A stretch of 47,692 bases of DNA from Sedimentisphaerales bacterium (GTDB lineage Bacteria; Planctomycetota; Phycisphaerae; Sedimentisphaerales; UBA12454): positions 1 through 47,692 of the forward strand of contig JAFGGI010000021.1 in NCBI GenBank assembly GCA_016930635.1, given 5' to 3'. Under the pieces are notes generated by a model, which worked only from the letters and a program-made list of their open reading frames with translations, was not told the DNA's origin and searched no databases. Below are positions 1 to 47,692 of this stretch, one piece after another; position 1 is the stretch's first letter, and every line of letters starts with the position of its first letter. The translations under genes were made by a program, and so were the position numbers.

Positions 1-104
1 AGTCCCTAAGGGACGAAGGATGGGAGGCGATTCAACAATTTTCAGTTTTTAGTTTTAATCTTTAAGTTTGCTATCCCCTATACCCTAATACAAAGGAGAA
101 TACT

Positions 105-506
105 ATGTCCGCACTTACAAAAAAACAACTGACAGTTATTGATGATTTATTCAACTCCGCAGGCGATGAATCAACCGTCTTGCAAAAACACAAAATCTCA
201 AGAAAACTCTGGAATGATTGGCTGTCTGTCAAAGATTTTACTGATGAGATCGCCGCTCGAATGGAAGCTGCAAAAAGACGCAGCCGGATAATTCTCTCCC
301 AGCACGCCCCTTTCGCAGCCGCAAAATTAGTCGAGCTGTGCCAGAGCGAAAATCAGGAGACCAGCAGAAAAGCTGTGCTGGACATCCTGAACCTCCAGAC
401 CAACCAACCTGAAATCTTATCTCAAATTTCAAACTCACCTCTCCCCAGTCTCGACGCCAAAACCGCCTCTAAACTCCTCGCCGCCCTGGCTGATGATAAA
501 CCTTAA
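105..506 (+). CDS. Terminase small subunit-like helical DNA-binding protein
   Basis: The product has 133 residues and is nearly all helical. Its first 50 residues (KKQLTVIDDLF ... KISRKLWNDWL) look like a helix-turn-helix of the kind found in phage terminase small subunits of the phBC6A51 type. The following stretch (EAAKRRSRIILSQHAPFAAAKL, then SRKAVLDILNL) matches my memory of those proteins, which recognise phage DNA for packaging. A clear AAAGGAG ribosome site at 93-98 fixes the ATG start. The usual partner, a large terminase subunit, is not next to it, but a terminase-like ATPase lies 9 kb downstream. No other phage structural genes are in view, so this is probably a relic or a domesticated gene. 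The family call is moderate and the function is an inference. Confidence 0.5.
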   Translation: MSALTKKQLTVIDDLFNSAGDESTVLQKHKISRKLWNDWLSVKDFTDEIAARMEAAKRRSRIILSQHAPFAAAKLVELCQSENQETSRKAVLDILNLQTNQPEILSQISNSPLPSLDAKTASKLLAALADDKP

Positions 507-571
507 AACCAGACTAAAAACCCGATTTTAGAGCAAAATTCAGCTTTTTAGTAATATTTTAAAGATTTTTC

Positions 572-600
572 TTGAACAAACACCCCTTTTTTAGCATAAT
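572..600 (+). promoter_or_regulatory. Sigma70-type promoter of the antitoxin gene
   Basis: TTGAAC at 572-577 and CATAAT at 595-600 are separated by exactly 17 bases. The pair sits 50 bases before the antitoxin start and directly before a palindrome. Confidence 0.6.
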
Positions 601-603
601 ATC

Positions 604-624
604 TGTAGTGAAGTTATCATTACA
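604..624. promoter_or_regulatory. Palindromic operator candidate before the antitoxin
   Basis: TGTAGTGA (604-611) and TCATTACA (617-624) form an inverted repeat with one mismatch around a 5-base spacer, just downstream of the -10 box. RelB/DinJ antitoxins are ribbon-helix-helix repressors that bind such palindromes, so this is a plausible autoregulatory site. Binding is inferred. Confidence 0.5.
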
Positions 625-649
625 TCAGCATTAAGAAAGTGAGGTTGTT

Positions 650-913
650 TTGGCTGGCAGTACTACTACAATTCAGGTCAGGATAGATTTGGACACAAAA
701 CAGAAAGTCGTAAAAATCCTGAATGCTCTGCATATCGATATGTCCGAAGCCATCAAAATGTATCTAAAGCAGATTATTCTCAACAGGGGAATCCCTTTTG
801 AATTGAAGATCCCCAACGAACTTACAGCAAAAACCATAGCTAAAGCCGAGGCAAATCAGGATCTGCACGAAGTTGCAGACGTTGATGAGCTTTTCAGGGA
901 GCTTGATATTTGA
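650..913 (+). CDS. RelB/DinJ-family antitoxin
   Basis: This 87-residue protein has the ribbon-helix-helix start of RelB/DinJ antitoxins: a beta strand (TTTIQVRIDLDTKQK) followed by two helices (ILNALHIDMSEAIKMYLKQII) and the typical NRGIPFELKIPN linker. In this family the N-terminal part binds the operator and the acidic C-terminal tail (HEVADVDELFRELDI) wraps the toxin. The start is a TTG preceded by GAGG at 641-644; no ATG fits. The gene has its own promoter and a palindrome upstream. The stop codon overlaps a TTG that would start the toxin, but that reading frame is broken, so the antitoxin appears to be an orphan. It may still repress its promoter or neutralise related toxins elsewhere. 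Confidence 0.8.
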   Translation: MAGSTTTIQVRIDLDTKQKVVKILNALHIDMSEAIKMYLKQIILNRGIPFELKIPNELTAKTIAKAEANQDLHEVADVDELFRELDI

Positions 914-1018
914 GGATATTCTACACCGGCCAATTCAAAAAAGACTTACTGCTAAGCATAGAGAACACAATAAAACAACTCTTGAAGGTCTGATACTACC
1001 AAAAATGATAACCCTTTC
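910..1018 (+). pseudogene. Decayed YafQ/RelE-type toxin
   Basis: A TTG at 910 overlaps the antitoxin stop (TTGA) and opens RIFYTGQFKKDLLLS, which resembles the start of YafQ toxins (.Y..QFKKDLK). The frame stops at 991-993 after 27 codons. In the next frame, from 981, LEGLILPK resembles the family's next block (LP.KYRDHPL), and after a further one-base shift NDNPF follows at 1004-1018. The catalytic C-terminal half of a normal toxin of about 90 residues is absent. The gene therefore looks frameshifted at least twice and truncated. The match is by eye over a short stretch. Confidence 0.55.
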
Positions 1019-1114
1019 ACCATGCAATGCTTATGCTGTATCTAACTAAAAGCATTAAATCATTGCTGAATTAGTATTATTTTGATAATATTAAATAAAA
1101 GCAGGGAAGCCACT

Positions 1115-1774
1115 ATGAAAGCAAAGCCGAAACTAAATACAACCAAATTATGTCATGAAGCTTGTTCTTTTGCCGAGCGGGAATCCAAACATAATGAACC
1201 ACTTCTTTTCGGCGTTACCGATGGTAAAGCTGTGGGTACTTATTTTGAACACAAATTTAAGAATGATCTGTCTGAGAAGTACGATTTTATACCAGGCAGT
1301 TCAGCATCAGGTATCGACTTCCCAGAGCTAAACGTAGATATGAAAGTTACAAGTATAAAACAACCACAATCCTCCTGTCCATACAAATCCGCGCGTCAGA
1401 AAATATATGGATTAGGTTATTCGTTACTGGTTTTCGTCTACGAAAAAACAGATAATGAAAAACTCAAGACAGGTCAGCTAAAAATTCTACACTCCATATT
1501 TGTAGAAAAAGAAAAGACAGGTGACTTTCAGACAACTACAGGTCTTTGCAAGATAATTCAAAACAATGGTAATACTGATGATATTGTAGCTTTTCTGAGA
1601 GAGAGAATGTTGCCGGTGGATGATATCGAGGTCGAAAAACTCGCTAAAGAAATTATAAACAATCCACCTGACACAGGTTATCTAACCATCTCAAATGCAC
1701 TTCAATGGAGACTTCAATATCGGCGTATTATTGAACAGGCCGGAAAAATAAAGGGGATTTCTAAGATCCGTTAA
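1115..1774 (+). CDS. Type II restriction endonuclease, PD-(D/E)XK fold
   Basis: The 219-residue product carries GSSASGIDFPELNVDMKVTS, with Asp68, Asp75 and Lys77 arranged as a PD-(D/E)XK nuclease core, preceded by a conserved-looking helix with Glu (YFEHKF). The following KSARQKIYGLGYSLLVFVY fits the strand-helix elements after the active site. The ATG at 1115 is chosen because AGGGAAG lies just upstream; a TTG at 1082 has no ribosome site. The gene ends two bases before the methyltransferase start, so the two are co-transcribed and probably translationally coupled, a classic type II layout. The nuclease would cut unmethylated foreign DNA. The recognition sequence cannot be read from the protein. 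Base composition is AT-rich compared with the housekeeping genes, which suggests horizontal transfer. Confidence 0.75.
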   Translation: MKAKPKLNTTKLCHEACSFAERESKHNEPLLFGVTDGKAVGTYFEHKFKNDLSEKYDFIPGSSASGIDFPELNVDMKVTSIKQPQSSCPYKSARQKIYGLGYSLLVFVYEKTDNEKLKTGQLKILHSIFVEKEKTGDFQTTTGLCKIIQNNGNTDDIVAFLRERMLPVDDIEVEKLAKEIINNPPDTGYLTISNALQWRLQYRRIIEQAGKIKGISKIR

Positions 1775-1776
1775 AA

Positions 1777-3288
1777 ATGAATACCACAAAATGTAAAAAA
1801 AGAATTGAATTAGGAGATTGGCAGACTCCTTTGGATTTGGCTAAAAAAGCCTGCTTGTTACTCAAAGATACGGATATTTACCCTGCTTCAATAATAGAAC
1901 CCACCTGTGGCAAAGGTAATTTTTTATCTGCCGCAATAGAAATCTTTCCATCAGCAAAACAATGTTTCGGTTTAGACATATCTGACAAACACATAACGGA
2001 AACTATAAAAAAAATAGAATCTTTTAAAAAACCCATTACGTCAACAATAATACATGCTGACTTCTTTTCGTTTGACTGGCCAAAACAAATAAAATCAATG
2101 CCTGACCCTGTTCTTGTTATTGGTAATCCTCCGTGGGTTACAAATTCAGGCATTGGCAGTCTCGAAGGAAAAAATCTCCCCAAAAAATCAAATTTCCAGA
2201 ACATGAAAGGAATGGATGCAATCACAGGGAAAAGCAACTTTGATATATCGGAATGGATAATAATCAACATGCTTGAACAACTAAAAACCCGACAAACTTG
2301 TATAGCAATGCTTTGTAAAACCGCCGTTGCACGCAAAATCCTGCTTTATGGCTGGAAAAATCACATTTCTCTTGGACAATGTTTAATATTTAAAATAGAT
2401 TCACAACAGCATTTTAATGTCGCTGTAGATGCCTGTTTTCTGGTTATCACATTGGGACAGAAAAATCAAAACTTTCAGTGCAAAGTTTATGAAGAATTAA
2501 ATTACGATTCTCCCAAGCATCTTGCCGTCTTTGAAAGCAACCGTCTCATACCCGATTTAGCCCTATATGAAAAATGGAAACATCTTCGCGCAGATAAGAG
2601 TAACGTTTTCAAGTGGCGATCAGGCATAAAACATGACTGTGTCAAAGTTATGGAGTTAAGAAAAGAGGGCAATATTTTTACAAACGGGCTTGGTGAAAAA
2701 TTTGAACTTGAAAATGATTATATTTTCCCAATGCTCAAAAGCTCAGATTTAGCCAACGGCCAAATTAAGGTTATAAACCGCTATATGCTTGTAACACAAC
2801 ATTTTGTTGGAGAACAAACTCATCTCATTAAACAAAATGCACCAAAAACATGGGGATATCTGCAAAAACACGCAAGTTTGTTAGACCAAAGAACAAGTAT
2901 TATATACAAAAATAATCCTCGATTTTCTATCTTTGGTGTCGGTGATTACACTTTTACAGACTGGAAAATAGCTATTTCCGGCTTCTATAAAAATATGCGA
3001 TTCCGACTCATAGGCCCTTACGAAAGCAAACCAGTTGTTCTTGACGATACTTGTTATTTTCTCTCATGTAAGTCTAAAGAAGAAGCGGAAGCTATACACG
3101 GCCTCTTATCATCAGAACCTGCAAAAGAATTTTTTTCTGCTTACATCTGGTGGGATTCCAAACGACCTATTACCCTGGAATTACTCAATATGCTTAGTAT
3201 CACCAAGCTTGCAGATACTTGTGATAAAAATGACTCACTTGAAACTATCTGTGAAAATACCTTACAACATCAATTAACAATGTTTTAA
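1777..3288 (+). CDS. Type II N6-adenine DNA methyltransferase, gamma class
   Basis: The 503-residue enzyme has the S-adenosylmethionine motif I (IIEPTCGKGNF, near residues 41-52) before the catalytic NPPW (Asn117-Trp120). This order, with a long C-terminal region for target recognition, is that of gamma-class N6-adenine methyltransferases. It would transfer a methyl group to adenine within the site recognised by the adjacent endonuclease and so protect the host chromosome. It starts two bases after the endonuclease stop. Having the nuclease first is less common than methylase first and implies that control of the relative timing lies elsewhere. Codon use is AT-rich like the nuclease, so the pair probably moved together. 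Confidence 0.85.
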   Translation: MNTTKCKKRIELGDWQTPLDLAKKACLLLKDTDIYPASIIEPTCGKGNFLSAAIEIFPSAKQCFGLDISDKHITETIKKIESFKKPITSTIIHADFFSFDWPKQIKSMPDPVLVIGNPPWVTNSGIGSLEGKNLPKKSNFQNMKGMDAITGKSNFDISEWIIINMLEQLKTRQTCIAMLCKTAVARKILLYGWKNHISLGQCLIFKIDSQQHFNVAVDACFLVITLGQKNQNFQCKVYEELNYDSPKHLAVFESNRLIPDLALYEKWKHLRADKSNVFKWRSGIKHDCVKVMELRKEGNIFTNGLGEKFELENDYIFPMLKSSDLANGQIKVINRYMLVTQHFVGEQTHLIKQNAPKTWGYLQKHASLLDQRTSIIYKNNPRFSIFGVGDYTFTDWKIAISGFYKNMRFRLIGPYESKPVVLDDTCYFLSCKSKEEAEAIHGLLSSEPAKEFFSAYIWWDSKRPITLELLNMLSITKLADTCDKNDSLETICENTLQHQLTMF

Positions 3289-3308
3289 AAACTTGCTTTC
3301 TTTTAACA

Positions 3309-3914
3309 ATGAAAATTCTAAAATCAGGTCTTATATTTTTATTAATTAACTCGGTTTTATTTATGTCCTCCTGCAGCAATATAAACGGAACTGCCCTTTC
3401 GATAACGGTAAAGCACCAGCTTGCTGCTTATCCTGACCAAAGACTCGTCGATATTTACAAAGCCTTTTTCCAGGGCTTCTTCGGTCCTGCACACTTTATA
3501 ACAGATCCGAATAAAGTTGCAGGCTATATCGAAGCAGAAGCAGCCGAAGCAGATAGCTTTGAGGCATATGATTTTTACCCCCTGCCGCCGGATGGAAAAT
3601 TTGTAAGAGTAAACCTAAGGCTCATCAAAGAAAACAAGATAAGCTTAAATGATTTTGCCGATGCCTTTACCAAAAGTGCAGAGCCCGTCAGCAAATTTGA
3701 TATCGCAAGATGGAAAACTCAATGGCCTCTTATCTTAGCTGAAATTGAAAAACAAAAAGATAACATTCCCCACTTCCACCAGGACAAGGCCTTTATCGAT
3801 TCGCTGCTTGCAAAAGATGAATATGTCGTCCACCACAGCGCTGAATTCATCGAGAAGTACCACCCCCACTATCGCGTCATTGCCGCCAGCCGGATAAACT
3901 GCATCGGTCGATAG
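3309..3914 (+). CDS. Predicted lipoprotein of unknown function
   Basis: The protein has 201 residues. It begins with a lipoprotein signal peptide: a short basic start, a hydrophobic stretch (GLIFLLINSVLFM) and the lipobox MSSC with Cys22 as the lipidation site. The mature part is soluble, rich in Phe, Tyr and His, and contains HHSAEFIEKYHPHYRVI near the end. I do not recognise the family. The last 38 bases overlap, tail to tail, the end of the PL4 lyase gene on the other strand. It starts 21 bases after the methyltransferase, but its composition and signal peptide do not link it to restriction-modification. Confidence 0.7.
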   Translation: MKILKSGLIFLLINSVLFMSSCSNINGTALSITVKHQLAAYPDQRLVDIYKAFFQGFFGPAHFITDPNKVAGYIEAEAAEADSFEAYDFYPLPPDGKFVRVNLRLIKENKISLNDFADAFTKSAEPVSKFDIARWKTQWPLILAEIEKQKDNIPHFHQDKAFIDSLLAKDEYVVHHSAEFIEKYHPHYRVIAASRINCIGR

Positions 3915-5826
3915 GCTCCAGTTCCATATTTATATAATCATACATAATATGATTACCCATCCCGCTGACCGAAGCCTGCACTAAAGTAATTACATTTTGA
4001 CCTTTTTTCAGACTCCCCGACGGAATATTAATATAATGCACCCCGTATTTTGCATGGATCCCTTCACGAATAAGCCCGTTACCTCTATTGGGCTCAACAT
4101 AGAACTTTACAAACTCTTTAGACTCGTCATTGACATAGATATACATATGTGCCTGATGCGCCCCTGCTGCTGCAATAGTAAGCACCGCTCCTGTCAATGG
4201 AACTTCTTCAAGACTGAAATATATCCTCCATTTCCAGGGCTCTTTTTCTTTATAAGGATTATGCGCGTAATTCAGCACCTCCTGCCAGTCATTTTCCGAC
4301 ACATAGTATTCAAGCGGATTAGAAAACTCATCTGCAAACTTTGTAAACAGGTAAGGCTCGTAATAATCAGTCGCCCCGTGTCTGAACTCCGCCGCACTTC
4401 TGTCAGGCGTGCCTATCTCCCACGAGATTTTTTTACCCCTGTGCTGCACCTTCCAGACGATTTTACCCATCTTTGTCGTCTCCCTCGGCCAGACTTTAAT
4501 ACCATCCTTTGAATACTCGCCTACAACACCGTCTGCAAAAACATATAATGTATAATCCCCTGCCCGCACATCCTCGATAACAAACTCGCCGTTGGCCTTT
4601 GCCTTGGTCCAGTACTGATAACCTCTGCCCTGAAACTGCCAGTTCCTGTTTTCTTTTTCGCTCAAAGCAAGCCCGACCCACGCTCCTTTAGCATCTACAT
4701 CAGGCTTTAGTTTATCTTTGATAATAAGTTTTCCTTTTACCGCTCCCCGCATTTGCCCCTGATACTCGTTACTTAACACCCATTCGTAAGGCCACTTTTC
4801 TCTTTCCAGCTGCGCCTGTTTTTTGGCATCTTTCCAGCAGGCATCGGGACTCCCTTCTTTATTCATATAAAGCAGCCAGGGCCCGTATATCTTCTGCCAT
4901 ACCTGTCCATTTTTAATTGTAAATCCTGAACCGTTATAATGATTGGTATTCAGATACAGATGAATTATACCTGCCGCCGCGGTCAGGTCGTTTTTAGTAG
5001 GCCCGTCATTAAAAAACTCATGGCTGGGCAATACTATCCAGGCACCGATATTATTTTTTGAACCCGCCCCGTTAGAGACAGGCAGTCCAATATCAACATC
5101 AGATGTTAAAGATGTCTTATCTCTAACGGGGCCCGCAAAACCGTAAGCATCCAGCTTATAATAATCTGCTGAGTACATATACTTGCAGTCATACCTCCCT
5201 GCCCTGGCCCCGGAAGTATATTTGACAATTTCTTTGATACCGCCCCGCTCCGCATTGACCTCATCAGAAAACGATGCCATCTTCCAGTTTCTAAGCTCAT
5301 CCACACATATCGTATCCAGCAGATAATCGTTGTTATCTTTACCCATCCACCAGACCATCCGCCATTCGCCCATATCCACATCAGGATAATCGCTTCGGTG
5401 TGAAACTATCGCATAAGAGTACAGCCCGCTCAGGCCTTTTTGCATAACGTAATGAATATCTATATCCCAGGCATGCCTGTCACCAGACTCATAAATTTTC
5501 CTGCAGGATATATCAGCAATTTCCCCTGTCTGATTTGCAAAAGAATAAATACAATGGCCGGGCCTCTCATATCCCGCCCCTGTAGTCATACTGAAATAAA
5601 TATTTTTCTTGCCTCTTTGACTGACCATCTCGTTGCCGTCATACTTAAGCGATGTAACTTCAGCCCTTCCTGTATCTATTACTGCCCTGACAATTCCATT
5701 ATCAAGAATTACATCATTACCTTCTCTGACGACTGACACATTATCTGCGCAATAGCCAAAGGCTGGAAAAACAATGATGTACACTAAGATGTGTATAAAA
5801 AGTTGTATCCCTTTATATCTTATCAT
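3877..5826 (-). CDS. Rhamnogalacturonan lyase, PL4 family, secreted
   Basis: The 649-residue protein starts with a signal peptide (LFIHILVYIIVFPAFGYCA) and resembles family 4 polysaccharide lyases, which cleave rhamnogalacturonan I of pectin by beta-elimination. Family-like blocks include VILDNGIVRAVIDTGRAEVTSL near the mature N terminus, SHRSDYPDVDMGEWRMVW, and GRYDCKYMYSADYYKLDAYGFAGP. The middle part (KGKLIIKDKLKPDVDAKGAWVGL) fits the small fibronectin-like domain, and the last 170 residues (YVSENDWQEVL ... LTIAAAG) fit the carbohydrate-binding-like jelly roll. Length is as expected for the three-domain family. I prefer the ATG at 5826 with AAGGG upstream over the TTG at 5829. A polygalacturonase lies on the other side of rnpB, so both probably serve pectin breakdown outside the cytoplasm. 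Confidence 0.85.
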   Translation of the reverse strand: MIRYKGIQLFIHILVYIIVFPAFGYCADNVSVVREGNDVILDNGIVRAVIDTGRAEVTSLKYDGNEMVSQRGKKNIYFSMTTGAGYERPGHCIYSFANQTGEIADISCRKIYESGDRHAWDIDIHYVMQKGLSGLYSYAIVSHRSDYPDVDMGEWRMVWWMGKDNNDYLLDTICVDELRNWKMASFSDEVNAERGGIKEIVKYTSGARAGRYDCKYMYSADYYKLDAYGFAGPVRDKTSLTSDVDIGLPVSNGAGSKNNIGAWIVLPSHEFFNDGPTKNDLTAAAGIIHLYLNTNHYNGSGFTIKNGQVWQKIYGPWLLYMNKEGSPDACWKDAKKQAQLEREKWPYEWVLSNEYQGQMRGAVKGKLIIKDKLKPDVDAKGAWVGLALSEKENRNWQFQGRGYQYWTKAKANGEFVIEDVRAGDYTLYVFADGVVGEYSKDGIKVWPRETTKMGKIVWKVQHRGKKISWEIGTPDRSAAEFRHGATDYYEPYLFTKFADEFSNPLEYYVSENDWQEVLNYAHNPYKEKEPWKWRIYFSLEEVPLTGAVLTIAAAGAHQAHMYIYVNDESKEFVKFYVEPNRGNGLIREGIHAKYGVHYINIPSGSLKKGQNVITLVQASVSGMGNHIMYDYINMELEPIDRCSLSGWRQ

Positions 5827-5869
5827 CAATCCCTTAACTACATGTTGTCCGGATGCAGTAAAGTTCTTT

Positions 5870-6365
5870 TGCCTGGCGGGTCTATAAGCCGGGTTCTGTA
5901 ATCAACGGCCATTTCTCTGGGACTGCCGTTACCGACAGCCTCAAGCAACCTACCCGCCGGCTGTGAAATCCCAAATCAAATTTGAAATTTCGTTTACTCG
6001 GGCAGAGTACATCCCGCACCTATTCCATATTCTCGCTACAAACCAGAAACTATTAACTTCTGGTTGCAAAACATATTTTAAACGTTCTGCCAAACAAAAA
6101 TACAAAATAGGTGCGGGACAAGCCGGCATACTTGGTCTTGCAGGCGGTGGGGTTTGCCGTGCCGGCCCTGTCACCAAAGCCGCGGTGCGCTCTTACCGCA
6201 CCTTTTCACCATTGCCACTGTCCCTGAGGGACATAGGCTGTGTATTTTCTGTGGCACTTTCCCGCGGATCACTCCGGATGGCCGTTAGCCATCACCGCGC
6301 CCTGTCCTGCCCGGACTTTCCTCCCCTTTGAGATCTCAAAGGAGCAGCCGTCCGACCCGCCAGAC
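5870..6365 (-). ncRNA. rnpB: RNase P RNA, type A, with an enlarged P15-P17 region
   Basis: Read on the minus strand, the core features of bacterial RNase P RNA appear in order. The P1 stem is GGCGGGTC (complement of 6354-6361) paired with GACCCGCC (complement of 5875-5882). P4 has its 5' strand GAGGAAAGTCCGGGC (complement of 6309-6323) and the 3' strand ACAGAACCCGGCTTATAG (complement of 5882-5899). Conserved blocks GGTAAGAGCGCACCG, CACGGCAAACCCC and GGGTAGGTTGCTTGAG lie between them. The RNA is the catalytic subunit that removes 5' leaders from tRNA precursors. At about 490 nt it is longer than the usual 350-400. The excess lies between 5963 and 6120, inside the P15-P17 position, where nested perfect stems are present. 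The exact ends are estimated from P1. Confidence 0.93.
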
Positions 6366-6467
6366 AAAAAAATCTCTTATAAAATTTCCAATTAATTTAC
6401 GAATATACCGCAAAATATGCCCTTTTACAAGCCCTGTTGTAAAAACACCTCATTAATACCTTAAAAC

Positions 6468-6496
6468 TTGATTATTACATAATTTTATGGTATAAT
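6468..6496 (+). promoter_or_regulatory. Sigma70-type promoter of the polygalacturonase gene
   Basis: TTGATT at 6468-6473 and a perfect TATAAT at 6491-6496 are 17 bases apart, 70 bases before the gene. TTGGAG at 6556-6561 serves as ribosome site. Confidence 0.7.
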
Positions 6497-6567
6497 AGGT
6501 AAGATTAGAGGTGCTGGTAATTAATGCCCTTTTGGGCAGAATATTCATAGTTAATTGGAGTTGACAA

Positions 6568-9500
6568 ATGGACTTTCACAAAATTTCCCTCGTTCTTGTA
6601 ATTATGCTTTTGCTCAGCGGTTCTGTTCTTGCTGTCCTGCCGCCTGAGACCGGCTGGGTTGCACGCTACCAGGGCAACGCCGGCGGTTGGGACTCAGCCG
6701 AGGACATCGCACTCGATTCTGCAGGAAACGTTTATGTAACAGGCTACGCTAAACGCACAGGCACTAATTACGACTTTGTTACAATAAAATATTCAGCCGG
6801 AGGCACCGCCCTTTGGACACAGCCGTACGACTATAACACCAGCAGTGATTTCGCATTGGCAATGGCTGTGGATTCAGGCTCAAATGTTATCGTCGCAGGT
6901 TTTGGCTACAATCCTGATACAAGTTATGACGGCCTCATCGTAAAATACGACTCACTCGGCAATAAGCTTTGGGCCAAACGTTTTGACGGCGATTCAACTA
7001 ACGACCAATTCTATGATGTCGCTGTCGATGCGGCCGGAAATATTTACGCCTGCGGCATAACAGATGACGATGCCCTGATAGTAAAATTCACACCTGACGG
7101 CACTATCGCATGGGACAGATCATATAACGGCCCGGCAGGAGATATAGACAGCTTTTATAAAGTCATCACCGACATCGGCGGCAACATCTATGCCTGTGGA
7201 GATGCCTCAGGGATCTTAACTGGTTCAGACTGCCTGATAATAAAATATGACTCGGCAGGAAATCAACAGTGGGCAAAACAGCACGCCGGCTATGAAGACG
7301 GTTGGGACCTGTTCGTGGATATGACCGCCGATGCGGCAGGAAATGTTTATGTCACAGGTTCTGTCGAGACCATAACTGATTCGAACTATGTAACCATTAA
7401 ATATGACACCGCCGGCAACCCGATCTGGACATCTTACTACACCGGCACCTCTGTAGGCTGGGATGATGCATACGCTGTCATTCTCGATAAGGATGGAAAT
7501 GTACTCGTAACAGGAAGAACCCAGGGCACAAGCAGCTCAGATGTGGGCACCGTTAAATATAACGGGCAAACAGGAGCACCGATTTGGAATGTCCCGTATA
7601 ACGGTACAGGTAATGCAAGTGACTTCGGACAGTCAATAACAACAGACTACCTCGGCAATGTTTATGTCCATGGAAGAACCACTCAATTAAGTTCGAGAGA
7701 TTATCTTACATTAGGCTACAATTCAGATGGCATTCATCAATGGACAAAAACTTATGACGGACCTGCCGCAACCGAAGATATCGGCACTGCAATGGCATTT
7801 GACAACGGCTTAATATATGCTACGGGCTACAGCAAAGGTACAGACGGAAGCTATGATTATGCAACTGTAAAATATATATATAACTATTGCACTCTGCCTT
7901 CAGCAATGCCGGGGGATTTAAATGGAGATTGCAAAGTTGATATGGGCGACTACCTTCTTTTCGCTGATAATTATATCTCATGGCAGAACGATTATCCCGT
8001 ACTCAGTAATATAGCTGACGACTGGCTCGAATGTCACCTGGCAGAACAATCCGGCTGTCATTATACCCCTGCAAATCTAAACGCGCCTCAAAATCCTATG
8101 GTCCCGCCTATGGCTTATGACGACACAGGACTCATACTGATATGGAGCAAGCCTAAGGACTATTCAAATGTTGCAAGTTATAATGTCTATCAGAACGGCT
8201 CATTCCTCGGTAATACAACAAATCTCTTCTATAATGTCTCAGGACTGAGTCCTAACACCATGTATCCATTTACTGTAGCATCCGTAAATGCCGCTGGAGC
8301 AGAACTGGCAATCAGCACAACCTGTTACGCAACAACAGCAAATACGCCTGACGTCTTCTACCCGGAAGACTACGGCGCCGCTGCCGACGGTATTACAAAA
8401 GACACCGCTGCTATCCAGGCTGCAATCGAAGCCTGCACCCCCGGCGGCAAAGTCCATCTCAGGGCTGGAAAAACTTTCTTAAGCGGCGCGGTATTCCTGA
8501 AAAGCAATATGACTTTCCAGGTAGACGGAACTATCTTAGGCAGCAGCCTTGCGGCAGATTATCCGCTTACATCAAGGCGTTTCCCATACTATCCTGCCGG
8601 AAATAATTTTATGGGATTAGTCAATGCATACTCCAATTATACTACTCCTGAAACCTTCGGCCAGCCATACGGAGCCATCACAAATGTAAGAATCTGCGGC
8701 TCCGGCGTCATCAACGGATGCGAAGGTTACAGCGCAAGTAATCCTCACCAGATCCTCGACCACGGAGACACTCCGCTTGGAATCGCTCAAATTGAAGCTG
8801 CCAGCTACGACTCTACACGCCGAGGTGATATGGTTACAGTAAAAGGTGTCGATAATATCTACGTAGGCGGTTGGAACGGAACTTTAACATTAGTCTATCC
8901 ATCGGAACATACAATATTTATAAGTTATTGCAACCAGGTCACTGTCGCTGATGTCGATTGCCAGACCTTCGATATACACAACGGCGACGGCGTCAATCTC
9001 TGTACCTCCGATACAGCATATATCTTCAACTCATACTTCGACACCGGCGACGACTGCATCAACATGAACGCAGGCCAGGGACAACAGGGTGTGGATGAAA
9101 ACAGACCGGTTCAGAACGTCAGGGTCTTTAACTGCACCACAGAACGCGGCCACGGCGGTTATGTCATAGGAAGCTTCACCGCAGCATGGGTTCAGGACTC
9201 TCTCATAGAAGACTGCCTCTTCCAAAACAATGACCCGCATTCAAACGGCAAAGGCATACGAATGAAAACAGGTAATAACAACGGCGGCGGCGCCAGAAGA
9301 ATTACCTGCAGAGACATCGTAATATCAGGCTGTTCAGAAGAAGGTATTTTCCTCGACAGCACATATAATGCCGGCGCAGGCTATTTCCCTGCCGGCCCGG
9401 GACAGTTCAGCGGAAATGTATTTAAGAACATTACTATTACTTCAGGTGACGAAAGCATCTTCATCAACGGATTATCAGGTACACCTCATACTAATAATAT

Positions 9501-9645
9501 ATTTGAAAATATCACTGGAAATAATTCAGCATATCTTGACTATTGCACAGATAGTAATTTTGTCAACGTCAACGTATCCTCATGGACCGTCGATACCGGC
9601 TGTACCGGAAATACAAGCAGCGGCAGCCCCGGCTGTCCATTCTAA
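6568..9645 (+). CDS. Secreted GH28 polygalacturonase with propeller, dockerin-like and Fn3 modules
   Basis: The 1025-residue protein has a signal peptide (residues 1-22, ending LLSGSVLA). Residues 25-440 form repeats of about 57 residues (AxDxxGNVYVTGY ... VTIKYDxxGNxxW), typical of SBBP-type beta-propellers. GDLNGDCKVDMGDYLLFA (from 448) is a planctomycete-style dockerin-like segment with a calcium-loop pattern. Residues 510-595 resemble a fibronectin type III domain (YNVYQNGSFLGNT). From 598 onward is a right-handed beta-helix of GH28: DYGAAADG start, NGDGV near 804, GDD near 827, GHGG near 861 and RMK near 898, which are the four catalytic or binding motifs. It would hydrolyse alpha-1,4-galacturonan outside the cell. 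No PEP-CTERM tail is present. It pairs functionally with the PL4 lyase. Confidence 0.9.
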   Translation: MDFHKISLVLVIMLLLSGSVLAVLPPETGWVARYQGNAGGWDSAEDIALDSAGNVYVTGYAKRTGTNYDFVTIKYSAGGTALWTQPYDYNTSSDFALAMAVDSGSNVIVAGFGYNPDTSYDGLIVKYDSLGNKLWAKRFDGDSTNDQFYDVAVDAAGNIYACGITDDDALIVKFTPDGTIAWDRSYNGPAGDIDSFYKVITDIGGNIYACGDASGILTGSDCLIIKYDSAGNQQWAKQHAGYEDGWDLFVDMTADAAGNVYVTGSVETITDSNYVTIKYDTAGNPIWTSYYTGTSVGWDDAYAVILDKDGNVLVTGRTQGTSSSDVGTVKYNGQTGAPIWNVPYNGTGNASDFGQSITTDYLGNVYVHGRTTQLSSRDYLTLGYNSDGIHQWTKTYDGPAATEDIGTAMAFDNGLIYATGYSKGTDGSYDYATVKYIYNYCTLPSAMPGDLNGDCKVDMGDYLLFADNYISWQNDYPVLSNIADDWLECHLAEQSGCHYTPANLNAPQNPMVPPMAYDDTGLILIWSKPKDYSNVASYNVYQNGSFLGNTTNLFYNVSGLSPNTMYPFTVASVNAAGAELAISTTCYATTANTPDVFYPEDYGAAADGITKDTAAIQAAIEACTPGGKVHLRAGKTFLSGAVFLKSNMTFQVDGTILGSSLAADYPLTSRRFPYYPAGNNFMGLVNAYSNYTTPETFGQPYGAITNVRICGSGVINGCEGYSASNPHQILDHGDTPLGIAQIEAASYDSTRRGDMVTVKGVDNIYVGGWNGTLTLVYPSEHTIFISYCNQVTVADVDCQTFDIHNGDGVNLCTSDTAYIFNSYFDTGDDCINMNAGQGQQGVDENRPVQNVRVFNCTTERGHGGYVIGSFTAAWVQDSLIEDCLFQNNDPHSNGKGIRMKTGNNNGGGARRITCRDIVISGCSEEGIFLDSTYNAGAGYFPAGPGQFSGNVFKNITITSGDESIFINGLSGTPHTNNIFENITGNNSAYLDYCTDSNFVNVNVSSWTVDTGCTGNTSSGSPGCPF

Positions 9646-9657
9646 ACAAACAGTTAA

Positions 9658-9695
9658 CAGCTGACAGTGTACAGATTTCTGTACACTGTCAGCTG
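9658..9695. terminator. Perfect 16-bp inverted repeat after the polygalacturonase gene
   Basis: CAGCTGACAGTGTACA (9658-9673) and its exact complement (9680-9695) surround a 6-base loop, 12 bases after the polygalacturonase stop. There is no run of T after it on the plus strand, so it may be a transcript-end stabiliser or a protein site rather than a standard intrinsic terminator. Confidence 0.5.
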
Positions 9696-9734
9696 AAAAA
9701 CCCATCTTATTTACTCTCTTTCAAAGGATTCCCT

Positions 9735-11240
9735 ATGAATACTACCGCTCTATCTACACAAAATCTCATTTATGCTGCCGGCCTGTATGAAAAACTGAAA
9801 AATACTATGCCCAAAAGCCGGACCGATTTAAAAAATTATCTCAGGGTCTTTGCTCGTTTAAACATCCCTGATAAAAAAATCTGTCCCGAACACAACAGCC
9901 CCGCCGACTACCTGTGGCACTGTTACACAGAGCTAACAGAGCCCGGAGCGAAAGCGACGGGTGACTGCATCGTCTGGGCGCCAAGAGGAGGCGGCAAAAC
10001 TCTTATCGCCGCCGCTGCTACCCTTCTGGACTGTATCTTTAAACCGGGCTGTAAAGTAAGGATCCTTGCAGGCAGCGAAACTCAGGCCCAAAGGATGTAC
10101 GACTACCTGCTCACTCTTTTACATAACGGCTTTGAAGGTTTTCTCGCCGCCCCTGTCCGCAGGAACAGGTGCGCCTTTCTCAACGGCTCAGATGTCGAGG
10201 TCCTTACACAATCGCACGCCTCTGTCCGCGGCAGTCATATCAACAAATTAAGATGTGATGAAGTCGAACTGTTCGATCCCCAGGTCCTCGAAGCTGCAAA
10301 ATTCGTCACAAAAAGTACGGATAAAATAACCGGTGCAATGGAATCGCTGAGCACAATGCACCAGCCTTTCGGAATTATGCACGACCTTGTCAACAGTGCC
10401 TCAGTATCAAATATACCCGTATTCAAATGGTGTATCTGGGAAGTGATAGAGAACTGCCCGCCCGAAAGAAGCTGCTCAAGATGCCCGCTCAACAGCGACT
10501 GCCAGGGTAAAGCAAGAAAGGCAGAAGGCTTTCTAAAAATAGATGATTGTATAGCTCAGATGCGCCGAAGCAGCAGAAGTGCATTCGAATCTGAAATGCT
10601 GTGTCTGCGGCCATCACTTGAAAACGTCGTCTTCGCAGAGTTCTACCCTGATATACACATCGCGCCTGTAAACTACGACAGCAGCCTGCCTTTATATCGC
10701 ACTATAGACTTTGGCTTTGTAAATCCTTTCGTCTGCCTGTGGATACAGATTGACCCTAACGGCATAATCCGCATCATCGATGAATATGTAAAAAGCAGGC
10801 AGACTATCGATGTACACACAGAGGAAATTAAAAACAGGACTCCATATAATGAAGAAAATGTCATCGCCACCTTCTGCGACCCTGCCGGTGCAGGTGTAAA
10901 TGACGTAACGGGAACAAGTCCGATTTTCTCTCTCAGACAGGCCGGGGTAAAGATACGTTATAAAAGAAGCCCGATACTTCAGGGTGTAGAACTTATCCGC
11001 AGGGCTTTGCGCACAGGTGACGGACAAAGCCGCCTGGTTATAAATCCGCGTTGCGGCAGACTCATCGAGGCAATGCAGTGCTATCATTATCCTCCCTCCC
11101 ATTCGACAAGCTCAGGGCAGGCCGGCTTTGCTGATGAACTGCCTTTAAAAGACGGTATTTATGACCACCCCATCGATGCCCTGCGATACTTCTTTGTAAA
11201 CTACAACTGCTCATCTGCCGCCAAAAAGAGAAGATATTAG
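9735..11240 (+). CDS. Phage terminase large subunit-like ATPase/nuclease
   Basis: The 501-residue protein has the terminase pattern. A Walker A motif in WAPRGGGKTLIAAAA lies near residue 80. A Walker B-like LRCDEVEL lies near 175. A C-terminal RNase H-like nuclease begins with the acidic strand TIDFGFVNPF and continues with TFCDPAG and DHPIDALRYFF. In phages the large subunit pumps DNA into the capsid and cuts it. The ATG at 9735 is chosen for the AAAGGA at 9723-9728; upstream codons run back into the polygalacturonase end. A four-Cys cluster (CPPERSCSRCPLNSDCQGKA) could bind metal. No portal, protease or capsid gene follows, so this looks like a relic or a domesticated copy. Two short dispersed repeats lie in frame inside it, at 9937-9963 and 11100-11122. 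Confidence 0.75.
   Translation: MNTTALSTQNLIYAAGLYEKLKNTMPKSRTDLKNYLRVFARLNIPDKKICPEHNSPADYLWHCYTELTEPGAKATGDCIVWAPRGGGKTLIAAAATLLDCIFKPGCKVRILAGSETQAQRMYDYLLTLLHNGFEGFLAAPVRRNRCAFLNGSDVEVLTQSHASVRGSHINKLRCDEVELFDPQVLEAAKFVTKSTDKITGAMESLSTMHQPFGIMHDLVNSASVSNIPVFKWCIWEVIENCPPERSCSRCPLNSDCQGKARKAEGFLKIDDCIAQMRRSSRSAFESEMLCLRPSLENVVFAEFYPDIHIAPVNYDSSLPLYRTIDFGFVNPFVCLWIQIDPNGIIRIIDEYVKSRQTIDVHTEEIKNRTPYNEENVIATFCDPAGAGVNDVTGTSPIFSLRQAGVKIRYKRSPILQGVELIRRALRTGDGQSRLVINPRCGRLIEAMQCYHYPPSHSTSSGQAGFADELPLKDGIYDHPIDALRYFFVNYNCSSAAKKRRY
9937..9963 (+). repeat. Dispersed 27-bp repeat, family B, copy 1
   Basis: This copy lies in frame in the terminase-like gene and encodes EPGAKATG. It differs from the copy in secA at only 4 of 27 positions (core GGAGCGAAAG), although the two host genes are unrelated. 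Confidence 0.55.
11100..11122 (+). repeat. Dispersed short repeat, family A, copy 1
   Basis: CATTCGACAAGCTCAGGGCA followed by GGC lies in frame near the end of the terminase-like gene and reads HSTSSGQA. Related copies are at 15866-15890 (in pcm) and 22680-22703 (at the start of the flavoprotein gene). The shared core on the opposite strand is GCCTGyCyTGAGCnnnGyCGAA. Confidence 0.65.
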
Positions 11241-11279
11241 AGGTATAATTATATCTACAAACTATTTTTAAGTTATTTG

Positions 11280-11323
11280 TTGACAAAAATCTTGTCTGTT
11301 ATTAGAGTAAAGTCAGGACAAGA
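11280..11323 (+). promoter_or_regulatory. fic promoter with overlapping inverted repeat
   Basis: TTGACA at 11280-11285 and TAGAGT at 11303-11308 are 17 bases apart. TCTTGTC (11290-11296) and GACAAGA (11317-11323) form an inverted repeat that straddles the -10 box, a layout suited to repression. The Fic protein ends in a winged-helix-like region, so autorepression is possible but not shown. Confidence 0.5.
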
Positions 11324-11382
11324 ATAAGCCGATAAATCCCATTAGTCTTTTATTCACAAAGTGTTAAGGTGGACAATATATC

Positions 11383-12549
11383 ATGAATAATATTAGCAAA
11401 ATAAAGCCAAAATACCCTTGGATTAATTTTGAACTAAATTTGGCAAAATTGCCATGGCAAACATGGATAAAGCTCGGAGAATGTGTCGCAAAATGTGAAC
11501 AGATAAAAACTATACCTTTAACCCCTGAAGTAAAACAAAAACTTCACACGGTATATCTCGCAAAAGGGGTTCATGCAACAACAGCAATAGAAGGCAATAC
11601 TCTCTCAGAACAACAAGTCCAGGATATAGTTGAGAAAAAAATAGAGCTTCCTTTATCGAAACAATACCTTCAAAAGGAGGTCCAAAATATTATCGATGCC
11701 TGTAACATAATAGGAAATGAGATAATCGGCAATCAAACTGCGGCAATTAATAATGAACGATTGCGGTCATATAATAGATCAGTTTTAAAAGACGGTGTGC
11801 CATTCGCTGAAGGCACCATACCAGGAGAAATAAGACATCACTCAGTCGTTGTCGGCAATGTATATAAAGCACCTGATGCAAAAGATGTCCCAGAACTGCT
11901 TGACAATTTCTATCAATGGATCAACTCTAATGATTTTGAAAACAACACAATGCCAATTCAATTTTCGATTCTTAAGGCCATAACAGCTCATTTATACATT
12001 GTATGGATTCATCCATTTGGAGATGGTAACGGTAGAACTGCAAGACTGGTGGAATTCACAATTCTTTTACAGTCAGGTATACCAACACCTGCGGCACATT
12101 TATTGAGTAATCACTATAATCTTACAAGAGCTGAATATTATCGACAGCTCAATAAGGCCAGCAAAACAAGAGATATTACAGATTTATTTACTTATGCCAT
12201 ACAGGGATTTATAGACGGCCTTAACGAACAATTAGAATATATAAATAAACATGTACTTGATACTTGCTGGCGGGAGTATGTATATGAAACATTTAACCCC
12301 AAACCACAGGGGATTACACTGAAAAGACGCCGAAAACTTGCTTTGACTATCAGTCGGCAAGATAAAGCTTTGACAATGGATGAAATTAAACTATTGATGA
12401 GCAGAGAATATGCTAATAAATCTGCTAAAACATTAAGTCGTGATTTGAATGAAATTATTAAAATGGATCTTGTAGTACACACCAATAATACCTATCGTGC
12501 AAAAAAAGAAACAATGATAAGTTTTCTTCCTTTCAGCACAAATACTTAA
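11383..12549 (+). CDS. Fic-family AMP-transferase with C-terminal DNA-binding-like region
   Basis: The 388-residue protein carries the Fic motif HPFGDGNGRTAR starting at His210, the core that transfers AMP from ATP to a target hydroxyl. The N-terminal inhibitory helix motif TTAIEG (Thr66 to Gly71, pattern S/T-xxx-E-G/N) places it among class II Fic proteins, which hold themselves inactive until Glu70 is displaced. The region ahead of it (YLAKGVHATTAIEGNTLS) is the usual Fic_N segment. Residues after about 320 (KRRRKLALTISRQDKALTMDEIKLLMS ... SAKTLSRDLNEI) look like a winged helix. The target protein is unknown. The gene is monocistronic, bounded by its own promoter and a strong hairpin, and is AT-rich relative to its neighbours, suggesting acquisition. 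Confidence 0.88.
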   Translation: MNNISKIKPKYPWINFELNLAKLPWQTWIKLGECVAKCEQIKTIPLTPEVKQKLHTVYLAKGVHATTAIEGNTLSEQQVQDIVEKKIELPLSKQYLQKEVQNIIDACNIIGNEIIGNQTAAINNERLRSYNRSVLKDGVPFAEGTIPGEIRHHSVVVGNVYKAPDAKDVPELLDNFYQWINSNDFENNTMPIQFSILKAITAHLYIVWIHPFGDGNGRTARLVEFTILLQSGIPTPAAHLLSNHYNLTRAEYYRQLNKASKTRDITDLFTYAIQGFIDGLNEQLEYINKHVLDTCWREYVYETFNPKPQGITLKRRRKLALTISRQDKALTMDEIKLLMSREYANKSAKTLSRDLNEIIKMDLVVHTNNTYRAKKETMISFLPFSTNT

Positions 12550-12614
12550 AATATCTCTAACACTTCCCAAAAAAACTTCTGCCGCACCAAAAAGCAGGAA
12601 ATATTAACAAACAA

Positions 12615-12645
12615 AAAAGGCTGTGAATTCTTTTCACAGCCTTTT
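12615..12645. terminator. Bidirectional intrinsic terminator between fic and a PEP-CTERM gene
   Basis: AAAGGCTGTGAA and TTCACAGCCTTT pair around a short loop with A and T runs on both flanks. It ends both the fic transcript and the convergent PEP-CTERM transcript. Confidence 0.85.
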
Positions 12646-12670
12646 CGTAATTATGAGGTTCGAATAAGAA

Positions 12671-13381
12671 CTATTTTCTTTTGCCGAACATTACCGCACC
12701 AAAAGCAAGTATTGCTATAGTCGCAGGCTCAGGTATCATTGCAGCCGGCGTCGTCCGGACACTCACATTATCCACCCATATATCCGCCTGGTAATCTGTA
12801 TGATTTACCGAGCCGTATGCATTAAATCTCAGGATTACAGAAGCGATCAGATCTTCATTAATTACAATATTACTTAAAAGCTCCTGTGCTGTTACAGAAT
12901 ACGTCTCCAGACCTGTGCCCTCTGCTATCTGGAAGATATGGATTTCAGGATTAGGATTGGAAACTTCAAATACGTAATTGGAGGTTGCTTTTATATAGCC
13001 TGCTGAGCCGAGTATATTTTCTGAACTGTCCAGAAAATAAAACCGAGCTTCACCGCTTGAGTAGTTATCGCCGCTTACTTCCGCTTCAAAATCAAAACTG
13101 AAAGCCAGGCTTTCATCATAATCAAAAGTTTGCAAAAGGCTTATCCCGGTAAAGCCCTGATGATATAAGTGTCCCATTTCGCTGCCGTTCCTCTCCACCA
13201 CATCAGCAACATTAGCCATACCCAGCTGTCTGCCTGTAACGGTCCACATATCGAGATTGCCGCTTTCGAAATCATCTTCGAAAATGACTGTACCACTTGC
13301 AGGCCAGGCAAAAATACCTATCACAAATACTGCCGCTAAAAATAAATGACTTCCTACAGGATAAACTCTCATACCTCTCAT
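12671..13381 (-). CDS. Secreted PEP-CTERM protein, unknown beta-rich domain
   Basis: The 236-residue protein has a signal peptide (HLFLAAVFVIGIFAWPASG) and ends in MIPEPATIAILAFGAVMF followed by GKRK, the tripartite PEP-CTERM signal: PEP, membrane segment, basic end. Such proteins are exported and then cut and sorted by an exosortase. The mature start FEDDFESGNLDMWTVTG is typical of lectin-like jelly-roll domains in this class, and no catalytic motif is seen. AAAGGAC lies just before the ATG. It stands alone, 24 kb from the large PEP-CTERM cluster, and the bases coding its tail differ from those shared within the cluster. Its function is unknown. Confidence 0.85.
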   Translation of the reverse strand: MRGMRVYPVGSHLFLAAVFVIGIFAWPASGTVIFEDDFESGNLDMWTVTGRQLGMANVADVVERNGSEMGHLYHQGFTGISLLQTFDYDESLAFSFDFEAEVSGDNYSSGEARFYFLDSSENILGSAGYIKATSNYVFEVSNPNPEIHIFQIAEGTGLETYSVTAQELLSNIVINEDLIASVILRFNAYGSVNHTDYQADIWVDNVSVRTTPAAMIPEPATIAILAFGAVMFGKRK

Positions 13382-13552
13382 TTTTGTCCTTTTTAAAAAT
13401 TCTCTTCTCTAAAATTTATGATTGTTTCAACAATAGATACGGCCCCGAGTAAATAAATTATAGGAAACAAAACCCGCCCAGGCTGAAAAAAACAGAAAAA
13501 AACCAAAAAATAATCCCCAGGGTCCTAAAAAATCCCTCTCTATAAGATAATT

Positions 13553-15634
13553 TTATCCCACATCCACCAGGCCCAGACTGTCGGCAAATTTCCGCCCCAA
13601 TTCTGCCCTTATATTCTTATGCCCGGCTGATTTAAGCATCGCATCTTTCTCGACAAGCTCAAAGGCGTCTTTTCTCGCAAGATTCAGCAGTTCAAAATCA
13701 TCAATTATATTTGCGATCTTCAGATCAGGCAGGCCATGCTGACGAGTGCTCAAAAGCTCCCCCGGCCCCCGCAGCTTCAGGTCATGTTCTGCAATTTCAA
13801 AACCATCGCTGCTGCGCGTCATTATCTCAAGCCTGCTCTGTGCCGTTTCATTTGCACTTTGCGATACTAAAAGACAATACGACTTCGATGAACTCCTTGC
13901 TATTCTGCCGCGAAGCTGATGAAGCTGTGCAAGACCAAACCTGTCCGCCCCCTCGATAACCATTATCGTAGCATTCGGCACATCGATACCGACCTCTATC
14001 AGCACCGTCGAAACAAGACAGTGAATTTTCCCCCTGCGAAACTGGTCCATTATCTTCTGCTTATCAGCGCCCGACAATTGCCCGTGCAAAAGTCCAACAT
14101 TAAATTCCGGGAATATATTTTTGCTCAGATTCTCATACTCGGCAATTGCAGCCTTAGTTTCCCCATCCTCACTGTCGATTATTCTCGGATATACAAAGTA
14201 AGCCTGCTTTTTAGCCCTGAGCCTTTCACGGATAAACTCATAAGCCCTGGGCAGTTCTTCCGGACTGATATATCTGGTTATCACCTCTCCCCTGCCGGGC
14301 GGACAGTTTTTTATAATAGAAACATCCAGATCGCCGAAAACTGTCATCGCCAGCGTCCTTGGTATCGGCGTCGCCGTCATAACAAGACAGTGAGGCGTTG
14401 TATCCTTTCTCAGCTCGGCCCGCTGACTAACGCCGAACTTATGCTGCTCATCGATAATCACCAGCCCCAGGTTCGCAAACTGTATATCCTTCTGCAAAAG
14501 CGCAACAGTACCAACAACAATATCCGTATCGCCTGACTTTATATCATTAAGTATCTCTTTTCTCTTCGGCCCTGTCAGGCCGCCGGTAATAAGAACTCTT
14601 TTTACATCGCTGCCCCTGAGATACCGCTCGATATTTATGAAATGCTGTTCCGCCAGGATCTCCGTCGGAGCCATTATCGCAACCTGCGCTTTATTAGCCA
14701 CTGCAACAAGAGCCGCATACAAAGCAACAACCGTCTTGCCGCTGCCGACATCACCCTGCAAAAGCCTGTTCGCGGGAATTGATTTTGCCAAATCACTTAC
14801 GATTTCCTCGATTACCTTGTTCTGGTCTTCGGTGAGCAGAAACGGAAATCGTTTTCTTATCCTGCTGTCTATCTGCCCGCTGCATTTTAACGGCAGCGCC
14901 TTTGAAAAATTCCTGTTCTTGTATCGCCTAAGCGCCAGCGCCGTCTGCATCAGGAACAGCTCATCATATTTCAATCTGCGTTTAGATTTTTGGATCTGTT
15001 CTTCTTCTTTAGGATTGTGTATCCACTCAAAAGCCTTCTGCCGTTCGATAAGATTTGATCTTTTCAGAAAAGCAGTATCAAAAAACTCAGGCACAACGCC
15101 TGCCAGCCTTTCCAGTGAGCCGGATATTATCTTTTGTATCTGCCTGCTCGAAAGCCCTGCTGCCGCCGGATACACAGGCCCGCTGAATGCCTCAGCGGTT
15201 ATTTGCTCCGCTTCAACAATCCTGAACTTGGGGTTCGTAAGCTGAACCTGCCCTTTGAACTGACTTGTCTTGCCCCATACTATAAGTTTCATCCCGGGCG
15301 TAATTTTACCCTGCAGGTATTTACCATTGAACCAGATAACCCTGCAATTACCCGTATCATCACTTATATAAGCCTCGAAATACTGGGGTTTTCTATAAAA
15401 CTGAAAATCCGTACTTTCAACAGTTCCAGCCAGAGTAACGGTATGATTCGCCTTGATATCCTCGATTTTCACCGGCTCCGGCGCAAAATACCAGTCGCGC
15501 GGATAATATTCCAGCAGATCACCTGCGGTCACAACTCCAAGCTTTTCAAAAACACCTGCCCGCCCGGGACCAACACCCTTGATAAACTGCACTTTCATAT
15601 CAAGACTAAGATTATCCGCCGGTTTTGCCGTCAC
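13553..15634 (-). CDS. recG: ATP-dependent DNA helicase RecG
   Basis: The 693-residue length equals the family norm. The N-terminal wedge domain begins VQFIKGVGPGRAGVFEKLGV. The helicase core shows Walker A LLQGDVGSGKTVV, the DEQH box IIDEQHKFGVSQR, motif III MTATPIPRTLA and motif VI QLRGRIARSS. RecG remodels stalled replication forks and branched recombination intermediates. I choose the GTG start at 15634 because GGAG lies just before it and it begins two bases after the pcm stop; a start 54 bases further upstream would force a long overlap with pcm. The two genes thus form a tightly coupled pair. Confidence 0.95.
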   Translation of the reverse strand: MTAKPADNLSLDMKVQFIKGVGPGRAGVFEKLGVVTAGDLLEYYPRDWYFAPEPVKIEDIKANHTVTLAGTVESTDFQFYRKPQYFEAYISDDTGNCRVIWFNGKYLQGKITPGMKLIVWGKTSQFKGQVQLTNPKFRIVEAEQITAEAFSGPVYPAAAGLSSRQIQKIISGSLERLAGVVPEFFDTAFLKRSNLIERQKAFEWIHNPKEEEQIQKSKRRLKYDELFLMQTALALRRYKNRNFSKALPLKCSGQIDSRIRKRFPFLLTEDQNKVIEEIVSDLAKSIPANRLLQGDVGSGKTVVALYAALVAVANKAQVAIMAPTEILAEQHFINIERYLRGSDVKRVLITGGLTGPKRKEILNDIKSGDTDIVVGTVALLQKDIQFANLGLVIIDEQHKFGVSQRAELRKDTTPHCLVMTATPIPRTLAMTVFGDLDVSIIKNCPPGRGEVITRYISPEELPRAYEFIRERLRAKKQAYFVYPRIIDSEDGETKAAIAEYENLSKNIFPEFNVGLLHGQLSGADKQKIMDQFRRGKIHCLVSTVLIEVGIDVPNATIMVIEGADRFGLAQLHQLRGRIARSSSKSYCLLVSQSANETAQSRLEIMTRSSDGFEIAEHDLKLRGPGELLSTRQHGLPDLKIANIIDDFELLNLARKDAFELVEKDAMLKSAGHKNIRAELGRKFADSLGLVDVG

Positions 15635-15636
15635 TT

Positions 15637-16326
15637 TTACTCCGAATGTCCAAACTTCCCTATGAGCCTTACAAATCTGCACCCGCAAATTACCTGCGTT
15701 TGTACACCGCTTTCCTTACTTTTCCTGAACAGCACAAGTTCCTGTATATGCTCCCCGCCTACCGGCCCGACAGCCAGACCGCCGACCTTTAATTGCTGCA
15801 TCAGCGGCTCAGGCATCACCGCTGACGATGCGGTCATTATTATCCTGTCAAACTCCCTGTGCTCAGGCCTGTCCTGAGCGGAGCCGAAGGGCCAGCCGGC
15901 GCTTCCATCGCCAATATGAAAATTCACATTTGTTATACCCAGCTCAGCAAGTATCTTTCGCGCACTCAAAGAAAGGGGAGTTATCCTTTCAATCGTAAAA
16001 ACTTCTTTAGCAACCTTACTTAATACCGCTGTCTGGTACCCGCTGCCCGTGCCTATCTCAAGTACATCACAATTTTTATCTATCTCCAGAACCTGCGTCA
16101 TCAGCGCGACAATATAAGGCTGGCTGATAGTCTGCCCGCAATCGATCTGCACAGGACAGTCACGATAAGCTTCATCGGGATCCTCCGTAGGAATAAATTT
16201 CTCCCTCGGCAACTGCCCCATCGCTTCCAAAATGGCTAAGTCGACAATGTCGCGCCTCTTTAACTGCTTTTTCACCATGGCCGCCCGGGCCCTGGCGAAT
16301 TTGTCCTTTTGTCCTTCGTTTATCAT
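15637..16326 (-). CDS. pcm: Protein-L-isoaspartate O-methyltransferase
   Basis: The 229-residue protein shows the family's blocks. These are REKFIPTEDPDEAYRDCPV with GQTISQPYIVALMTQ near the N terminus, the AdoMet motif VLEIGTGSGYQTAVL, and FDRIIMTASSAVMPEPLMQQL with LAVGPVGG further on. The enzyme methylates abnormal L-isoaspartyl residues so that damaged cytosolic proteins can be repaired. Between GWP and EH, where homologues usually read GWPEHAPFDRI, there are eight extra residues (FGSAQDRP) encoded by a short dispersed repeat. The gene ends two bases before recG. The insertion lies in a surface loop region ahead of FDRII, so activity is probably kept. Confidence 0.93.
   Translation of the reverse strand: MINEGQKDKFARARAAMVKKQLKRRDIVDLAILEAMGQLPREKFIPTEDPDEAYRDCPVQIDCGQTISQPYIVALMTQVLEIDKNCDVLEIGTGSGYQTAVLSKVAKEVFTIERITPLSLSARKILAELGITNVNFHIGDGSAGWPFGSAQDRPEHREFDRIIMTASSAVMPEPLMQQLKVGGLAVGPVGGEHIQELVLFRKSKESGVQTQVICGCRFVRLIGKFGHSE
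15866..15890 (-). repeat. Dispersed short repeat, family A, copy 2
   Basis: In the coding sense of pcm the copy reads CCTTCGGCTCCGCTCAGGAC then AGGCC and encodes FGSAQDRP, in a different frame from the terminase copy. Protein family alignment from memory places it as a clean in-frame insertion. Confidence 0.65.
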
Positions 16327-16425
16327 TTTTTCACTTGACTTATTTTACATTTTATCCGATAATATAATTAGCGACTGATAGTGGCCGTCTTAGGACGACC
16401 CCCCCTTTATGGGTCAGCCGCTTTT

Positions 16426-17199
16426 TTATTTGATATAATTCTGTTTTATCCATTCAAAAATATCCTCCGTTTTGGTCTGTGCTGCCTTTGAAGTCAGCTT
16501 CTTAATCGCAGCAAAAGTCTGCTTGTCAATTTCACTCACCTTTATTTTTAGTTTATCTTCCTCATATTTTCTAATGTAATAAGCTGCAATATCAACTAAC
16601 TGAAGAGCAAAACTTTTCGAAGAATCAACAAAAAATCCCTTCTCAATAAGATTTGTTGTTTTTAATATCGAGTTAGAATCCAATCGTAATGTTTTAAGAG
16701 ATTTTTCCGCTTCATTAAATGATTCTTTCTGTTCATCAAAAATTAACATCCCCAATTCGTTCAGATTTTTTTGTTTGAGATAATGATTAATTTCCATACA
16801 AACAAATGGCAAGGCCATTATATAAGGATTAATCTTGATACCAGGGCCATATTGTTTTTCGCAAAATTCTTCGAATTTTATTTTAATAATGCGTTGATAA
16901 ACAATAGGTATCTCGTAATTAAGTAAAAGTTCAAGCATGTTATCTCTAATTGCCAGACACTCTTTCTGGCCCAAATCCTTAAAAGACTTCCGCCCGACCC
17001 GCAGATCCATAGCTTTTAGCTCAATACTATCTGGCAATTTACCTCCAAAATGTCTCCGTAAAATACCATAAAAATCCTTTTCCATAGAGAACCATTTATC
17101 CGCACGTATTATAATGGCAGCTAATACAAAAATTGGCTGTTGCGTATCTTTAAAATTAAGGCCGGTATTACCTGACTCGTCTAAATATACAAGATTCAT
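16426..17199 (-). CDS. DUF3800 domain protein
   Basis: The 257-residue protein begins MNLVYLDESGNTGLN and carries the blocks that mark DUF3800: YLDESG, an ELKA-like SIELKAMDL, a central acidic LIFDEQKES, and SKSFALQLVDIAAYYIRKYEE near the C terminus. The spaced acidic residues (Asp7, Glu8, the Asp-Glu of FDEQ and the Asp of QLVD) resemble a metal-dependent nuclease of RNase H type, but activity has not been established as far as I know. Members often occur among mobile or defence genes. GAGGAAAC precedes the ATG. The gene is AT-rich, stands alone between pcm and bioA on the other strand, and may be an acquired single-gene insertion. Confidence 0.8.
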   Translation of the reverse strand: MNLVYLDESGNTGLNFKDTQQPIFVLAAIIIRADKWFSMEKDFYGILRRHFGGKLPDSIELKAMDLRVGRKSFKDLGQKECLAIRDNMLELLLNYEIPIVYQRIIKIKFEEFCEKQYGPGIKINPYIMALPFVCMEINHYLKQKNLNELGMLIFDEQKESFNEAEKSLKTLRLDSNSILKTTNLIEKGFFVDSSKSFALQLVDIAAYYIRKYEEDKLKIKVSEIDKQTFAAIKKLTSKAAQTKTEDIFEWIKQNYIK

Positions 17200-17325
17200 C
17201 CCTGTTTCCTCTCAATTTATATTTTGTTCCTATCTAATATAAAAATGTCCTTTTTATTTGCCGGCTCCATAACTATAATATTGGCCTTGATAAGACCGTT
17301 TTGCAAATCAATTTTTTAAAAACAA

Positions 17326-18681
17326 ATGCATAAAAAAACTGAAAATTTGATTAATCTGGACAGGCAGTACCTCTGGCATCCGTTCACACAGATGAAAACC
17401 TGGCTTGCCTGCGACCCTGTAGTTATAGAATCAGGCGATGGCTTCTATCTCATAGATACCGAAGGTAATCGCTATATTGACGCTATAAGCAGCCTCTGGT
17501 GTAACGTCCACGGCCACAGAGTAAAGAAAATCGATGACGCAATAAAAGATCAGCTCGACAAAATTGCCCACAGCACACTTTTAGGCCTGGCCCAGACCAA
17601 ATCAATAGAACTTGCAGAAAAACTCGTCGCGATAACTCCAAAAAATCTGCAAAAAGTCTTCTACTCAGACAGCGGTGCAACAAGTGTAGAAATAGCCTTG
17701 AAGATCGCATACCAGTATTATCAAAACCAGGGTCAAAAAAGAAATAAGTTTATCGCTCTTGGCCAGTCTTATCACGGCGATACTATCGGCTCGGTAAGCG
17801 TAGGCGGAATAGAACTGTTCCATTCCATTTTTAAACCAATGCTGTTCGATACATATTTTGTTCCGGCACCTTTCCCTTATCGTTTCGACGGCACTGCCGA
17901 AGAATGTAAAAAATTCACTCTCGATAAAATCGAAGAGACCTTGAAAAAACATTCAGATTCTATTGCCGCTCTAATCGTCGAACCTCTCGTCCAGGGCGCA
18001 GCGGGAATAATAGTCCATCCAAAAGGATTCCTGAAAGAGACAAGAGCACTTACAAAAAAATATGACACCATCTTAATAACAGATGAAGTCGCAACAGGCT
18101 TCGGCAAAACAGGCAAAATGTTCGCCTGTGAAATCGAGCAAATTGAACCTGATATTATGTGTCTAGCCAAGGGAATCACCGCCGGCTATCTCCCTTTGGC
18201 AGCTACACTTACAACACAAAAGATTTTCGACGCATTTTTAGGCAATCCCGACGACTTCAAGACCTTCTACCACGGCCACACATACACAGGAAACGCCCTC
18301 GGATGCGCTGCAGCGCTCGCTTCTCTCGAACTTTTCGAGGAAAATAAAATCTTAGAATCACTGTCTGCAAAAATAGATCTGATCGCAGATTACCTGAAAA
18401 AAATCTCATCACTTAACTTCGTCGGCAACACCCGCCAGCGCGGAATGATGACAGGCATCGAAATTGTAAAGGACAAACAAACTAAAAAATCTTTCGATTA
18501 TGAAAAATTCATCGGCGCAAAACTCTGCGCAGCAATGAGATCAAAAGGCGTTATGCTTCGGCCTTTATCTGATGTGATTGTTCTTATGCCGCCGATTGCA
18601 ATTAATCTGGATACATTAAAAAAATTACTGGATATCCTTTATGATACAATCAAAAACGATTTACCAAAGATTGTAAAATAA
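17326..18681 (+). CDS. bioA: Adenosylmethionine-8-amino-7-oxononanoate aminotransferase
   Basis: The 451-residue enzyme belongs to class III PLP aminotransferases. The start RQYLWHPFTQMKTW is characteristic of BioA, with SSLWCNVHGH next. VFYSDSGATSVEIALK binds the cofactor phosphate, ILITDEVATGFGKTGKMFACE holds the conserved Asp, and CLAKGITAGYLPLAATL supplies the PLP lysine, Lys282. It converts 7-keto-8-aminopelargonate to 7,8-diaminopelargonate, the step before BioD in biotin synthesis. bioD starts one base after its stop, so the two are translated together. bioB and bioF are not in the window. Confidence 0.95.
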   Translation: MHKKTENLINLDRQYLWHPFTQMKTWLACDPVVIESGDGFYLIDTEGNRYIDAISSLWCNVHGHRVKKIDDAIKDQLDKIAHSTLLGLAQTKSIELAEKLVAITPKNLQKVFYSDSGATSVEIALKIAYQYYQNQGQKRNKFIALGQSYHGDTIGSVSVGGIELFHSIFKPMLFDTYFVPAPFPYRFDGTAEECKKFTLDKIEETLKKHSDSIAALIVEPLVQGAAGIIVHPKGFLKETRALTKKYDTILITDEVATGFGKTGKMFACEIEQIEPDIMCLAKGITAGYLPLAATLTTQKIFDAFLGNPDDFKTFYHGHTYTGNALGCAAALASLELFEENKILESLSAKIDLIADYLKKISSLNFVGNTRQRGMMTGIEIVKDKQTKKSFDYEKFIGAKLCAAMRSKGVMLRPLSDVIVLMPPIAINLDTLKKLLDILYDTIKNDLPKIVK

Positions 18682-18682
18682 A

Positions 18683-19414
18683 ATGGAATTTGAATTTGCA
18701 AAACATAAAGGTCTCTTCATCACCGGCACCGATACCGGTATCGGAAAAACTGTAATCGCAGGTGCTATCGCAAAAATCCTGTCACAAAACGGTAAAATTA
18801 CAGGCGTATTCAAACCCATCGCCACCGGCTGCAGACTCGACAGAGAAGGCCTTGTAAGTGAAGATGCCGAATTCCTGGCCCACTGCACAGACAGTCAGTT
18901 CGGCCTTGATGTAATAAATCCCATAAATTTTCTAATACCGGCGGCCCCCTTTGCCTGCGAACAGGAAGAAAACAAAAAAATCGAACTTGAAAAAATCATC
19001 ACTGCATACAATTACATCTGCTCAAATACAGACTGCATAATCGTCGAAGGCATCGGCGGAATCCGCGTACCTATAACAGACCAACTGGACGTATTAACCC
19101 TTGCAAAAGCACTTGATCTGCCGGTCGTAATCGTCGCAAGACCAAACCTGGGCACGATTAACCACACACTGCTGACTATCGATGCGGTAAGAAGCGCCAA
19201 CTTACCGCTTGCCGGGGTGATAATTAACGGTTATGATGAATCGCAGACCGATTTTGCTCAGCAGTCCGGCCCGGCCGTTATCGCCCAGACCGGCAGAACG
19301 CAAATTCTCGCGATCGTACCTTTCGACCACGAAACAAATATCGAAAAAGGTATCCTGGGCAATATCGTATTGGATACTTTAACCGAAATTGACTGGCTAA
19401 GAATTATTGAATAA
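18683..19414 (+). CDS. bioD: Dethiobiotin synthetase
   Basis: The 243-residue ATP-dependent carboxylase has the P-loop ITGTDTGIGKTVIAGAIA near residues 12-29, FKPIATG after it, IIVEGIGGIRVPI in the middle and VVIVARPNLGTINHTLLT, all typical of BioD. It closes the ureido ring of dethiobiotin from diaminopelargonate, CO2 and ATP. It lies one base after bioA and is followed by a compact hairpin at 19438-19463, so bioA-bioD form a two-gene unit. Confidence 0.95.
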   Translation: MEFEFAKHKGLFITGTDTGIGKTVIAGAIAKILSQNGKITGVFKPIATGCRLDREGLVSEDAEFLAHCTDSQFGLDVINPINFLIPAAPFACEQEENKKIELEKIITAYNYICSNTDCIIVEGIGGIRVPITDQLDVLTLAKALDLPVVIVARPNLGTINHTLLTIDAVRSANLPLAGVIINGYDESQTDFAQQSGPAVIAQTGRTQILAIVPFDHETNIEKGILGNIVLDTLTEIDWLRIIE

Positions 19415-19437
19415 AATTGTTTAAATTAATTGGTTAG

Positions 19438-19463
19438 CCCTGCCATCACTATGGCAGGGTTTT
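19438..19463 (+). terminator. Hairpin with short T run after bioD
   Basis: CCCTGCCAT and ATGGCAGGG pair perfectly around CACT and are followed by TTTT. It lies only 12 bases before the nadB start, so it may act as a terminator or as an attenuator of read-through into nadB. Confidence 0.65.
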
Positions 19464-19474
19464 ACGTTAAAAAA

Positions 19475-21103
19475 ATGGCAGATAACCCAATAACATTAAA
19501 ACGTCCTGCTGTAAGACGCTACCTTGCACCGATAAACACCGCGTCAACCCAGCAGTTGTTTACTGATTGTCTCATCATCGGTGCCGGCATCGCAGGACTC
19601 CGAGCAGCTATCGAAGCAGCAGCCGGCGGCTGTGAAGTTATAATCACCTGCAAAAAAACTCTTGAAGACAGCAACACCTGGCACGCCCAGGGCGGCATCG
19701 CAAGCGTCCTCGCAGAAGAAGACTCTTTCGAATCACACATAGAAGACACCCTCACAACAGGCTGCGGCATAAATGATATTGATGTTGTAAATGAAGTCGT
19801 AAAAGACGGCCCCGAACTCATCAAACAACTGATCGACTGGGGTACAGAGTTCGACAAGGTAAAAGGCAAAATTGACATCACCCGTGAAGGAGGCCACAGC
19901 CATCCGAGAATCGCTCACGCACAGGGCGACTGCACCGGCAGAGCCATCGCACAGACACTTATAAAAAAAGTTCAGAAAAAATCAAATATCTCAATAGTTC
20001 AAAACTTCTTCGCCATTGACCTCATAACTAACGATGACAACGAATGCGTCGGTGTCATCGGCCAGGCTGCCAACAGCCAAAAACAGATTATCTGGGCAAA
20101 GACCACCATCCTCGCCACCGGCGGAGCAGGCAAATTATATCGTGAAACAACAAATCCGGAAACCGCAACTGCCGACGGCCTTGCAATGGCTGTCCGCGCC
20201 GGCGCCATATTGCGCGATATGGAATTTATGCAGTTCCACCCTACTACACTTTACATCGCAGGTGCCTCACGTGCCCTTATCACTGAAACACTCCGCGGCG
20301 AAGGTGCCGTCATGCTCGATGTCAACGGTGATAAATTTATGTCCGCCTATCACCCCGACGCCGAACTTGCTCCTCGCGACATCGTCAGCAGAGCCATCCT
20401 GCAGCAGATGCTCAAGACAAATTCAACTCATGTCTTTCTGGACATTCGTCATTTCGACAAGGCTCACTTTGCAAAACGTTTCCCGTTTATCAATGAGATC
20501 GTTACAAGCTTTGACATCGATATCAGCAAAGACCTTATACCCGTCCGCCCCAGTGCACATTATATGGTCGGCGGCGTAAAAACAGATGCCCTTGCTAATA
20601 CAAGCATTAAAAATCTATATACCTGCGGCGAGATCGCTTCGACCGGCCTGCACGGCGCAAACCGCCTCGGCAGCAATTCACTATTGGAAGGCCTGGTCTT
20701 CGGAAAGATCGCCGGCACCCAGGCTGCCCAGCGCTCCAAAAAACCCAACGGCCCTGTAGGACTGAGAAAATTCCGAATAGATATCCCCGAATCGGACAGA
20801 AGCAGACTCGATACATCTGACGTACTGAACTCTCTAAGGTCGCTTATGTGGCGAAATGTCGGCATCATCAGATTCGCAAAACCTCTCGCAGAAGCACAGG
20901 AAATTATCTCCTTCTGGGACAGATACGTATTGGATAAAGTATTCGATTCTCCTCAAGGCTGGGAATGTCAAAACATCCTGACCACCTCTTTAATGATTGC
21001 AAAAGCCGCCGAGGCAAGAACTGAAAGCCGAGGCACTCACTTCAGGGATGACTTCCCAGAATCGGACGACGAAAAATTCAAAACCCATATCGAATTTGTT
21101 TAA
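19475..21103 (+). CDS. nadB: L-aspartate oxidase
   Basis: The 542-residue flavoenzyme oxidises L-aspartate to iminoaspartate, the first step of de novo NAD synthesis. The FAD fold begins CLIIGAGIAGLRAAIEAA. HAQGGIAS, REGGHSHPRIAHAQGDCTGRA, MEFMQFHPTTLY, LRGEGA, APRDIVSRAI and STGLHGANRLGSNSLLEGLVFG are the flavin- and substrate-site blocks of the NadB/SdhA family; the length and the lack of haem-subunit genes favour NadB. I choose the ATG at 19475 because an upstream start would place a perfect hairpin inside the coding region. nadA and nadC are not in the window. No strong ribosome site is visible, so expression may rely on read-through from bioD. Confidence 0.92.
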   Translation: MADNPITLKRPAVRRYLAPINTASTQQLFTDCLIIGAGIAGLRAAIEAAAGGCEVIITCKKTLEDSNTWHAQGGIASVLAEEDSFESHIEDTLTTGCGINDIDVVNEVVKDGPELIKQLIDWGTEFDKVKGKIDITREGGHSHPRIAHAQGDCTGRAIAQTLIKKVQKKSNISIVQNFFAIDLITNDDNECVGVIGQAANSQKQIIWAKTTILATGGAGKLYRETTNPETATADGLAMAVRAGAILRDMEFMQFHPTTLYIAGASRALITETLRGEGAVMLDVNGDKFMSAYHPDAELAPRDIVSRAILQQMLKTNSTHVFLDIRHFDKAHFAKRFPFINEIVTSFDIDISKDLIPVRPSAHYMVGGVKTDALANTSIKNLYTCGEIASTGLHGANRLGSNSLLEGLVFGKIAGTQAAQRSKKPNGPVGLRKFRIDIPESDRSRLDTSDVLNSLRSLMWRNVGIIRFAKPLAEAQEIISFWDRYVLDKVFDSPQGWECQNILTTSLMIAKAAEARTESRGTHFRDDFPESDDEKFKTHIEFV

Positions 21104-21187
21104 ATCAGTTACTCCGCTGGATTTTGAGTGAGGGATTTGCTTCAAGTACAAGGCTTGCAGTAATTGAACCAAAGAACCACTCAGGTT

Positions 21188-22627
21188 CTAAAAATTATCC
21201 TCCACCGTCGGTATAGCTGGTATCATATCCGGCAGGACAGGCGCTTTTTCTATTACCCGCATACTTTTCCACTTGCCGCCCAAAAACCGCAGAAAAAATA
21301 TCACTGAAAGTGCACAAACATATAATGTAAAAGCGGTCCACGCCCCATACAACCTCGCCCTGCCATCCAGAAACCTTACCGCCAGATACGTCGGTACAAC
21401 TACCATAGTCCAGTTCAACACCACTGATGTTATCATCACAAATCTTGTATCGCCTGCGCCTTTAATAGCCGCCGAGAAAATAATATTACCCGTATCGAAC
21501 AGGCAGTAAAACGCCACAAATATAAGCAGCTTACTCACCAATGGTTTTAAAACCTCAAATTGCGCTGCATCGGCGCCGAACTTATAAGGCAGCATAAAAA
21601 CATCAGGCACAAAAAAGTAGCAAACCGCGACCACACTCATATATCCGAACGTCATAATACTCGCAGAAAAAGTGCTCTTCTGAGCAAGTGCCGGGTCATT
21701 TTTACCCAGTGCCCTGCCGACCAATGTACTGGTGGCTATTCCAAATCCTATCATAGGCAAAAAGGACAATAAATTGATATTGCAGGCCATCGAAGTCGCA
21801 GCCAGTGCTGTAGAATCGATCCTGCCGATAAGAACGATAAACAATGCAAAGCCCAGCATCTCAAGCATAAACTGCGTCCCGTTCGGCAGCCCGAATCTCA
21901 TCAACCTTTTAAACAAATCCCTGTCAAACCTGCAACTGCTTGTCTCATATCGGCTCCGATTCTTCTCGGCAAGAAAGAGAAATACATAGATCATAGTCGA
22001 TACCATTCCTGAAGAAATTGTAGCAATCGCCGCCCCTGATATCCCCATTTCAGGCATCCCCAGCTTGCCGAATATCAATATATAATCCATCGTTATATTA
22101 ACACACGTCCGCACGATATTGACCCACATAACAACCATCGTCCTGCCCCTGCCAGTATAAAAACACGACAATGAAACTGTAAACAGCCCCGGCATCGCCC
22201 ACGCCGCAAGTATCCTGAAGTATTTCACCTCATATACCCGCACCGCCGCATCATGGCCGACAATATCCATCAAAGGCTCGCCGAAAAGGGAAACAAAAAC
22301 CATTATCAAACCAGCCGCTGCAGAAAAATAAAGACTCTGCCACACCGCCGGGCCTATACGCTCGGCCCTGCCTGCACCGTCATATTGTGAAACAAAGGTA
22401 TTAACGTAATTGGCCGTGCCCATAAAGAAGCTGAACGCCACAAAATTCAGTATCCCGCCCAGCATCGCCGCACTCATCGCATCCCGGTCGTACCACATCA
22501 AAAACACCCTGTCGATAAAAAGCTGCAGCGTAAACGCAGAGGTGCTCAATATCAGTGGAAAGGCTATCGTAAAAACCTCTCCAAAGCCGCCCGGATTTAT
22601 AACAGGTTTTTCCAGATTGTTTTTCAT
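21188..22627 (-). CDS. MATE-family multidrug/cation antiporter
   Basis: The 479-residue membrane protein has about 12 hydrophobic segments in two similar halves, as in MATE transporters. Typical blocks are FGEVFTIAFPLILSTSAFTLQLFIDRVFLMWY at the N terminus and the second-half equivalent FGLPNGTQFMLEMLGFALFIVLIGR. MATE proteins export cationic drugs or metabolites in exchange for Na+ or H+. The substrate is unknown. The gene stands alone and diverges from the flavoprotein gene with a spacing of about 75 bases. Confidence 0.88.
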   Translation of the reverse strand: MKNNLEKPVINPGGFGEVFTIAFPLILSTSAFTLQLFIDRVFLMWYDRDAMSAAMLGGILNFVAFSFFMGTANYVNTFVSQYDGAGRAERIGPAVWQSLYFSAAAGLIMVFVSLFGEPLMDIVGHDAAVRVYEVKYFRILAAWAMPGLFTVSLSCFYTGRGRTMVVMWVNIVRTCVNITMDYILIFGKLGMPEMGISGAAIATISSGMVSTMIYVFLFLAEKNRSRYETSSCRFDRDLFKRLMRFGLPNGTQFMLEMLGFALFIVLIGRIDSTALAATSMACNINLLSFLPMIGFGIATSTLVGRALGKNDPALAQKSTFSASIMTFGYMSVVAVCYFFVPDVFMLPYKFGADAAQFEVLKPLVSKLLIFVAFYCLFDTGNIIFSAAIKGAGDTRFVMITSVVLNWTMVVVPTYLAVRFLDGRARLYGAWTAFTLYVCALSVIFFLRFLGGKWKSMRVIEKAPVLPDMIPAIPTVEDNF

Positions 22628-22679
22628 TTTTGGAGATGATTATGCTAATCTGATTCCCATCTATTTTCAAAGTAATTAT

Positions 22680-22703
22680 GCCTGTCTTGAGCAAAGTCGA
22701 AAG
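22680..22703 (+). repeat. Dispersed short repeat, family A, copy 3
   Basis: GCCTGTCTTGAGCAAAGTCG then AAAG lies just before the preferred start of the flavoprotein gene. Together with the ATG in front of it, it would add PVLSKVER to the protein if translation began at 22678. Confidence 0.6.
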
Positions 22704-22704
22704 A

Positions 22705-23943
22705 ATGGAAACGGATATTTGCGTAATCGGTGCCGGCCCGGCCGGTATGATGGCTGCCATCACAGCCGCACAAAAGTCAAAACAGGTAATCCTGCTTGAG
22801 TCGAACACTACAGCCGGAAGAAAACTCCTCCTGACAGGCCGGGGCAGATGCAACCTGACACACACCGGTTCTATCGACGACTTTTTAAGAGCTTACAAAC
22901 CATTCGACAGATTCGTCCGCCACTGCATACACGAATTTTCTCCCGAAAAAACATTGAATTTTTTCAATTCCCGAGGCATGTCAACCATTGCAGAGCCCGG
23001 CGGTTATGTATTTCCAAAGACAAATCGCGCTGAAGATGTCAAAAAAGTACTAACCGATGAGCTGAAAAAACTTAACGTAAGGATTCTTTTCGGCAAAAAA
23101 GTAAATTCCATAACAAAACAGGACAATTCCTTCATTATACCACTGGAAAAATCAAAAATATCTGCCCGCTCAGTAATAATCGCCACCGGCGGATTAAGCT
23201 GGCCAAAAACCGGCTCCACCGGCGATGGATTCGGCTTCGCTAAACAATTCGGACACAACATCATCAAACCCGTCCCTGCACTTGTGCCGCTCATTACCGC
23301 TGAAAAATTCTGTGCGTGTTTAGCCGGTACAGGAGTAAAAAACATCATAATCTCCTGTAAAATAGAAAATAAAAAAATATCCTCCGCCGGCCCGATGATG
23401 TTCACACACAATGGTATCGGAGGCCCTGCCGTCTTCGACTTCAGCAGAACTATTGCGGACATCTTCAAAAAAAATCTGCCTATATCCATCGACCTGACAG
23501 CCGATATGAAAATTGATGAACTGGACAAAAAACTTTCTGACTGTTTAGCTCAAAACCCCAGACAAAAAATTGCATCAGTACTGGCAAAATTTCTGCCCAA
23601 AGCAATAGCCGCACAAATATGCCTCCAGGAAAACTTATCCGAAACAAACGCATCCCAGATAAGCAAAAAATTAAGAACAAACCTGATTCAGAAACTGAAA
23701 AATTTCCCCTTTACCATTATCTCGCCTGAATCCATAGAACGGGCAACAGTAACCAGAGGCGGCGTAGATACAGCCCAAATTGACTCCAAAACTATGCAGT
23801 CAAAATTATGCCAGGCTATGTTTTTTGCCGGCGAAATAATCAACGTTGACGGCCCCTGCGGAGGTTATAACCTCCAATTTGCCTTTTCCAGCGGCTCATT
23901 GGCCGGAAAATCCGCTGTTGAGTTATTAGAAAAAATAGCTTAA
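22705..23943 (+). CDS. FAD-dependent oxidoreductase of the HI0933/YhiN family
   Basis: The 412-residue protein has the dinucleotide-binding start METDICVIGAGPAGMMAAIT and the diagnostic block GRKLLLTGRGRCNLTHTG. SARSVIIATGGLSWPKTGSTGDGF comes in the middle, and FFAGEIINVDGPCGGYNLQFAFSSG sits at the end. These mark the HI0933 family of flavoproteins (sometimes named aminoacetone oxidase family), whose physiological reaction is not settled. I prefer the ATG at 22705, where the Rossmann strand begins as in homologues. An ATG at 22678 would add nine residues that come entirely from a dispersed repeat. arsC follows 25 bases downstream on the same strand. Confidence 0.88.
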   Translation: METDICVIGAGPAGMMAAITAAQKSKQVILLESNTTAGRKLLLTGRGRCNLTHTGSIDDFLRAYKPFDRFVRHCIHEFSPEKTLNFFNSRGMSTIAEPGGYVFPKTNRAEDVKKVLTDELKKLNVRILFGKKVNSITKQDNSFIIPLEKSKISARSVIIATGGLSWPKTGSTGDGFGFAKQFGHNIIKPVPALVPLITAEKFCACLAGTGVKNIIISCKIENKKISSAGPMMFTHNGIGGPAVFDFSRTIADIFKKNLPISIDLTADMKIDELDKKLSDCLAQNPRQKIASVLAKFLPKAIAAQICLQENLSETNASQISKKLRTNLIQKLKNFPFTIISPESIERATVTRGGVDTAQIDSKTMQSKLCQAMFFAGEIINVDGPCGGYNLQFAFSSGSLAGKSAVELLEKIA

Positions 23944-23968
23944 GATTGCCGCTGGAGTAAAATCGCTC

Positions 23969-24421
23969 ATGGATGAAAATAAAAAAATAAAAATACTTTT
24001 CTTATGCACAGGCAACTCCTGCCGAAGCCAAATAGCTGAAGCCTGGGCAAAAAAGCTCAAAAAAGACCGGATAGAGGCCTTCTCAGCAGGCGTCTTCCCC
24101 ACAAAAGTTCATCCTCGCGTTATACAGGTAATGGCTGAAGCCGATGTCGATATGACCGGCCATTATTCAAAACATTTCGATGAATTTACAGGCCTCGATT
24201 TCGATTACGTTATCACCCTGTGCGACAACGCAAAGGAATTATGTCCCGTTTACCCCAAAAAAACAAAAATCATCCACCATCCGTTTGCAGACCCAACGGT
24301 ACTTATGGGTACAGATAAAATAATTACCGATGCATTCAGAAAAACCCGTGACCAGATCAAAGACTTCGTTTCAAATATCCCTCAAAACCTGGAACAGGAA
24401 AAAAATGGCAATAACCCGTGA
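23969..24421 (+). CDS. arsC: Thioredoxin-coupled arsenate reductase, LMW phosphatase fold
   Basis: The 150-residue protein starts IKILFLCTGNSCRSQIAEAW, the CX5R phosphate loop with Cys13. TLCDNAKELCPVYP supplies Cys85 and Cys92, seven residues apart, the redox relay seen in Staphylococcus-type ArsC (Cys10, Cys82, Cys89). This pair separates arsenate reductases from ordinary low-molecular-weight tyrosine phosphatases. The enzyme reduces arsenate to arsenite and is recharged by thioredoxin and thioredoxin reductase. A thioredoxin reductase gene lies 1.3 kb downstream on the same strand. The next gene overlaps its end by 17 bases. No arsenite pump or ArsR regulator is in view. Confidence 0.88.
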   Translation: MDENKKIKILFLCTGNSCRSQIAEAWAKKLKKDRIEAFSAGVFPTKVHPRVIQVMAEADVDMTGHYSKHFDEFTGLDFDYVITLCDNAKELCPVYPKKTKIIHHPFADPTVLMGTDKIITDAFRKTRDQIKDFVSNIPQNLEQEKNGNNP

Positions 24422-25745
24422 AAATCTGAAAAATTTAGGCTTCGACAAAATAGCATTACTGATTATGCTTATCGTCGGACTGCTGCTTGCAAAAATAATC
24501 GTTTTCTCACGCGGAAAATTCCAACTCTCCGAGCCGATAAAACTGCAGGGTACAGGGGTAACCGTTTCTGTCCCGGCAGGAGGCGGCTTTATACAGGATA
24601 TTAAAGGATTCCAGTATGATGACGATGAATTTCGTCTCACTTCCGCTCTGCATATAACAGGAAACAGTGCCATATCTATCACTTGGAGATATTTTATCCT
24701 GCCTACCGACAAAACCGATATGGAAAGATTTCAGATACAGGCTGACGGCATTAACGGAGAAATAGAAAAAACCGGCTCAGAAAAATTCGGACAGTTCCTC
24801 TTTAACTACGCCAGGATCTTTGCCGCTAAAAATCCTATACTGGTACTCTCAGGCACAACTCGATTACCTGACGGAAGAGCATTGAGCCTCGAGGTAATGC
24901 AGAAAGGTTTCATCGCAGATATAGCTGAAAAAATCTTTGAAACTACTATCGCTTCGGTAAATTACACCCAGGACAATCCTTTGGAAAAAGGAAGGCAGAT
25001 ACTGAGCGGCTTCCGTCAAAATTCCCTTGCTGATATGCTGCAGAAAAAAGGCGAGCAAAATTATTATTATATACAAAATTATACCAACAAAATTCTCGGC
25101 TTCACCTGTGATTATGCCAGTATCAGAAATAATGATTCCGAACCAAATTCACTAACGGCCGTGAGCTTCTATTTTTTCAAGCCGGGCCTGAATACCGTCG
25201 CCGAACAAACTGTATTTAACTCAAATCCTGATTTGAAAAACTTCAAATGGGCTTCATTGCAAAAAGACTCTTTAACCAGGCGTCAAATAAGTACCGGTAT
25301 AGAACTTGACAACCAAAATAAATTATCCATCTCTAAAGGAGATAAAATACAAAACATAACGTTTACTACAACAATGCTGCCGGAAATATTCCTTAATGTC
25401 TTTATCAAAAACTTTCTGCAAAGCAATTACGACTCCGTTATGATCGACCTCGTCCTTTCAGACGGAAGAATACGCCCTGCTGTTATAAGCAGAGCTGAAC
25501 TTCAAAAAGATACACCTTCCGACATCGTTTTCGCCGCTGATGTTGTACTGCTTGGTACTACACCAATAAAACAAACGGTATTACTTGACAGAAATCTCGA
25601 TATAATTTCAAGTAAAGTACAGGGCAGGCTCTCATATAAACTCCAAAAAACAAAAAAAGAAAATGTCGTCGCGGCATTCCCGGAACATGCCGAAAATATT
25701 AATGCAATGGAAGATGCCTTATTTCAGGAATTTGAAAAATTATAA
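24405..25745 (+). CDS. Membrane-anchored protein of unknown function
   Basis: The 446-residue protein has one N-terminal membrane segment (IALLIMLIVGLLLAKIIVF, about residues 15-33) and a large, probably extracytoplasmic part. That part contains FQLSEPIKLQGTGVTVSVPAGGGF and several beta-rich stretches. I do not recognise the family. The ATG at 24405 overlaps the arsC end by 17 bases, which implies translational coupling. A start further upstream would lie deep in arsC. It sits between arsC and trxB, so it may be co-expressed with them, but nothing in its sequence suggests a redox role: cysteines are nearly absent. Confidence 0.75.
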   Translation: MAITRENLKNLGFDKIALLIMLIVGLLLAKIIVFSRGKFQLSEPIKLQGTGVTVSVPAGGGFIQDIKGFQYDDDEFRLTSALHITGNSAISITWRYFILPTDKTDMERFQIQADGINGEIEKTGSEKFGQFLFNYARIFAAKNPILVLSGTTRLPDGRALSLEVMQKGFIADIAEKIFETTIASVNYTQDNPLEKGRQILSGFRQNSLADMLQKKGEQNYYYIQNYTNKILGFTCDYASIRNNDSEPNSLTAVSFYFFKPGLNTVAEQTVFNSNPDLKNFKWASLQKDSLTRRQISTGIELDNQNKLSISKGDKIQNITFTTTMLPEIFLNVFIKNFLQSNYDSVMIDLVLSDGRIRPAVISRAELQKDTPSDIVFAADVVLLGTTPIKQTVLLDRNLDIISSKVQGRLSYKLQKTKKENVVAAFPEHAENINAMEDALFQEFEKL

Positions 25746-25764
25746 ATGTAAAGGAAACGATAAA

Positions 25765-26760
25765 ATGTCAGACATTTACGACAGTATTATTATCGGTGCC
25801 GGCCCCGCCGGCCTGGCTGCGGCGCTTTACAACGCAAGAGACAGATTCAAAACTTTGATCCTCGAAAAATTCTACCCCGGCGGACAGATAATCAACACCG
25901 ACAGGATAGAAAACTTCCCCGGCTTTGAAAGTATCGCAGGGGCAGACCTGGTTGAAAAAATGAAAGCACAAGCCGAAAATTTCGGCGCTGAACTAAAAGT
26001 CAGCCAGGAAGTAAAGAGCCTTGAAAAACTCCCCGACGGCAATATACGGATAAACTGCGCCAAAGAAAATTTCACCGCCCGTTCTGTTATCATAGCCTGC
26101 GGCAGCGACTATCGAAAACTGGGTATCCCGGGCGAAGAAGAATTCAGGAACGCAGGTGCAGGCGTAAGCTACTGCGGAACCTGTGATGGACCGTTCTTCA
26201 AAGGAAAAACCGTCGTCGCCATAGGAGGAGGGAACACCGCCATTGAGGAGGCTCTGCACGTGGCAAAATTCGCCGCCCAATTGACTCTCGTACACAGGCG
26301 TCAGGAATTCCGGGCAACAAAAGTCCTCACGGAAGAGCTTATGCAGAAAGTTAACGAACCCCACTCTAATATCAAACTAAAACTCGACAATATACCGCTC
26401 GCCATCGGCGGAAGTACAAAAGTCGAAAACATCAAACTTAAAAATGTAAAAACGAACAAAGAAGAACAGCTCCCCTGCGATGGCGTTTTTATCTTCGTCG
26501 GTATGATCCCGAACACCGCTTTTCTCAAAGGTTTCCTCGACCTGACAGAAGCAGGTTTTATCAAATGTGACGTAGGTTATCTCCGCACAAAAGTACCCGG
26601 CATATTCACAGCAGGTGATTGCAGAATCGGTGCCGCTATGCAGCTTGCCACCGCTGTAGGTGACGGCGTAAACGCGGCAATGATGACCAAACAGTATCTG
26701 CGAGACCCAAAATGGTGGAATATGCCTATCTCAGATTCTCTCGCCCCGGGACAATGGTAA
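25765..26760 (+). CDS. trxB: Thioredoxin reductase
   Basis: The 331-residue flavoprotein has the FAD motif IIIGAGPAGLAAALY (residues 8-22), the redox-active disulfide in YCGTCDGPFF (Cys137 and Cys140), the NADPH motif VAIGGGNTAIEEA, and the C-terminal FAD block PGIFTAGDCR. It passes electrons from NADPH to thioredoxin, which in turn would serve the ArsC encoded upstream. The active site is CGTC rather than the commoner CATC. The ATG at 25765 has AAAGGAAA upstream. The gene converges on citrate synthase with 7 bases between the stops. Confidence 0.94.
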   Translation: MSDIYDSIIIGAGPAGLAAALYNARDRFKTLILEKFYPGGQIINTDRIENFPGFESIAGADLVEKMKAQAENFGAELKVSQEVKSLEKLPDGNIRINCAKENFTARSVIIACGSDYRKLGIPGEEEFRNAGAGVSYCGTCDGPFFKGKTVVAIGGGNTAIEEALHVAKFAAQLTLVHRRQEFRATKVLTEELMQKVNEPHSNIKLKLDNIPLAIGGSTKVENIKLKNVKTNKEEQLPCDGVFIFVGMIPNTAFLKGFLDLTEAGFIKCDVGYLRTKVPGIFTAGDCRIGAAMQLATAVGDGVNAAMMTKQYLRDPKWWNMPISDSLAPGQW

Positions 26761-26767
26761 GTGCTGA

Positions 26768-28177
26768 CTATCTCTTTAAGAGAGGTATATAGCCCCTTTT
26801 CTCTGCAACATTCTTATACGCAGGCCTCATAATACGCCCGCCGCTGACATGCTCTTCAAGAATATGAGCGCACCAGCCTGCAATCCGCGATACTGCAAAA
26901 ATAGGTGTATACAGCTCGACAGGAATACCGAGCATCCTGTAAACAAACCCGGAATAAAAATCTACATTAGCACTCATGACCTTATTGGAATTCCTGACCT
27001 TTCTGAAAACCTCCGGTGCCATTCTCTCAATCGTTGCATAAAGATCGAACTCATTTTCGAGATTCTTTTCCTTGGCCAGTCTTGCTGCCTGCTTCTTCAA
27101 AATAACCGCTCTCGGGTCCGATACGGTATAAACCGCATGACCTATGCCGTAAACCAATCCCGTTCTGTCAAATGCCTCTCGCCTGATAATCTTTGTAAGA
27201 TAATCAGCAATCTGCCCCTCATCACTGTAATTCTTCACATGTCTTTTAATGTTATCCATCATCTTGATGACCTGGATATTCGCCCCGCCGTGCTTTAAAC
27301 CCTTCAGTGAGCCGATCGCCGCGGTAATAGAGGAATAAACATCTGTGTCCGTCGATGTAACCACATGCGTAACAAAACTCGAATTATTTCCGCCGCCGTG
27401 CTCAGCATGAAGAACCAGACAAAGATCCAGAAGCTCCGCTTCTGTCCTGGTATATTTCTTATCCGGCCTTATAAGCCTCAAAAAGTTTTCTGCCGTAGAT
27501 AGTTTTTCACTCGGACTGTGAAGAAAAAGACTGTACCCGTCATAGTAATGTGCTTTCGCCTGATATCCATACGCCGCAAGCACCGGAAACCTCGCAATAA
27601 GCCTGATGCACTGACGCAGAATATTCTTCATAGACCTGTCTTCAGGCGATTTATCATATGAATACTGAGCCAGAACGCTCCGTGCCAGCTTATTCATAAT
27701 GTCGCTGCTCGGCGCTTTGAGAATCATATTCTCGGTAAAACCTTCCGGCAGCCTGCGGTTCCTCCCGAGAAATTCACAAAAATTCTTTAAATAGTCCCTG
27801 CCCGGCAGCTCACCAAAAAGAAGAAGATAAGCAGTCTCTTCAAAACCATGCCTCTTTTCTTTCAGAAAACCTGCAACAATATCTTCTATTTCTATGCCGC
27901 GATATCTCAGTTTACCTTCAACCGGAACCTTTTCATTTTCACTGACAATATATCCGTGTACATCACCAATTTCAGTAAGGCCGACAAGAACACCTGTACT
28001 GTCTGCATTACGGAGACCTCGCTTAACGCTGTAATGTTTGTAAAGTGGTTGTGCTATTTTATTTTGCCGCTTGGCAATCCTGGCTAATTCTGCCAGAAAC
28101 GGGTCCTTAGGCGCATGCTCTGGAACAATTTCTTCAAGCCCTTCTATTTCCGGCTTTCCTTTTGGTAATTTTGCCAT
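26768..28177 (-). CDS. gltA: Citrate synthase
   Basis: The 469-residue protein contains the catalytic set of the citrate synthase family: KHGGAN with His296, GIGHAVYTVSDPRA with His347, and SANVDFYSGFVYRMLGIP with Asp406. LRYRGIEIEDI near residue 90 is the usual N-terminal block. It condenses oxaloacetate and acetyl-CoA to citrate. An N-terminal extension of about 70 residues precedes the common fold, and the spacing between the two histidines is longer than in E. coli. A 2-methylcitrate synthase role cannot be ruled out from sequence alone. The gene is monocistronic and diverges from efp. Confidence 0.9.
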   Translation of the reverse strand: MAKLPKGKPEIEGLEEIVPEHAPKDPFLAELARIAKRQNKIAQPLYKHYSVKRGLRNADSTGVLVGLTEIGDVHGYIVSENEKVPVEGKLRYRGIEIEDIVAGFLKEKRHGFEETAYLLLFGELPGRDYLKNFCEFLGRNRRLPEGFTENMILKAPSSDIMNKLARSVLAQYSYDKSPEDRSMKNILRQCIRLIARFPVLAAYGYQAKAHYYDGYSLFLHSPSEKLSTAENFLRLIRPDKKYTRTEAELLDLCLVLHAEHGGGNNSSFVTHVVTSTDTDVYSSITAAIGSLKGLKHGGANIQVIKMMDNIKRHVKNYSDEGQIADYLTKIIRREAFDRTGLVYGIGHAVYTVSDPRAVILKKQAARLAKEKNLENEFDLYATIERMAPEVFRKVRNSNKVMSANVDFYSGFVYRMLGIPVELYTPIFAVSRIAGWCAHILEEHVSGGRIMRPAYKNVAEKRGYIPLLKR

Positions 28178-28283
28178 TTTAACACCAGAATTTAACTTAC
28201 TCGATTAGCGCTGCAACCCAAAACAGCCAAATTAATATAATCGATAATAAAAACTTATTCAAGAGCTAAACTTTTATGTATGC

Positions 28284-28312
28284 TTGACTTTATGACCTGT
28301 TTCTGGCATACT
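28284..28312 (+). promoter_or_regulatory. Sigma70-type promoter of efp-secA
   Basis: TTGACT at 28284-28289 and CATACT at 28307-28312 are 17 bases apart, 72 bases before the efp start. Confidence 0.55.
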
Positions 28313-28383
28313 ACCGCCTGTCTATAATGAGCCCCGTCGAAGCATTAAATGCGTTTTAAGTTAATTTGGAAAGAGAGCAGAGT

Positions 28384-28938
28384 ATGAAAGCATCGGAAAT
28401 GAAAAAGGGCCAGGCCATCCTCGTCGATGGTAAGCTCTTCATAATTGTGGATTATGAACATGTTAAACTCGGCAAAGGCGGCGCCATATACCAGACCAAG
28501 ATCAAAAGCCTTACCGATGGTCTGATACAAAATATAAGGATCAGGTCCGAAGAAACAGTCGAGGAAGCATTTCTCGACAAACGTAAGTTTGAATACCTTT
28601 ATTCTCAGCCCAACGAACACGTCATAATGGACCTTGAAAATTATGACCAGGTAACGCTCGACGACGATGCCTTCGGCGACGGAACAAAATATCTAAAACC
28701 CAATACAGAACTCCAGGTCAGTATGTACAACGGCAAACCCGTTGTTGTAACACTGCCCACTACCGTTGACCTCGCTGTGACAGATACTCCTCCGGAAATA
28801 AAAGGAGCAACTGCCACAGGCCAGCGGAAAACTGCAACACTTGAAACAGGAGCCACCGTTTCTGTCCCGGCTTTTGTAAAAATTGGTGACGTCGTTCGCG
28901 TTGATACCCGCACAGGCGAGTACGTAACAAGAGTATAA
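28384..28938 (+). CDS. efp: Translation elongation factor P
   Basis: The 184-residue length and the three beta-barrel pattern fit EF-P, which rescues ribosomes stalled on proline runs. The loop VKLGKGGAIYQTKIK places Lys31 between glycines at the tip that reaches the peptidyl-transferase centre and that is modified in many bacteria. The C-terminal signature GDVVRVDTRTGEYVTR is intact. The ATG at 28384 is chosen because the protein then begins at the usual distance from the tip lysine. secA follows 24 bases downstream. Confidence 0.95.
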   Translation: MKASEMKKGQAILVDGKLFIIVDYEHVKLGKGGAIYQTKIKSLTDGLIQNIRIRSEETVEEAFLDKRKFEYLYSQPNEHVIMDLENYDQVTLDDDAFGDGTKYLKPNTELQVSMYNGKPVVVTLPTTVDLAVTDTPPEIKGATATGQRKTATLETGATVSVPAFVKIGDVVRVDTRTGEYVTRV

Positions 28939-28962
28939 AAAAGGAGTTTTTTACTTTTTCCA

Positions 28963-31900
28963 ATGCCTTTAGAAAAAATCGGCAAAATGCTCGTGAAGAT
29001 CTTCGGCTCGCGAAACGAAAGGCTTGTCAAAAGCTACTCACAGATCGCTGCCGCCTCTGCACCATTTGAATCGCAATTAAAAGAACTCAGCGAAGAGGCA
29101 TTAAAGGCAAAAACTCAGGAATTCAAGGACCGTCTCACCCAGGGCCAAACCCCGCAGCAAATTCTCCCCGAAGCTTTCGCAGTTGTCCGTGAAGCTGCAA
29201 GAAGATACGTCGATATGCGACACTTCGATGTCCAGCTTATCGGAGGAAACGTTCTATACCAGGGAAAAATTGCCGAAATGGCCACCGGCGAAGGAAAAAC
29301 TCTCGTCGCAACTCTTGCTTCATATCTGGTCTTTCTCACCGGCAGAAAAGTACATCTCGTAACAGTCAATGACTACCTTGCAAAACGTGACGCCGAGTGG
29401 ATGGGTCCCGTTTATAATTCTCTCGGAATGACCGTCGGCGCAATCCAGGCAGATATGGATACCACCGGCGACGAAAGAAGACAGCAATACGCCTGTGATA
29501 TAACCTACGGAACAAATAACGAGTTCGGCTTTGATTACCTCCGTGACAATATGAAAACAAACGCCGCCCAGCTCTCCCAGGGACCGCTCGAATACGCTAT
29601 CATCGATGAAGTTGACTCGATTCTCATCGATGAAGCCAGAACACCGCTGATTATCTCAGGCCCCGCCTTCGATGACGTAACCAGGTACAAAAAAGCCGAC
29701 ACCATCGCAAAGCAGATCATAAATATGCAAAGCGGTTACGACCGTATCAAAAAACAAATCGACTCAGCAAAAAGAACTATCGCCAATGCTGAAGGAGAAC
29801 TTTCAGAAGCAAAAAAAACAAAAGATAATAACCGAATAGATAAGGCCCTCGACGTTATAGAAAAAACCAAATCTCAGGTTGTCGACCTTGAAAATCAGTT
29901 TACTTCTGCAAAACAGTATTACGAAGTGGAATATGACCGCAAAGCAGTTCGTTTCGACCACGAGGGCCACGGCTTAGCCGCCGCCCAGGAACTTGCAGGG
30001 GTAGGTTCCTTCTTTGCCGGCTCCAATATGGATTGGCCTCATCTCCTCCAGCAAAGCATCCGCGCACATACCGTCTTTGAAAAAGAAAAAGACTACGTCG
30101 TAATGGACGGCAAAGTCGTCATCGTCGATGAATTCACCGGCAGATTAATGCACGGCAGGCAATGGTCCGACGGCCTGCACCAGGCTGTCGAAGCAAAAGA
30201 AGCTGTTAATATAAAGGAAGAATCACAAACGCTGGCAACAATAACACTGCAGAACTTCTTCCGGCTCTACGACCAGATAGCAGGAATGACAGGCACAGCC
30301 ATCACCGAAGCAGATGAGTTTATGGAGATATATAAACTCGAAGTCATCACCATCCCGACCAACAAACCCTGTGTCCGCGACGACCGTGATGACATGATTT
30401 ATAAATCAATGAAAGAAAAATTCAACGCAATAGTAGAAGAAATACATAATGCAAGTTCCGCCGGCAAACCCGTTCTCGTCGGCACAATAAGCGTTGAAAA
30501 AAGTGAAGCTATTTCAAACGCTTTGACAAAAAGCTACGGCACCGAACACGAAGTCCTCAACGCCAAACAGCACGCAAGAGAAGCAACCATCGTTGAAAAG
30601 GCCGGCCAGCAGCACACCGACAGAACCGGAAAATCCTGCGGCAACGTAACTATCGCTACAAATATGGCAGGCCGCGGCACAGATATCAAACTCGGTCCAG
30701 GCGTCGCTGACATCGGAGGCCTGCATATAGTCGGCACAGAACGACACGAATCAAGACGAATCGACAACCAGCTCAGAGGCCGCTCAGGCCGTCAGGGTGA
30801 TGCAGGCTCGAGCCAGTTCTTCTTAAGTTTCGACGATGATTTAATGCAGCTGTTCGGAGGTGATAGAATACCAAAACTCTTAAGTCTTGTAGGATGGAAG
30901 GAAAACGAACCAATACTGCATTCAACAATTAGCAAACAAATCGAAAAAGTACAGAAAAAAGTTGAAGAGCGAAACTTCGAAGCCCGAAAAAGCCTGCTCG
31001 AATTCGATGAGGTAATGGATTACCAGAGAAAAACATTCTACACACGCAGAAGACAAGTTATCGAAGGAATAGGCCTTAAAGATATAATAACTGAAATGAT
31101 AGAATCTGCTATCGACAAGGCCTGCTCGACAATACTCAGCGACAAATACTGCTACACCTGTATAGCCGAATGGGCAAGATCTGCATTCGGTGTAGATATA
31201 AATCCAAAACGCATCGATGGCCTTGAGGCTGAACAAATAGAAGATATCATAAAAAAGAATGCAAAGAACGAAGCCTCAACAAACATCTCTATCACGCTGG
31301 GCGAATACCTCGAGGATTTCGAGGACAGAAAAACCTGGAAAATAGACGCCTTGTGCAAATGGGCAATGAGTGCATTTTCCGTGAATCTGTCCGGCAGCAA
31401 AATAAAACAAATGACCCCTGACGAAATTGAACAAAACCTCATTGAAGCCTCTGCCGAGCAGATCGACAAAAAAGACTGCTATCAGGTAAATGTGTTTCTC
31501 GAACCTGATTTCGGCATCAAAACATTCGTCAACTGGGCAACTGATAAATTCGCCATAAAACTCAATACAGGTGAACTGGTAGACCTGAAACCTGAGCAGA
31601 TTTACGAAAAACTCTGCCGGAAAGTACAGGAAAAATACGACCACAGGCAAATCGAATACCCTATTGAATTTGCTATGAGTATGACATACCGCAGCGACGG
31701 CGTGAATGTTTACTCTTTCGAGAACCTGGCCAACTGGATAAATACAAAGTTCAATACCAAAATCTCGCCGTCTCACCTGCAAAACTCCCAGCCAAATGCT
31801 GTTCATAAGGAATTGTTAAAGATAAGCGAAGAATATCACAGAGTCGGCCTGAAAGACGAAATAGCCGACAAAATGGCAAGTGTCGGTACCGACGGCCGTG

Positions 31901-32481
31901 AATTATCCCAATGGGCAAATGAAAGATTCAAGGCAAATTTGAAGAGTGACGATTTCAAATCAGAGCCTGGAGCGAAAGTGACAGGAGCCAAAGAAAAACT
32001 CCTCGCAGCAGGAAAAGAATTCCTGCGATCCGAACTTACCGACCTCGAAAGATATGTCCTCCTGCAGATTTATGACTCAGCGTGGAAGGACCACCTGTAT
32101 TCGATGGACCATTTAAAGACAAGCATCTTTATGCGTGCCTATGCCGAAAAGGATCCCAAGCTCGAATACAAGCAGGAAGGCTATCGAATGTTCAATGAAA
32201 TGCTCGACCTTGTCGACGACAGGGTAACCGATACTATCTTCAAGGTTCGTCTCGAAGCCGGCACAAGAACAAGAAACGTCTTCCAGGCAGGTCAGACAAA
32301 ACACGATGAAGTCAACCAGTTTGAAATGGCCGAACGCCAGCGAGCCGCCGCCCAGGCCCCGCAAGGCGATGCAGCAAGACCAAAACAGATAGTTCTTGAC
32401 CAGCCCAAAGTTGGAAGAAATGACCCCTGCCCCTGCGGAAGCGGAAAAAAATACAAAAAATGCTGCGGAAAAAACGCTTAA
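28963..32481 (+). CDS. secA: Preprotein translocase ATPase SecA, enlarged
   Basis: SecA drives secretory proteins through SecYEG. Seen here are Walker [14 protein letters not shown] (near residue 110), [20 protein letters not shown] (near 216), [15 protein letters not shown] and RGRSGRQGD of the motor, and the zinc-binding tail [20 protein letters not shown]. At 1172 residues it is about 270 longer than common SecA. The excess has two parts: a charged coiled-coil insert (about 250-325) in the preprotein cross-linking region, and a tandem array in the helical wing region (about 735-1020) with five W-x3-F modules. A family-B dispersed repeat lies in the fifth module. SecA serves all the secreted pectinases and PEP-CTERM proteins in this window. 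The start has GGAG at 28942-28945, upstream of the ATG. Confidence 0.95.
31165..32010 (+). repeat. Five tandem W-x3-F modules inside SecA
   Basis: Modules begin with Trp at residues 737, 800, 858, 925 and 984, so the period is about 58-67 residues. Each reads roughly W(A/I)xxxFxxxL followed by a second hydrophobic helix (for example [30 protein letters not shown]). From memory, ordinary SecA has one such segment in the helical wing domain. Confidence 0.7.
31961..31987 (+). repeat. Dispersed 27-bp repeat, family B, copy 2
   Basis: This copy encodes EPGAKVTG within the fifth wing module of SecA and matches the terminase copy at 23 of 27 bases. The module is interrupted just where the repeat lies. 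Confidence 0.55.
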
Positions 32482-32696
32482 TCAGCTTTCCTAACCCATC
32501 GATTTCGAAACACATTCCTGATTCTATCTGTAAAACTAACCCCCATTTTCTGAGTAGAAGCAGAAAACTCCATTCTTTTCATATCATCTGCTGTTGCTTT
32601 AGGCCTGAATAATGAACAAACCGATGCTATCAGTCCAAATAAAATCAGTCCCCTTCCACAATTTTTATTTTTGATTTTTGATTTTTGATTTTCCAT
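32478..32696 (-). CDS. Small hypothetical protein
   Basis: The 72-residue protein begins [12 protein letters not shown], has a short hydrophobic stretch ([15 protein letters not shown]) and a basic C-terminal part ([17 protein letters not shown]). Its ATG shares one base with the stop of the upstream 193-residue gene (TAATG), a strong sign of coupled translation and the main reason to accept it. It overlaps the end of secA by four bases on the other strand. Function is unknown. A short signal-anchor topology is possible. Confidence 0.5.
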
Positions 32697-33277
32697 TATC
32701 TTACAACTGCCCTCGTTGTAGCCGCCAGAAGCTCTTTGCCTGTCTTGCTCTCAATTTGCCCTTTAGCCAACAACCGCTGCCTGTCTAAAATCTCCGGAGA
32801 ATCATCATAATATCTTTTTACCGCCCCTATGCCTCCCTCCGTCGGCCCTGCCGTCTTATAATCAATATCCAAAAGCCATTTGCTGAACTCCTCATTATAC
32901 TCAGCAGGATATATAATGGCCGTTACGAACTTCTCATCGCTGTACTTAGCAAGATGAACCTTCGCCCGCCCCGGCACAGCAGCGCTTACCGCAGAATTTA
33001 CAAGGCTTTTAAAATCAGCCTCAGCAACCACCCGGTCAAACTCATAGAAAAACATCCCCGCCTCAAGCCCGAATGTCTCGTTCGAGACTCCCTTAAGCTC
33101 CATCCTGCCGTCTGGATAAGCGTTATAGATTTTGTAAACTTTTATATCTTTGAACTTTTCGCTCTCCAAAAGCCCGGCAACTTCATCAGCGGTAAACCCG
33201 ACACTGCTCTTGTCACCGAAATCTACGATATAAAGACCTGTGTACCTGTCAGCATCTTTTAATTGTGGTAACTGCAT
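32696..33277 (-). CDS. Hypothetical protein coupled to tyrS
   Basis: The 193-residue product begins MQLPQLKDADRYTGLYIVDFGD and shows no signal peptide or membrane segment. It appears alpha/beta and acidic; I do not recognise a family. The ATG follows the tyrS stop directly (TAG ATG) and its own stop overlaps the next start, so tyrS and the two small genes are one translational unit. The conserved arrangement rather than motif content supports it being real. Confidence 0.7.
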   Translation of the reverse strand: MQLPQLKDADRYTGLYIVDFGDKSSVGFTADEVAGLLESEKFKDIKVYKIYNAYPDGRMELKGVSNETFGLEAGMFFYEFDRVVAEADFKSLVNSAVSAAVPGRAKVHLAKYSDEKFVTAIIYPAEYNEEFSKWLLDIDYKTAGPTEGGIGAVKRYYDDSPEILDRQRLLAKGQIESKTGKELLAATTRAVVR

Positions 33278-34483
33278 CTACTCAACCGATAATTTTGCAA
33301 ATTTAAGCTTTCCTGCACGAACTACCATGCCTTCTGCAGGCGTTATTTGTTTATTCTGGTCGGTAATCTTTTCGCCGTCAATACTCATCCCGCCGCCCGA
33401 TATCAATCTCTTCCCTTCACCGCCGCTCGATACAAGAGAACATTTCAAAAGCAGCTTCGCAGCGGTTATCGGCTCACTCGGTATCTTAACCGTAGGCATA
33501 TCCTGGGGTACCTGCTTTTGAGCAAATACTTTATCAAATTCCTCCGCAGCCGTCTGTGCTGCAGTTTCATCATAGAACTGCGTAACAATCGTTTTGCCCA
33601 ATAGAACTTTTGCTTCCTTCGGATGTGTCTTTCCAGAATCGATCAGCTCGGCAATTTCCTCGGCAGGTATGTCAGTTAAAAGCGTAAAATAATTCTCCAT
33701 CATCTCATCGCTGATACTCATCACCTTGCCGAACATATCCTTCGGCGAATCCGTAACCCCGATATAGTTACCCTTCGATTTGCTCATCTTATCCTTGCCG
33801 TCAAGCCCGACAAGTATCGGCATCGTCATCACTACCTGAGGCACCTGTTCATAAGCCCGCTGAATATCCCTGCCGACGAGATTATTAAATGTCTGGTCCG
33901 TCCCACCAAGTTCGACATCGCTTTTAACTACCACAGAATCATAGCCCTGCATCAGCGGATAGATAAATTCGTGAGTATAAACATCGATATCATTTTGCAA
34001 TCTCTGCTTGAAACTGTCCCTGGCAAGCATCTGTGCAACTGTCTTCTTGGCTGCAAGCTGAATAAGTTCCATAAGAGTCATTTTCTCGAGCCATTCGCTG
34101 TTATATCTGACCTCAAGTCTCTCCGGCGAAATGTCCAGAACTTTTCCTGCCTGTTCGAGATAGGTCGTTGCGTTCTTCTCGATCGCCTCACCAGAAAGCG
34201 TCGGCCTTGTCGTATTCTGCCCAGTCGGGTCGCCTATCCGGGCAGTATAATCACCAATTATCAAAACAGCCTTGTGCCCCATATCCTGAAACTGCCTCAT
34301 CTTCCGCATTACAACCGTATGCCCGAGATGAATATCCGGCGCAGTAGGGTCCATACCCAGCTTGATACGAAGCTGCCGTTTCTCTTTAACCGCCGCCTTC
34401 AGTTTCTCTGCCAGCTCGTCTTCGTTGAATATCTCAACTGTTCCCCGCTTAAGCTGTTCAATTTGTAATTTCACATCTGCCAT
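33278..34483 (-). CDS. tyrS: Tyrosyl-tRNA synthetase
   Basis: The 401-residue class I enzyme charges tRNA-Tyr. The HIGH motif reads DIHLGHTVV, the tyrosine-site block is YPLMQGYDSVVVKSDVELGGTDQ, and KMSKSKGNYIGV is the KMSKS loop. The last 60 residues (AKLLLKCSLVSSGGEGKRLISGGGMSIDGEKI) form the S4-like RNA-binding domain. I choose the ATG at 34483, where MADVKLQIEQLKRG begins as in relatives; a GTG at 34531 would add 16 residues without clear support. dtd lies upstream on the same strand, which gives two tRNA-quality genes in a row. Confidence 0.95.
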   Translation of the reverse strand: MADVKLQIEQLKRGTVEIFNEDELAEKLKAAVKEKRQLRIKLGMDPTAPDIHLGHTVVMRKMRQFQDMGHKAVLIIGDYTARIGDPTGQNTTRPTLSGEAIEKNATTYLEQAGKVLDISPERLEVRYNSEWLEKMTLMELIQLAAKKTVAQMLARDSFKQRLQNDIDVYTHEFIYPLMQGYDSVVVKSDVELGGTDQTFNNLVGRDIQRAYEQVPQVVMTMPILVGLDGKDKMSKSKGNYIGVTDSPKDMFGKVMSISDEMMENYFTLLTDIPAEEIAELIDSGKTHPKEAKVLLGKTIVTQFYDETAAQTAAEEFDKVFAQKQVPQDMPTVKIPSEPITAAKLLLKCSLVSSGGEGKRLISGGGMSIDGEKITDQNKQITPAEGMVVRAGKLKFAKLSVE

Positions 34484-34563
34484 AAATATCTCAAATTCAT
34501 CGAAAAGGCATTTTAAACGAACTGTATCCACTAATCAATGATAATATAGAGGGATTTGCTTAG

Positions 34564-34584
34564 CCCGCAGGCCTGCCCTGCGGG
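34564..34584. repeat. GC-rich hairpin between dtd and tyrS
   Basis: CCCGCAGG and CCTGCGGG pair around CCTGC, directly after the dtd stop. There is no T run on either side, so a transcript-stability or attenuation role is more likely than simple termination. Confidence 0.4.
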
Positions 34585-34588
34585 TTAC

Positions 34589-35038
34589 TCAAAAAGTTTT
34601 TTTACTGTCGATAAGAAAATTTATTGGCCCGTCATTTGACGCTGTAACATCCATATACGCCGCAAAAACACCCTTTTTAACTTCAATCCCCTCAGCCTCA
34701 ATCAGCCTGGCAACTTCTTCGTAAAGCTCATTCGCCATCTTCGGCTCAGCCGCCAGGTCAAACCCCGGCCTTCTGCCCTTCCTGCAATCACCATAGAGCG
34801 TAAAGTTACTCACTACAAGCACCTGACCTTTCTTATCCTTCACGCTTAAATTCATCTTGCCGGCGTCATCAGCAAATACCCGCAAATTCGCAATCTTCTC
34901 AGCCACAAACTCGGCATCTGCCTGTCGGTCTTCTTTTCCAACCCCAAGATAAACTAACAGACCCGCCCCTATCTGTCCGACCACTTCGCCATCTACAGAA
35001 ACCTGTGCTTTTTTAACTCGTTGGACTACTGCTCTCAT
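34589..35038 (-). CDS. dtd: D-aminoacyl-tRNA deacylase
   Basis: The 149-residue protein has the DTD start [21 protein letters not shown], and both active-site motifs appear as SNFTLYGD (usual SQFTL) and ASNDGPINF (usual NxGPxT). It removes D-amino acids wrongly attached to tRNA and also edits glycyl-tRNA-Ala. Length equals the family norm. Asn in place of Gln in the first motif is a mild deviation. It lies upstream of tyrS on the same strand. TyrRS is a known source of D-Tyr-tRNA, which fits the pairing. Confidence 0.93.
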
Positions 35039-35225
35039 AGCACCTGATACTAAATAACAAACCCTTTACCGTCAATATCTCAAAAGCTTATAGGACGTAG
35101 CTGAATAAATTTTATCCGAATAATTATGCATTTAATCGATTTATAACTTATTATTTTAATTATAGCACAGCATCTTTAAGCCGATACTAAAATGTGAAAA
35201 ACCTTATTTGAAAGAGGTAGTTTAA

Positions 35226-35642
35226 ATGTCAGAATCAACGGTTTTAGTTATTGACGATGATATGGTGATCAGAACTCTCCTTCAGGGCTCTTTGACCCGG
35301 AAGGGATTCAATGTCCTTTGCGCCGCCAACGGCCAGGAAGGACTTGAAATAGCTAAGACTGAAAATGTTGATGTCATAATGCTCGACTGGATGATGCCTG
35401 AAATGGACGGTATGCAGGTATTGACCGAACTGAAGCGAGACAGCAATACAATGCACATTCCGGTATTTATGCTAACCTGCAAGGAAGACCCCCGCGACAT
35501 CGACCTGGCCGTAAAAAGAGGTGCCATCGACTATATCGTAAAGCCCTTTAACACCTACGAAGTGCCGGAAATGGTCCAAAAATACCTCGAATCACACACC
35601 GGCAAAAAGAAAGGCTTATTCAGCAAAATGTTCTCCCGCTGA
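35226..35642 (+). CDS. Single-domain response regulator (CheY-like receiver)
   Basis: The 138-residue protein is one receiver domain. It has the acidic pocket IDDD (Asp10-Asp12), the phosphorylation site Asp54 in VIMLDWMMPEMDG, the switch region MLTCKEDP and the conserved lysine in DYIVKPFN. A basic tail (HTGKKKGLFSKMFSR) follows. It has no output domain, so it probably acts through a partner protein. No histidine kinase is adjacent and the partner cannot be named. AAAGAGGTAG precedes the ATG. Confidence 0.9.
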   Translation: MSESTVLVIDDDMVIRTLLQGSLTRKGFNVLCAANGQEGLEIAKTENVDVIMLDWMMPEMDGMQVLTELKRDSNTMHIPVFMLTCKEDPRDIDLAVKRGAIDYIVKPFNTYEVPEMVQKYLESHTGKKKGLFSKMFSR

Positions 35643-35693
35643 TTAAATGCCCCTTTAAGCCGCAAATCAAATTCTGCATAAAATATTACTGGT

Positions 35694-35722
35694 TTGACGA
35701 TTTGACCTCTCTGTAGTATTAT
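35694..35722 (+). promoter_or_regulatory. Sigma70-type promoter of the YeeE/YedE pair
   Basis: TTGACG at 35694-35699 and TATTAT at 35717-35722 are 17 bases apart, 34 bases before the gene. Confidence 0.6.
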
Positions 35723-35755
35723 CGGCCGTTACAGTTATTTTGAAAGGATTCGTGT

Positions 35756-36289
35756 ATGAATGATTTAACTGTAAAAAAAGCCCCGCTCAATTGGCTTATC
35801 GCCGGCCTCGTCCTCGGTTTGATACAAATCTTAGCGATCGGCATAAAAGGACCGCTTGGCGTATCAACACAGTTCGTCATCATTGAAGCCAAGGTTATCA
35901 AAGCCGCAGCACCGCAGTACACCGAACAACACCCTCTTATCAGCAAGGAAAAATATCAAAAACTCGGCTACGGCTTCTGGCTTGATATCGGTATTATTGT
36001 CGGCGCTGCTGTCGCTGCTATCGCGGTCAAACGTTTCAAACTGCAGAAAACTACCGTATGGTGGCAGGCAAATCACGGCCCAGGTATTCCCAAAAGAATG
36101 ATAACCGCATTTCTTGGCGGCTTTCTAATTCTGCTCGGCGCCAGATTCGCCAGCGGATGTACCAGCGGACAGTTCGCAAGCGGCTGGGCGCAATTATCTC
36201 TCTCTGTTCTGCCATTTACCGTCGGCCTCTTTGGAGCCGGCATGCTGACAGCAAAAATCTTCTACCCAAAATCCCCGGATATAGAATAA
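35756..36289 (+). CDS. YeeE/YedE-family sulfur transport protein, N-terminal half
   Basis: The 177-residue membrane protein has about four hydrophobic segments. It carries the hallmark GGFLILLGARFASGCTSGQF, with a conserved cysteine that in the YeeE/TsuA family lines the path of thiosulfate. A loop of about 35 residues (KAAAPQYTEQHPLISKEKYQ) separates the first two segments. It is followed after 16 bases by a second half-sized protein, and the two together match one full-length YeeE. AAAGGA precedes the ATG. Confidence 0.85.
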   Translation: MNDLTVKKAPLNWLIAGLVLGLIQILAIGIKGPLGVSTQFVIIEAKVIKAAAPQYTEQHPLISKEKYQKLGYGFWLDIGIIVGAAVAAIAVKRFKLQKTTVWWQANHGPGIPKRMITAFLGGFLILLGARFASGCTSGQFASGWAQLSLSVLPFTVGLFGAGMLTAKIFYPKSPDIE

Positions 36290-36305
36290 CAAAAGGAGTT
36301 GAAAA

Positions 36306-36845
36306 ATGAATCCTAATGCAACAGGTTTTATGACAGGACTGCTCTTCGGAGCAGCATTATATATGGGCGGCCTGGCCGACCCGGACAAAATAATCGGTAC
36401 ATTAAGACTCAAAGACTTCCACGCAATGAAAACTATCACCCTGTTTATCATCGTTGGTATGCTCGGAACCTGGATCCTCGATATAACAGGAAATGCCCAT
36501 TACAGCGTAAAAACAGCCGCTATCGTCTCGGTGCTGCTCGGCGGCGCCCTGCTCGGCATCGGCTTCGGTATGACCGGCTACTGTCCCGGAACCGGCCTGG
36601 CCTGTGCCGCCTCAGGCAGAATAGACGCTCTGGTGTCCATAATCGGCATGCTCGCAGGGGCTTTTGTCTTCATCCTCATTTATCCGTCCATAGCTGTGCC
36701 GATAGCAAAAATCGCAGATTACGGTAAGGTAACTCTGCCCGAAATTACACCTGTCTCCCGAGCTGTCTATACAATCGTTATAACTATTATCGGCCTTGCG
36801 ATTCTATTCGCAACCGCATTCAAACGCAAAAAAAATGATTCATAA
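36306..36845 (+). CDS. YeeE/YedE-family sulfur transport protein, C-terminal half
   Basis: The 179-residue membrane protein begins MNPNATGFMTGLLFGAALYMGG and has the second conserved site GIGFGMTGYCPGTGLACAASG, with the cysteine of the YCPGT signature. It corresponds to the second half of the transporter (a DUF6691-type partner). It lies 16 bases after the first half with AAAGGAG as ribosome site, so the two subunits are co-translated and probably form a heterodimeric sulfur-compound importer. No TusA or sulfurtransferase gene is adjacent. Confidence 0.85.
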   Translation: MNPNATGFMTGLLFGAALYMGGLADPDKIIGTLRLKDFHAMKTITLFIIVGMLGTWILDITGNAHYSVKTAAIVSVLLGGALLGIGFGMTGYCPGTGLACAASGRIDALVSIIGMLAGAFVFILIYPSIAVPIAKIADYGKVTLPEITPVSRAVYTIVITIIGLAILFATAFKRKKNDS

Positions 36846-36898
36846 CTCAAAATATAAAAACGAGATAAAAAAATTTTTCAAATTATTTATTTTTCCTC

Positions 36899-36927
36899 TT
36901 GCATTTATTTTAATGCTGTGATATAAT
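36899..36927 (+). promoter_or_regulatory. Strong promoter of the first PEP-CTERM unit
   Basis: TTGCAT at 36899-36904 and TATAAT at 36922-36927 are 17 bases apart. The spacer ends in TGTGA, as does the promoter at 38163. A 274-base leader follows before the gene. Confidence 0.75.
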
Positions 36928-36936
36928 GCTTGCGTA

Positions 36937-37024
36937 ATTGGGGACGAGAAGTAGTTAGCAATACAAAATGATTCATCTTTTGATTCAGGCAATCATACTT
37001 TATTGGGGTCGAGAAGTAGTTAGC
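36937..37024 (+). repeat. Direct repeat pair at the start of a PEP-CTERM leader
   Basis: A 23-base unit beginning ATTGGGG and ending GAAGTAGTTAGC occurs at 36937-36959 and 37002-37024 with one difference (A/T after GGGG). The first copy begins about 10 bases after the -10 box, so it lies at the very 5' end of the transcript. A weaker partial copy (AGTAGTTTAGCA) follows at 37032. The rest of the 36846-37200 stretch is AT-rich leader without another recognisable gene, apart from a possible 9-codon reading frame. Confidence 0.7.
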
Positions 37025-37123
37025 GAAATAAAGTAGTTTAGCATTAGATTCGAACAGTCGTATTTGCAGTCGTTTTATGGCAATTGCGCCCAAATCTATG
37101 CTTTTTAAATGGAGAGAACAATT

Positions 37124-37153
37124 ATGCAGCCCGGACATGCTGCGCGCGTTTGA
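37124..37153 (+). CDS. Possible 9-codon leader peptide
   Basis: ATG CAG CCC GGA CAT GCT begins a reading frame of nine codons (MQPGHAARV) with GGAGAG 7 bases upstream, 48 bases before the PEP-CTERM gene. A second 9-codon frame starting ATG CAG with a strong ribosome site lies before another PEP-CTERM gene at 45168. Such a frame can occur by chance. Confidence 0.25.
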   Translation: MQPGHAARV

Positions 37154-37200
37154 GAGTAACAAGGAAATAGAACTCTTTTAAAAAGTGAGGAAGTAATAAG

Positions 37201-37914
37201 ATGAAAGGATTTTTGACTTTATTAGCTGCTGTAGTCGTAATAGCCTCCCCGGCTCTTGCGCTGACGATCTCGCAAACAGGGTCTTTCGGCGGTATACCGG
37301 ATATAACCGGCCCGTTGACATTCAACCAGTTTGATGATAACGGCGGCCTATGGATACTGCAGTCCGTTCAGGTCTCAATCGCCATACAGGCAAGCGGAGG
37401 CTCAATGCACCTCGATAATGACAGCCCTTTGCCGGCCGATGTTAACTTTACATACGGTATAACCGGAATGGTAAGTTCTACCGATGTAACACTTAAAAAC
37501 GCCGCTGCACAGTATATTCCGCTCCCGGCGGTAGCTTCCTTCAATGCCTCTACTACTCTTGCTCCAAATGTCGGCGATATACCGGGCGATTATGACACAA
37601 CCGCCCCTGATGGCGCTATGTATAACGGAGGTGTCGTCATAAGTGATGTACAGTCTGATTTCGTAGGACAGGCCTTCTGGGGCGATGGAACAAAAGGTTT
37701 CCTCGGAAATGGCACTTTTGATATAGACTATTATGCCACACAATGGCTTAATTTCAGCAGCACAGGCGGTATAGAATATAGATATAATCCTGCTACCGCT
37801 GCAGGTATGGTAACTGTACTTTATACCTATGACATAATACCTGAGCCTTACACGATATTATTGCTGACATTCGGCAGCTTACTGCTCAGAAGAAGGAAAT
37901 GGAATTTTATGTAA
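37201..37914 (+). CDS. PEP-CTERM protein, choice-of-anchor E-like domain
   Basis: The 237-residue protein has a signal peptide (MKGFLTLLAAVVVIASPALA) and the block GPLTFNQFDDNGGLWILQSVQ, which resembles the beta-sandwich domain called choice-of-anchor E in sortase-type surface proteins. The C terminus reads IIPEPYTILLLTFGSLLLRRRK, a PEP-CTERM tail with Tyr in place of Ala, extended by WNFM. The neighbour at 38322 is a clear paralogue with a near-identical promoter. Function is unknown, probably a structural or adhesive surface protein. Confidence 0.85.
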   Translation: MKGFLTLLAAVVVIASPALALTISQTGSFGGIPDITGPLTFNQFDDNGGLWILQSVQVSIAIQASGGSMHLDNDSPLPADVNFTYGITGMVSSTDVTLKNAAAQYIPLPAVASFNASTTLAPNVGDIPGDYDTTAPDGAMYNGGVVISDVQSDFVGQAFWGDGTKGFLGNGTFDIDYYATQWLNFSSTGGIEYRYNPATAAGMVTVLYTYDIIPEPYTILLLTFGSLLLRRRKWNFM

Positions 37915-37983
37915 CAAATAGCTCGTAAGGAATGACGTTGGGAGAAAATTCTTTTATATAAATATAAACCAAAACCAAAACCT

Positions 37984-38021
37984 GGAAGCCTCTTTTCTAA
38001 CAAGGAAAGAGGCTTCCCCTT
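37984..38021 (+). terminator. Intrinsic terminator of the first PEP-CTERM unit
   Basis: GGAAGCCTCTTT and AAAGAGGCTTCC pair over 12 bases around a 10-base loop, followed by CCTTTG. The stretch 37915-38321 holds only this hairpin, the next promoter and its leader. Confidence 0.8.
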
Positions 38022-38162
38022 TGCGCATCAACCAAAAAATATCCCCCCTTTTCGAATTAAAATTCCTGAAAATACACCGATTGAACGTTCGATAAAAAAG
38101 CTGTTTAAAAACGATTTTCCGCTATTTTCCCATAAAAAATGTCTAACTAAGCGATTTTTTCC

Positions 38163-38191
38163 TTGCATTTACTCTTTTCTTGTGATATAAT
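38163..38191 (+). promoter_or_regulatory. Strong promoter of the second PEP-CTERM unit
   Basis: TTGCAT and TATAAT are 17 bases apart. TTGCATTTA, TGTGATATAATG and a following AATTGGGG match the promoter at 36899. In the leader, CGTTTTATT and AATAAACG (about 38219-38245) can form a hairpin. Confidence 0.75.
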
Positions 38192-38321
38192 GATTTCAGC
38201 AATTGGGGTTGGGGAAAACACGTTTTATTCAGTAATCAATAAACGGCTTGTACTGAAGTTTGCGCACGTATTTTTAAAGCGATTTAGATAGAATCTTTTA
38301 CCTAATGAAAGCGAGGTAAAT

Positions 38322-39023
38322 ATGGCAAAAAAGTTTTTCTACATCTTTGCTGCTGCTCTCTTGCTGACAGTTGTACCGGCTTTTGCCGATACAATTGTAC
38401 AAACACAGCCTTTCAACGGTGTACCCAATATGAGTGGTCCATTGACATTCAATCAATTCGATGACAATGGAGGACTCTGGGTTCTATCATCAATTGAAAT
38501 CGAGGTTAACCTACAAGCCAATTGTGGCCAGCTTGTGCTTGACAATGACAGCCAGGACCCTGCTGCAGGAAACTTCGAATTTGGAGCAAAAGGAAGCATT
38601 AGCTCCTCAGACGTAAGTTTGACGGATATCGCGTTTAATCCCATTACAGGACAGGTCGATGCTTATTACAGCGGTGCCTTTAGCCTGGATCCTAATGACC
38701 TTGGCGACGGCTCCGGCGATTATGACCCGACGCCTCCCGACGGTATGCAGTACAATGGAACACTGCAAACCGATAGCTCCTCAGCTTTTGTAAACGTCGG
38801 TGCCTGGACAGGTTATATGGGCTCCGGCACCTATGATATCGACTATTCCGTAATACAATGGCTTGATTATGGCAGTATCAGCGGAATCGAAGTCGCTTTT
38901 ACACCAGTAAATGCATGTGGCGATGTAACCGTAACTTACACCTATGAAGTTATCCCCGAGCCCACAACAATAGCACTGTTGACAATCAGTACTTTAGGTT
39001 TCTTAAAGAGAAAAAAGCAGTAA
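38322..39023 (+). CDS. PEP-CTERM protein, paralogue of the preceding unit
   Basis: The 233-residue protein has a signal peptide (FFYIFAAALLLTVVPAFA). It shares GPLTFNQFDDNGGLWVLSSIE, LDNDS, the GDYDxxxPDG block and DIDY..xQWL with the upstream protein, so the two arose by tandem duplication that included the promoter. The tail is VIPEPTTIALLTISTLGFLK followed by RKKQ. GAGG precedes the ATG. No catalytic residues are visible. A surface-exposed binding role is inferred. Confidence 0.88.
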   Translation: MAKKFFYIFAAALLLTVVPAFADTIVQTQPFNGVPNMSGPLTFNQFDDNGGLWVLSSIEIEVNLQANCGQLVLDNDSQDPAAGNFEFGAKGSISSSDVSLTDIAFNPITGQVDAYYSGAFSLDPNDLGDGSGDYDPTPPDGMQYNGTLQTDSSSAFVNVGAWTGYMGSGTYDIDYSVIQWLDYGSISGIEVAFTPVNACGDVTVTYTYEVIPEPTTIALLTISTLGFLKRKKQ

Positions 39024-39071
39024 AAATGCTTTAAAAAAATTTGGAGAAGGGTTTTTATATAAAATCCTGGG

Positions 39072-39100
39072 GAGCCGGCCTGAGAACCGGCTCTTTCTTT
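39072..39100 (+). terminator. Intrinsic terminator of the second PEP-CTERM unit
   Basis: GAGCCGG and CCGGCTC pair around CCTGAGAA and are followed by TTTCTTTT. Between here and 39305 I see no gene, only C-rich, AT-rich spacer. Confidence 0.85.
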
Positions 39101-39305
39101 TGCGCTTATCTCTCCCAAAACCCCCATTTTTACCCCAAAAACCACAATTTTAAAGCTTCCACAGTTTGACTTTCTTGCCCATCTAAACATAAAAATTGAC
39201 CAGAACAACACACAGACGCCTTCAACGTCCTCTAAAAAACCCCCTTTCAGCGCAAATATCGCACTTTTTTACCCCCAAAATTCGCAAAAAAATCCGCATT
39301 TTTAC

Positions 39306-39335
39306 TTGACAAATCCCACTTATCTATGTTATAAT
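39306..39335 (+). promoter_or_regulatory. Consensus promoter of the large PEP-CTERM operon
   Basis: A perfect TTGACA (39306-39311) and a perfect TATAAT (39330-39335) are 18 bases apart. The transcript would begin near ATCGGGGTGGAGG, another G-rich start like those after the promoters at 36899 and 38163. Confidence 0.8.
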
Positions 39336-39341
39336 ATGCGT

Positions 39342-40061
39342 TGTTATCGGGGTGGAGGAAAACTTGGGAGATTAGAGAAAACACGTCACGGAGGAAGGAG
39401 AAAGACGCGTACCAGAATGGCTGGTTGTTGCGCCTTTTTCTGCATCTACCTGCTTAAATTGGAGAAAACACAGAAGCTCTATATGTATATTCTGTTAGAG
39501 CTCGGTGCTGTTTAAAGACCGATTTGATTGAAAAATTAAATCAAAAAAAGTTAGTACACAGTTTTTAGTTCTTAATTGGTTGGAGGGAGAACAGGGACTG
39601 GAGGAAAAACAGGGAAAAGAAGGAAAGAAGTTATTTGGAGTTAAGTTTGATGAGAAGAATTAAGAGTTGCGAGAAGAATTATGACATTCGCGAGAAGAAG
39701 TCGGCCTTTTCCCTGGCCCAAAAACAGTCTTTCTGTTTTATCCCCGCTATTATCCGTCCTGCGCAGATGGTCTGTACTTGATACAGCCGGCTGGCAGTAC
39801 AATAATAGCTTAACAGACGGATTCAATCGGAGAAACTGTCTAAACACGGACAGTCTCTCGACACACTCAATTTCCCTCGGGGGAAATGTCGCTCATTGCG
39901 CAGCGGCCAATTCACATTCTGAAACTATCGACAGCCGAAATGTCGTTATTTCAGACCCTATTTGCAATCCGGAATCAGTCACCTCCCCAGCAAAAGTTAA
40001 AGTTAAAGGTGTTCGGATTAGCATATCAAAAAACAAGGAAAGGAAAGAAGAGGGTAACGTA
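39342..40061 (+). other. Long purine-rich leader of the PEP-CTERM operon
   Basis: About 720 bases separate the promoter from the first convincing start codon. The first half is dominated by G/A runs on the plus strand, such as GGGGTGGAGGAAAAC, CGGAGGAAGGAG and GGTTGGAGGGAGAACAGGG, then GAGAAGAA blocks near 39650-39700. Open frames in this stretch lack ribosome sites, signal peptides or protein-like composition. It is most likely an untranslated leader, possibly with regulatory structure or G-quadruplex potential. Confidence 0.5.
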
Positions 40062-40736
40062 ATGATTTACAGAAACGCAAAAGTCATTCCGCAGTATTGC
40101 CTGACCTTAGCTGTAATAGCTCTGGTATTTACTGCACTGCCCGGCAAAGTTAAAAGTGCACTTTATTTCGATGAAGCGGACTTCATCGCAGCAGTTGGAA
40201 CTCACGACCTTGAGACATTTGAATCAATCCCATTAGGTTCATACGGAACATCTGCCGTATTAGGCGATCTGACTTTCGCCTCCCCGCCTGACTCATACAT
40301 CGGCGTCGTAGCAATAGACCCGGCCGGTTATGGCACTCACAACACGACCCCCACAGGCGAGAATTATCTCTATGCTACTGCAAACCCGGGACACCACGAC
40401 ACGATGAGCGCAGGACACATCGGCGGACAATTGTATGCATGGGGAGCCAATTTCACTGACCTCGACTACGGATATGTCACCATCGCTGTTGATTACGAGA
40501 TGGTATATGACCTGATATCACCAGGTCCTGATGGAGGCATAATGTTTATCGGCTTCATCGCAGACAATGATGGCCCATGGGGTTCCAGCTTCAACCACAT
40601 ACAGATCATCACTGATGACAATGTCTACGGAATAGACGATGTCAGAACAAGATTAGTTCCAGAACCAGCAACAGTTACTTTGCTTTGTATCGGCTCCCTG
40701 GCTTTATTCAGAAAACAAAAACACATAGTTAAATAA
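40062..40736 (+). CDS. PEP-CTERM protein, first gene of the operon
   Basis: The 224-residue protein starts at the ATG with AGAAGAGGG just upstream. Its signal peptide reads CLTLAVIALVFTALPGKVKSA. Mature residues include a FDEADF start, LETFESIPLGSYGTSAVLGDLTF, and a repeated aromatic-Gly beta pattern, all common in lectin-like PEP-CTERM proteins. The tail is VPEPATVTLLCIGSLALFRK followed by QKH. A longer frame reaching back to 39681 has no signal sequence in front and is rejected. The next gene begins 13 bases downstream. Confidence 0.82.
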   Translation: MIYRNAKVIPQYCLTLAVIALVFTALPGKVKSALYFDEADFIAAVGTHDLETFESIPLGSYGTSAVLGDLTFASPPDSYIGVVAIDPAGYGTHNTTPTGENYLYATANPGHHDTMSAGHIGGQLYAWGANFTDLDYGYVTIAVDYEMVYDLISPGPDGGIMFIGFIADNDGPWGSSFNHIQIITDDNVYGIDDVRTRLVPEPATVTLLCIGSLALFRKQKHIVK

Positions 40737-40748
40737 CGGAGAAGAAAG

Positions 40749-41657
40749 ATGAAAAGATTATTAACGTTTTGTACGATTCTAACATTGATGCTGGCCGTCT
40801 CGGCTCAGGCAGCTCTGGTTGCCCCGGATAGCATATTAGCATCCGGTATCGCAATGCACAAAGCCGGAGCGCCGGTAACATTGCCCGCCCCCGGTGATTA
40901 TAAATGGTGGTACGGATGTGCTCCAACATCAGCCGGTATGGTCATGGGCTATTATGATGTCCAGGGATATAACGGGATGTCGCTTGGCAACCTCGTCCCC
41001 GGCGGACAGGCTGAAAACAGCACCTACGGCGCAGGTCCTTACCTGGCAAATAATGCGATTGCCAGCTCAGGCCATATCAATGATTTTTATTCAGGTGGTT
41101 ACGGAGCTTCAGGCGATGATGTCTCACCGCCCTGGCACTCATTCGACTGCCTCGCTGACTTCATGGGAGCCAGCCAGGACAGCGTCGGAAATCCTAACGG
41201 TGCTACTGGTTTCTTTTACTATCTCAACGGCGCACCGCTTACCAGCGACAATATTATCAGCCATGGCCTGACAGAAGAGAGCGGAATGTATGGAATACGC
41301 GAATACATCGAGTACAGAGGTTATCAGGTCGAGAGCTTATACAATCAGTACATCGATACACAGGAACTCGATTTCGGCTTCACATTCGCACAATACATGG
41401 CAGAGATCGATGCCGGAAGACCAGTATTGATCCACATCGATAACCACTCAATGTTCGGTTACGGCTACGATGCAGCTAACAACTCCGTACTCTTACATGA
41501 TACATGGACCTCGGGGCAGCACGCTATGACCTGGGGCGGTTATTACGATGGAAAAGAACATTACGGCGTTACCGTACTGACTGTCGTGCCTGAACCGGCA
41601 ACTATCGCCCTGCTCGCTTTCGGCGCATTAACTCTTATTAGAAAAAGAAACAAATAA
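40749..41657 (+). CDS. PEP-CTERM protein with C39-like cysteine peptidase fold
   Basis: The 302-residue protein has a signal peptide (ending LAVSAQAA) and then WWYGCAPTSAGMVMGYYD. This gives a nucleophile-like Cys57 at the head of a helix, as in C39-type papain-fold peptidases. HIDNHSMFGYGYD supplies His233 and LLHDTW supplies Asp251, in the usual Cys-His-Asp order and spacing. It ends VVPEPATIALLAFGALTLIR followed by KRNK. It would act outside the cell, perhaps processing surface proteins, but activity is inferred. A close paralogue is at 46744, and the two share long identical blocks such as GNLVPGGQAEN and LANNAIASSGHI. Confidence 0.85.
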   Translation: MKRLLTFCTILTLMLAVSAQAALVAPDSILASGIAMHKAGAPVTLPAPGDYKWWYGCAPTSAGMVMGYYDVQGYNGMSLGNLVPGGQAENSTYGAGPYLANNAIASSGHINDFYSGGYGASGDDVSPPWHSFDCLADFMGASQDSVGNPNGATGFFYYLNGAPLTSDNIISHGLTEESGMYGIREYIEYRGYQVESLYNQYIDTQELDFGFTFAQYMAEIDAGRPVLIHIDNHSMFGYGYDAANNSVLLHDTWTSGQHAMTWGGYYDGKEHYGVTVLTVVPEPATIALLAFGALTLIRKRNK

Positions 41658-41658
41658 A

Positions 41659-42237
41659 ATGAAAAAGTTATTTGTAATTTGTTTAATCTTTGCGGTTATG
41701 TTTGGCCTGTCAACTCAGGCACAGGCGTATTGGACCGGTTTTGAGGACCTTAACTATGGCCCCTATACCAGTATCGCTTACTCATGGGTTGAGTTTACGA
41801 ATAATATGGGCAATCTTGATGTGGGAAATAAAATCCCCGGCCCGGACTTCAGCGGAACACATTCGGTTATTGGTCCTAATACTCACGACTCCGGTGAAAG
41901 ATATATAGCCGACATCCTTGTTCCTGCGATCAATTTCGTATCGGTAGTTATGGGAGACCTCGGCTATGATGAAGACCCCTTGTATCTGGAAGCCTATAAC
42001 TCTTCTGGTCAATTGATAGGAACTGATTATAAATTACTTCCCGAAAACGCAGTTGGAGGATTAACACTGTCAGTTTCTACTTCCGAGGATATCGCTTATG
42101 TACATTTCTATTCCGGCCAGAGGTATCCCGGCAGCGTTTACTTTGACAACTTTACCGCAATTCCGGAACCGGCAACTATCGCCCTGCTCGGTTTTGGTGC
42201 ATTAACTCTTATACGAAGAAGAAGAAATAAACAATAA
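41659..42237 (+). CDS. PEP-CTERM protein of unknown function
   Basis: The 192-residue protein starts one base after the previous stop, so translation is probably coupled. It has a signal peptide (FVICLIFAVMFGLSTQAQA), a compact beta-rich mature part beginning YWTGFEDLNYGPYTSI and containing AYVHFYSGQRYPGSVYFDNF, and the tail IPEPATIALLGFGALTLIRR followed by RRNKQ. The pattern resembles small carbohydrate-binding jelly rolls but no specific family is recognised. Confidence 0.82.
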   Translation: MKKLFVICLIFAVMFGLSTQAQAYWTGFEDLNYGPYTSIAYSWVEFTNNMGNLDVGNKIPGPDFSGTHSVIGPNTHDSGERYIADILVPAINFVSVVMGDLGYDEDPLYLEAYNSSGQLIGTDYKLLPENAVGGLTLSVSTSEDIAYVHFYSGQRYPGSVYFDNFTAIPEPATIALLGFGALTLIRRRRNKQ

Positions 42238-42251
42238 AAAGGAGTGTAAAA

Positions 42252-42878
42252 ATGAAAAGATTAATTGCAGCCTGTTTTATAATAACTTTGATAGCCGGCC
42301 AATATACTCTCGGTGATGGAATAGTACAACTGCACATTGGCCGTTATGATCTGCCTAATAGAAATTACGAAGGTGAACTGCTGGTTACAGTTCTCAGCGG
42401 ACTCGAAGAGATCCCCACAAATTTTGGTTCTTTTTGTCTGGAACGTCATGAAATTGTCTTACCATGCACACCCTACAACGCCGCGATAAATGTTGAAGCT
42501 ATTAAGGGCGGCGAAGATGTTTCTGATCCATTGTCGCCAAAAACAGCCTGGCTTTACGACCAGTATCTGACCGGAGCTATCACATTCAGCGTCGATTATG
42601 ACGCCACTCAGTTCCAATATGCTATCTGGGCTCTCGAAGATGAGGTCGTACCATACCTGTATGATGAAACTAATAAGGTTTACTGGAACTCGATGGCAAC
42701 AGCTTACTATGACGCCGCTCTGGCCAGCGACTGGGACAGTATAAGACACATTCGCGTCCTAAACCTCGGACCTGCACCGGACTATCCAAATCAGGATATC
42801 TTAGCCCCGATCCCCGAACCGGCAACTATCGCTATGCTCAGCCTTGGCGCTTTAACACTAATTAGAAAAAAGAAATAA
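42252..42878 (+). CDS. PEP-CTERM protein with thioester-domain-like features
   Basis: The 208-residue protein has a signal peptide (LIAACFIITLIAGQYTLG). FGSFCLERHE (Cys62), TAWLYDQYLTG and ATQFQYAIWALED (Gln122) appear in the order seen in Gram-positive thioester adhesin domains, where a Cys and the Gln of a QxAIW block join in a covalent bond that attacks host surfaces. The match is by eye and limited to these blocks. The tail is IPEPATIAMLSLGALTLIRK followed by KK. AAAAGGAG precedes the ATG. If correct, it is a covalent surface adhesin anchored through the exosortase route. Confidence 0.8.
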   Translation: MKRLIAACFIITLIAGQYTLGDGIVQLHIGRYDLPNRNYEGELLVTVLSGLEEIPTNFGSFCLERHEIVLPCTPYNAAINVEAIKGGEDVSDPLSPKTAWLYDQYLTGAITFSVDYDATQFQYAIWALEDEVVPYLYDETNKVYWNSMATAYYDAALASDWDSIRHIRVLNLGPAPDYPNQDILAPIPEPATIAMLSLGALTLIRKKK

Positions 42879-42907
42879 CAAAAATAGATATAGAGAAAGA
42901 CAAAAAA

Positions 42908-43549
42908 ATGAAAAAGAATCTTACATTCATCTTAGTACTTACAATATGCGTCAGTTTCACAGGTATCGCACAGGGTATTATAGCAGACGCTCCAGGATGT
43001 CCGGTAATGGGTATACCATACGTAATGGAAAACGGACCGATTTGCTATGCAGGCCCGGATACAACCTATATGTTAGGAAACTTCGCAATGATCTCAAAAA
43101 CTCCTGGTGACCTGCCTCCTTCAAGCGGTGGATCCCTGCCTGTTGACTCATTTTTCGATGTCTTTACAGAACTTTCCGTCGATGGCGGAAATTCCTGGAT
43201 GGCTGACAGCTTCTTTGATGTCTTCGTAGAGCTTTCTGTTGACGGCGGAGGCGGAACATTCCAGACCGAGATAGTTTCAATGACCCTCTCAGGCCACAGT
43301 GCAATGCCGATAATCATTCGAGAATCCCCTCAGATGGTTTCTTCAGGTATGCATGTAGTCGAACAGATCCCAGGAACTAATCTGTTCCACATCGACAGCT
43401 TCTTCGATGTATTTACAGAACTTTCAGTCGACGGCGGCCAGACCTGGATTCCTGCATGTGCTCCAATGAGACTCCCAGCTACCCCCGAACCAACTACAAT
43501 CGCCCTGCTTACATTAGGCGGTTTGATTTTAAGAAGGAAGAAAAGATAA
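42908..43549 (+). CDS. PEP-CTERM protein with three DSFFDVFxELSVDGG repeats
   Basis: The 213-residue protein has a signal peptide (FILVLTICVSFTGIAQG). A 15-residue motif, DSFFDVF(T/V)ELSVDGG, occurs at about residues 80, 100 and 163. The first two copies are in direct tandem with a 20-residue period and are followed by short SWM/TWI ends. The motif is acidic, aromatic and predicted as beta hairpin. Its role is unknown. The tail TPEPTTIALLTLGGLILRRK followed by KR is a PEP-CTERM signal. No catalytic set is visible. Confidence 0.82.
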   Translation: MKKNLTFILVLTICVSFTGIAQGIIADAPGCPVMGIPYVMENGPICYAGPDTTYMLGNFAMISKTPGDLPPSSGGSLPVDSFFDVFTELSVDGGNSWMADSFFDVFVELSVDGGGGTFQTEIVSMTLSGHSAMPIIIRESPQMVSSGMHVVEQIPGTNLFHIDSFFDVFTELSVDGGQTWIPACAPMRLPATPEPTTIALLTLGGLILRRKKR

Positions 43550-43575
43550 AAGTATATATTAGAAAGAAATCGTAA

Positions 43576-44286
43576 ATGAGAAAAAGTTTATTCATTTTGG
43601 TGTTGACGGCAATTTTTATTACAACACCCGGCCTGAATGAGGCTGCTTTATTCATTCCGCAGGACCAGGACAAAGACGGTATGCACAATCCTGACCACTC
43701 CTGCTGGCTCGCTTCTGCCTCGAACATGCTCGCAGCAGCAGGTTACGCCGACGGTAATGTACAGACAATATATGACAGAATGACCTCATTTTTCGGCTGG
43801 GAAGAGCCAGGCCTGCAGAAACTCGCACTGGACTGGTATATCGACCAATATCCTGAACCAGCCAACGCTTACACTGTTGTTGAAGAGCACTGGGGCAACG
43901 ACCAGGCAAACCCTGACTTTATTTCTCAACGTTTAGCAGCCGACCAACTCGTCAGTATTATGTTCTGGTACGGCCAGGAAATCGGACATTCTCTGACAAT
44001 CTGGGACAACCAGTCAGCCGTCATTCCGCAGGGATATTTCTCAGACTCTGATAAAGATAACGGAAGTGACTTTACATGGTACACATGGATAGATGATGGA
44101 ACTGGTGACTGGAAACTTGACTACCCCGGCGTTACCGATGCTGATGTCAATTACGTTGTCACGCTCGGCATCCCCGAACCGGCAACTATTTGTATGCTCA
44201 CCGCAAGCTCTTTAATAATCGTAAGAAAAAGAAATAAAGATAAAAAAAGATTAGTTCATTCACAAGGCGCAGGAAGAAAGAGATAA
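43576..44286 (+). CDS. PEP-CTERM protein with IdeS-like cysteine peptidase fold
   Basis: The 236-residue protein has a signal peptide and then FIPQDQDKDGMHNPDHSCWLASASNMLAAAGY. Cys43 begins the helix as in IdeS/Mac-1-type papain-fold peptidases, and IGHSLTIWDN supplies His138 with Asp144 nearby. An acidic DSDKDNGSDFTWYTWIDD follows. The tail is IPEPATICMLTASSLIIVRK, extended by an unusually long basic end (RNKDKKRLVHSQGAGRKR). The next gene is a paralogue. A proteolytic role at the cell surface is inferred from the Cys/His layout. The aspartate or asparagine assignment is uncertain. Confidence 0.82.
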   Translation: MRKSLFILVLTAIFITTPGLNEAALFIPQDQDKDGMHNPDHSCWLASASNMLAAAGYADGNVQTIYDRMTSFFGWEEPGLQKLALDWYIDQYPEPANAYTVVEEHWGNDQANPDFISQRLAADQLVSIMFWYGQEIGHSLTIWDNQSAVIPQGYFSDSDKDNGSDFTWYTWIDDGTGDWKLDYPGVTDADVNYVVTLGIPEPATICMLTASSLIIVRKRNKDKKRLVHSQGAGRKR

Positions 44287-44304
44287 AAATAATCGGTACC
44301 TGAG

Positions 44305-44348
44305 GTTTCTATTTACTATAGTTTCTATAGAAAGACACAAGTAGAAAC
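44305..44348. repeat. Nested palindrome between paralogous peptidase-like genes
   Basis: GTTTCTA (44305-44311) pairs with TAGAAAC (44342-44348), enclosing a perfect 12-base palindrome TTTCTATAGAAA (44322-44333). It lies in the only sizeable gap between the two IdeS-like genes and may be a transcript-processing or attenuation site. Confidence 0.4.
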
Positions 44349-44372
44349 AAAAATAGTAGAAGGAGCCTCCCA

Positions 44373-45071
44373 ATGAAAACGAAACTATTTATTTTGGCGG
44401 TACTCATGACTGTTTTTATTTCGACCTTAAATTCGGCACAAGCAGCGCTAATCATTCCACAAGACCAGGACAAAGACGGTCTGCACAATCCTGATTACAC
44501 CTGCTGGATGGCATCAGCTTCTAATCTGCTTGCAGCTGCAGGTTACGCAGATGGTGAAGTAAAGACAATTTACGACAGAATGACGGATATGTTTGGATGG
44601 GATATTGCTGCGCTGCCGCACCTGGCGGTTCAGGCGTACCTCTCTGAATATCCAGAGGCCGATAACCTTTACACGATAGTCGACGAGTACTGGGGAAACA
44701 CGTATGCGAATCCGGAATTTGTAAACCAGCAGCTTGCCGAAGACAAACTTGTCAGCGTTACTTTCTGGTACGGCCAAAGCATAGGCCATTCCATCACAGC
44801 CTGGGAAAACGAAGAAGCCGGACCTCTGCAGGGATATTTTTCTGACTCCGATAAAGATGATGGCGGAGACTTCACCTTATATACATGGGTAGATAATGGC
44901 TACGGCGACTGGTCTCTCGACTATCCAGGTATCGCAGGTGCCGATGTAAATCACATCGTCACTCTCTCTGCTATCGATATCGTCCCCGAACCGGCAACTC
45001 TAACAATACTGATGATCGGTTCTCTGATATTCCTAAGGAAAAACAAAAACAGCCGGGCTGTGACAGTATGA
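44373..45071 (+). CDS. PEP-CTERM protein with IdeS-like fold, second copy
   Basis: The 232-residue paralogue of the preceding gene keeps IIPQDQDKDGLHNPDYTCWMASASN with Cys44, IGHSITAWEN with His139, and the FSDSDKDDGGDFTLYTWVDNG block. The signal peptide ends near NSAQAA. The tail is VPEPATLTILMIGSLIFLRK followed by NKNSRA. The putative catalytic residues are conserved in both copies while much of the surface differs, which is what one expects if activity is retained and targets diverge. AAGGAG precedes the ATG. Confidence 0.85.
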   Translation: MKTKLFILAVLMTVFISTLNSAQAALIIPQDQDKDGLHNPDYTCWMASASNLLAAAGYADGEVKTIYDRMTDMFGWDIAALPHLAVQAYLSEYPEADNLYTIVDEYWGNTYANPEFVNQQLAEDKLVSVTFWYGQSIGHSITAWENEEAGPLQGYFSDSDKDDGGDFTLYTWVDNGYGDWSLDYPGIAGADVNHIVTLSAIDIVPEPATLTILMIGSLIFLRKNKNSRAVTV

Positions 45072-45167
45072 CTCTTATATTCGCAAAAATATATAAAAAT
45101 TATGAACTAAATAAAAACAGCAGCTTGATGCCGCATCTCTGTTGTGGCGAAAAGAAAGGAGGTGTTT

Positions 45168-45197
45168 ATGCAGAAACTATGCGTGCCGGATAGTTGA
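45168..45197 (+). CDS. Possible 9-codon leader peptide before a PEP-CTERM gene
   Basis: A strong AAAGGAGGTG ribosome site at 45156-45165 is followed by ATG CAG AAA CTA and a stop after nine codons (MQKLCVPDS). A fresh ribosome site and the real gene start follow at 45231. The good ribosome site in front of so short a frame is the reason to list it. Confidence 0.35.
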   Translation: MQKLCVPDS

Positions 45198-45230
45198 AAG
45201 GAGTGAAAATTGGGTTTTAAGGAGAAAACA

Positions 45231-45995
45231 ATGAAAAAGTTAATTACTATTTTTTTAGTTAGCTGTGCATTTTTTATCATCTGCAGCTCAGCGCACGCTG
45301 ACTGGTTCCAGGATGACCCCCACAAAATGCACTACCCGCAAATGCCTGACCCTCAAGGCTGGGATATTGCACTCGCTCCGCAGGAAGTAGCCGACGACTG
45401 GAAATGCAGCCAAACCGGTCCCGTCTCAGACATCCACTTCTGGTACTCCTGGCAAGGGGATAGAGTAGGACAAATCAGGGGAATCAATGTAAACATCTAT
45501 TCAGACAAACCAGCCCCTGACAGTCCCGCAAGTGCCCATTCGGGCAGACCAGAACCTAACAGCCCCGGCTATAGTATGCCGAACGAGCTGCTTTGGAGCA
45601 GATACATCACTGACTTCAAAACAATACCGTATGGCGAAGGTACACAGGGTTGGGCCGAACCTCTTTCACAGATATGGGAAACCGAAGACCACCATATGTT
45701 CTATCAGGTCAACATCGTTGACATTATAGAACCGTTCATCCAGGAAATAGGTACCATTTACTGGCTCGGTCTTCAGATAGATACCGTCGAAGGACAAATA
45801 GGCTGGAAAACTTCTCTGGACCACTGGAACGACGATGCGGTTATCGGCGCTTACACAGCCCCCTGGATGGAATTGATTGATCCATACACAGGAAATTCAA
45901 TCGATATGGCCTTTGTCATTACACCCGAGCCTGCAACTATCATCCTGTTCGGTTGCGGCACATTGGTTCTGTTCCGCAGAAAAAATAATAACTAA
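45231..45995 (+). CDS. PEP-CTERM protein with ADDWKC..DIHFWYSW domain
   Basis: The 254-residue protein starts at the ATG after AAGGAG; a frame seven codons longer lacks its own ribosome site. It has a signal peptide (LITIFLVSCAFFIICSSAHA) and the block EVADDWKCSQTGPVSDIHFWYSWQGD, which I recall from many secreted planctomycete proteins of unnamed function. A Pro/Ser-rich loop (KPAPDSPASAHSGRPEPNSP) splits the domain. The tail is TPEPATIILFGCGTLVLFRR followed by KNNN. The 32 bases around its start are identical to those of the gene at 46744. Confidence 0.83.
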   Translation: MKKLITIFLVSCAFFIICSSAHADWFQDDPHKMHYPQMPDPQGWDIALAPQEVADDWKCSQTGPVSDIHFWYSWQGDRVGQIRGINVNIYSDKPAPDSPASAHSGRPEPNSPGYSMPNELLWSRYITDFKTIPYGEGTQGWAEPLSQIWETEDHHMFYQVNIVDIIEPFIQEIGTIYWLGLQIDTVEGQIGWKTSLDHWNDDAVIGAYTAPWMELIDPYTGNSIDMAFVITPEPATIILFGCGTLVLFRRKNNN

Positions 45996-46022
45996 AAAAA
46001 TTAACACAAAGGAGTGCTAAAT

Positions 46023-46691
46023 ATGAGAATTTACGGAAATCTATCTTCTTACAAAACACGTATCGCAACACTCATCGTTCTGACAGTAACAATGGTCGTA
46101 TCAAATGCCGGTGCCGAAATGCTTGTCAACGGCAACTTTGAAACAGGAGACCTGACCGGCTGGACATGGACTCCTACACAATATTCCGACCCTAATATGA
46201 CAGCAGGAGTAGTGGTCTTTGACACCGCTGCCGGCCAGCCAAGTAATTGCTTCAGGGCAAACCCGGGTACTGATGTACCCCACTATGGAATCGGTCAGGA
46301 AGAAGGAGGATTCTTATCACAATCCATAAATCTCGTTGCAGGGAACACATATGATGTATCCATAGGCGCCGCTGCAATACGGGATCTCGGAGGCGGTGCA
46401 AACTATGACGGCGGCAGAATCCGACTCTATATAGGTGGTTCTCTATTATGGGATTGGGATATTGACGACATAGGAGCATCGCAAACTGTACGAAGTTCGT
46501 TTGACGGCACATTTGTTCCAACTGTTACCGGAGCACACGACTTTGACCTGCTATTCACACGAACCTACACAAATACTCCGGTCGCCATATACCACTACCT
46601 CGATAACGCTTCCGTAGTCCCTGAACCGGCAACTATTATTCTGCTTGGACTCGGTGCTTTAACTCTGCTCAAAAAAAAGAAACAGGCATAA
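46023..46691 (+). CDS. PEP-CTERM protein with NGNFETGDLTGW carbohydrate-binding-like domain
   Basis: The 222-residue protein starts at the ATG with AAAGGAG upstream; a GTG three codons earlier overlaps that site and is rejected. After the signal peptide (ending VSNAGA) the mature protein begins MLVNGNFETGDLTGWTWTP, the standard opening of jelly-roll carbohydrate-binding modules in secreted bacterial proteins. AHDFDLLFTRTYTNTPVAIYHYLDNASV closes the domain. The tail is VPEPATIILLGLGALTLLKK followed by KKQA. Its ligand is unknown. Confidence 0.84.
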   Translation: MRIYGNLSSYKTRIATLIVLTVTMVVSNAGAEMLVNGNFETGDLTGWTWTPTQYSDPNMTAGVVVFDTAAGQPSNCFRANPGTDVPHYGIGQEEGGFLSQSINLVAGNTYDVSIGAAAIRDLGGGANYDGGRIRLYIGGSLLWDWDIDDIGASQTVRSSFDGTFVPTVTGAHDFDLLFTRTYTNTPVAIYHYLDNASVVPEPATIILLGLGALTLLKKKKQA

Positions 46692-46743
46692 ATAAACGAT
46701 AGCTTAACAAAAAAATTATTTTTTGGGTTTTAAGGAGAAAACA

Positions 46744-47664
46744 ATGAAAAAGTTATCGATATTATGCTTGATAGCTGTCGTAACTCTGACAGCAGCAGTT
46801 ACTCACGCCGGAGCAATTTATACAGACGACACGTTAAAATCCTTAGGCATCGCACGCCATCAGACAGGTGCTGCTGCAACTCTGCCTGACCCGGGAGATT
46901 ATGACTGGTGGCACGGATGTTCTCCAACATCAGCCGGCATGATGATGGGGCATTATGACGTCCACGGTTACAACGGCCATTCTCTCGGCAATCTCGTACC
47001 AGGCGGACAGGCTGAAAATAATACCTATGGTCCCGGACCTTATCTGGCAAATAATGCTATAGCCAGCTCCGGACATATAGCCGATTTCTACTCAGGCGGA
47101 ACCGGAGCCTCGGGGGATGATGTTGCACCGCCATGGCACCAGTTTAACTGTCTCTCTGACTTCATGGGAACAAGTCAGGACAGCGTCGGAAATTCTAATG
47201 GGTGGACCACATTTTATTACTACACAAACGGTGCACCTTTTACACATACCGATGCTGTCACACACGGCGTATATGACTCAAGCGGAATGTACGGCATCAA
47301 AGAATATGTCGAATACGCCGGCTACACCGTAGATGTGTTGTATAACCAGTACATCGATACACAGGATCTTGCTTACGGTTTCACTTTCAAACAGTATATG
47401 ACAGAGATCGATGCAGGCAGACCCGTATTGATCCATGTCGAGGACCACACAATGTACGGCTACGGTTATGACTCGCTCAACTCTACTGTATTTTTACACG
47501 ACACATGGAGCCTCGGACAACACACTATGACCTGGGGCGGTACTTACAGCGGACGCGAGCATTACGGCGTAACTGTTCTTACAGTAGTTCCGGAACCGGC
47601 AACAATTGCAATGTTAAGCCTGGGAGCTTTAAGTCTCATTCGCAGAAAAAAACAAACTAAATAA
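46744..47664 (+). CDS. PEP-CTERM protein with C39-like fold, second copy
   Basis: The 306-residue protein is a paralogue of that at 40749 and keeps all three putative catalytic positions. Cys59 lies in WWHGCSPTSAGMMMGHYD, His235 in HVEDHTMYGYGYD and Asp253 in LHDTW. The signal peptide reads LSILCLIAVVTLTAAVTHAG. The tail is VPEPATIAMLSLGALSLIRR followed by KKQTK. Overall the two copies look well over half identical by eye. They are separated by seven other genes, so they did not arise by a recent simple tandem event, or the cluster has been rearranged since. The start is preceded by AAGGAG. Confidence 0.87.
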   Translation: MKKLSILCLIAVVTLTAAVTHAGAIYTDDTLKSLGIARHQTGAAATLPDPGDYDWWHGCSPTSAGMMMGHYDVHGYNGHSLGNLVPGGQAENNTYGPGPYLANNAIASSGHIADFYSGGTGASGDDVAPPWHQFNCLSDFMGTSQDSVGNSNGWTTFYYYTNGAPFTHTDAVTHGVYDSSGMYGIKEYVEYAGYTVDVLYNQYIDTQDLAYGFTFKQYMTEIDAGRPVLIHVEDHTMYGYGYDSLNSTVFLHDTWSLGQHTMTWGGTYSGREHYGVTVLTVVPEPATIAMLSLGALSLIRRKKQTK

Positions 47665-47679
47665 AAAGAAAGGGAGAAT

Positions 47680-47692
47680 ATGAAAAAGTTAA
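47680..47692 (+). CDS. Start of a further gene, cut by the window edge
   Basis: AAGGGAG followed by ATG AAA AAG TTA matches the start pattern of the preceding PEP-CTERM genes (MKKL). Only four codons are visible. Confidence 0.55.

Follow-up and report, generated by a model that had tools for sequence, protein, structure and literature searches.

The 47,692-nt window, an entire contig from a genome of the Phycisphaerae (Planctomycetota), ends in a row of PEP-CTERM genes that is probably a 12-gene transcription unit for sorted surface proteins, four of them active surface proteases. In sequence, and for g2 and g6 also in structural model, these four resemble functional cysteine proteases, and two have the build of IdeS, the antibody-cleaving enzyme of streptococci. 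The best reading is that the operon supplies matrix proteins sorted by an exosortase, a set specific to this lineage, and that the predicted surface proteases among them are probably active.

Ten complete PEP-CTERM genes, g1–g10, lie on the forward strand at 40062–47664, separated in order by 12, 1, 14, 29, 26, 86, 159, 27 and 52 nt. The first-pass annotation had described this same-strand order and the short gaps correctly, and the row does run beyond the window edge as it said; it counted nine complete products where there are ten, with an eleventh gene, g11, starting at 47681 (47681–47692, +, the remainder on contig C58). The final 39 bases of the window are the opening of C58, an exact overlap, and C58 supplies g11 (27–596), g12 (621–1214) and a terminator hairpin. 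Hence, the operon has 12 genes. A TrkH-like gene comes after the operon on C58, as in relatives. The 39-bp join sequence has another occurrence inside C58, and island synteny in relatives favors the join. Ahead of the genes stands the one consensus promoter claimed earlier, a sigma-70-type element at 39306–39335 (+; TTGACA-18-TATAAT, extended −10) that matches the consensus at 12/12 positions, where a shuffled window gives on average 0.025 such matches on the same strand. Array genes of G146, G256, G105 and G372 are also preceded by 12/12 or 11/12 promoters. Since a single promoter and a single terminator bracket the operon, it is plausible that all 12 genes are co-transcribed on one predicted transcript.

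The products share the features of exosortase cargo. All of g1–g10 have a signal-peptide-like N-terminus (by eye) and a recognizable PEP-CTERM tail, as had been claimed, with the tails of g6 and g7 weak and under the NCBI cut-off (12.2 and 15.0 bits to TIGR02595, against 16). Across g1–g12 we find the signal peptide, the PEP motif, the hydrophobic stretch and the basic cluster expected of PEP-CTERM proteins, and an exosortase in the genome. Indeed, the source genome encodes two (C2:39985-40740 and C40:14885-15667). PEP-CTERM proteins are sorted by exosortases and are associated with exopolysaccharide (PMC1569441). The operon resembles the system described by Haft in 2006 (PMC1569441) in signal peptide and tail, in the exosortase, and in long upstream regions with a common cis-element. 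It differs in that the genes described there mostly form single-gene operons, and in that a sigma-54 motif was reported for Proteobacteria, whereas here 12 genes form one operon, with a sigma-70-type promoter and a hairpin leader. We propose that RNA polymerase would initiate at the promoter and traverse the long leader with its conserved hairpin, that the products would exit via Sec, and that one of the two exosortases may sort them to the envelope or the exopolysaccharide matrix.

The IdeS-like pair consists of g6 (43576–44286, +; 236 aa) and its tandem paralogue g7 (44373–45071, +; 232 aa; about 60–66%). Residues Lys33, Cys43, His138 and Asp157 of g6 are invariant in an alignment of 13 sequences and Asp159 is conserved at 90% or more. 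They correspond to Lys84-Cys94-His262-Asp284 of IdeS, the IdeC and IdeS/Mac-1 reference set that also includes Asp286 (PMC12418751). The residues named earlier, Cys43/His138 in g6 and Cys44/His139 in g7, are numbered correctly. Searches of the PDB with the g6 or g2 sequence alone gave no meaningful match, so comparison with solved structures required profiles; the IdeS-like profile reaches T-Mac, a protease of solved structure, with E 6e-5. An AlphaFold2 model of g6 (pLDDT 83.7, pTM 0.81) matches Mac-1 in Foldseek at E 2.9e-6, and VIA-align ranks 1–10 are all IdeS, Mac-1, IdeC or T-Mac (Z 15.5–16.4; IdeC 16.4, IdeS 16.2, T-Mac 15.8), followed by staphopain at 13.7. The fold library for this ranking contained only structures ranked by Foldseek, such that the missing other folds carry no weight. 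Together these results uphold the IdeS-like call. Likeness to IdeS/Mac-1/IdeC (C66, PF09028) and T-Mac (TDE0362, Treponema denticola) extends to the papain fold, with 174–179 residues aligned, and to the oxyanion Lys with its Lys-Cys spacing of 10, the Cys, the His, the Asp and a second Asp two residues later (PMC12418751). This spacing holds for both g6 and g7 and differs in some homologues. Unlike those enzymes, g6 and g7 come from a Planctomycetota MAG, bear a PEP-CTERM tail, and show 14%–18% identity over the structural alignment. In Pfam, g6 and g7 have no family match, and among 13 IdeS-like members no peptidase family is found and PF09028, the Mac-1 family, is unmatched even at E 1; we therefore call g6 and g7 IdeS-like and do not place them in C66.

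The second pair is of the C39_2 type: g2 (40749–41657, +; 302 aa) and its paralogue g10 (46744–47664, +; 306 aa), which are 68% identical. Both match PF13529 above the gathering score of 24 (38.2 bits, E 2.7e-9, for g2; 27.5 bits, E 5e-6, for g10). Their predicted catalytic sets, Cys57/His233/Asp251 in g2 and Cys59/His235/Asp253 in g10, had been numbered correctly. Across 24 homologues, Cys57 and His233 of g2 are invariant and Asp251, the third catalytic residue, is not. The AlphaFold2 model of g2 (pLDDT 76, pTM 0.75) has a papain fold, as does that of g6; its best VIA-align match is staphopain (Z 13.1), with Z 12.2 to SpeB and 11.1 to a solved C39-like peptidase. The C39-like call is supported on these grounds, and g2 and g10 resemble Peptidase_C39_2 in match, conserved Cys/His and fold, differing from it in the PEP-CTERM tail. 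The type is distinct from the C39 domain of ABC transporters (PF03412), which removes double-glycine leaders.

Are the four peptidase-like proteins proteases at all? Papain-fold domains can lose activity, and to our knowledge no activity has been described for any PEP-CTERM-tailed member, but a reading in which these are decayed or repurposed domains serving as binding modules is very unlikely, given that Cys and His are invariant over divergent homologues, that the IdeS-like set keeps Lys and Asp too, and that all four copies retain their catalytic residues under purifying selection (dN/dS 0.11 for g2/g10 and 0.14 for g6/g7, with dS near saturation in both pairs). We infer that g2, g10, g6 and g7 are active papain-fold cysteine proteases, and they may cut, at the cell surface, proteins that reside in the matrix or are captured by it.

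The other members offer clues to possible partners. The g4 product (42252–42878, +; 208 aa) has motifs like those of thioester adhesins (Cys62, Gln122-Trp126, Gln181), and Cys62, Trp126 and Gln181 are invariant in an alignment of 17 homologues (motif tally for the family 17/17, 16/17 and 16/17). The Cys/Gln pair noted in the first-pass annotation is therefore real, although homology to a thioester domain (TED) gains no support: there is no TED match in Pfam or NCBIfam, no TED among the PDB matches of the g4 profile, and an hhalign probability of 0.1% to TIEpLS20. Compared with the TEDs of the Gram-positive adhesins SfbI and TIEpLS20, g4 agrees in its motifs and in their order ([YFL]C-hydrophobic-polar, then QxxhW, then Q-polar), but has an exosortase tail rather than LPXTG. 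TEDs were reported in 2015 as exclusive to Gram-positive bacteria (PMC4450167). The g5 product (42908–43549, +; 213 aa) carries three DSFFDVF(T/V)ELSVDGG repeats. The remaining complete members are g1 (40062–40736, +; 224 aa), in which no domain beyond the PEP-CTERM tail was detected; g3 (41659–42237, +; 192 aa), a 75% paralogue of g11; g8 (45231–45995, +; 254 aa), a DUF7901 protein (PF25470, E 9e-44); and g9 (46023–46691, +; 222 aa), with a weak CBM_4_9-like match under the cut-off. Of these proteins, g4 would probably be an adhesin, and the others may be matrix or binding proteins.

What might the proteases cut? One reading is surface attack or defense, in which they cleave proteins of neighbors, predators or hosts that g4 binds covalently through a thioester. 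The nearest solved relatives of g6, namely IdeS, Mac-1, IdeC and T-Mac, are host-directed proteases (PMC12418751, PMC11833123), and g4 has the Cys, Gln-Trp and Gln motifs given for thioester adhesins (PMC4450167). However, IdeS-like genes occur mostly in MAGs of Planctomycetota, Bacteroidota and Desulfobacterota, with varied tails, which indicates a general role; sister genera lack these peptidases at the orthologous locus as far as their contigs reach, and the operon has no contact-dependent delivery genes. We therefore regard attack or defense as unlikely. A search of plasmid sequences for IdeS-like relatives found none. Equally doubtful is a role in matrix maturation, in which the proteases process PEP-CTERM proteins of the same operon and the IdeS-like enzymes cut the Gly-Gly found in every g5 repeat (DSFFDVF..SVDGG). 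The active site of the IdeS family reportedly accepts no P1 or P1' residue other than Gly and Ala (PMC12418751), which is in keeping with such a cut, and a g5-like gene adjoins an IdeS-like gene both here and in G057, a genome of another order, where it lies directly upstream with a gap of ~16 nt. The two occur together in six genomes against 2.1 expected (p 0.012), but this co-occurrence is confounded by PEP-CTERM-rich genomes, the adjacency is limited to two cases, and Gly-Gly is common. Quite unlikely, in our estimation, is a combined capture-and-cut machine, in which exosortase-anchored adhesins of the g4 type covalently fix targets to the matrix, the IdeS-like and C39_2 proteases cleave those targets or the g5 Gly-Gly, and the immune-evasion proteases of streptococci and treponemes branch off from a family of surface proteases in environmental bacteria. 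Parts of such a module do recur: g4-like and IdeS-like genes are paired at C2 of the source genome, and g5-like and IdeS-like genes in G057. Across the class, g4-like and IdeS-like genes co-occur in four genomes against 4.0 expected, with no excess.

The matrix-protein reading is consistent with the genomic setting. A PEP-CTERM island upstream of the TrkH-like gene is present in most of the family, its cargo varies by genus, and the operon is part of it; runs of PEP-CTERM genes are the rule at the orthologous locus in relatives, so the run here is not a chance one. The operon would thus be the form that this variable island of surface-protein genes, ahead of the TrkH-like transporter gene, takes in the source lineage. 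In seven relatives, as far as the contigs reach, the array at this locus contains neither a C39-like nor an IdeS-like peptidase. A survey of the class Phycisphaerae found the two types together in nine genomes against 3.1 expected, but they share a contig only in the source genome, and families f16 and f26, rich in PEP-CTERM genes, confound the excess. A conserved C39-like/IdeS-like pair was rejected for these reasons, and the idea of a dedicated system for surface processing or attack, conserved among relatives, gained no support.

What are the implications of such an operon? First, what is known of IdeS and Mac-1 is their action as virulence proteases directed at the host, and IdeS is used clinically; two operon proteins appear to be built like IdeS, and therefore such enzymes may also serve on the surfaces of environmental bacteria. 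With the predicted IdeS fold and a full catalytic set in exosortase-sorted Planctomycetota proteins, the origin of the family and its targets before antibodies can now be asked about. Second, the little-understood exosortase system would gain cargo of known chemistry, making that cargo testable. Third, cargo is swapped from genus to genus while the promoter and leader ahead of it stay conserved, which points to surface renewal in such bacteria; Phycisphaerae are a little-studied class of Planctomycetota.

The leader itself, of ~730 nt before g1, contains two recurrent elements. An attenuator-like hairpin, (G)AGAAAGACGCG...GCGCCTTTTTC, lies at 39399–39442 (+). Eight related leader hairpins, every one upstream of PEP-CTERM genes, have 91.5% of pair cells paired, and their covariance model scores this hairpin at 44.7 bits, a sequence that was in the training set. 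The leader and operon gave no relevant Rfam match, and the model gave no convincing further instance over 591 kb of sequence. A promoter-proximal element of the GGGG..GGAGAAAAC type, at 39343–39382 (+), also follows PEP-CTERM gene promoters at C14 and C58 of the source genome and in relatives.

The operon continues beyond the window. In the Sedimentisphaerales genome (G000; 2.45 Mb, 96% complete), the 47,692-bp contig C34, all of which is the window, carries ten complete genes (g1–g10) on the plus strand from 40062, with intergenic gaps of 1–159 nt, and an eleventh begins at 47681. The first 39 bases of contig C58 are the last 39 of the window, and this overlap adds g11 (189 aa, 75% identity to g3), g12 (197 aa) and, after g12, an intrinsic terminator judged by eye (GGGCCGTAggttaATACGGCCCTTTTT); hence the unit is a 12-gene operon. 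Its promoter (39306–39335) is a perfect consensus match, of which shuffling gives 0.025 per window on the same strand. Two more PEP-CTERM genes in the window, at 37201–37914 and 38322–39023, have cores that are 47% identical, their own promoter-like TATAAT, and a leader start, AATTGGGG, as in the operon.

We take the gene after the terminator to be TrkH-like. Seven members of other genera in the family (G146, G186, G169, G397, G256, G105, and G372) also have PEP-CTERM genes directly before this gene, and G265 has none there; the island loci are L172, L165, L166, L167, L168, L169, L171, and C58 (L077:1316–3052). Homologues of the window genes at 37201 and 38322 occupy this locus in G146, G105, and G372. 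The PEP-CTERM cargo is different each time: among the seven relatives, several of whose contigs are short, so that arrays may be cut, no C39-like or IdeS-like gene is seen at the locus, and only G146 has a relative of g4, the gene with thioester-adhesin-like motifs. Given a shared locus with differing content, the operon is this genome's own version of a surface-protein island whose content changes quickly, and the TrkH-upstream locus is a surface-protein hotspot. Within the operon, the pair g2–g3 is repeated as g10–g11 (71% and 76% identity) and g6–g7 is a tandem pair (66%), signal and tail excluded. Synonymous sites are near saturation and paralogue dN/dS is 0.11–0.14, so the copies are old and purifying selection continues.

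Do these genes form a conserved system? The first-pass annotation proposed a surface-processing or surface-attack system; as a conserved system this does not follow, the gene set being lineage-specific. C39-like and IdeS-like genes do co-occur at the genome level, with both in 9 of 298 genomes versus 3.1 expected (p 0.001), most cases coming from two families, but the two share a contig in the window only. Two partial modules recur. First, a second array in G000 (C2:51014–55473; L141:15015–19474) has three g4-like genes and two others, then an IdeS-like gene; all carry PAPGA-type rather than PEP-type tails, and an exosortase gene lies ~11 kb upstream, which suggests two exosortase/tail pairs in this genome. 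Second, in G057, from another order, a relative of the DSFFDVF-repeat PEP-CTERM gene g5 lies directly upstream of an IdeS-like gene (L152:5685–8375, contig C44, minus strand), the gene order of g5–g6. IdeS-like genes are often found within short PEP-CTERM gene runs (G256, G147, G027, G207). Separately, in the distant family of G164, at least four DUF7901 PEP-CTERM genes, relatives of g8, stand in tandem (L088:8718–12003, contig C125) a few kilobases downstream of a C39-like PEP-CTERM gene.

The residues named at first pass are correct, and the family matches given there hold within the limits set out below. Both g2 and g10 match C39_2 (PF13529) above cut-off. An alignment of 24 homologues from the class shows no variation at Gly56, Cys57, Thr60, or His233; Asp251 is frequent but not invariant. 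In the g2 model (pLDDT 76, pTM 0.75), Cys57 starts a long helix and His233 starts a strand. Foldseek matches are weak (best E 2.6e-3); VIA-align gives papain-fold matches, with Z of 13 for staphopains, 12 for SpeB, and 11 for a solved C39-like peptidase. This type is thus predicted to be a C39_2 peptidase with a papain fold.

For g6 and g7, no Pfam peptidase family matches. Asp30, Lys33, Cys43, Trp44, His138, and Asp157 are invariant in an alignment of 13 sequences, and Asp159 nearly so. In IdeC, Cys94, His262, and Asp284 are catalytic, and Lys84 forms the oxyanion hole, held by Asp286, as seen in Mac-1 (PMC12418751); g6 and g7 share with IdeC the Lys-to-Cys spacing of 10 residues and the Asp-to-Asp spacing of 2. 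A profile from the alignment matches T-Mac, a Treponema protease with a solved structure (PMC11833123), at E 6e-5. The g6 model (pLDDT 83.7, pTM 0.81) has Mac-1, IdeS, and IdeC as best Foldseek matches, and the top ten VIA-align rows are all IdeS/Mac-1/IdeC/T-Mac (Z 15.5–16.4; staphopain lower, 13.7). None of the members searched reaches the curated Mac-1 model, so they are labelled IdeS-like and not filed as C66. This appears to be a new IdeS-like protease family, with a full predicted catalytic apparatus, in exosortase-sorted Planctomycetota proteins; a literature search found no paper on such a family.

Within the class, 34 of 397 genomes have a match to the IdeS-like profile, as do Bacteroidota, Desulfobacula, Zixibacteria, and other MAGs outside it; one Desulfobacula MAG has the compact g6-like PEP-CTERM version. 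C-termini are diverse: PEP-CTERM, IPTL-CTERM-like, dockerin-like, or none of these. Many surface or secreted proteins thus carry the domain, the PEP-CTERM form being one among several, and several sorting or docking systems use it. IPTL-CTERM-like and dockerin-like ends occur at L070, L073, L076 and L056, L059, L060, L062, where in-frame stops split some frames.

In the g4 family (n=17), Cys62, Trp126, and Gln181 are invariant. The three motifs described for thioester adhesins (PMC4450167, PMC6194298) are matched in 17, 16, and 16 of the 17 members, and TED homology is unsupported in library and profile tests. The thioester Gln, if any, would not be helix Gln122 but Gln181, which immediately precedes the PEP motif.

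The promoters of this operon, of arrays in relatives, and of PEP-CTERM genes on contigs C14 and C58 of G000 are followed by a recurrent TTRGGR..GRGAAAAC-like element and then by a hairpin whose 5' arm is A-rich and whose 3' arm is U-rich. In the window (39306–39442), a strong promoter has the element just after the start, then the hairpin; other leaders are L082:2595–2639, L143:5938–5984 (minus strand), L172:10951–11073, L168:9670–9800, L169:12701–12858, L171:7658–7778, and L166:3899–3943 (minus strand). Over the whole genomes of G000 and G146, the pattern has 15 matches versus 6 for a reversed control, 8 of the 15 preceding PEP-CTERM genes. The hairpin has 91.5% paired cells and double changes in 3 of 12 pairs versus 0.7 expected by shuffling, from eight sequences all used for the model, so a conserved leader of PEP-CTERM genes in this family is a lead; no Rfam family matches it. 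The attenuator-like hairpin, GAGAAAACGCG...GCGCGTTTTT, suggests that surface-protein genes may be subject to transcription attenuation. A short tandem array at G146:C2:4038–4283 (L226), with no adjacent PEP-CTERM gene seen, has a unit of ~114 bp in which TTGGGAGGAGGAGAAAAC occurs. For PEP-CTERM genes of Proteobacteria, Haft and colleagues (PMC1569441) reported long regions upstream that have a sigma-54 site in common; the promoter here is of a different kind.
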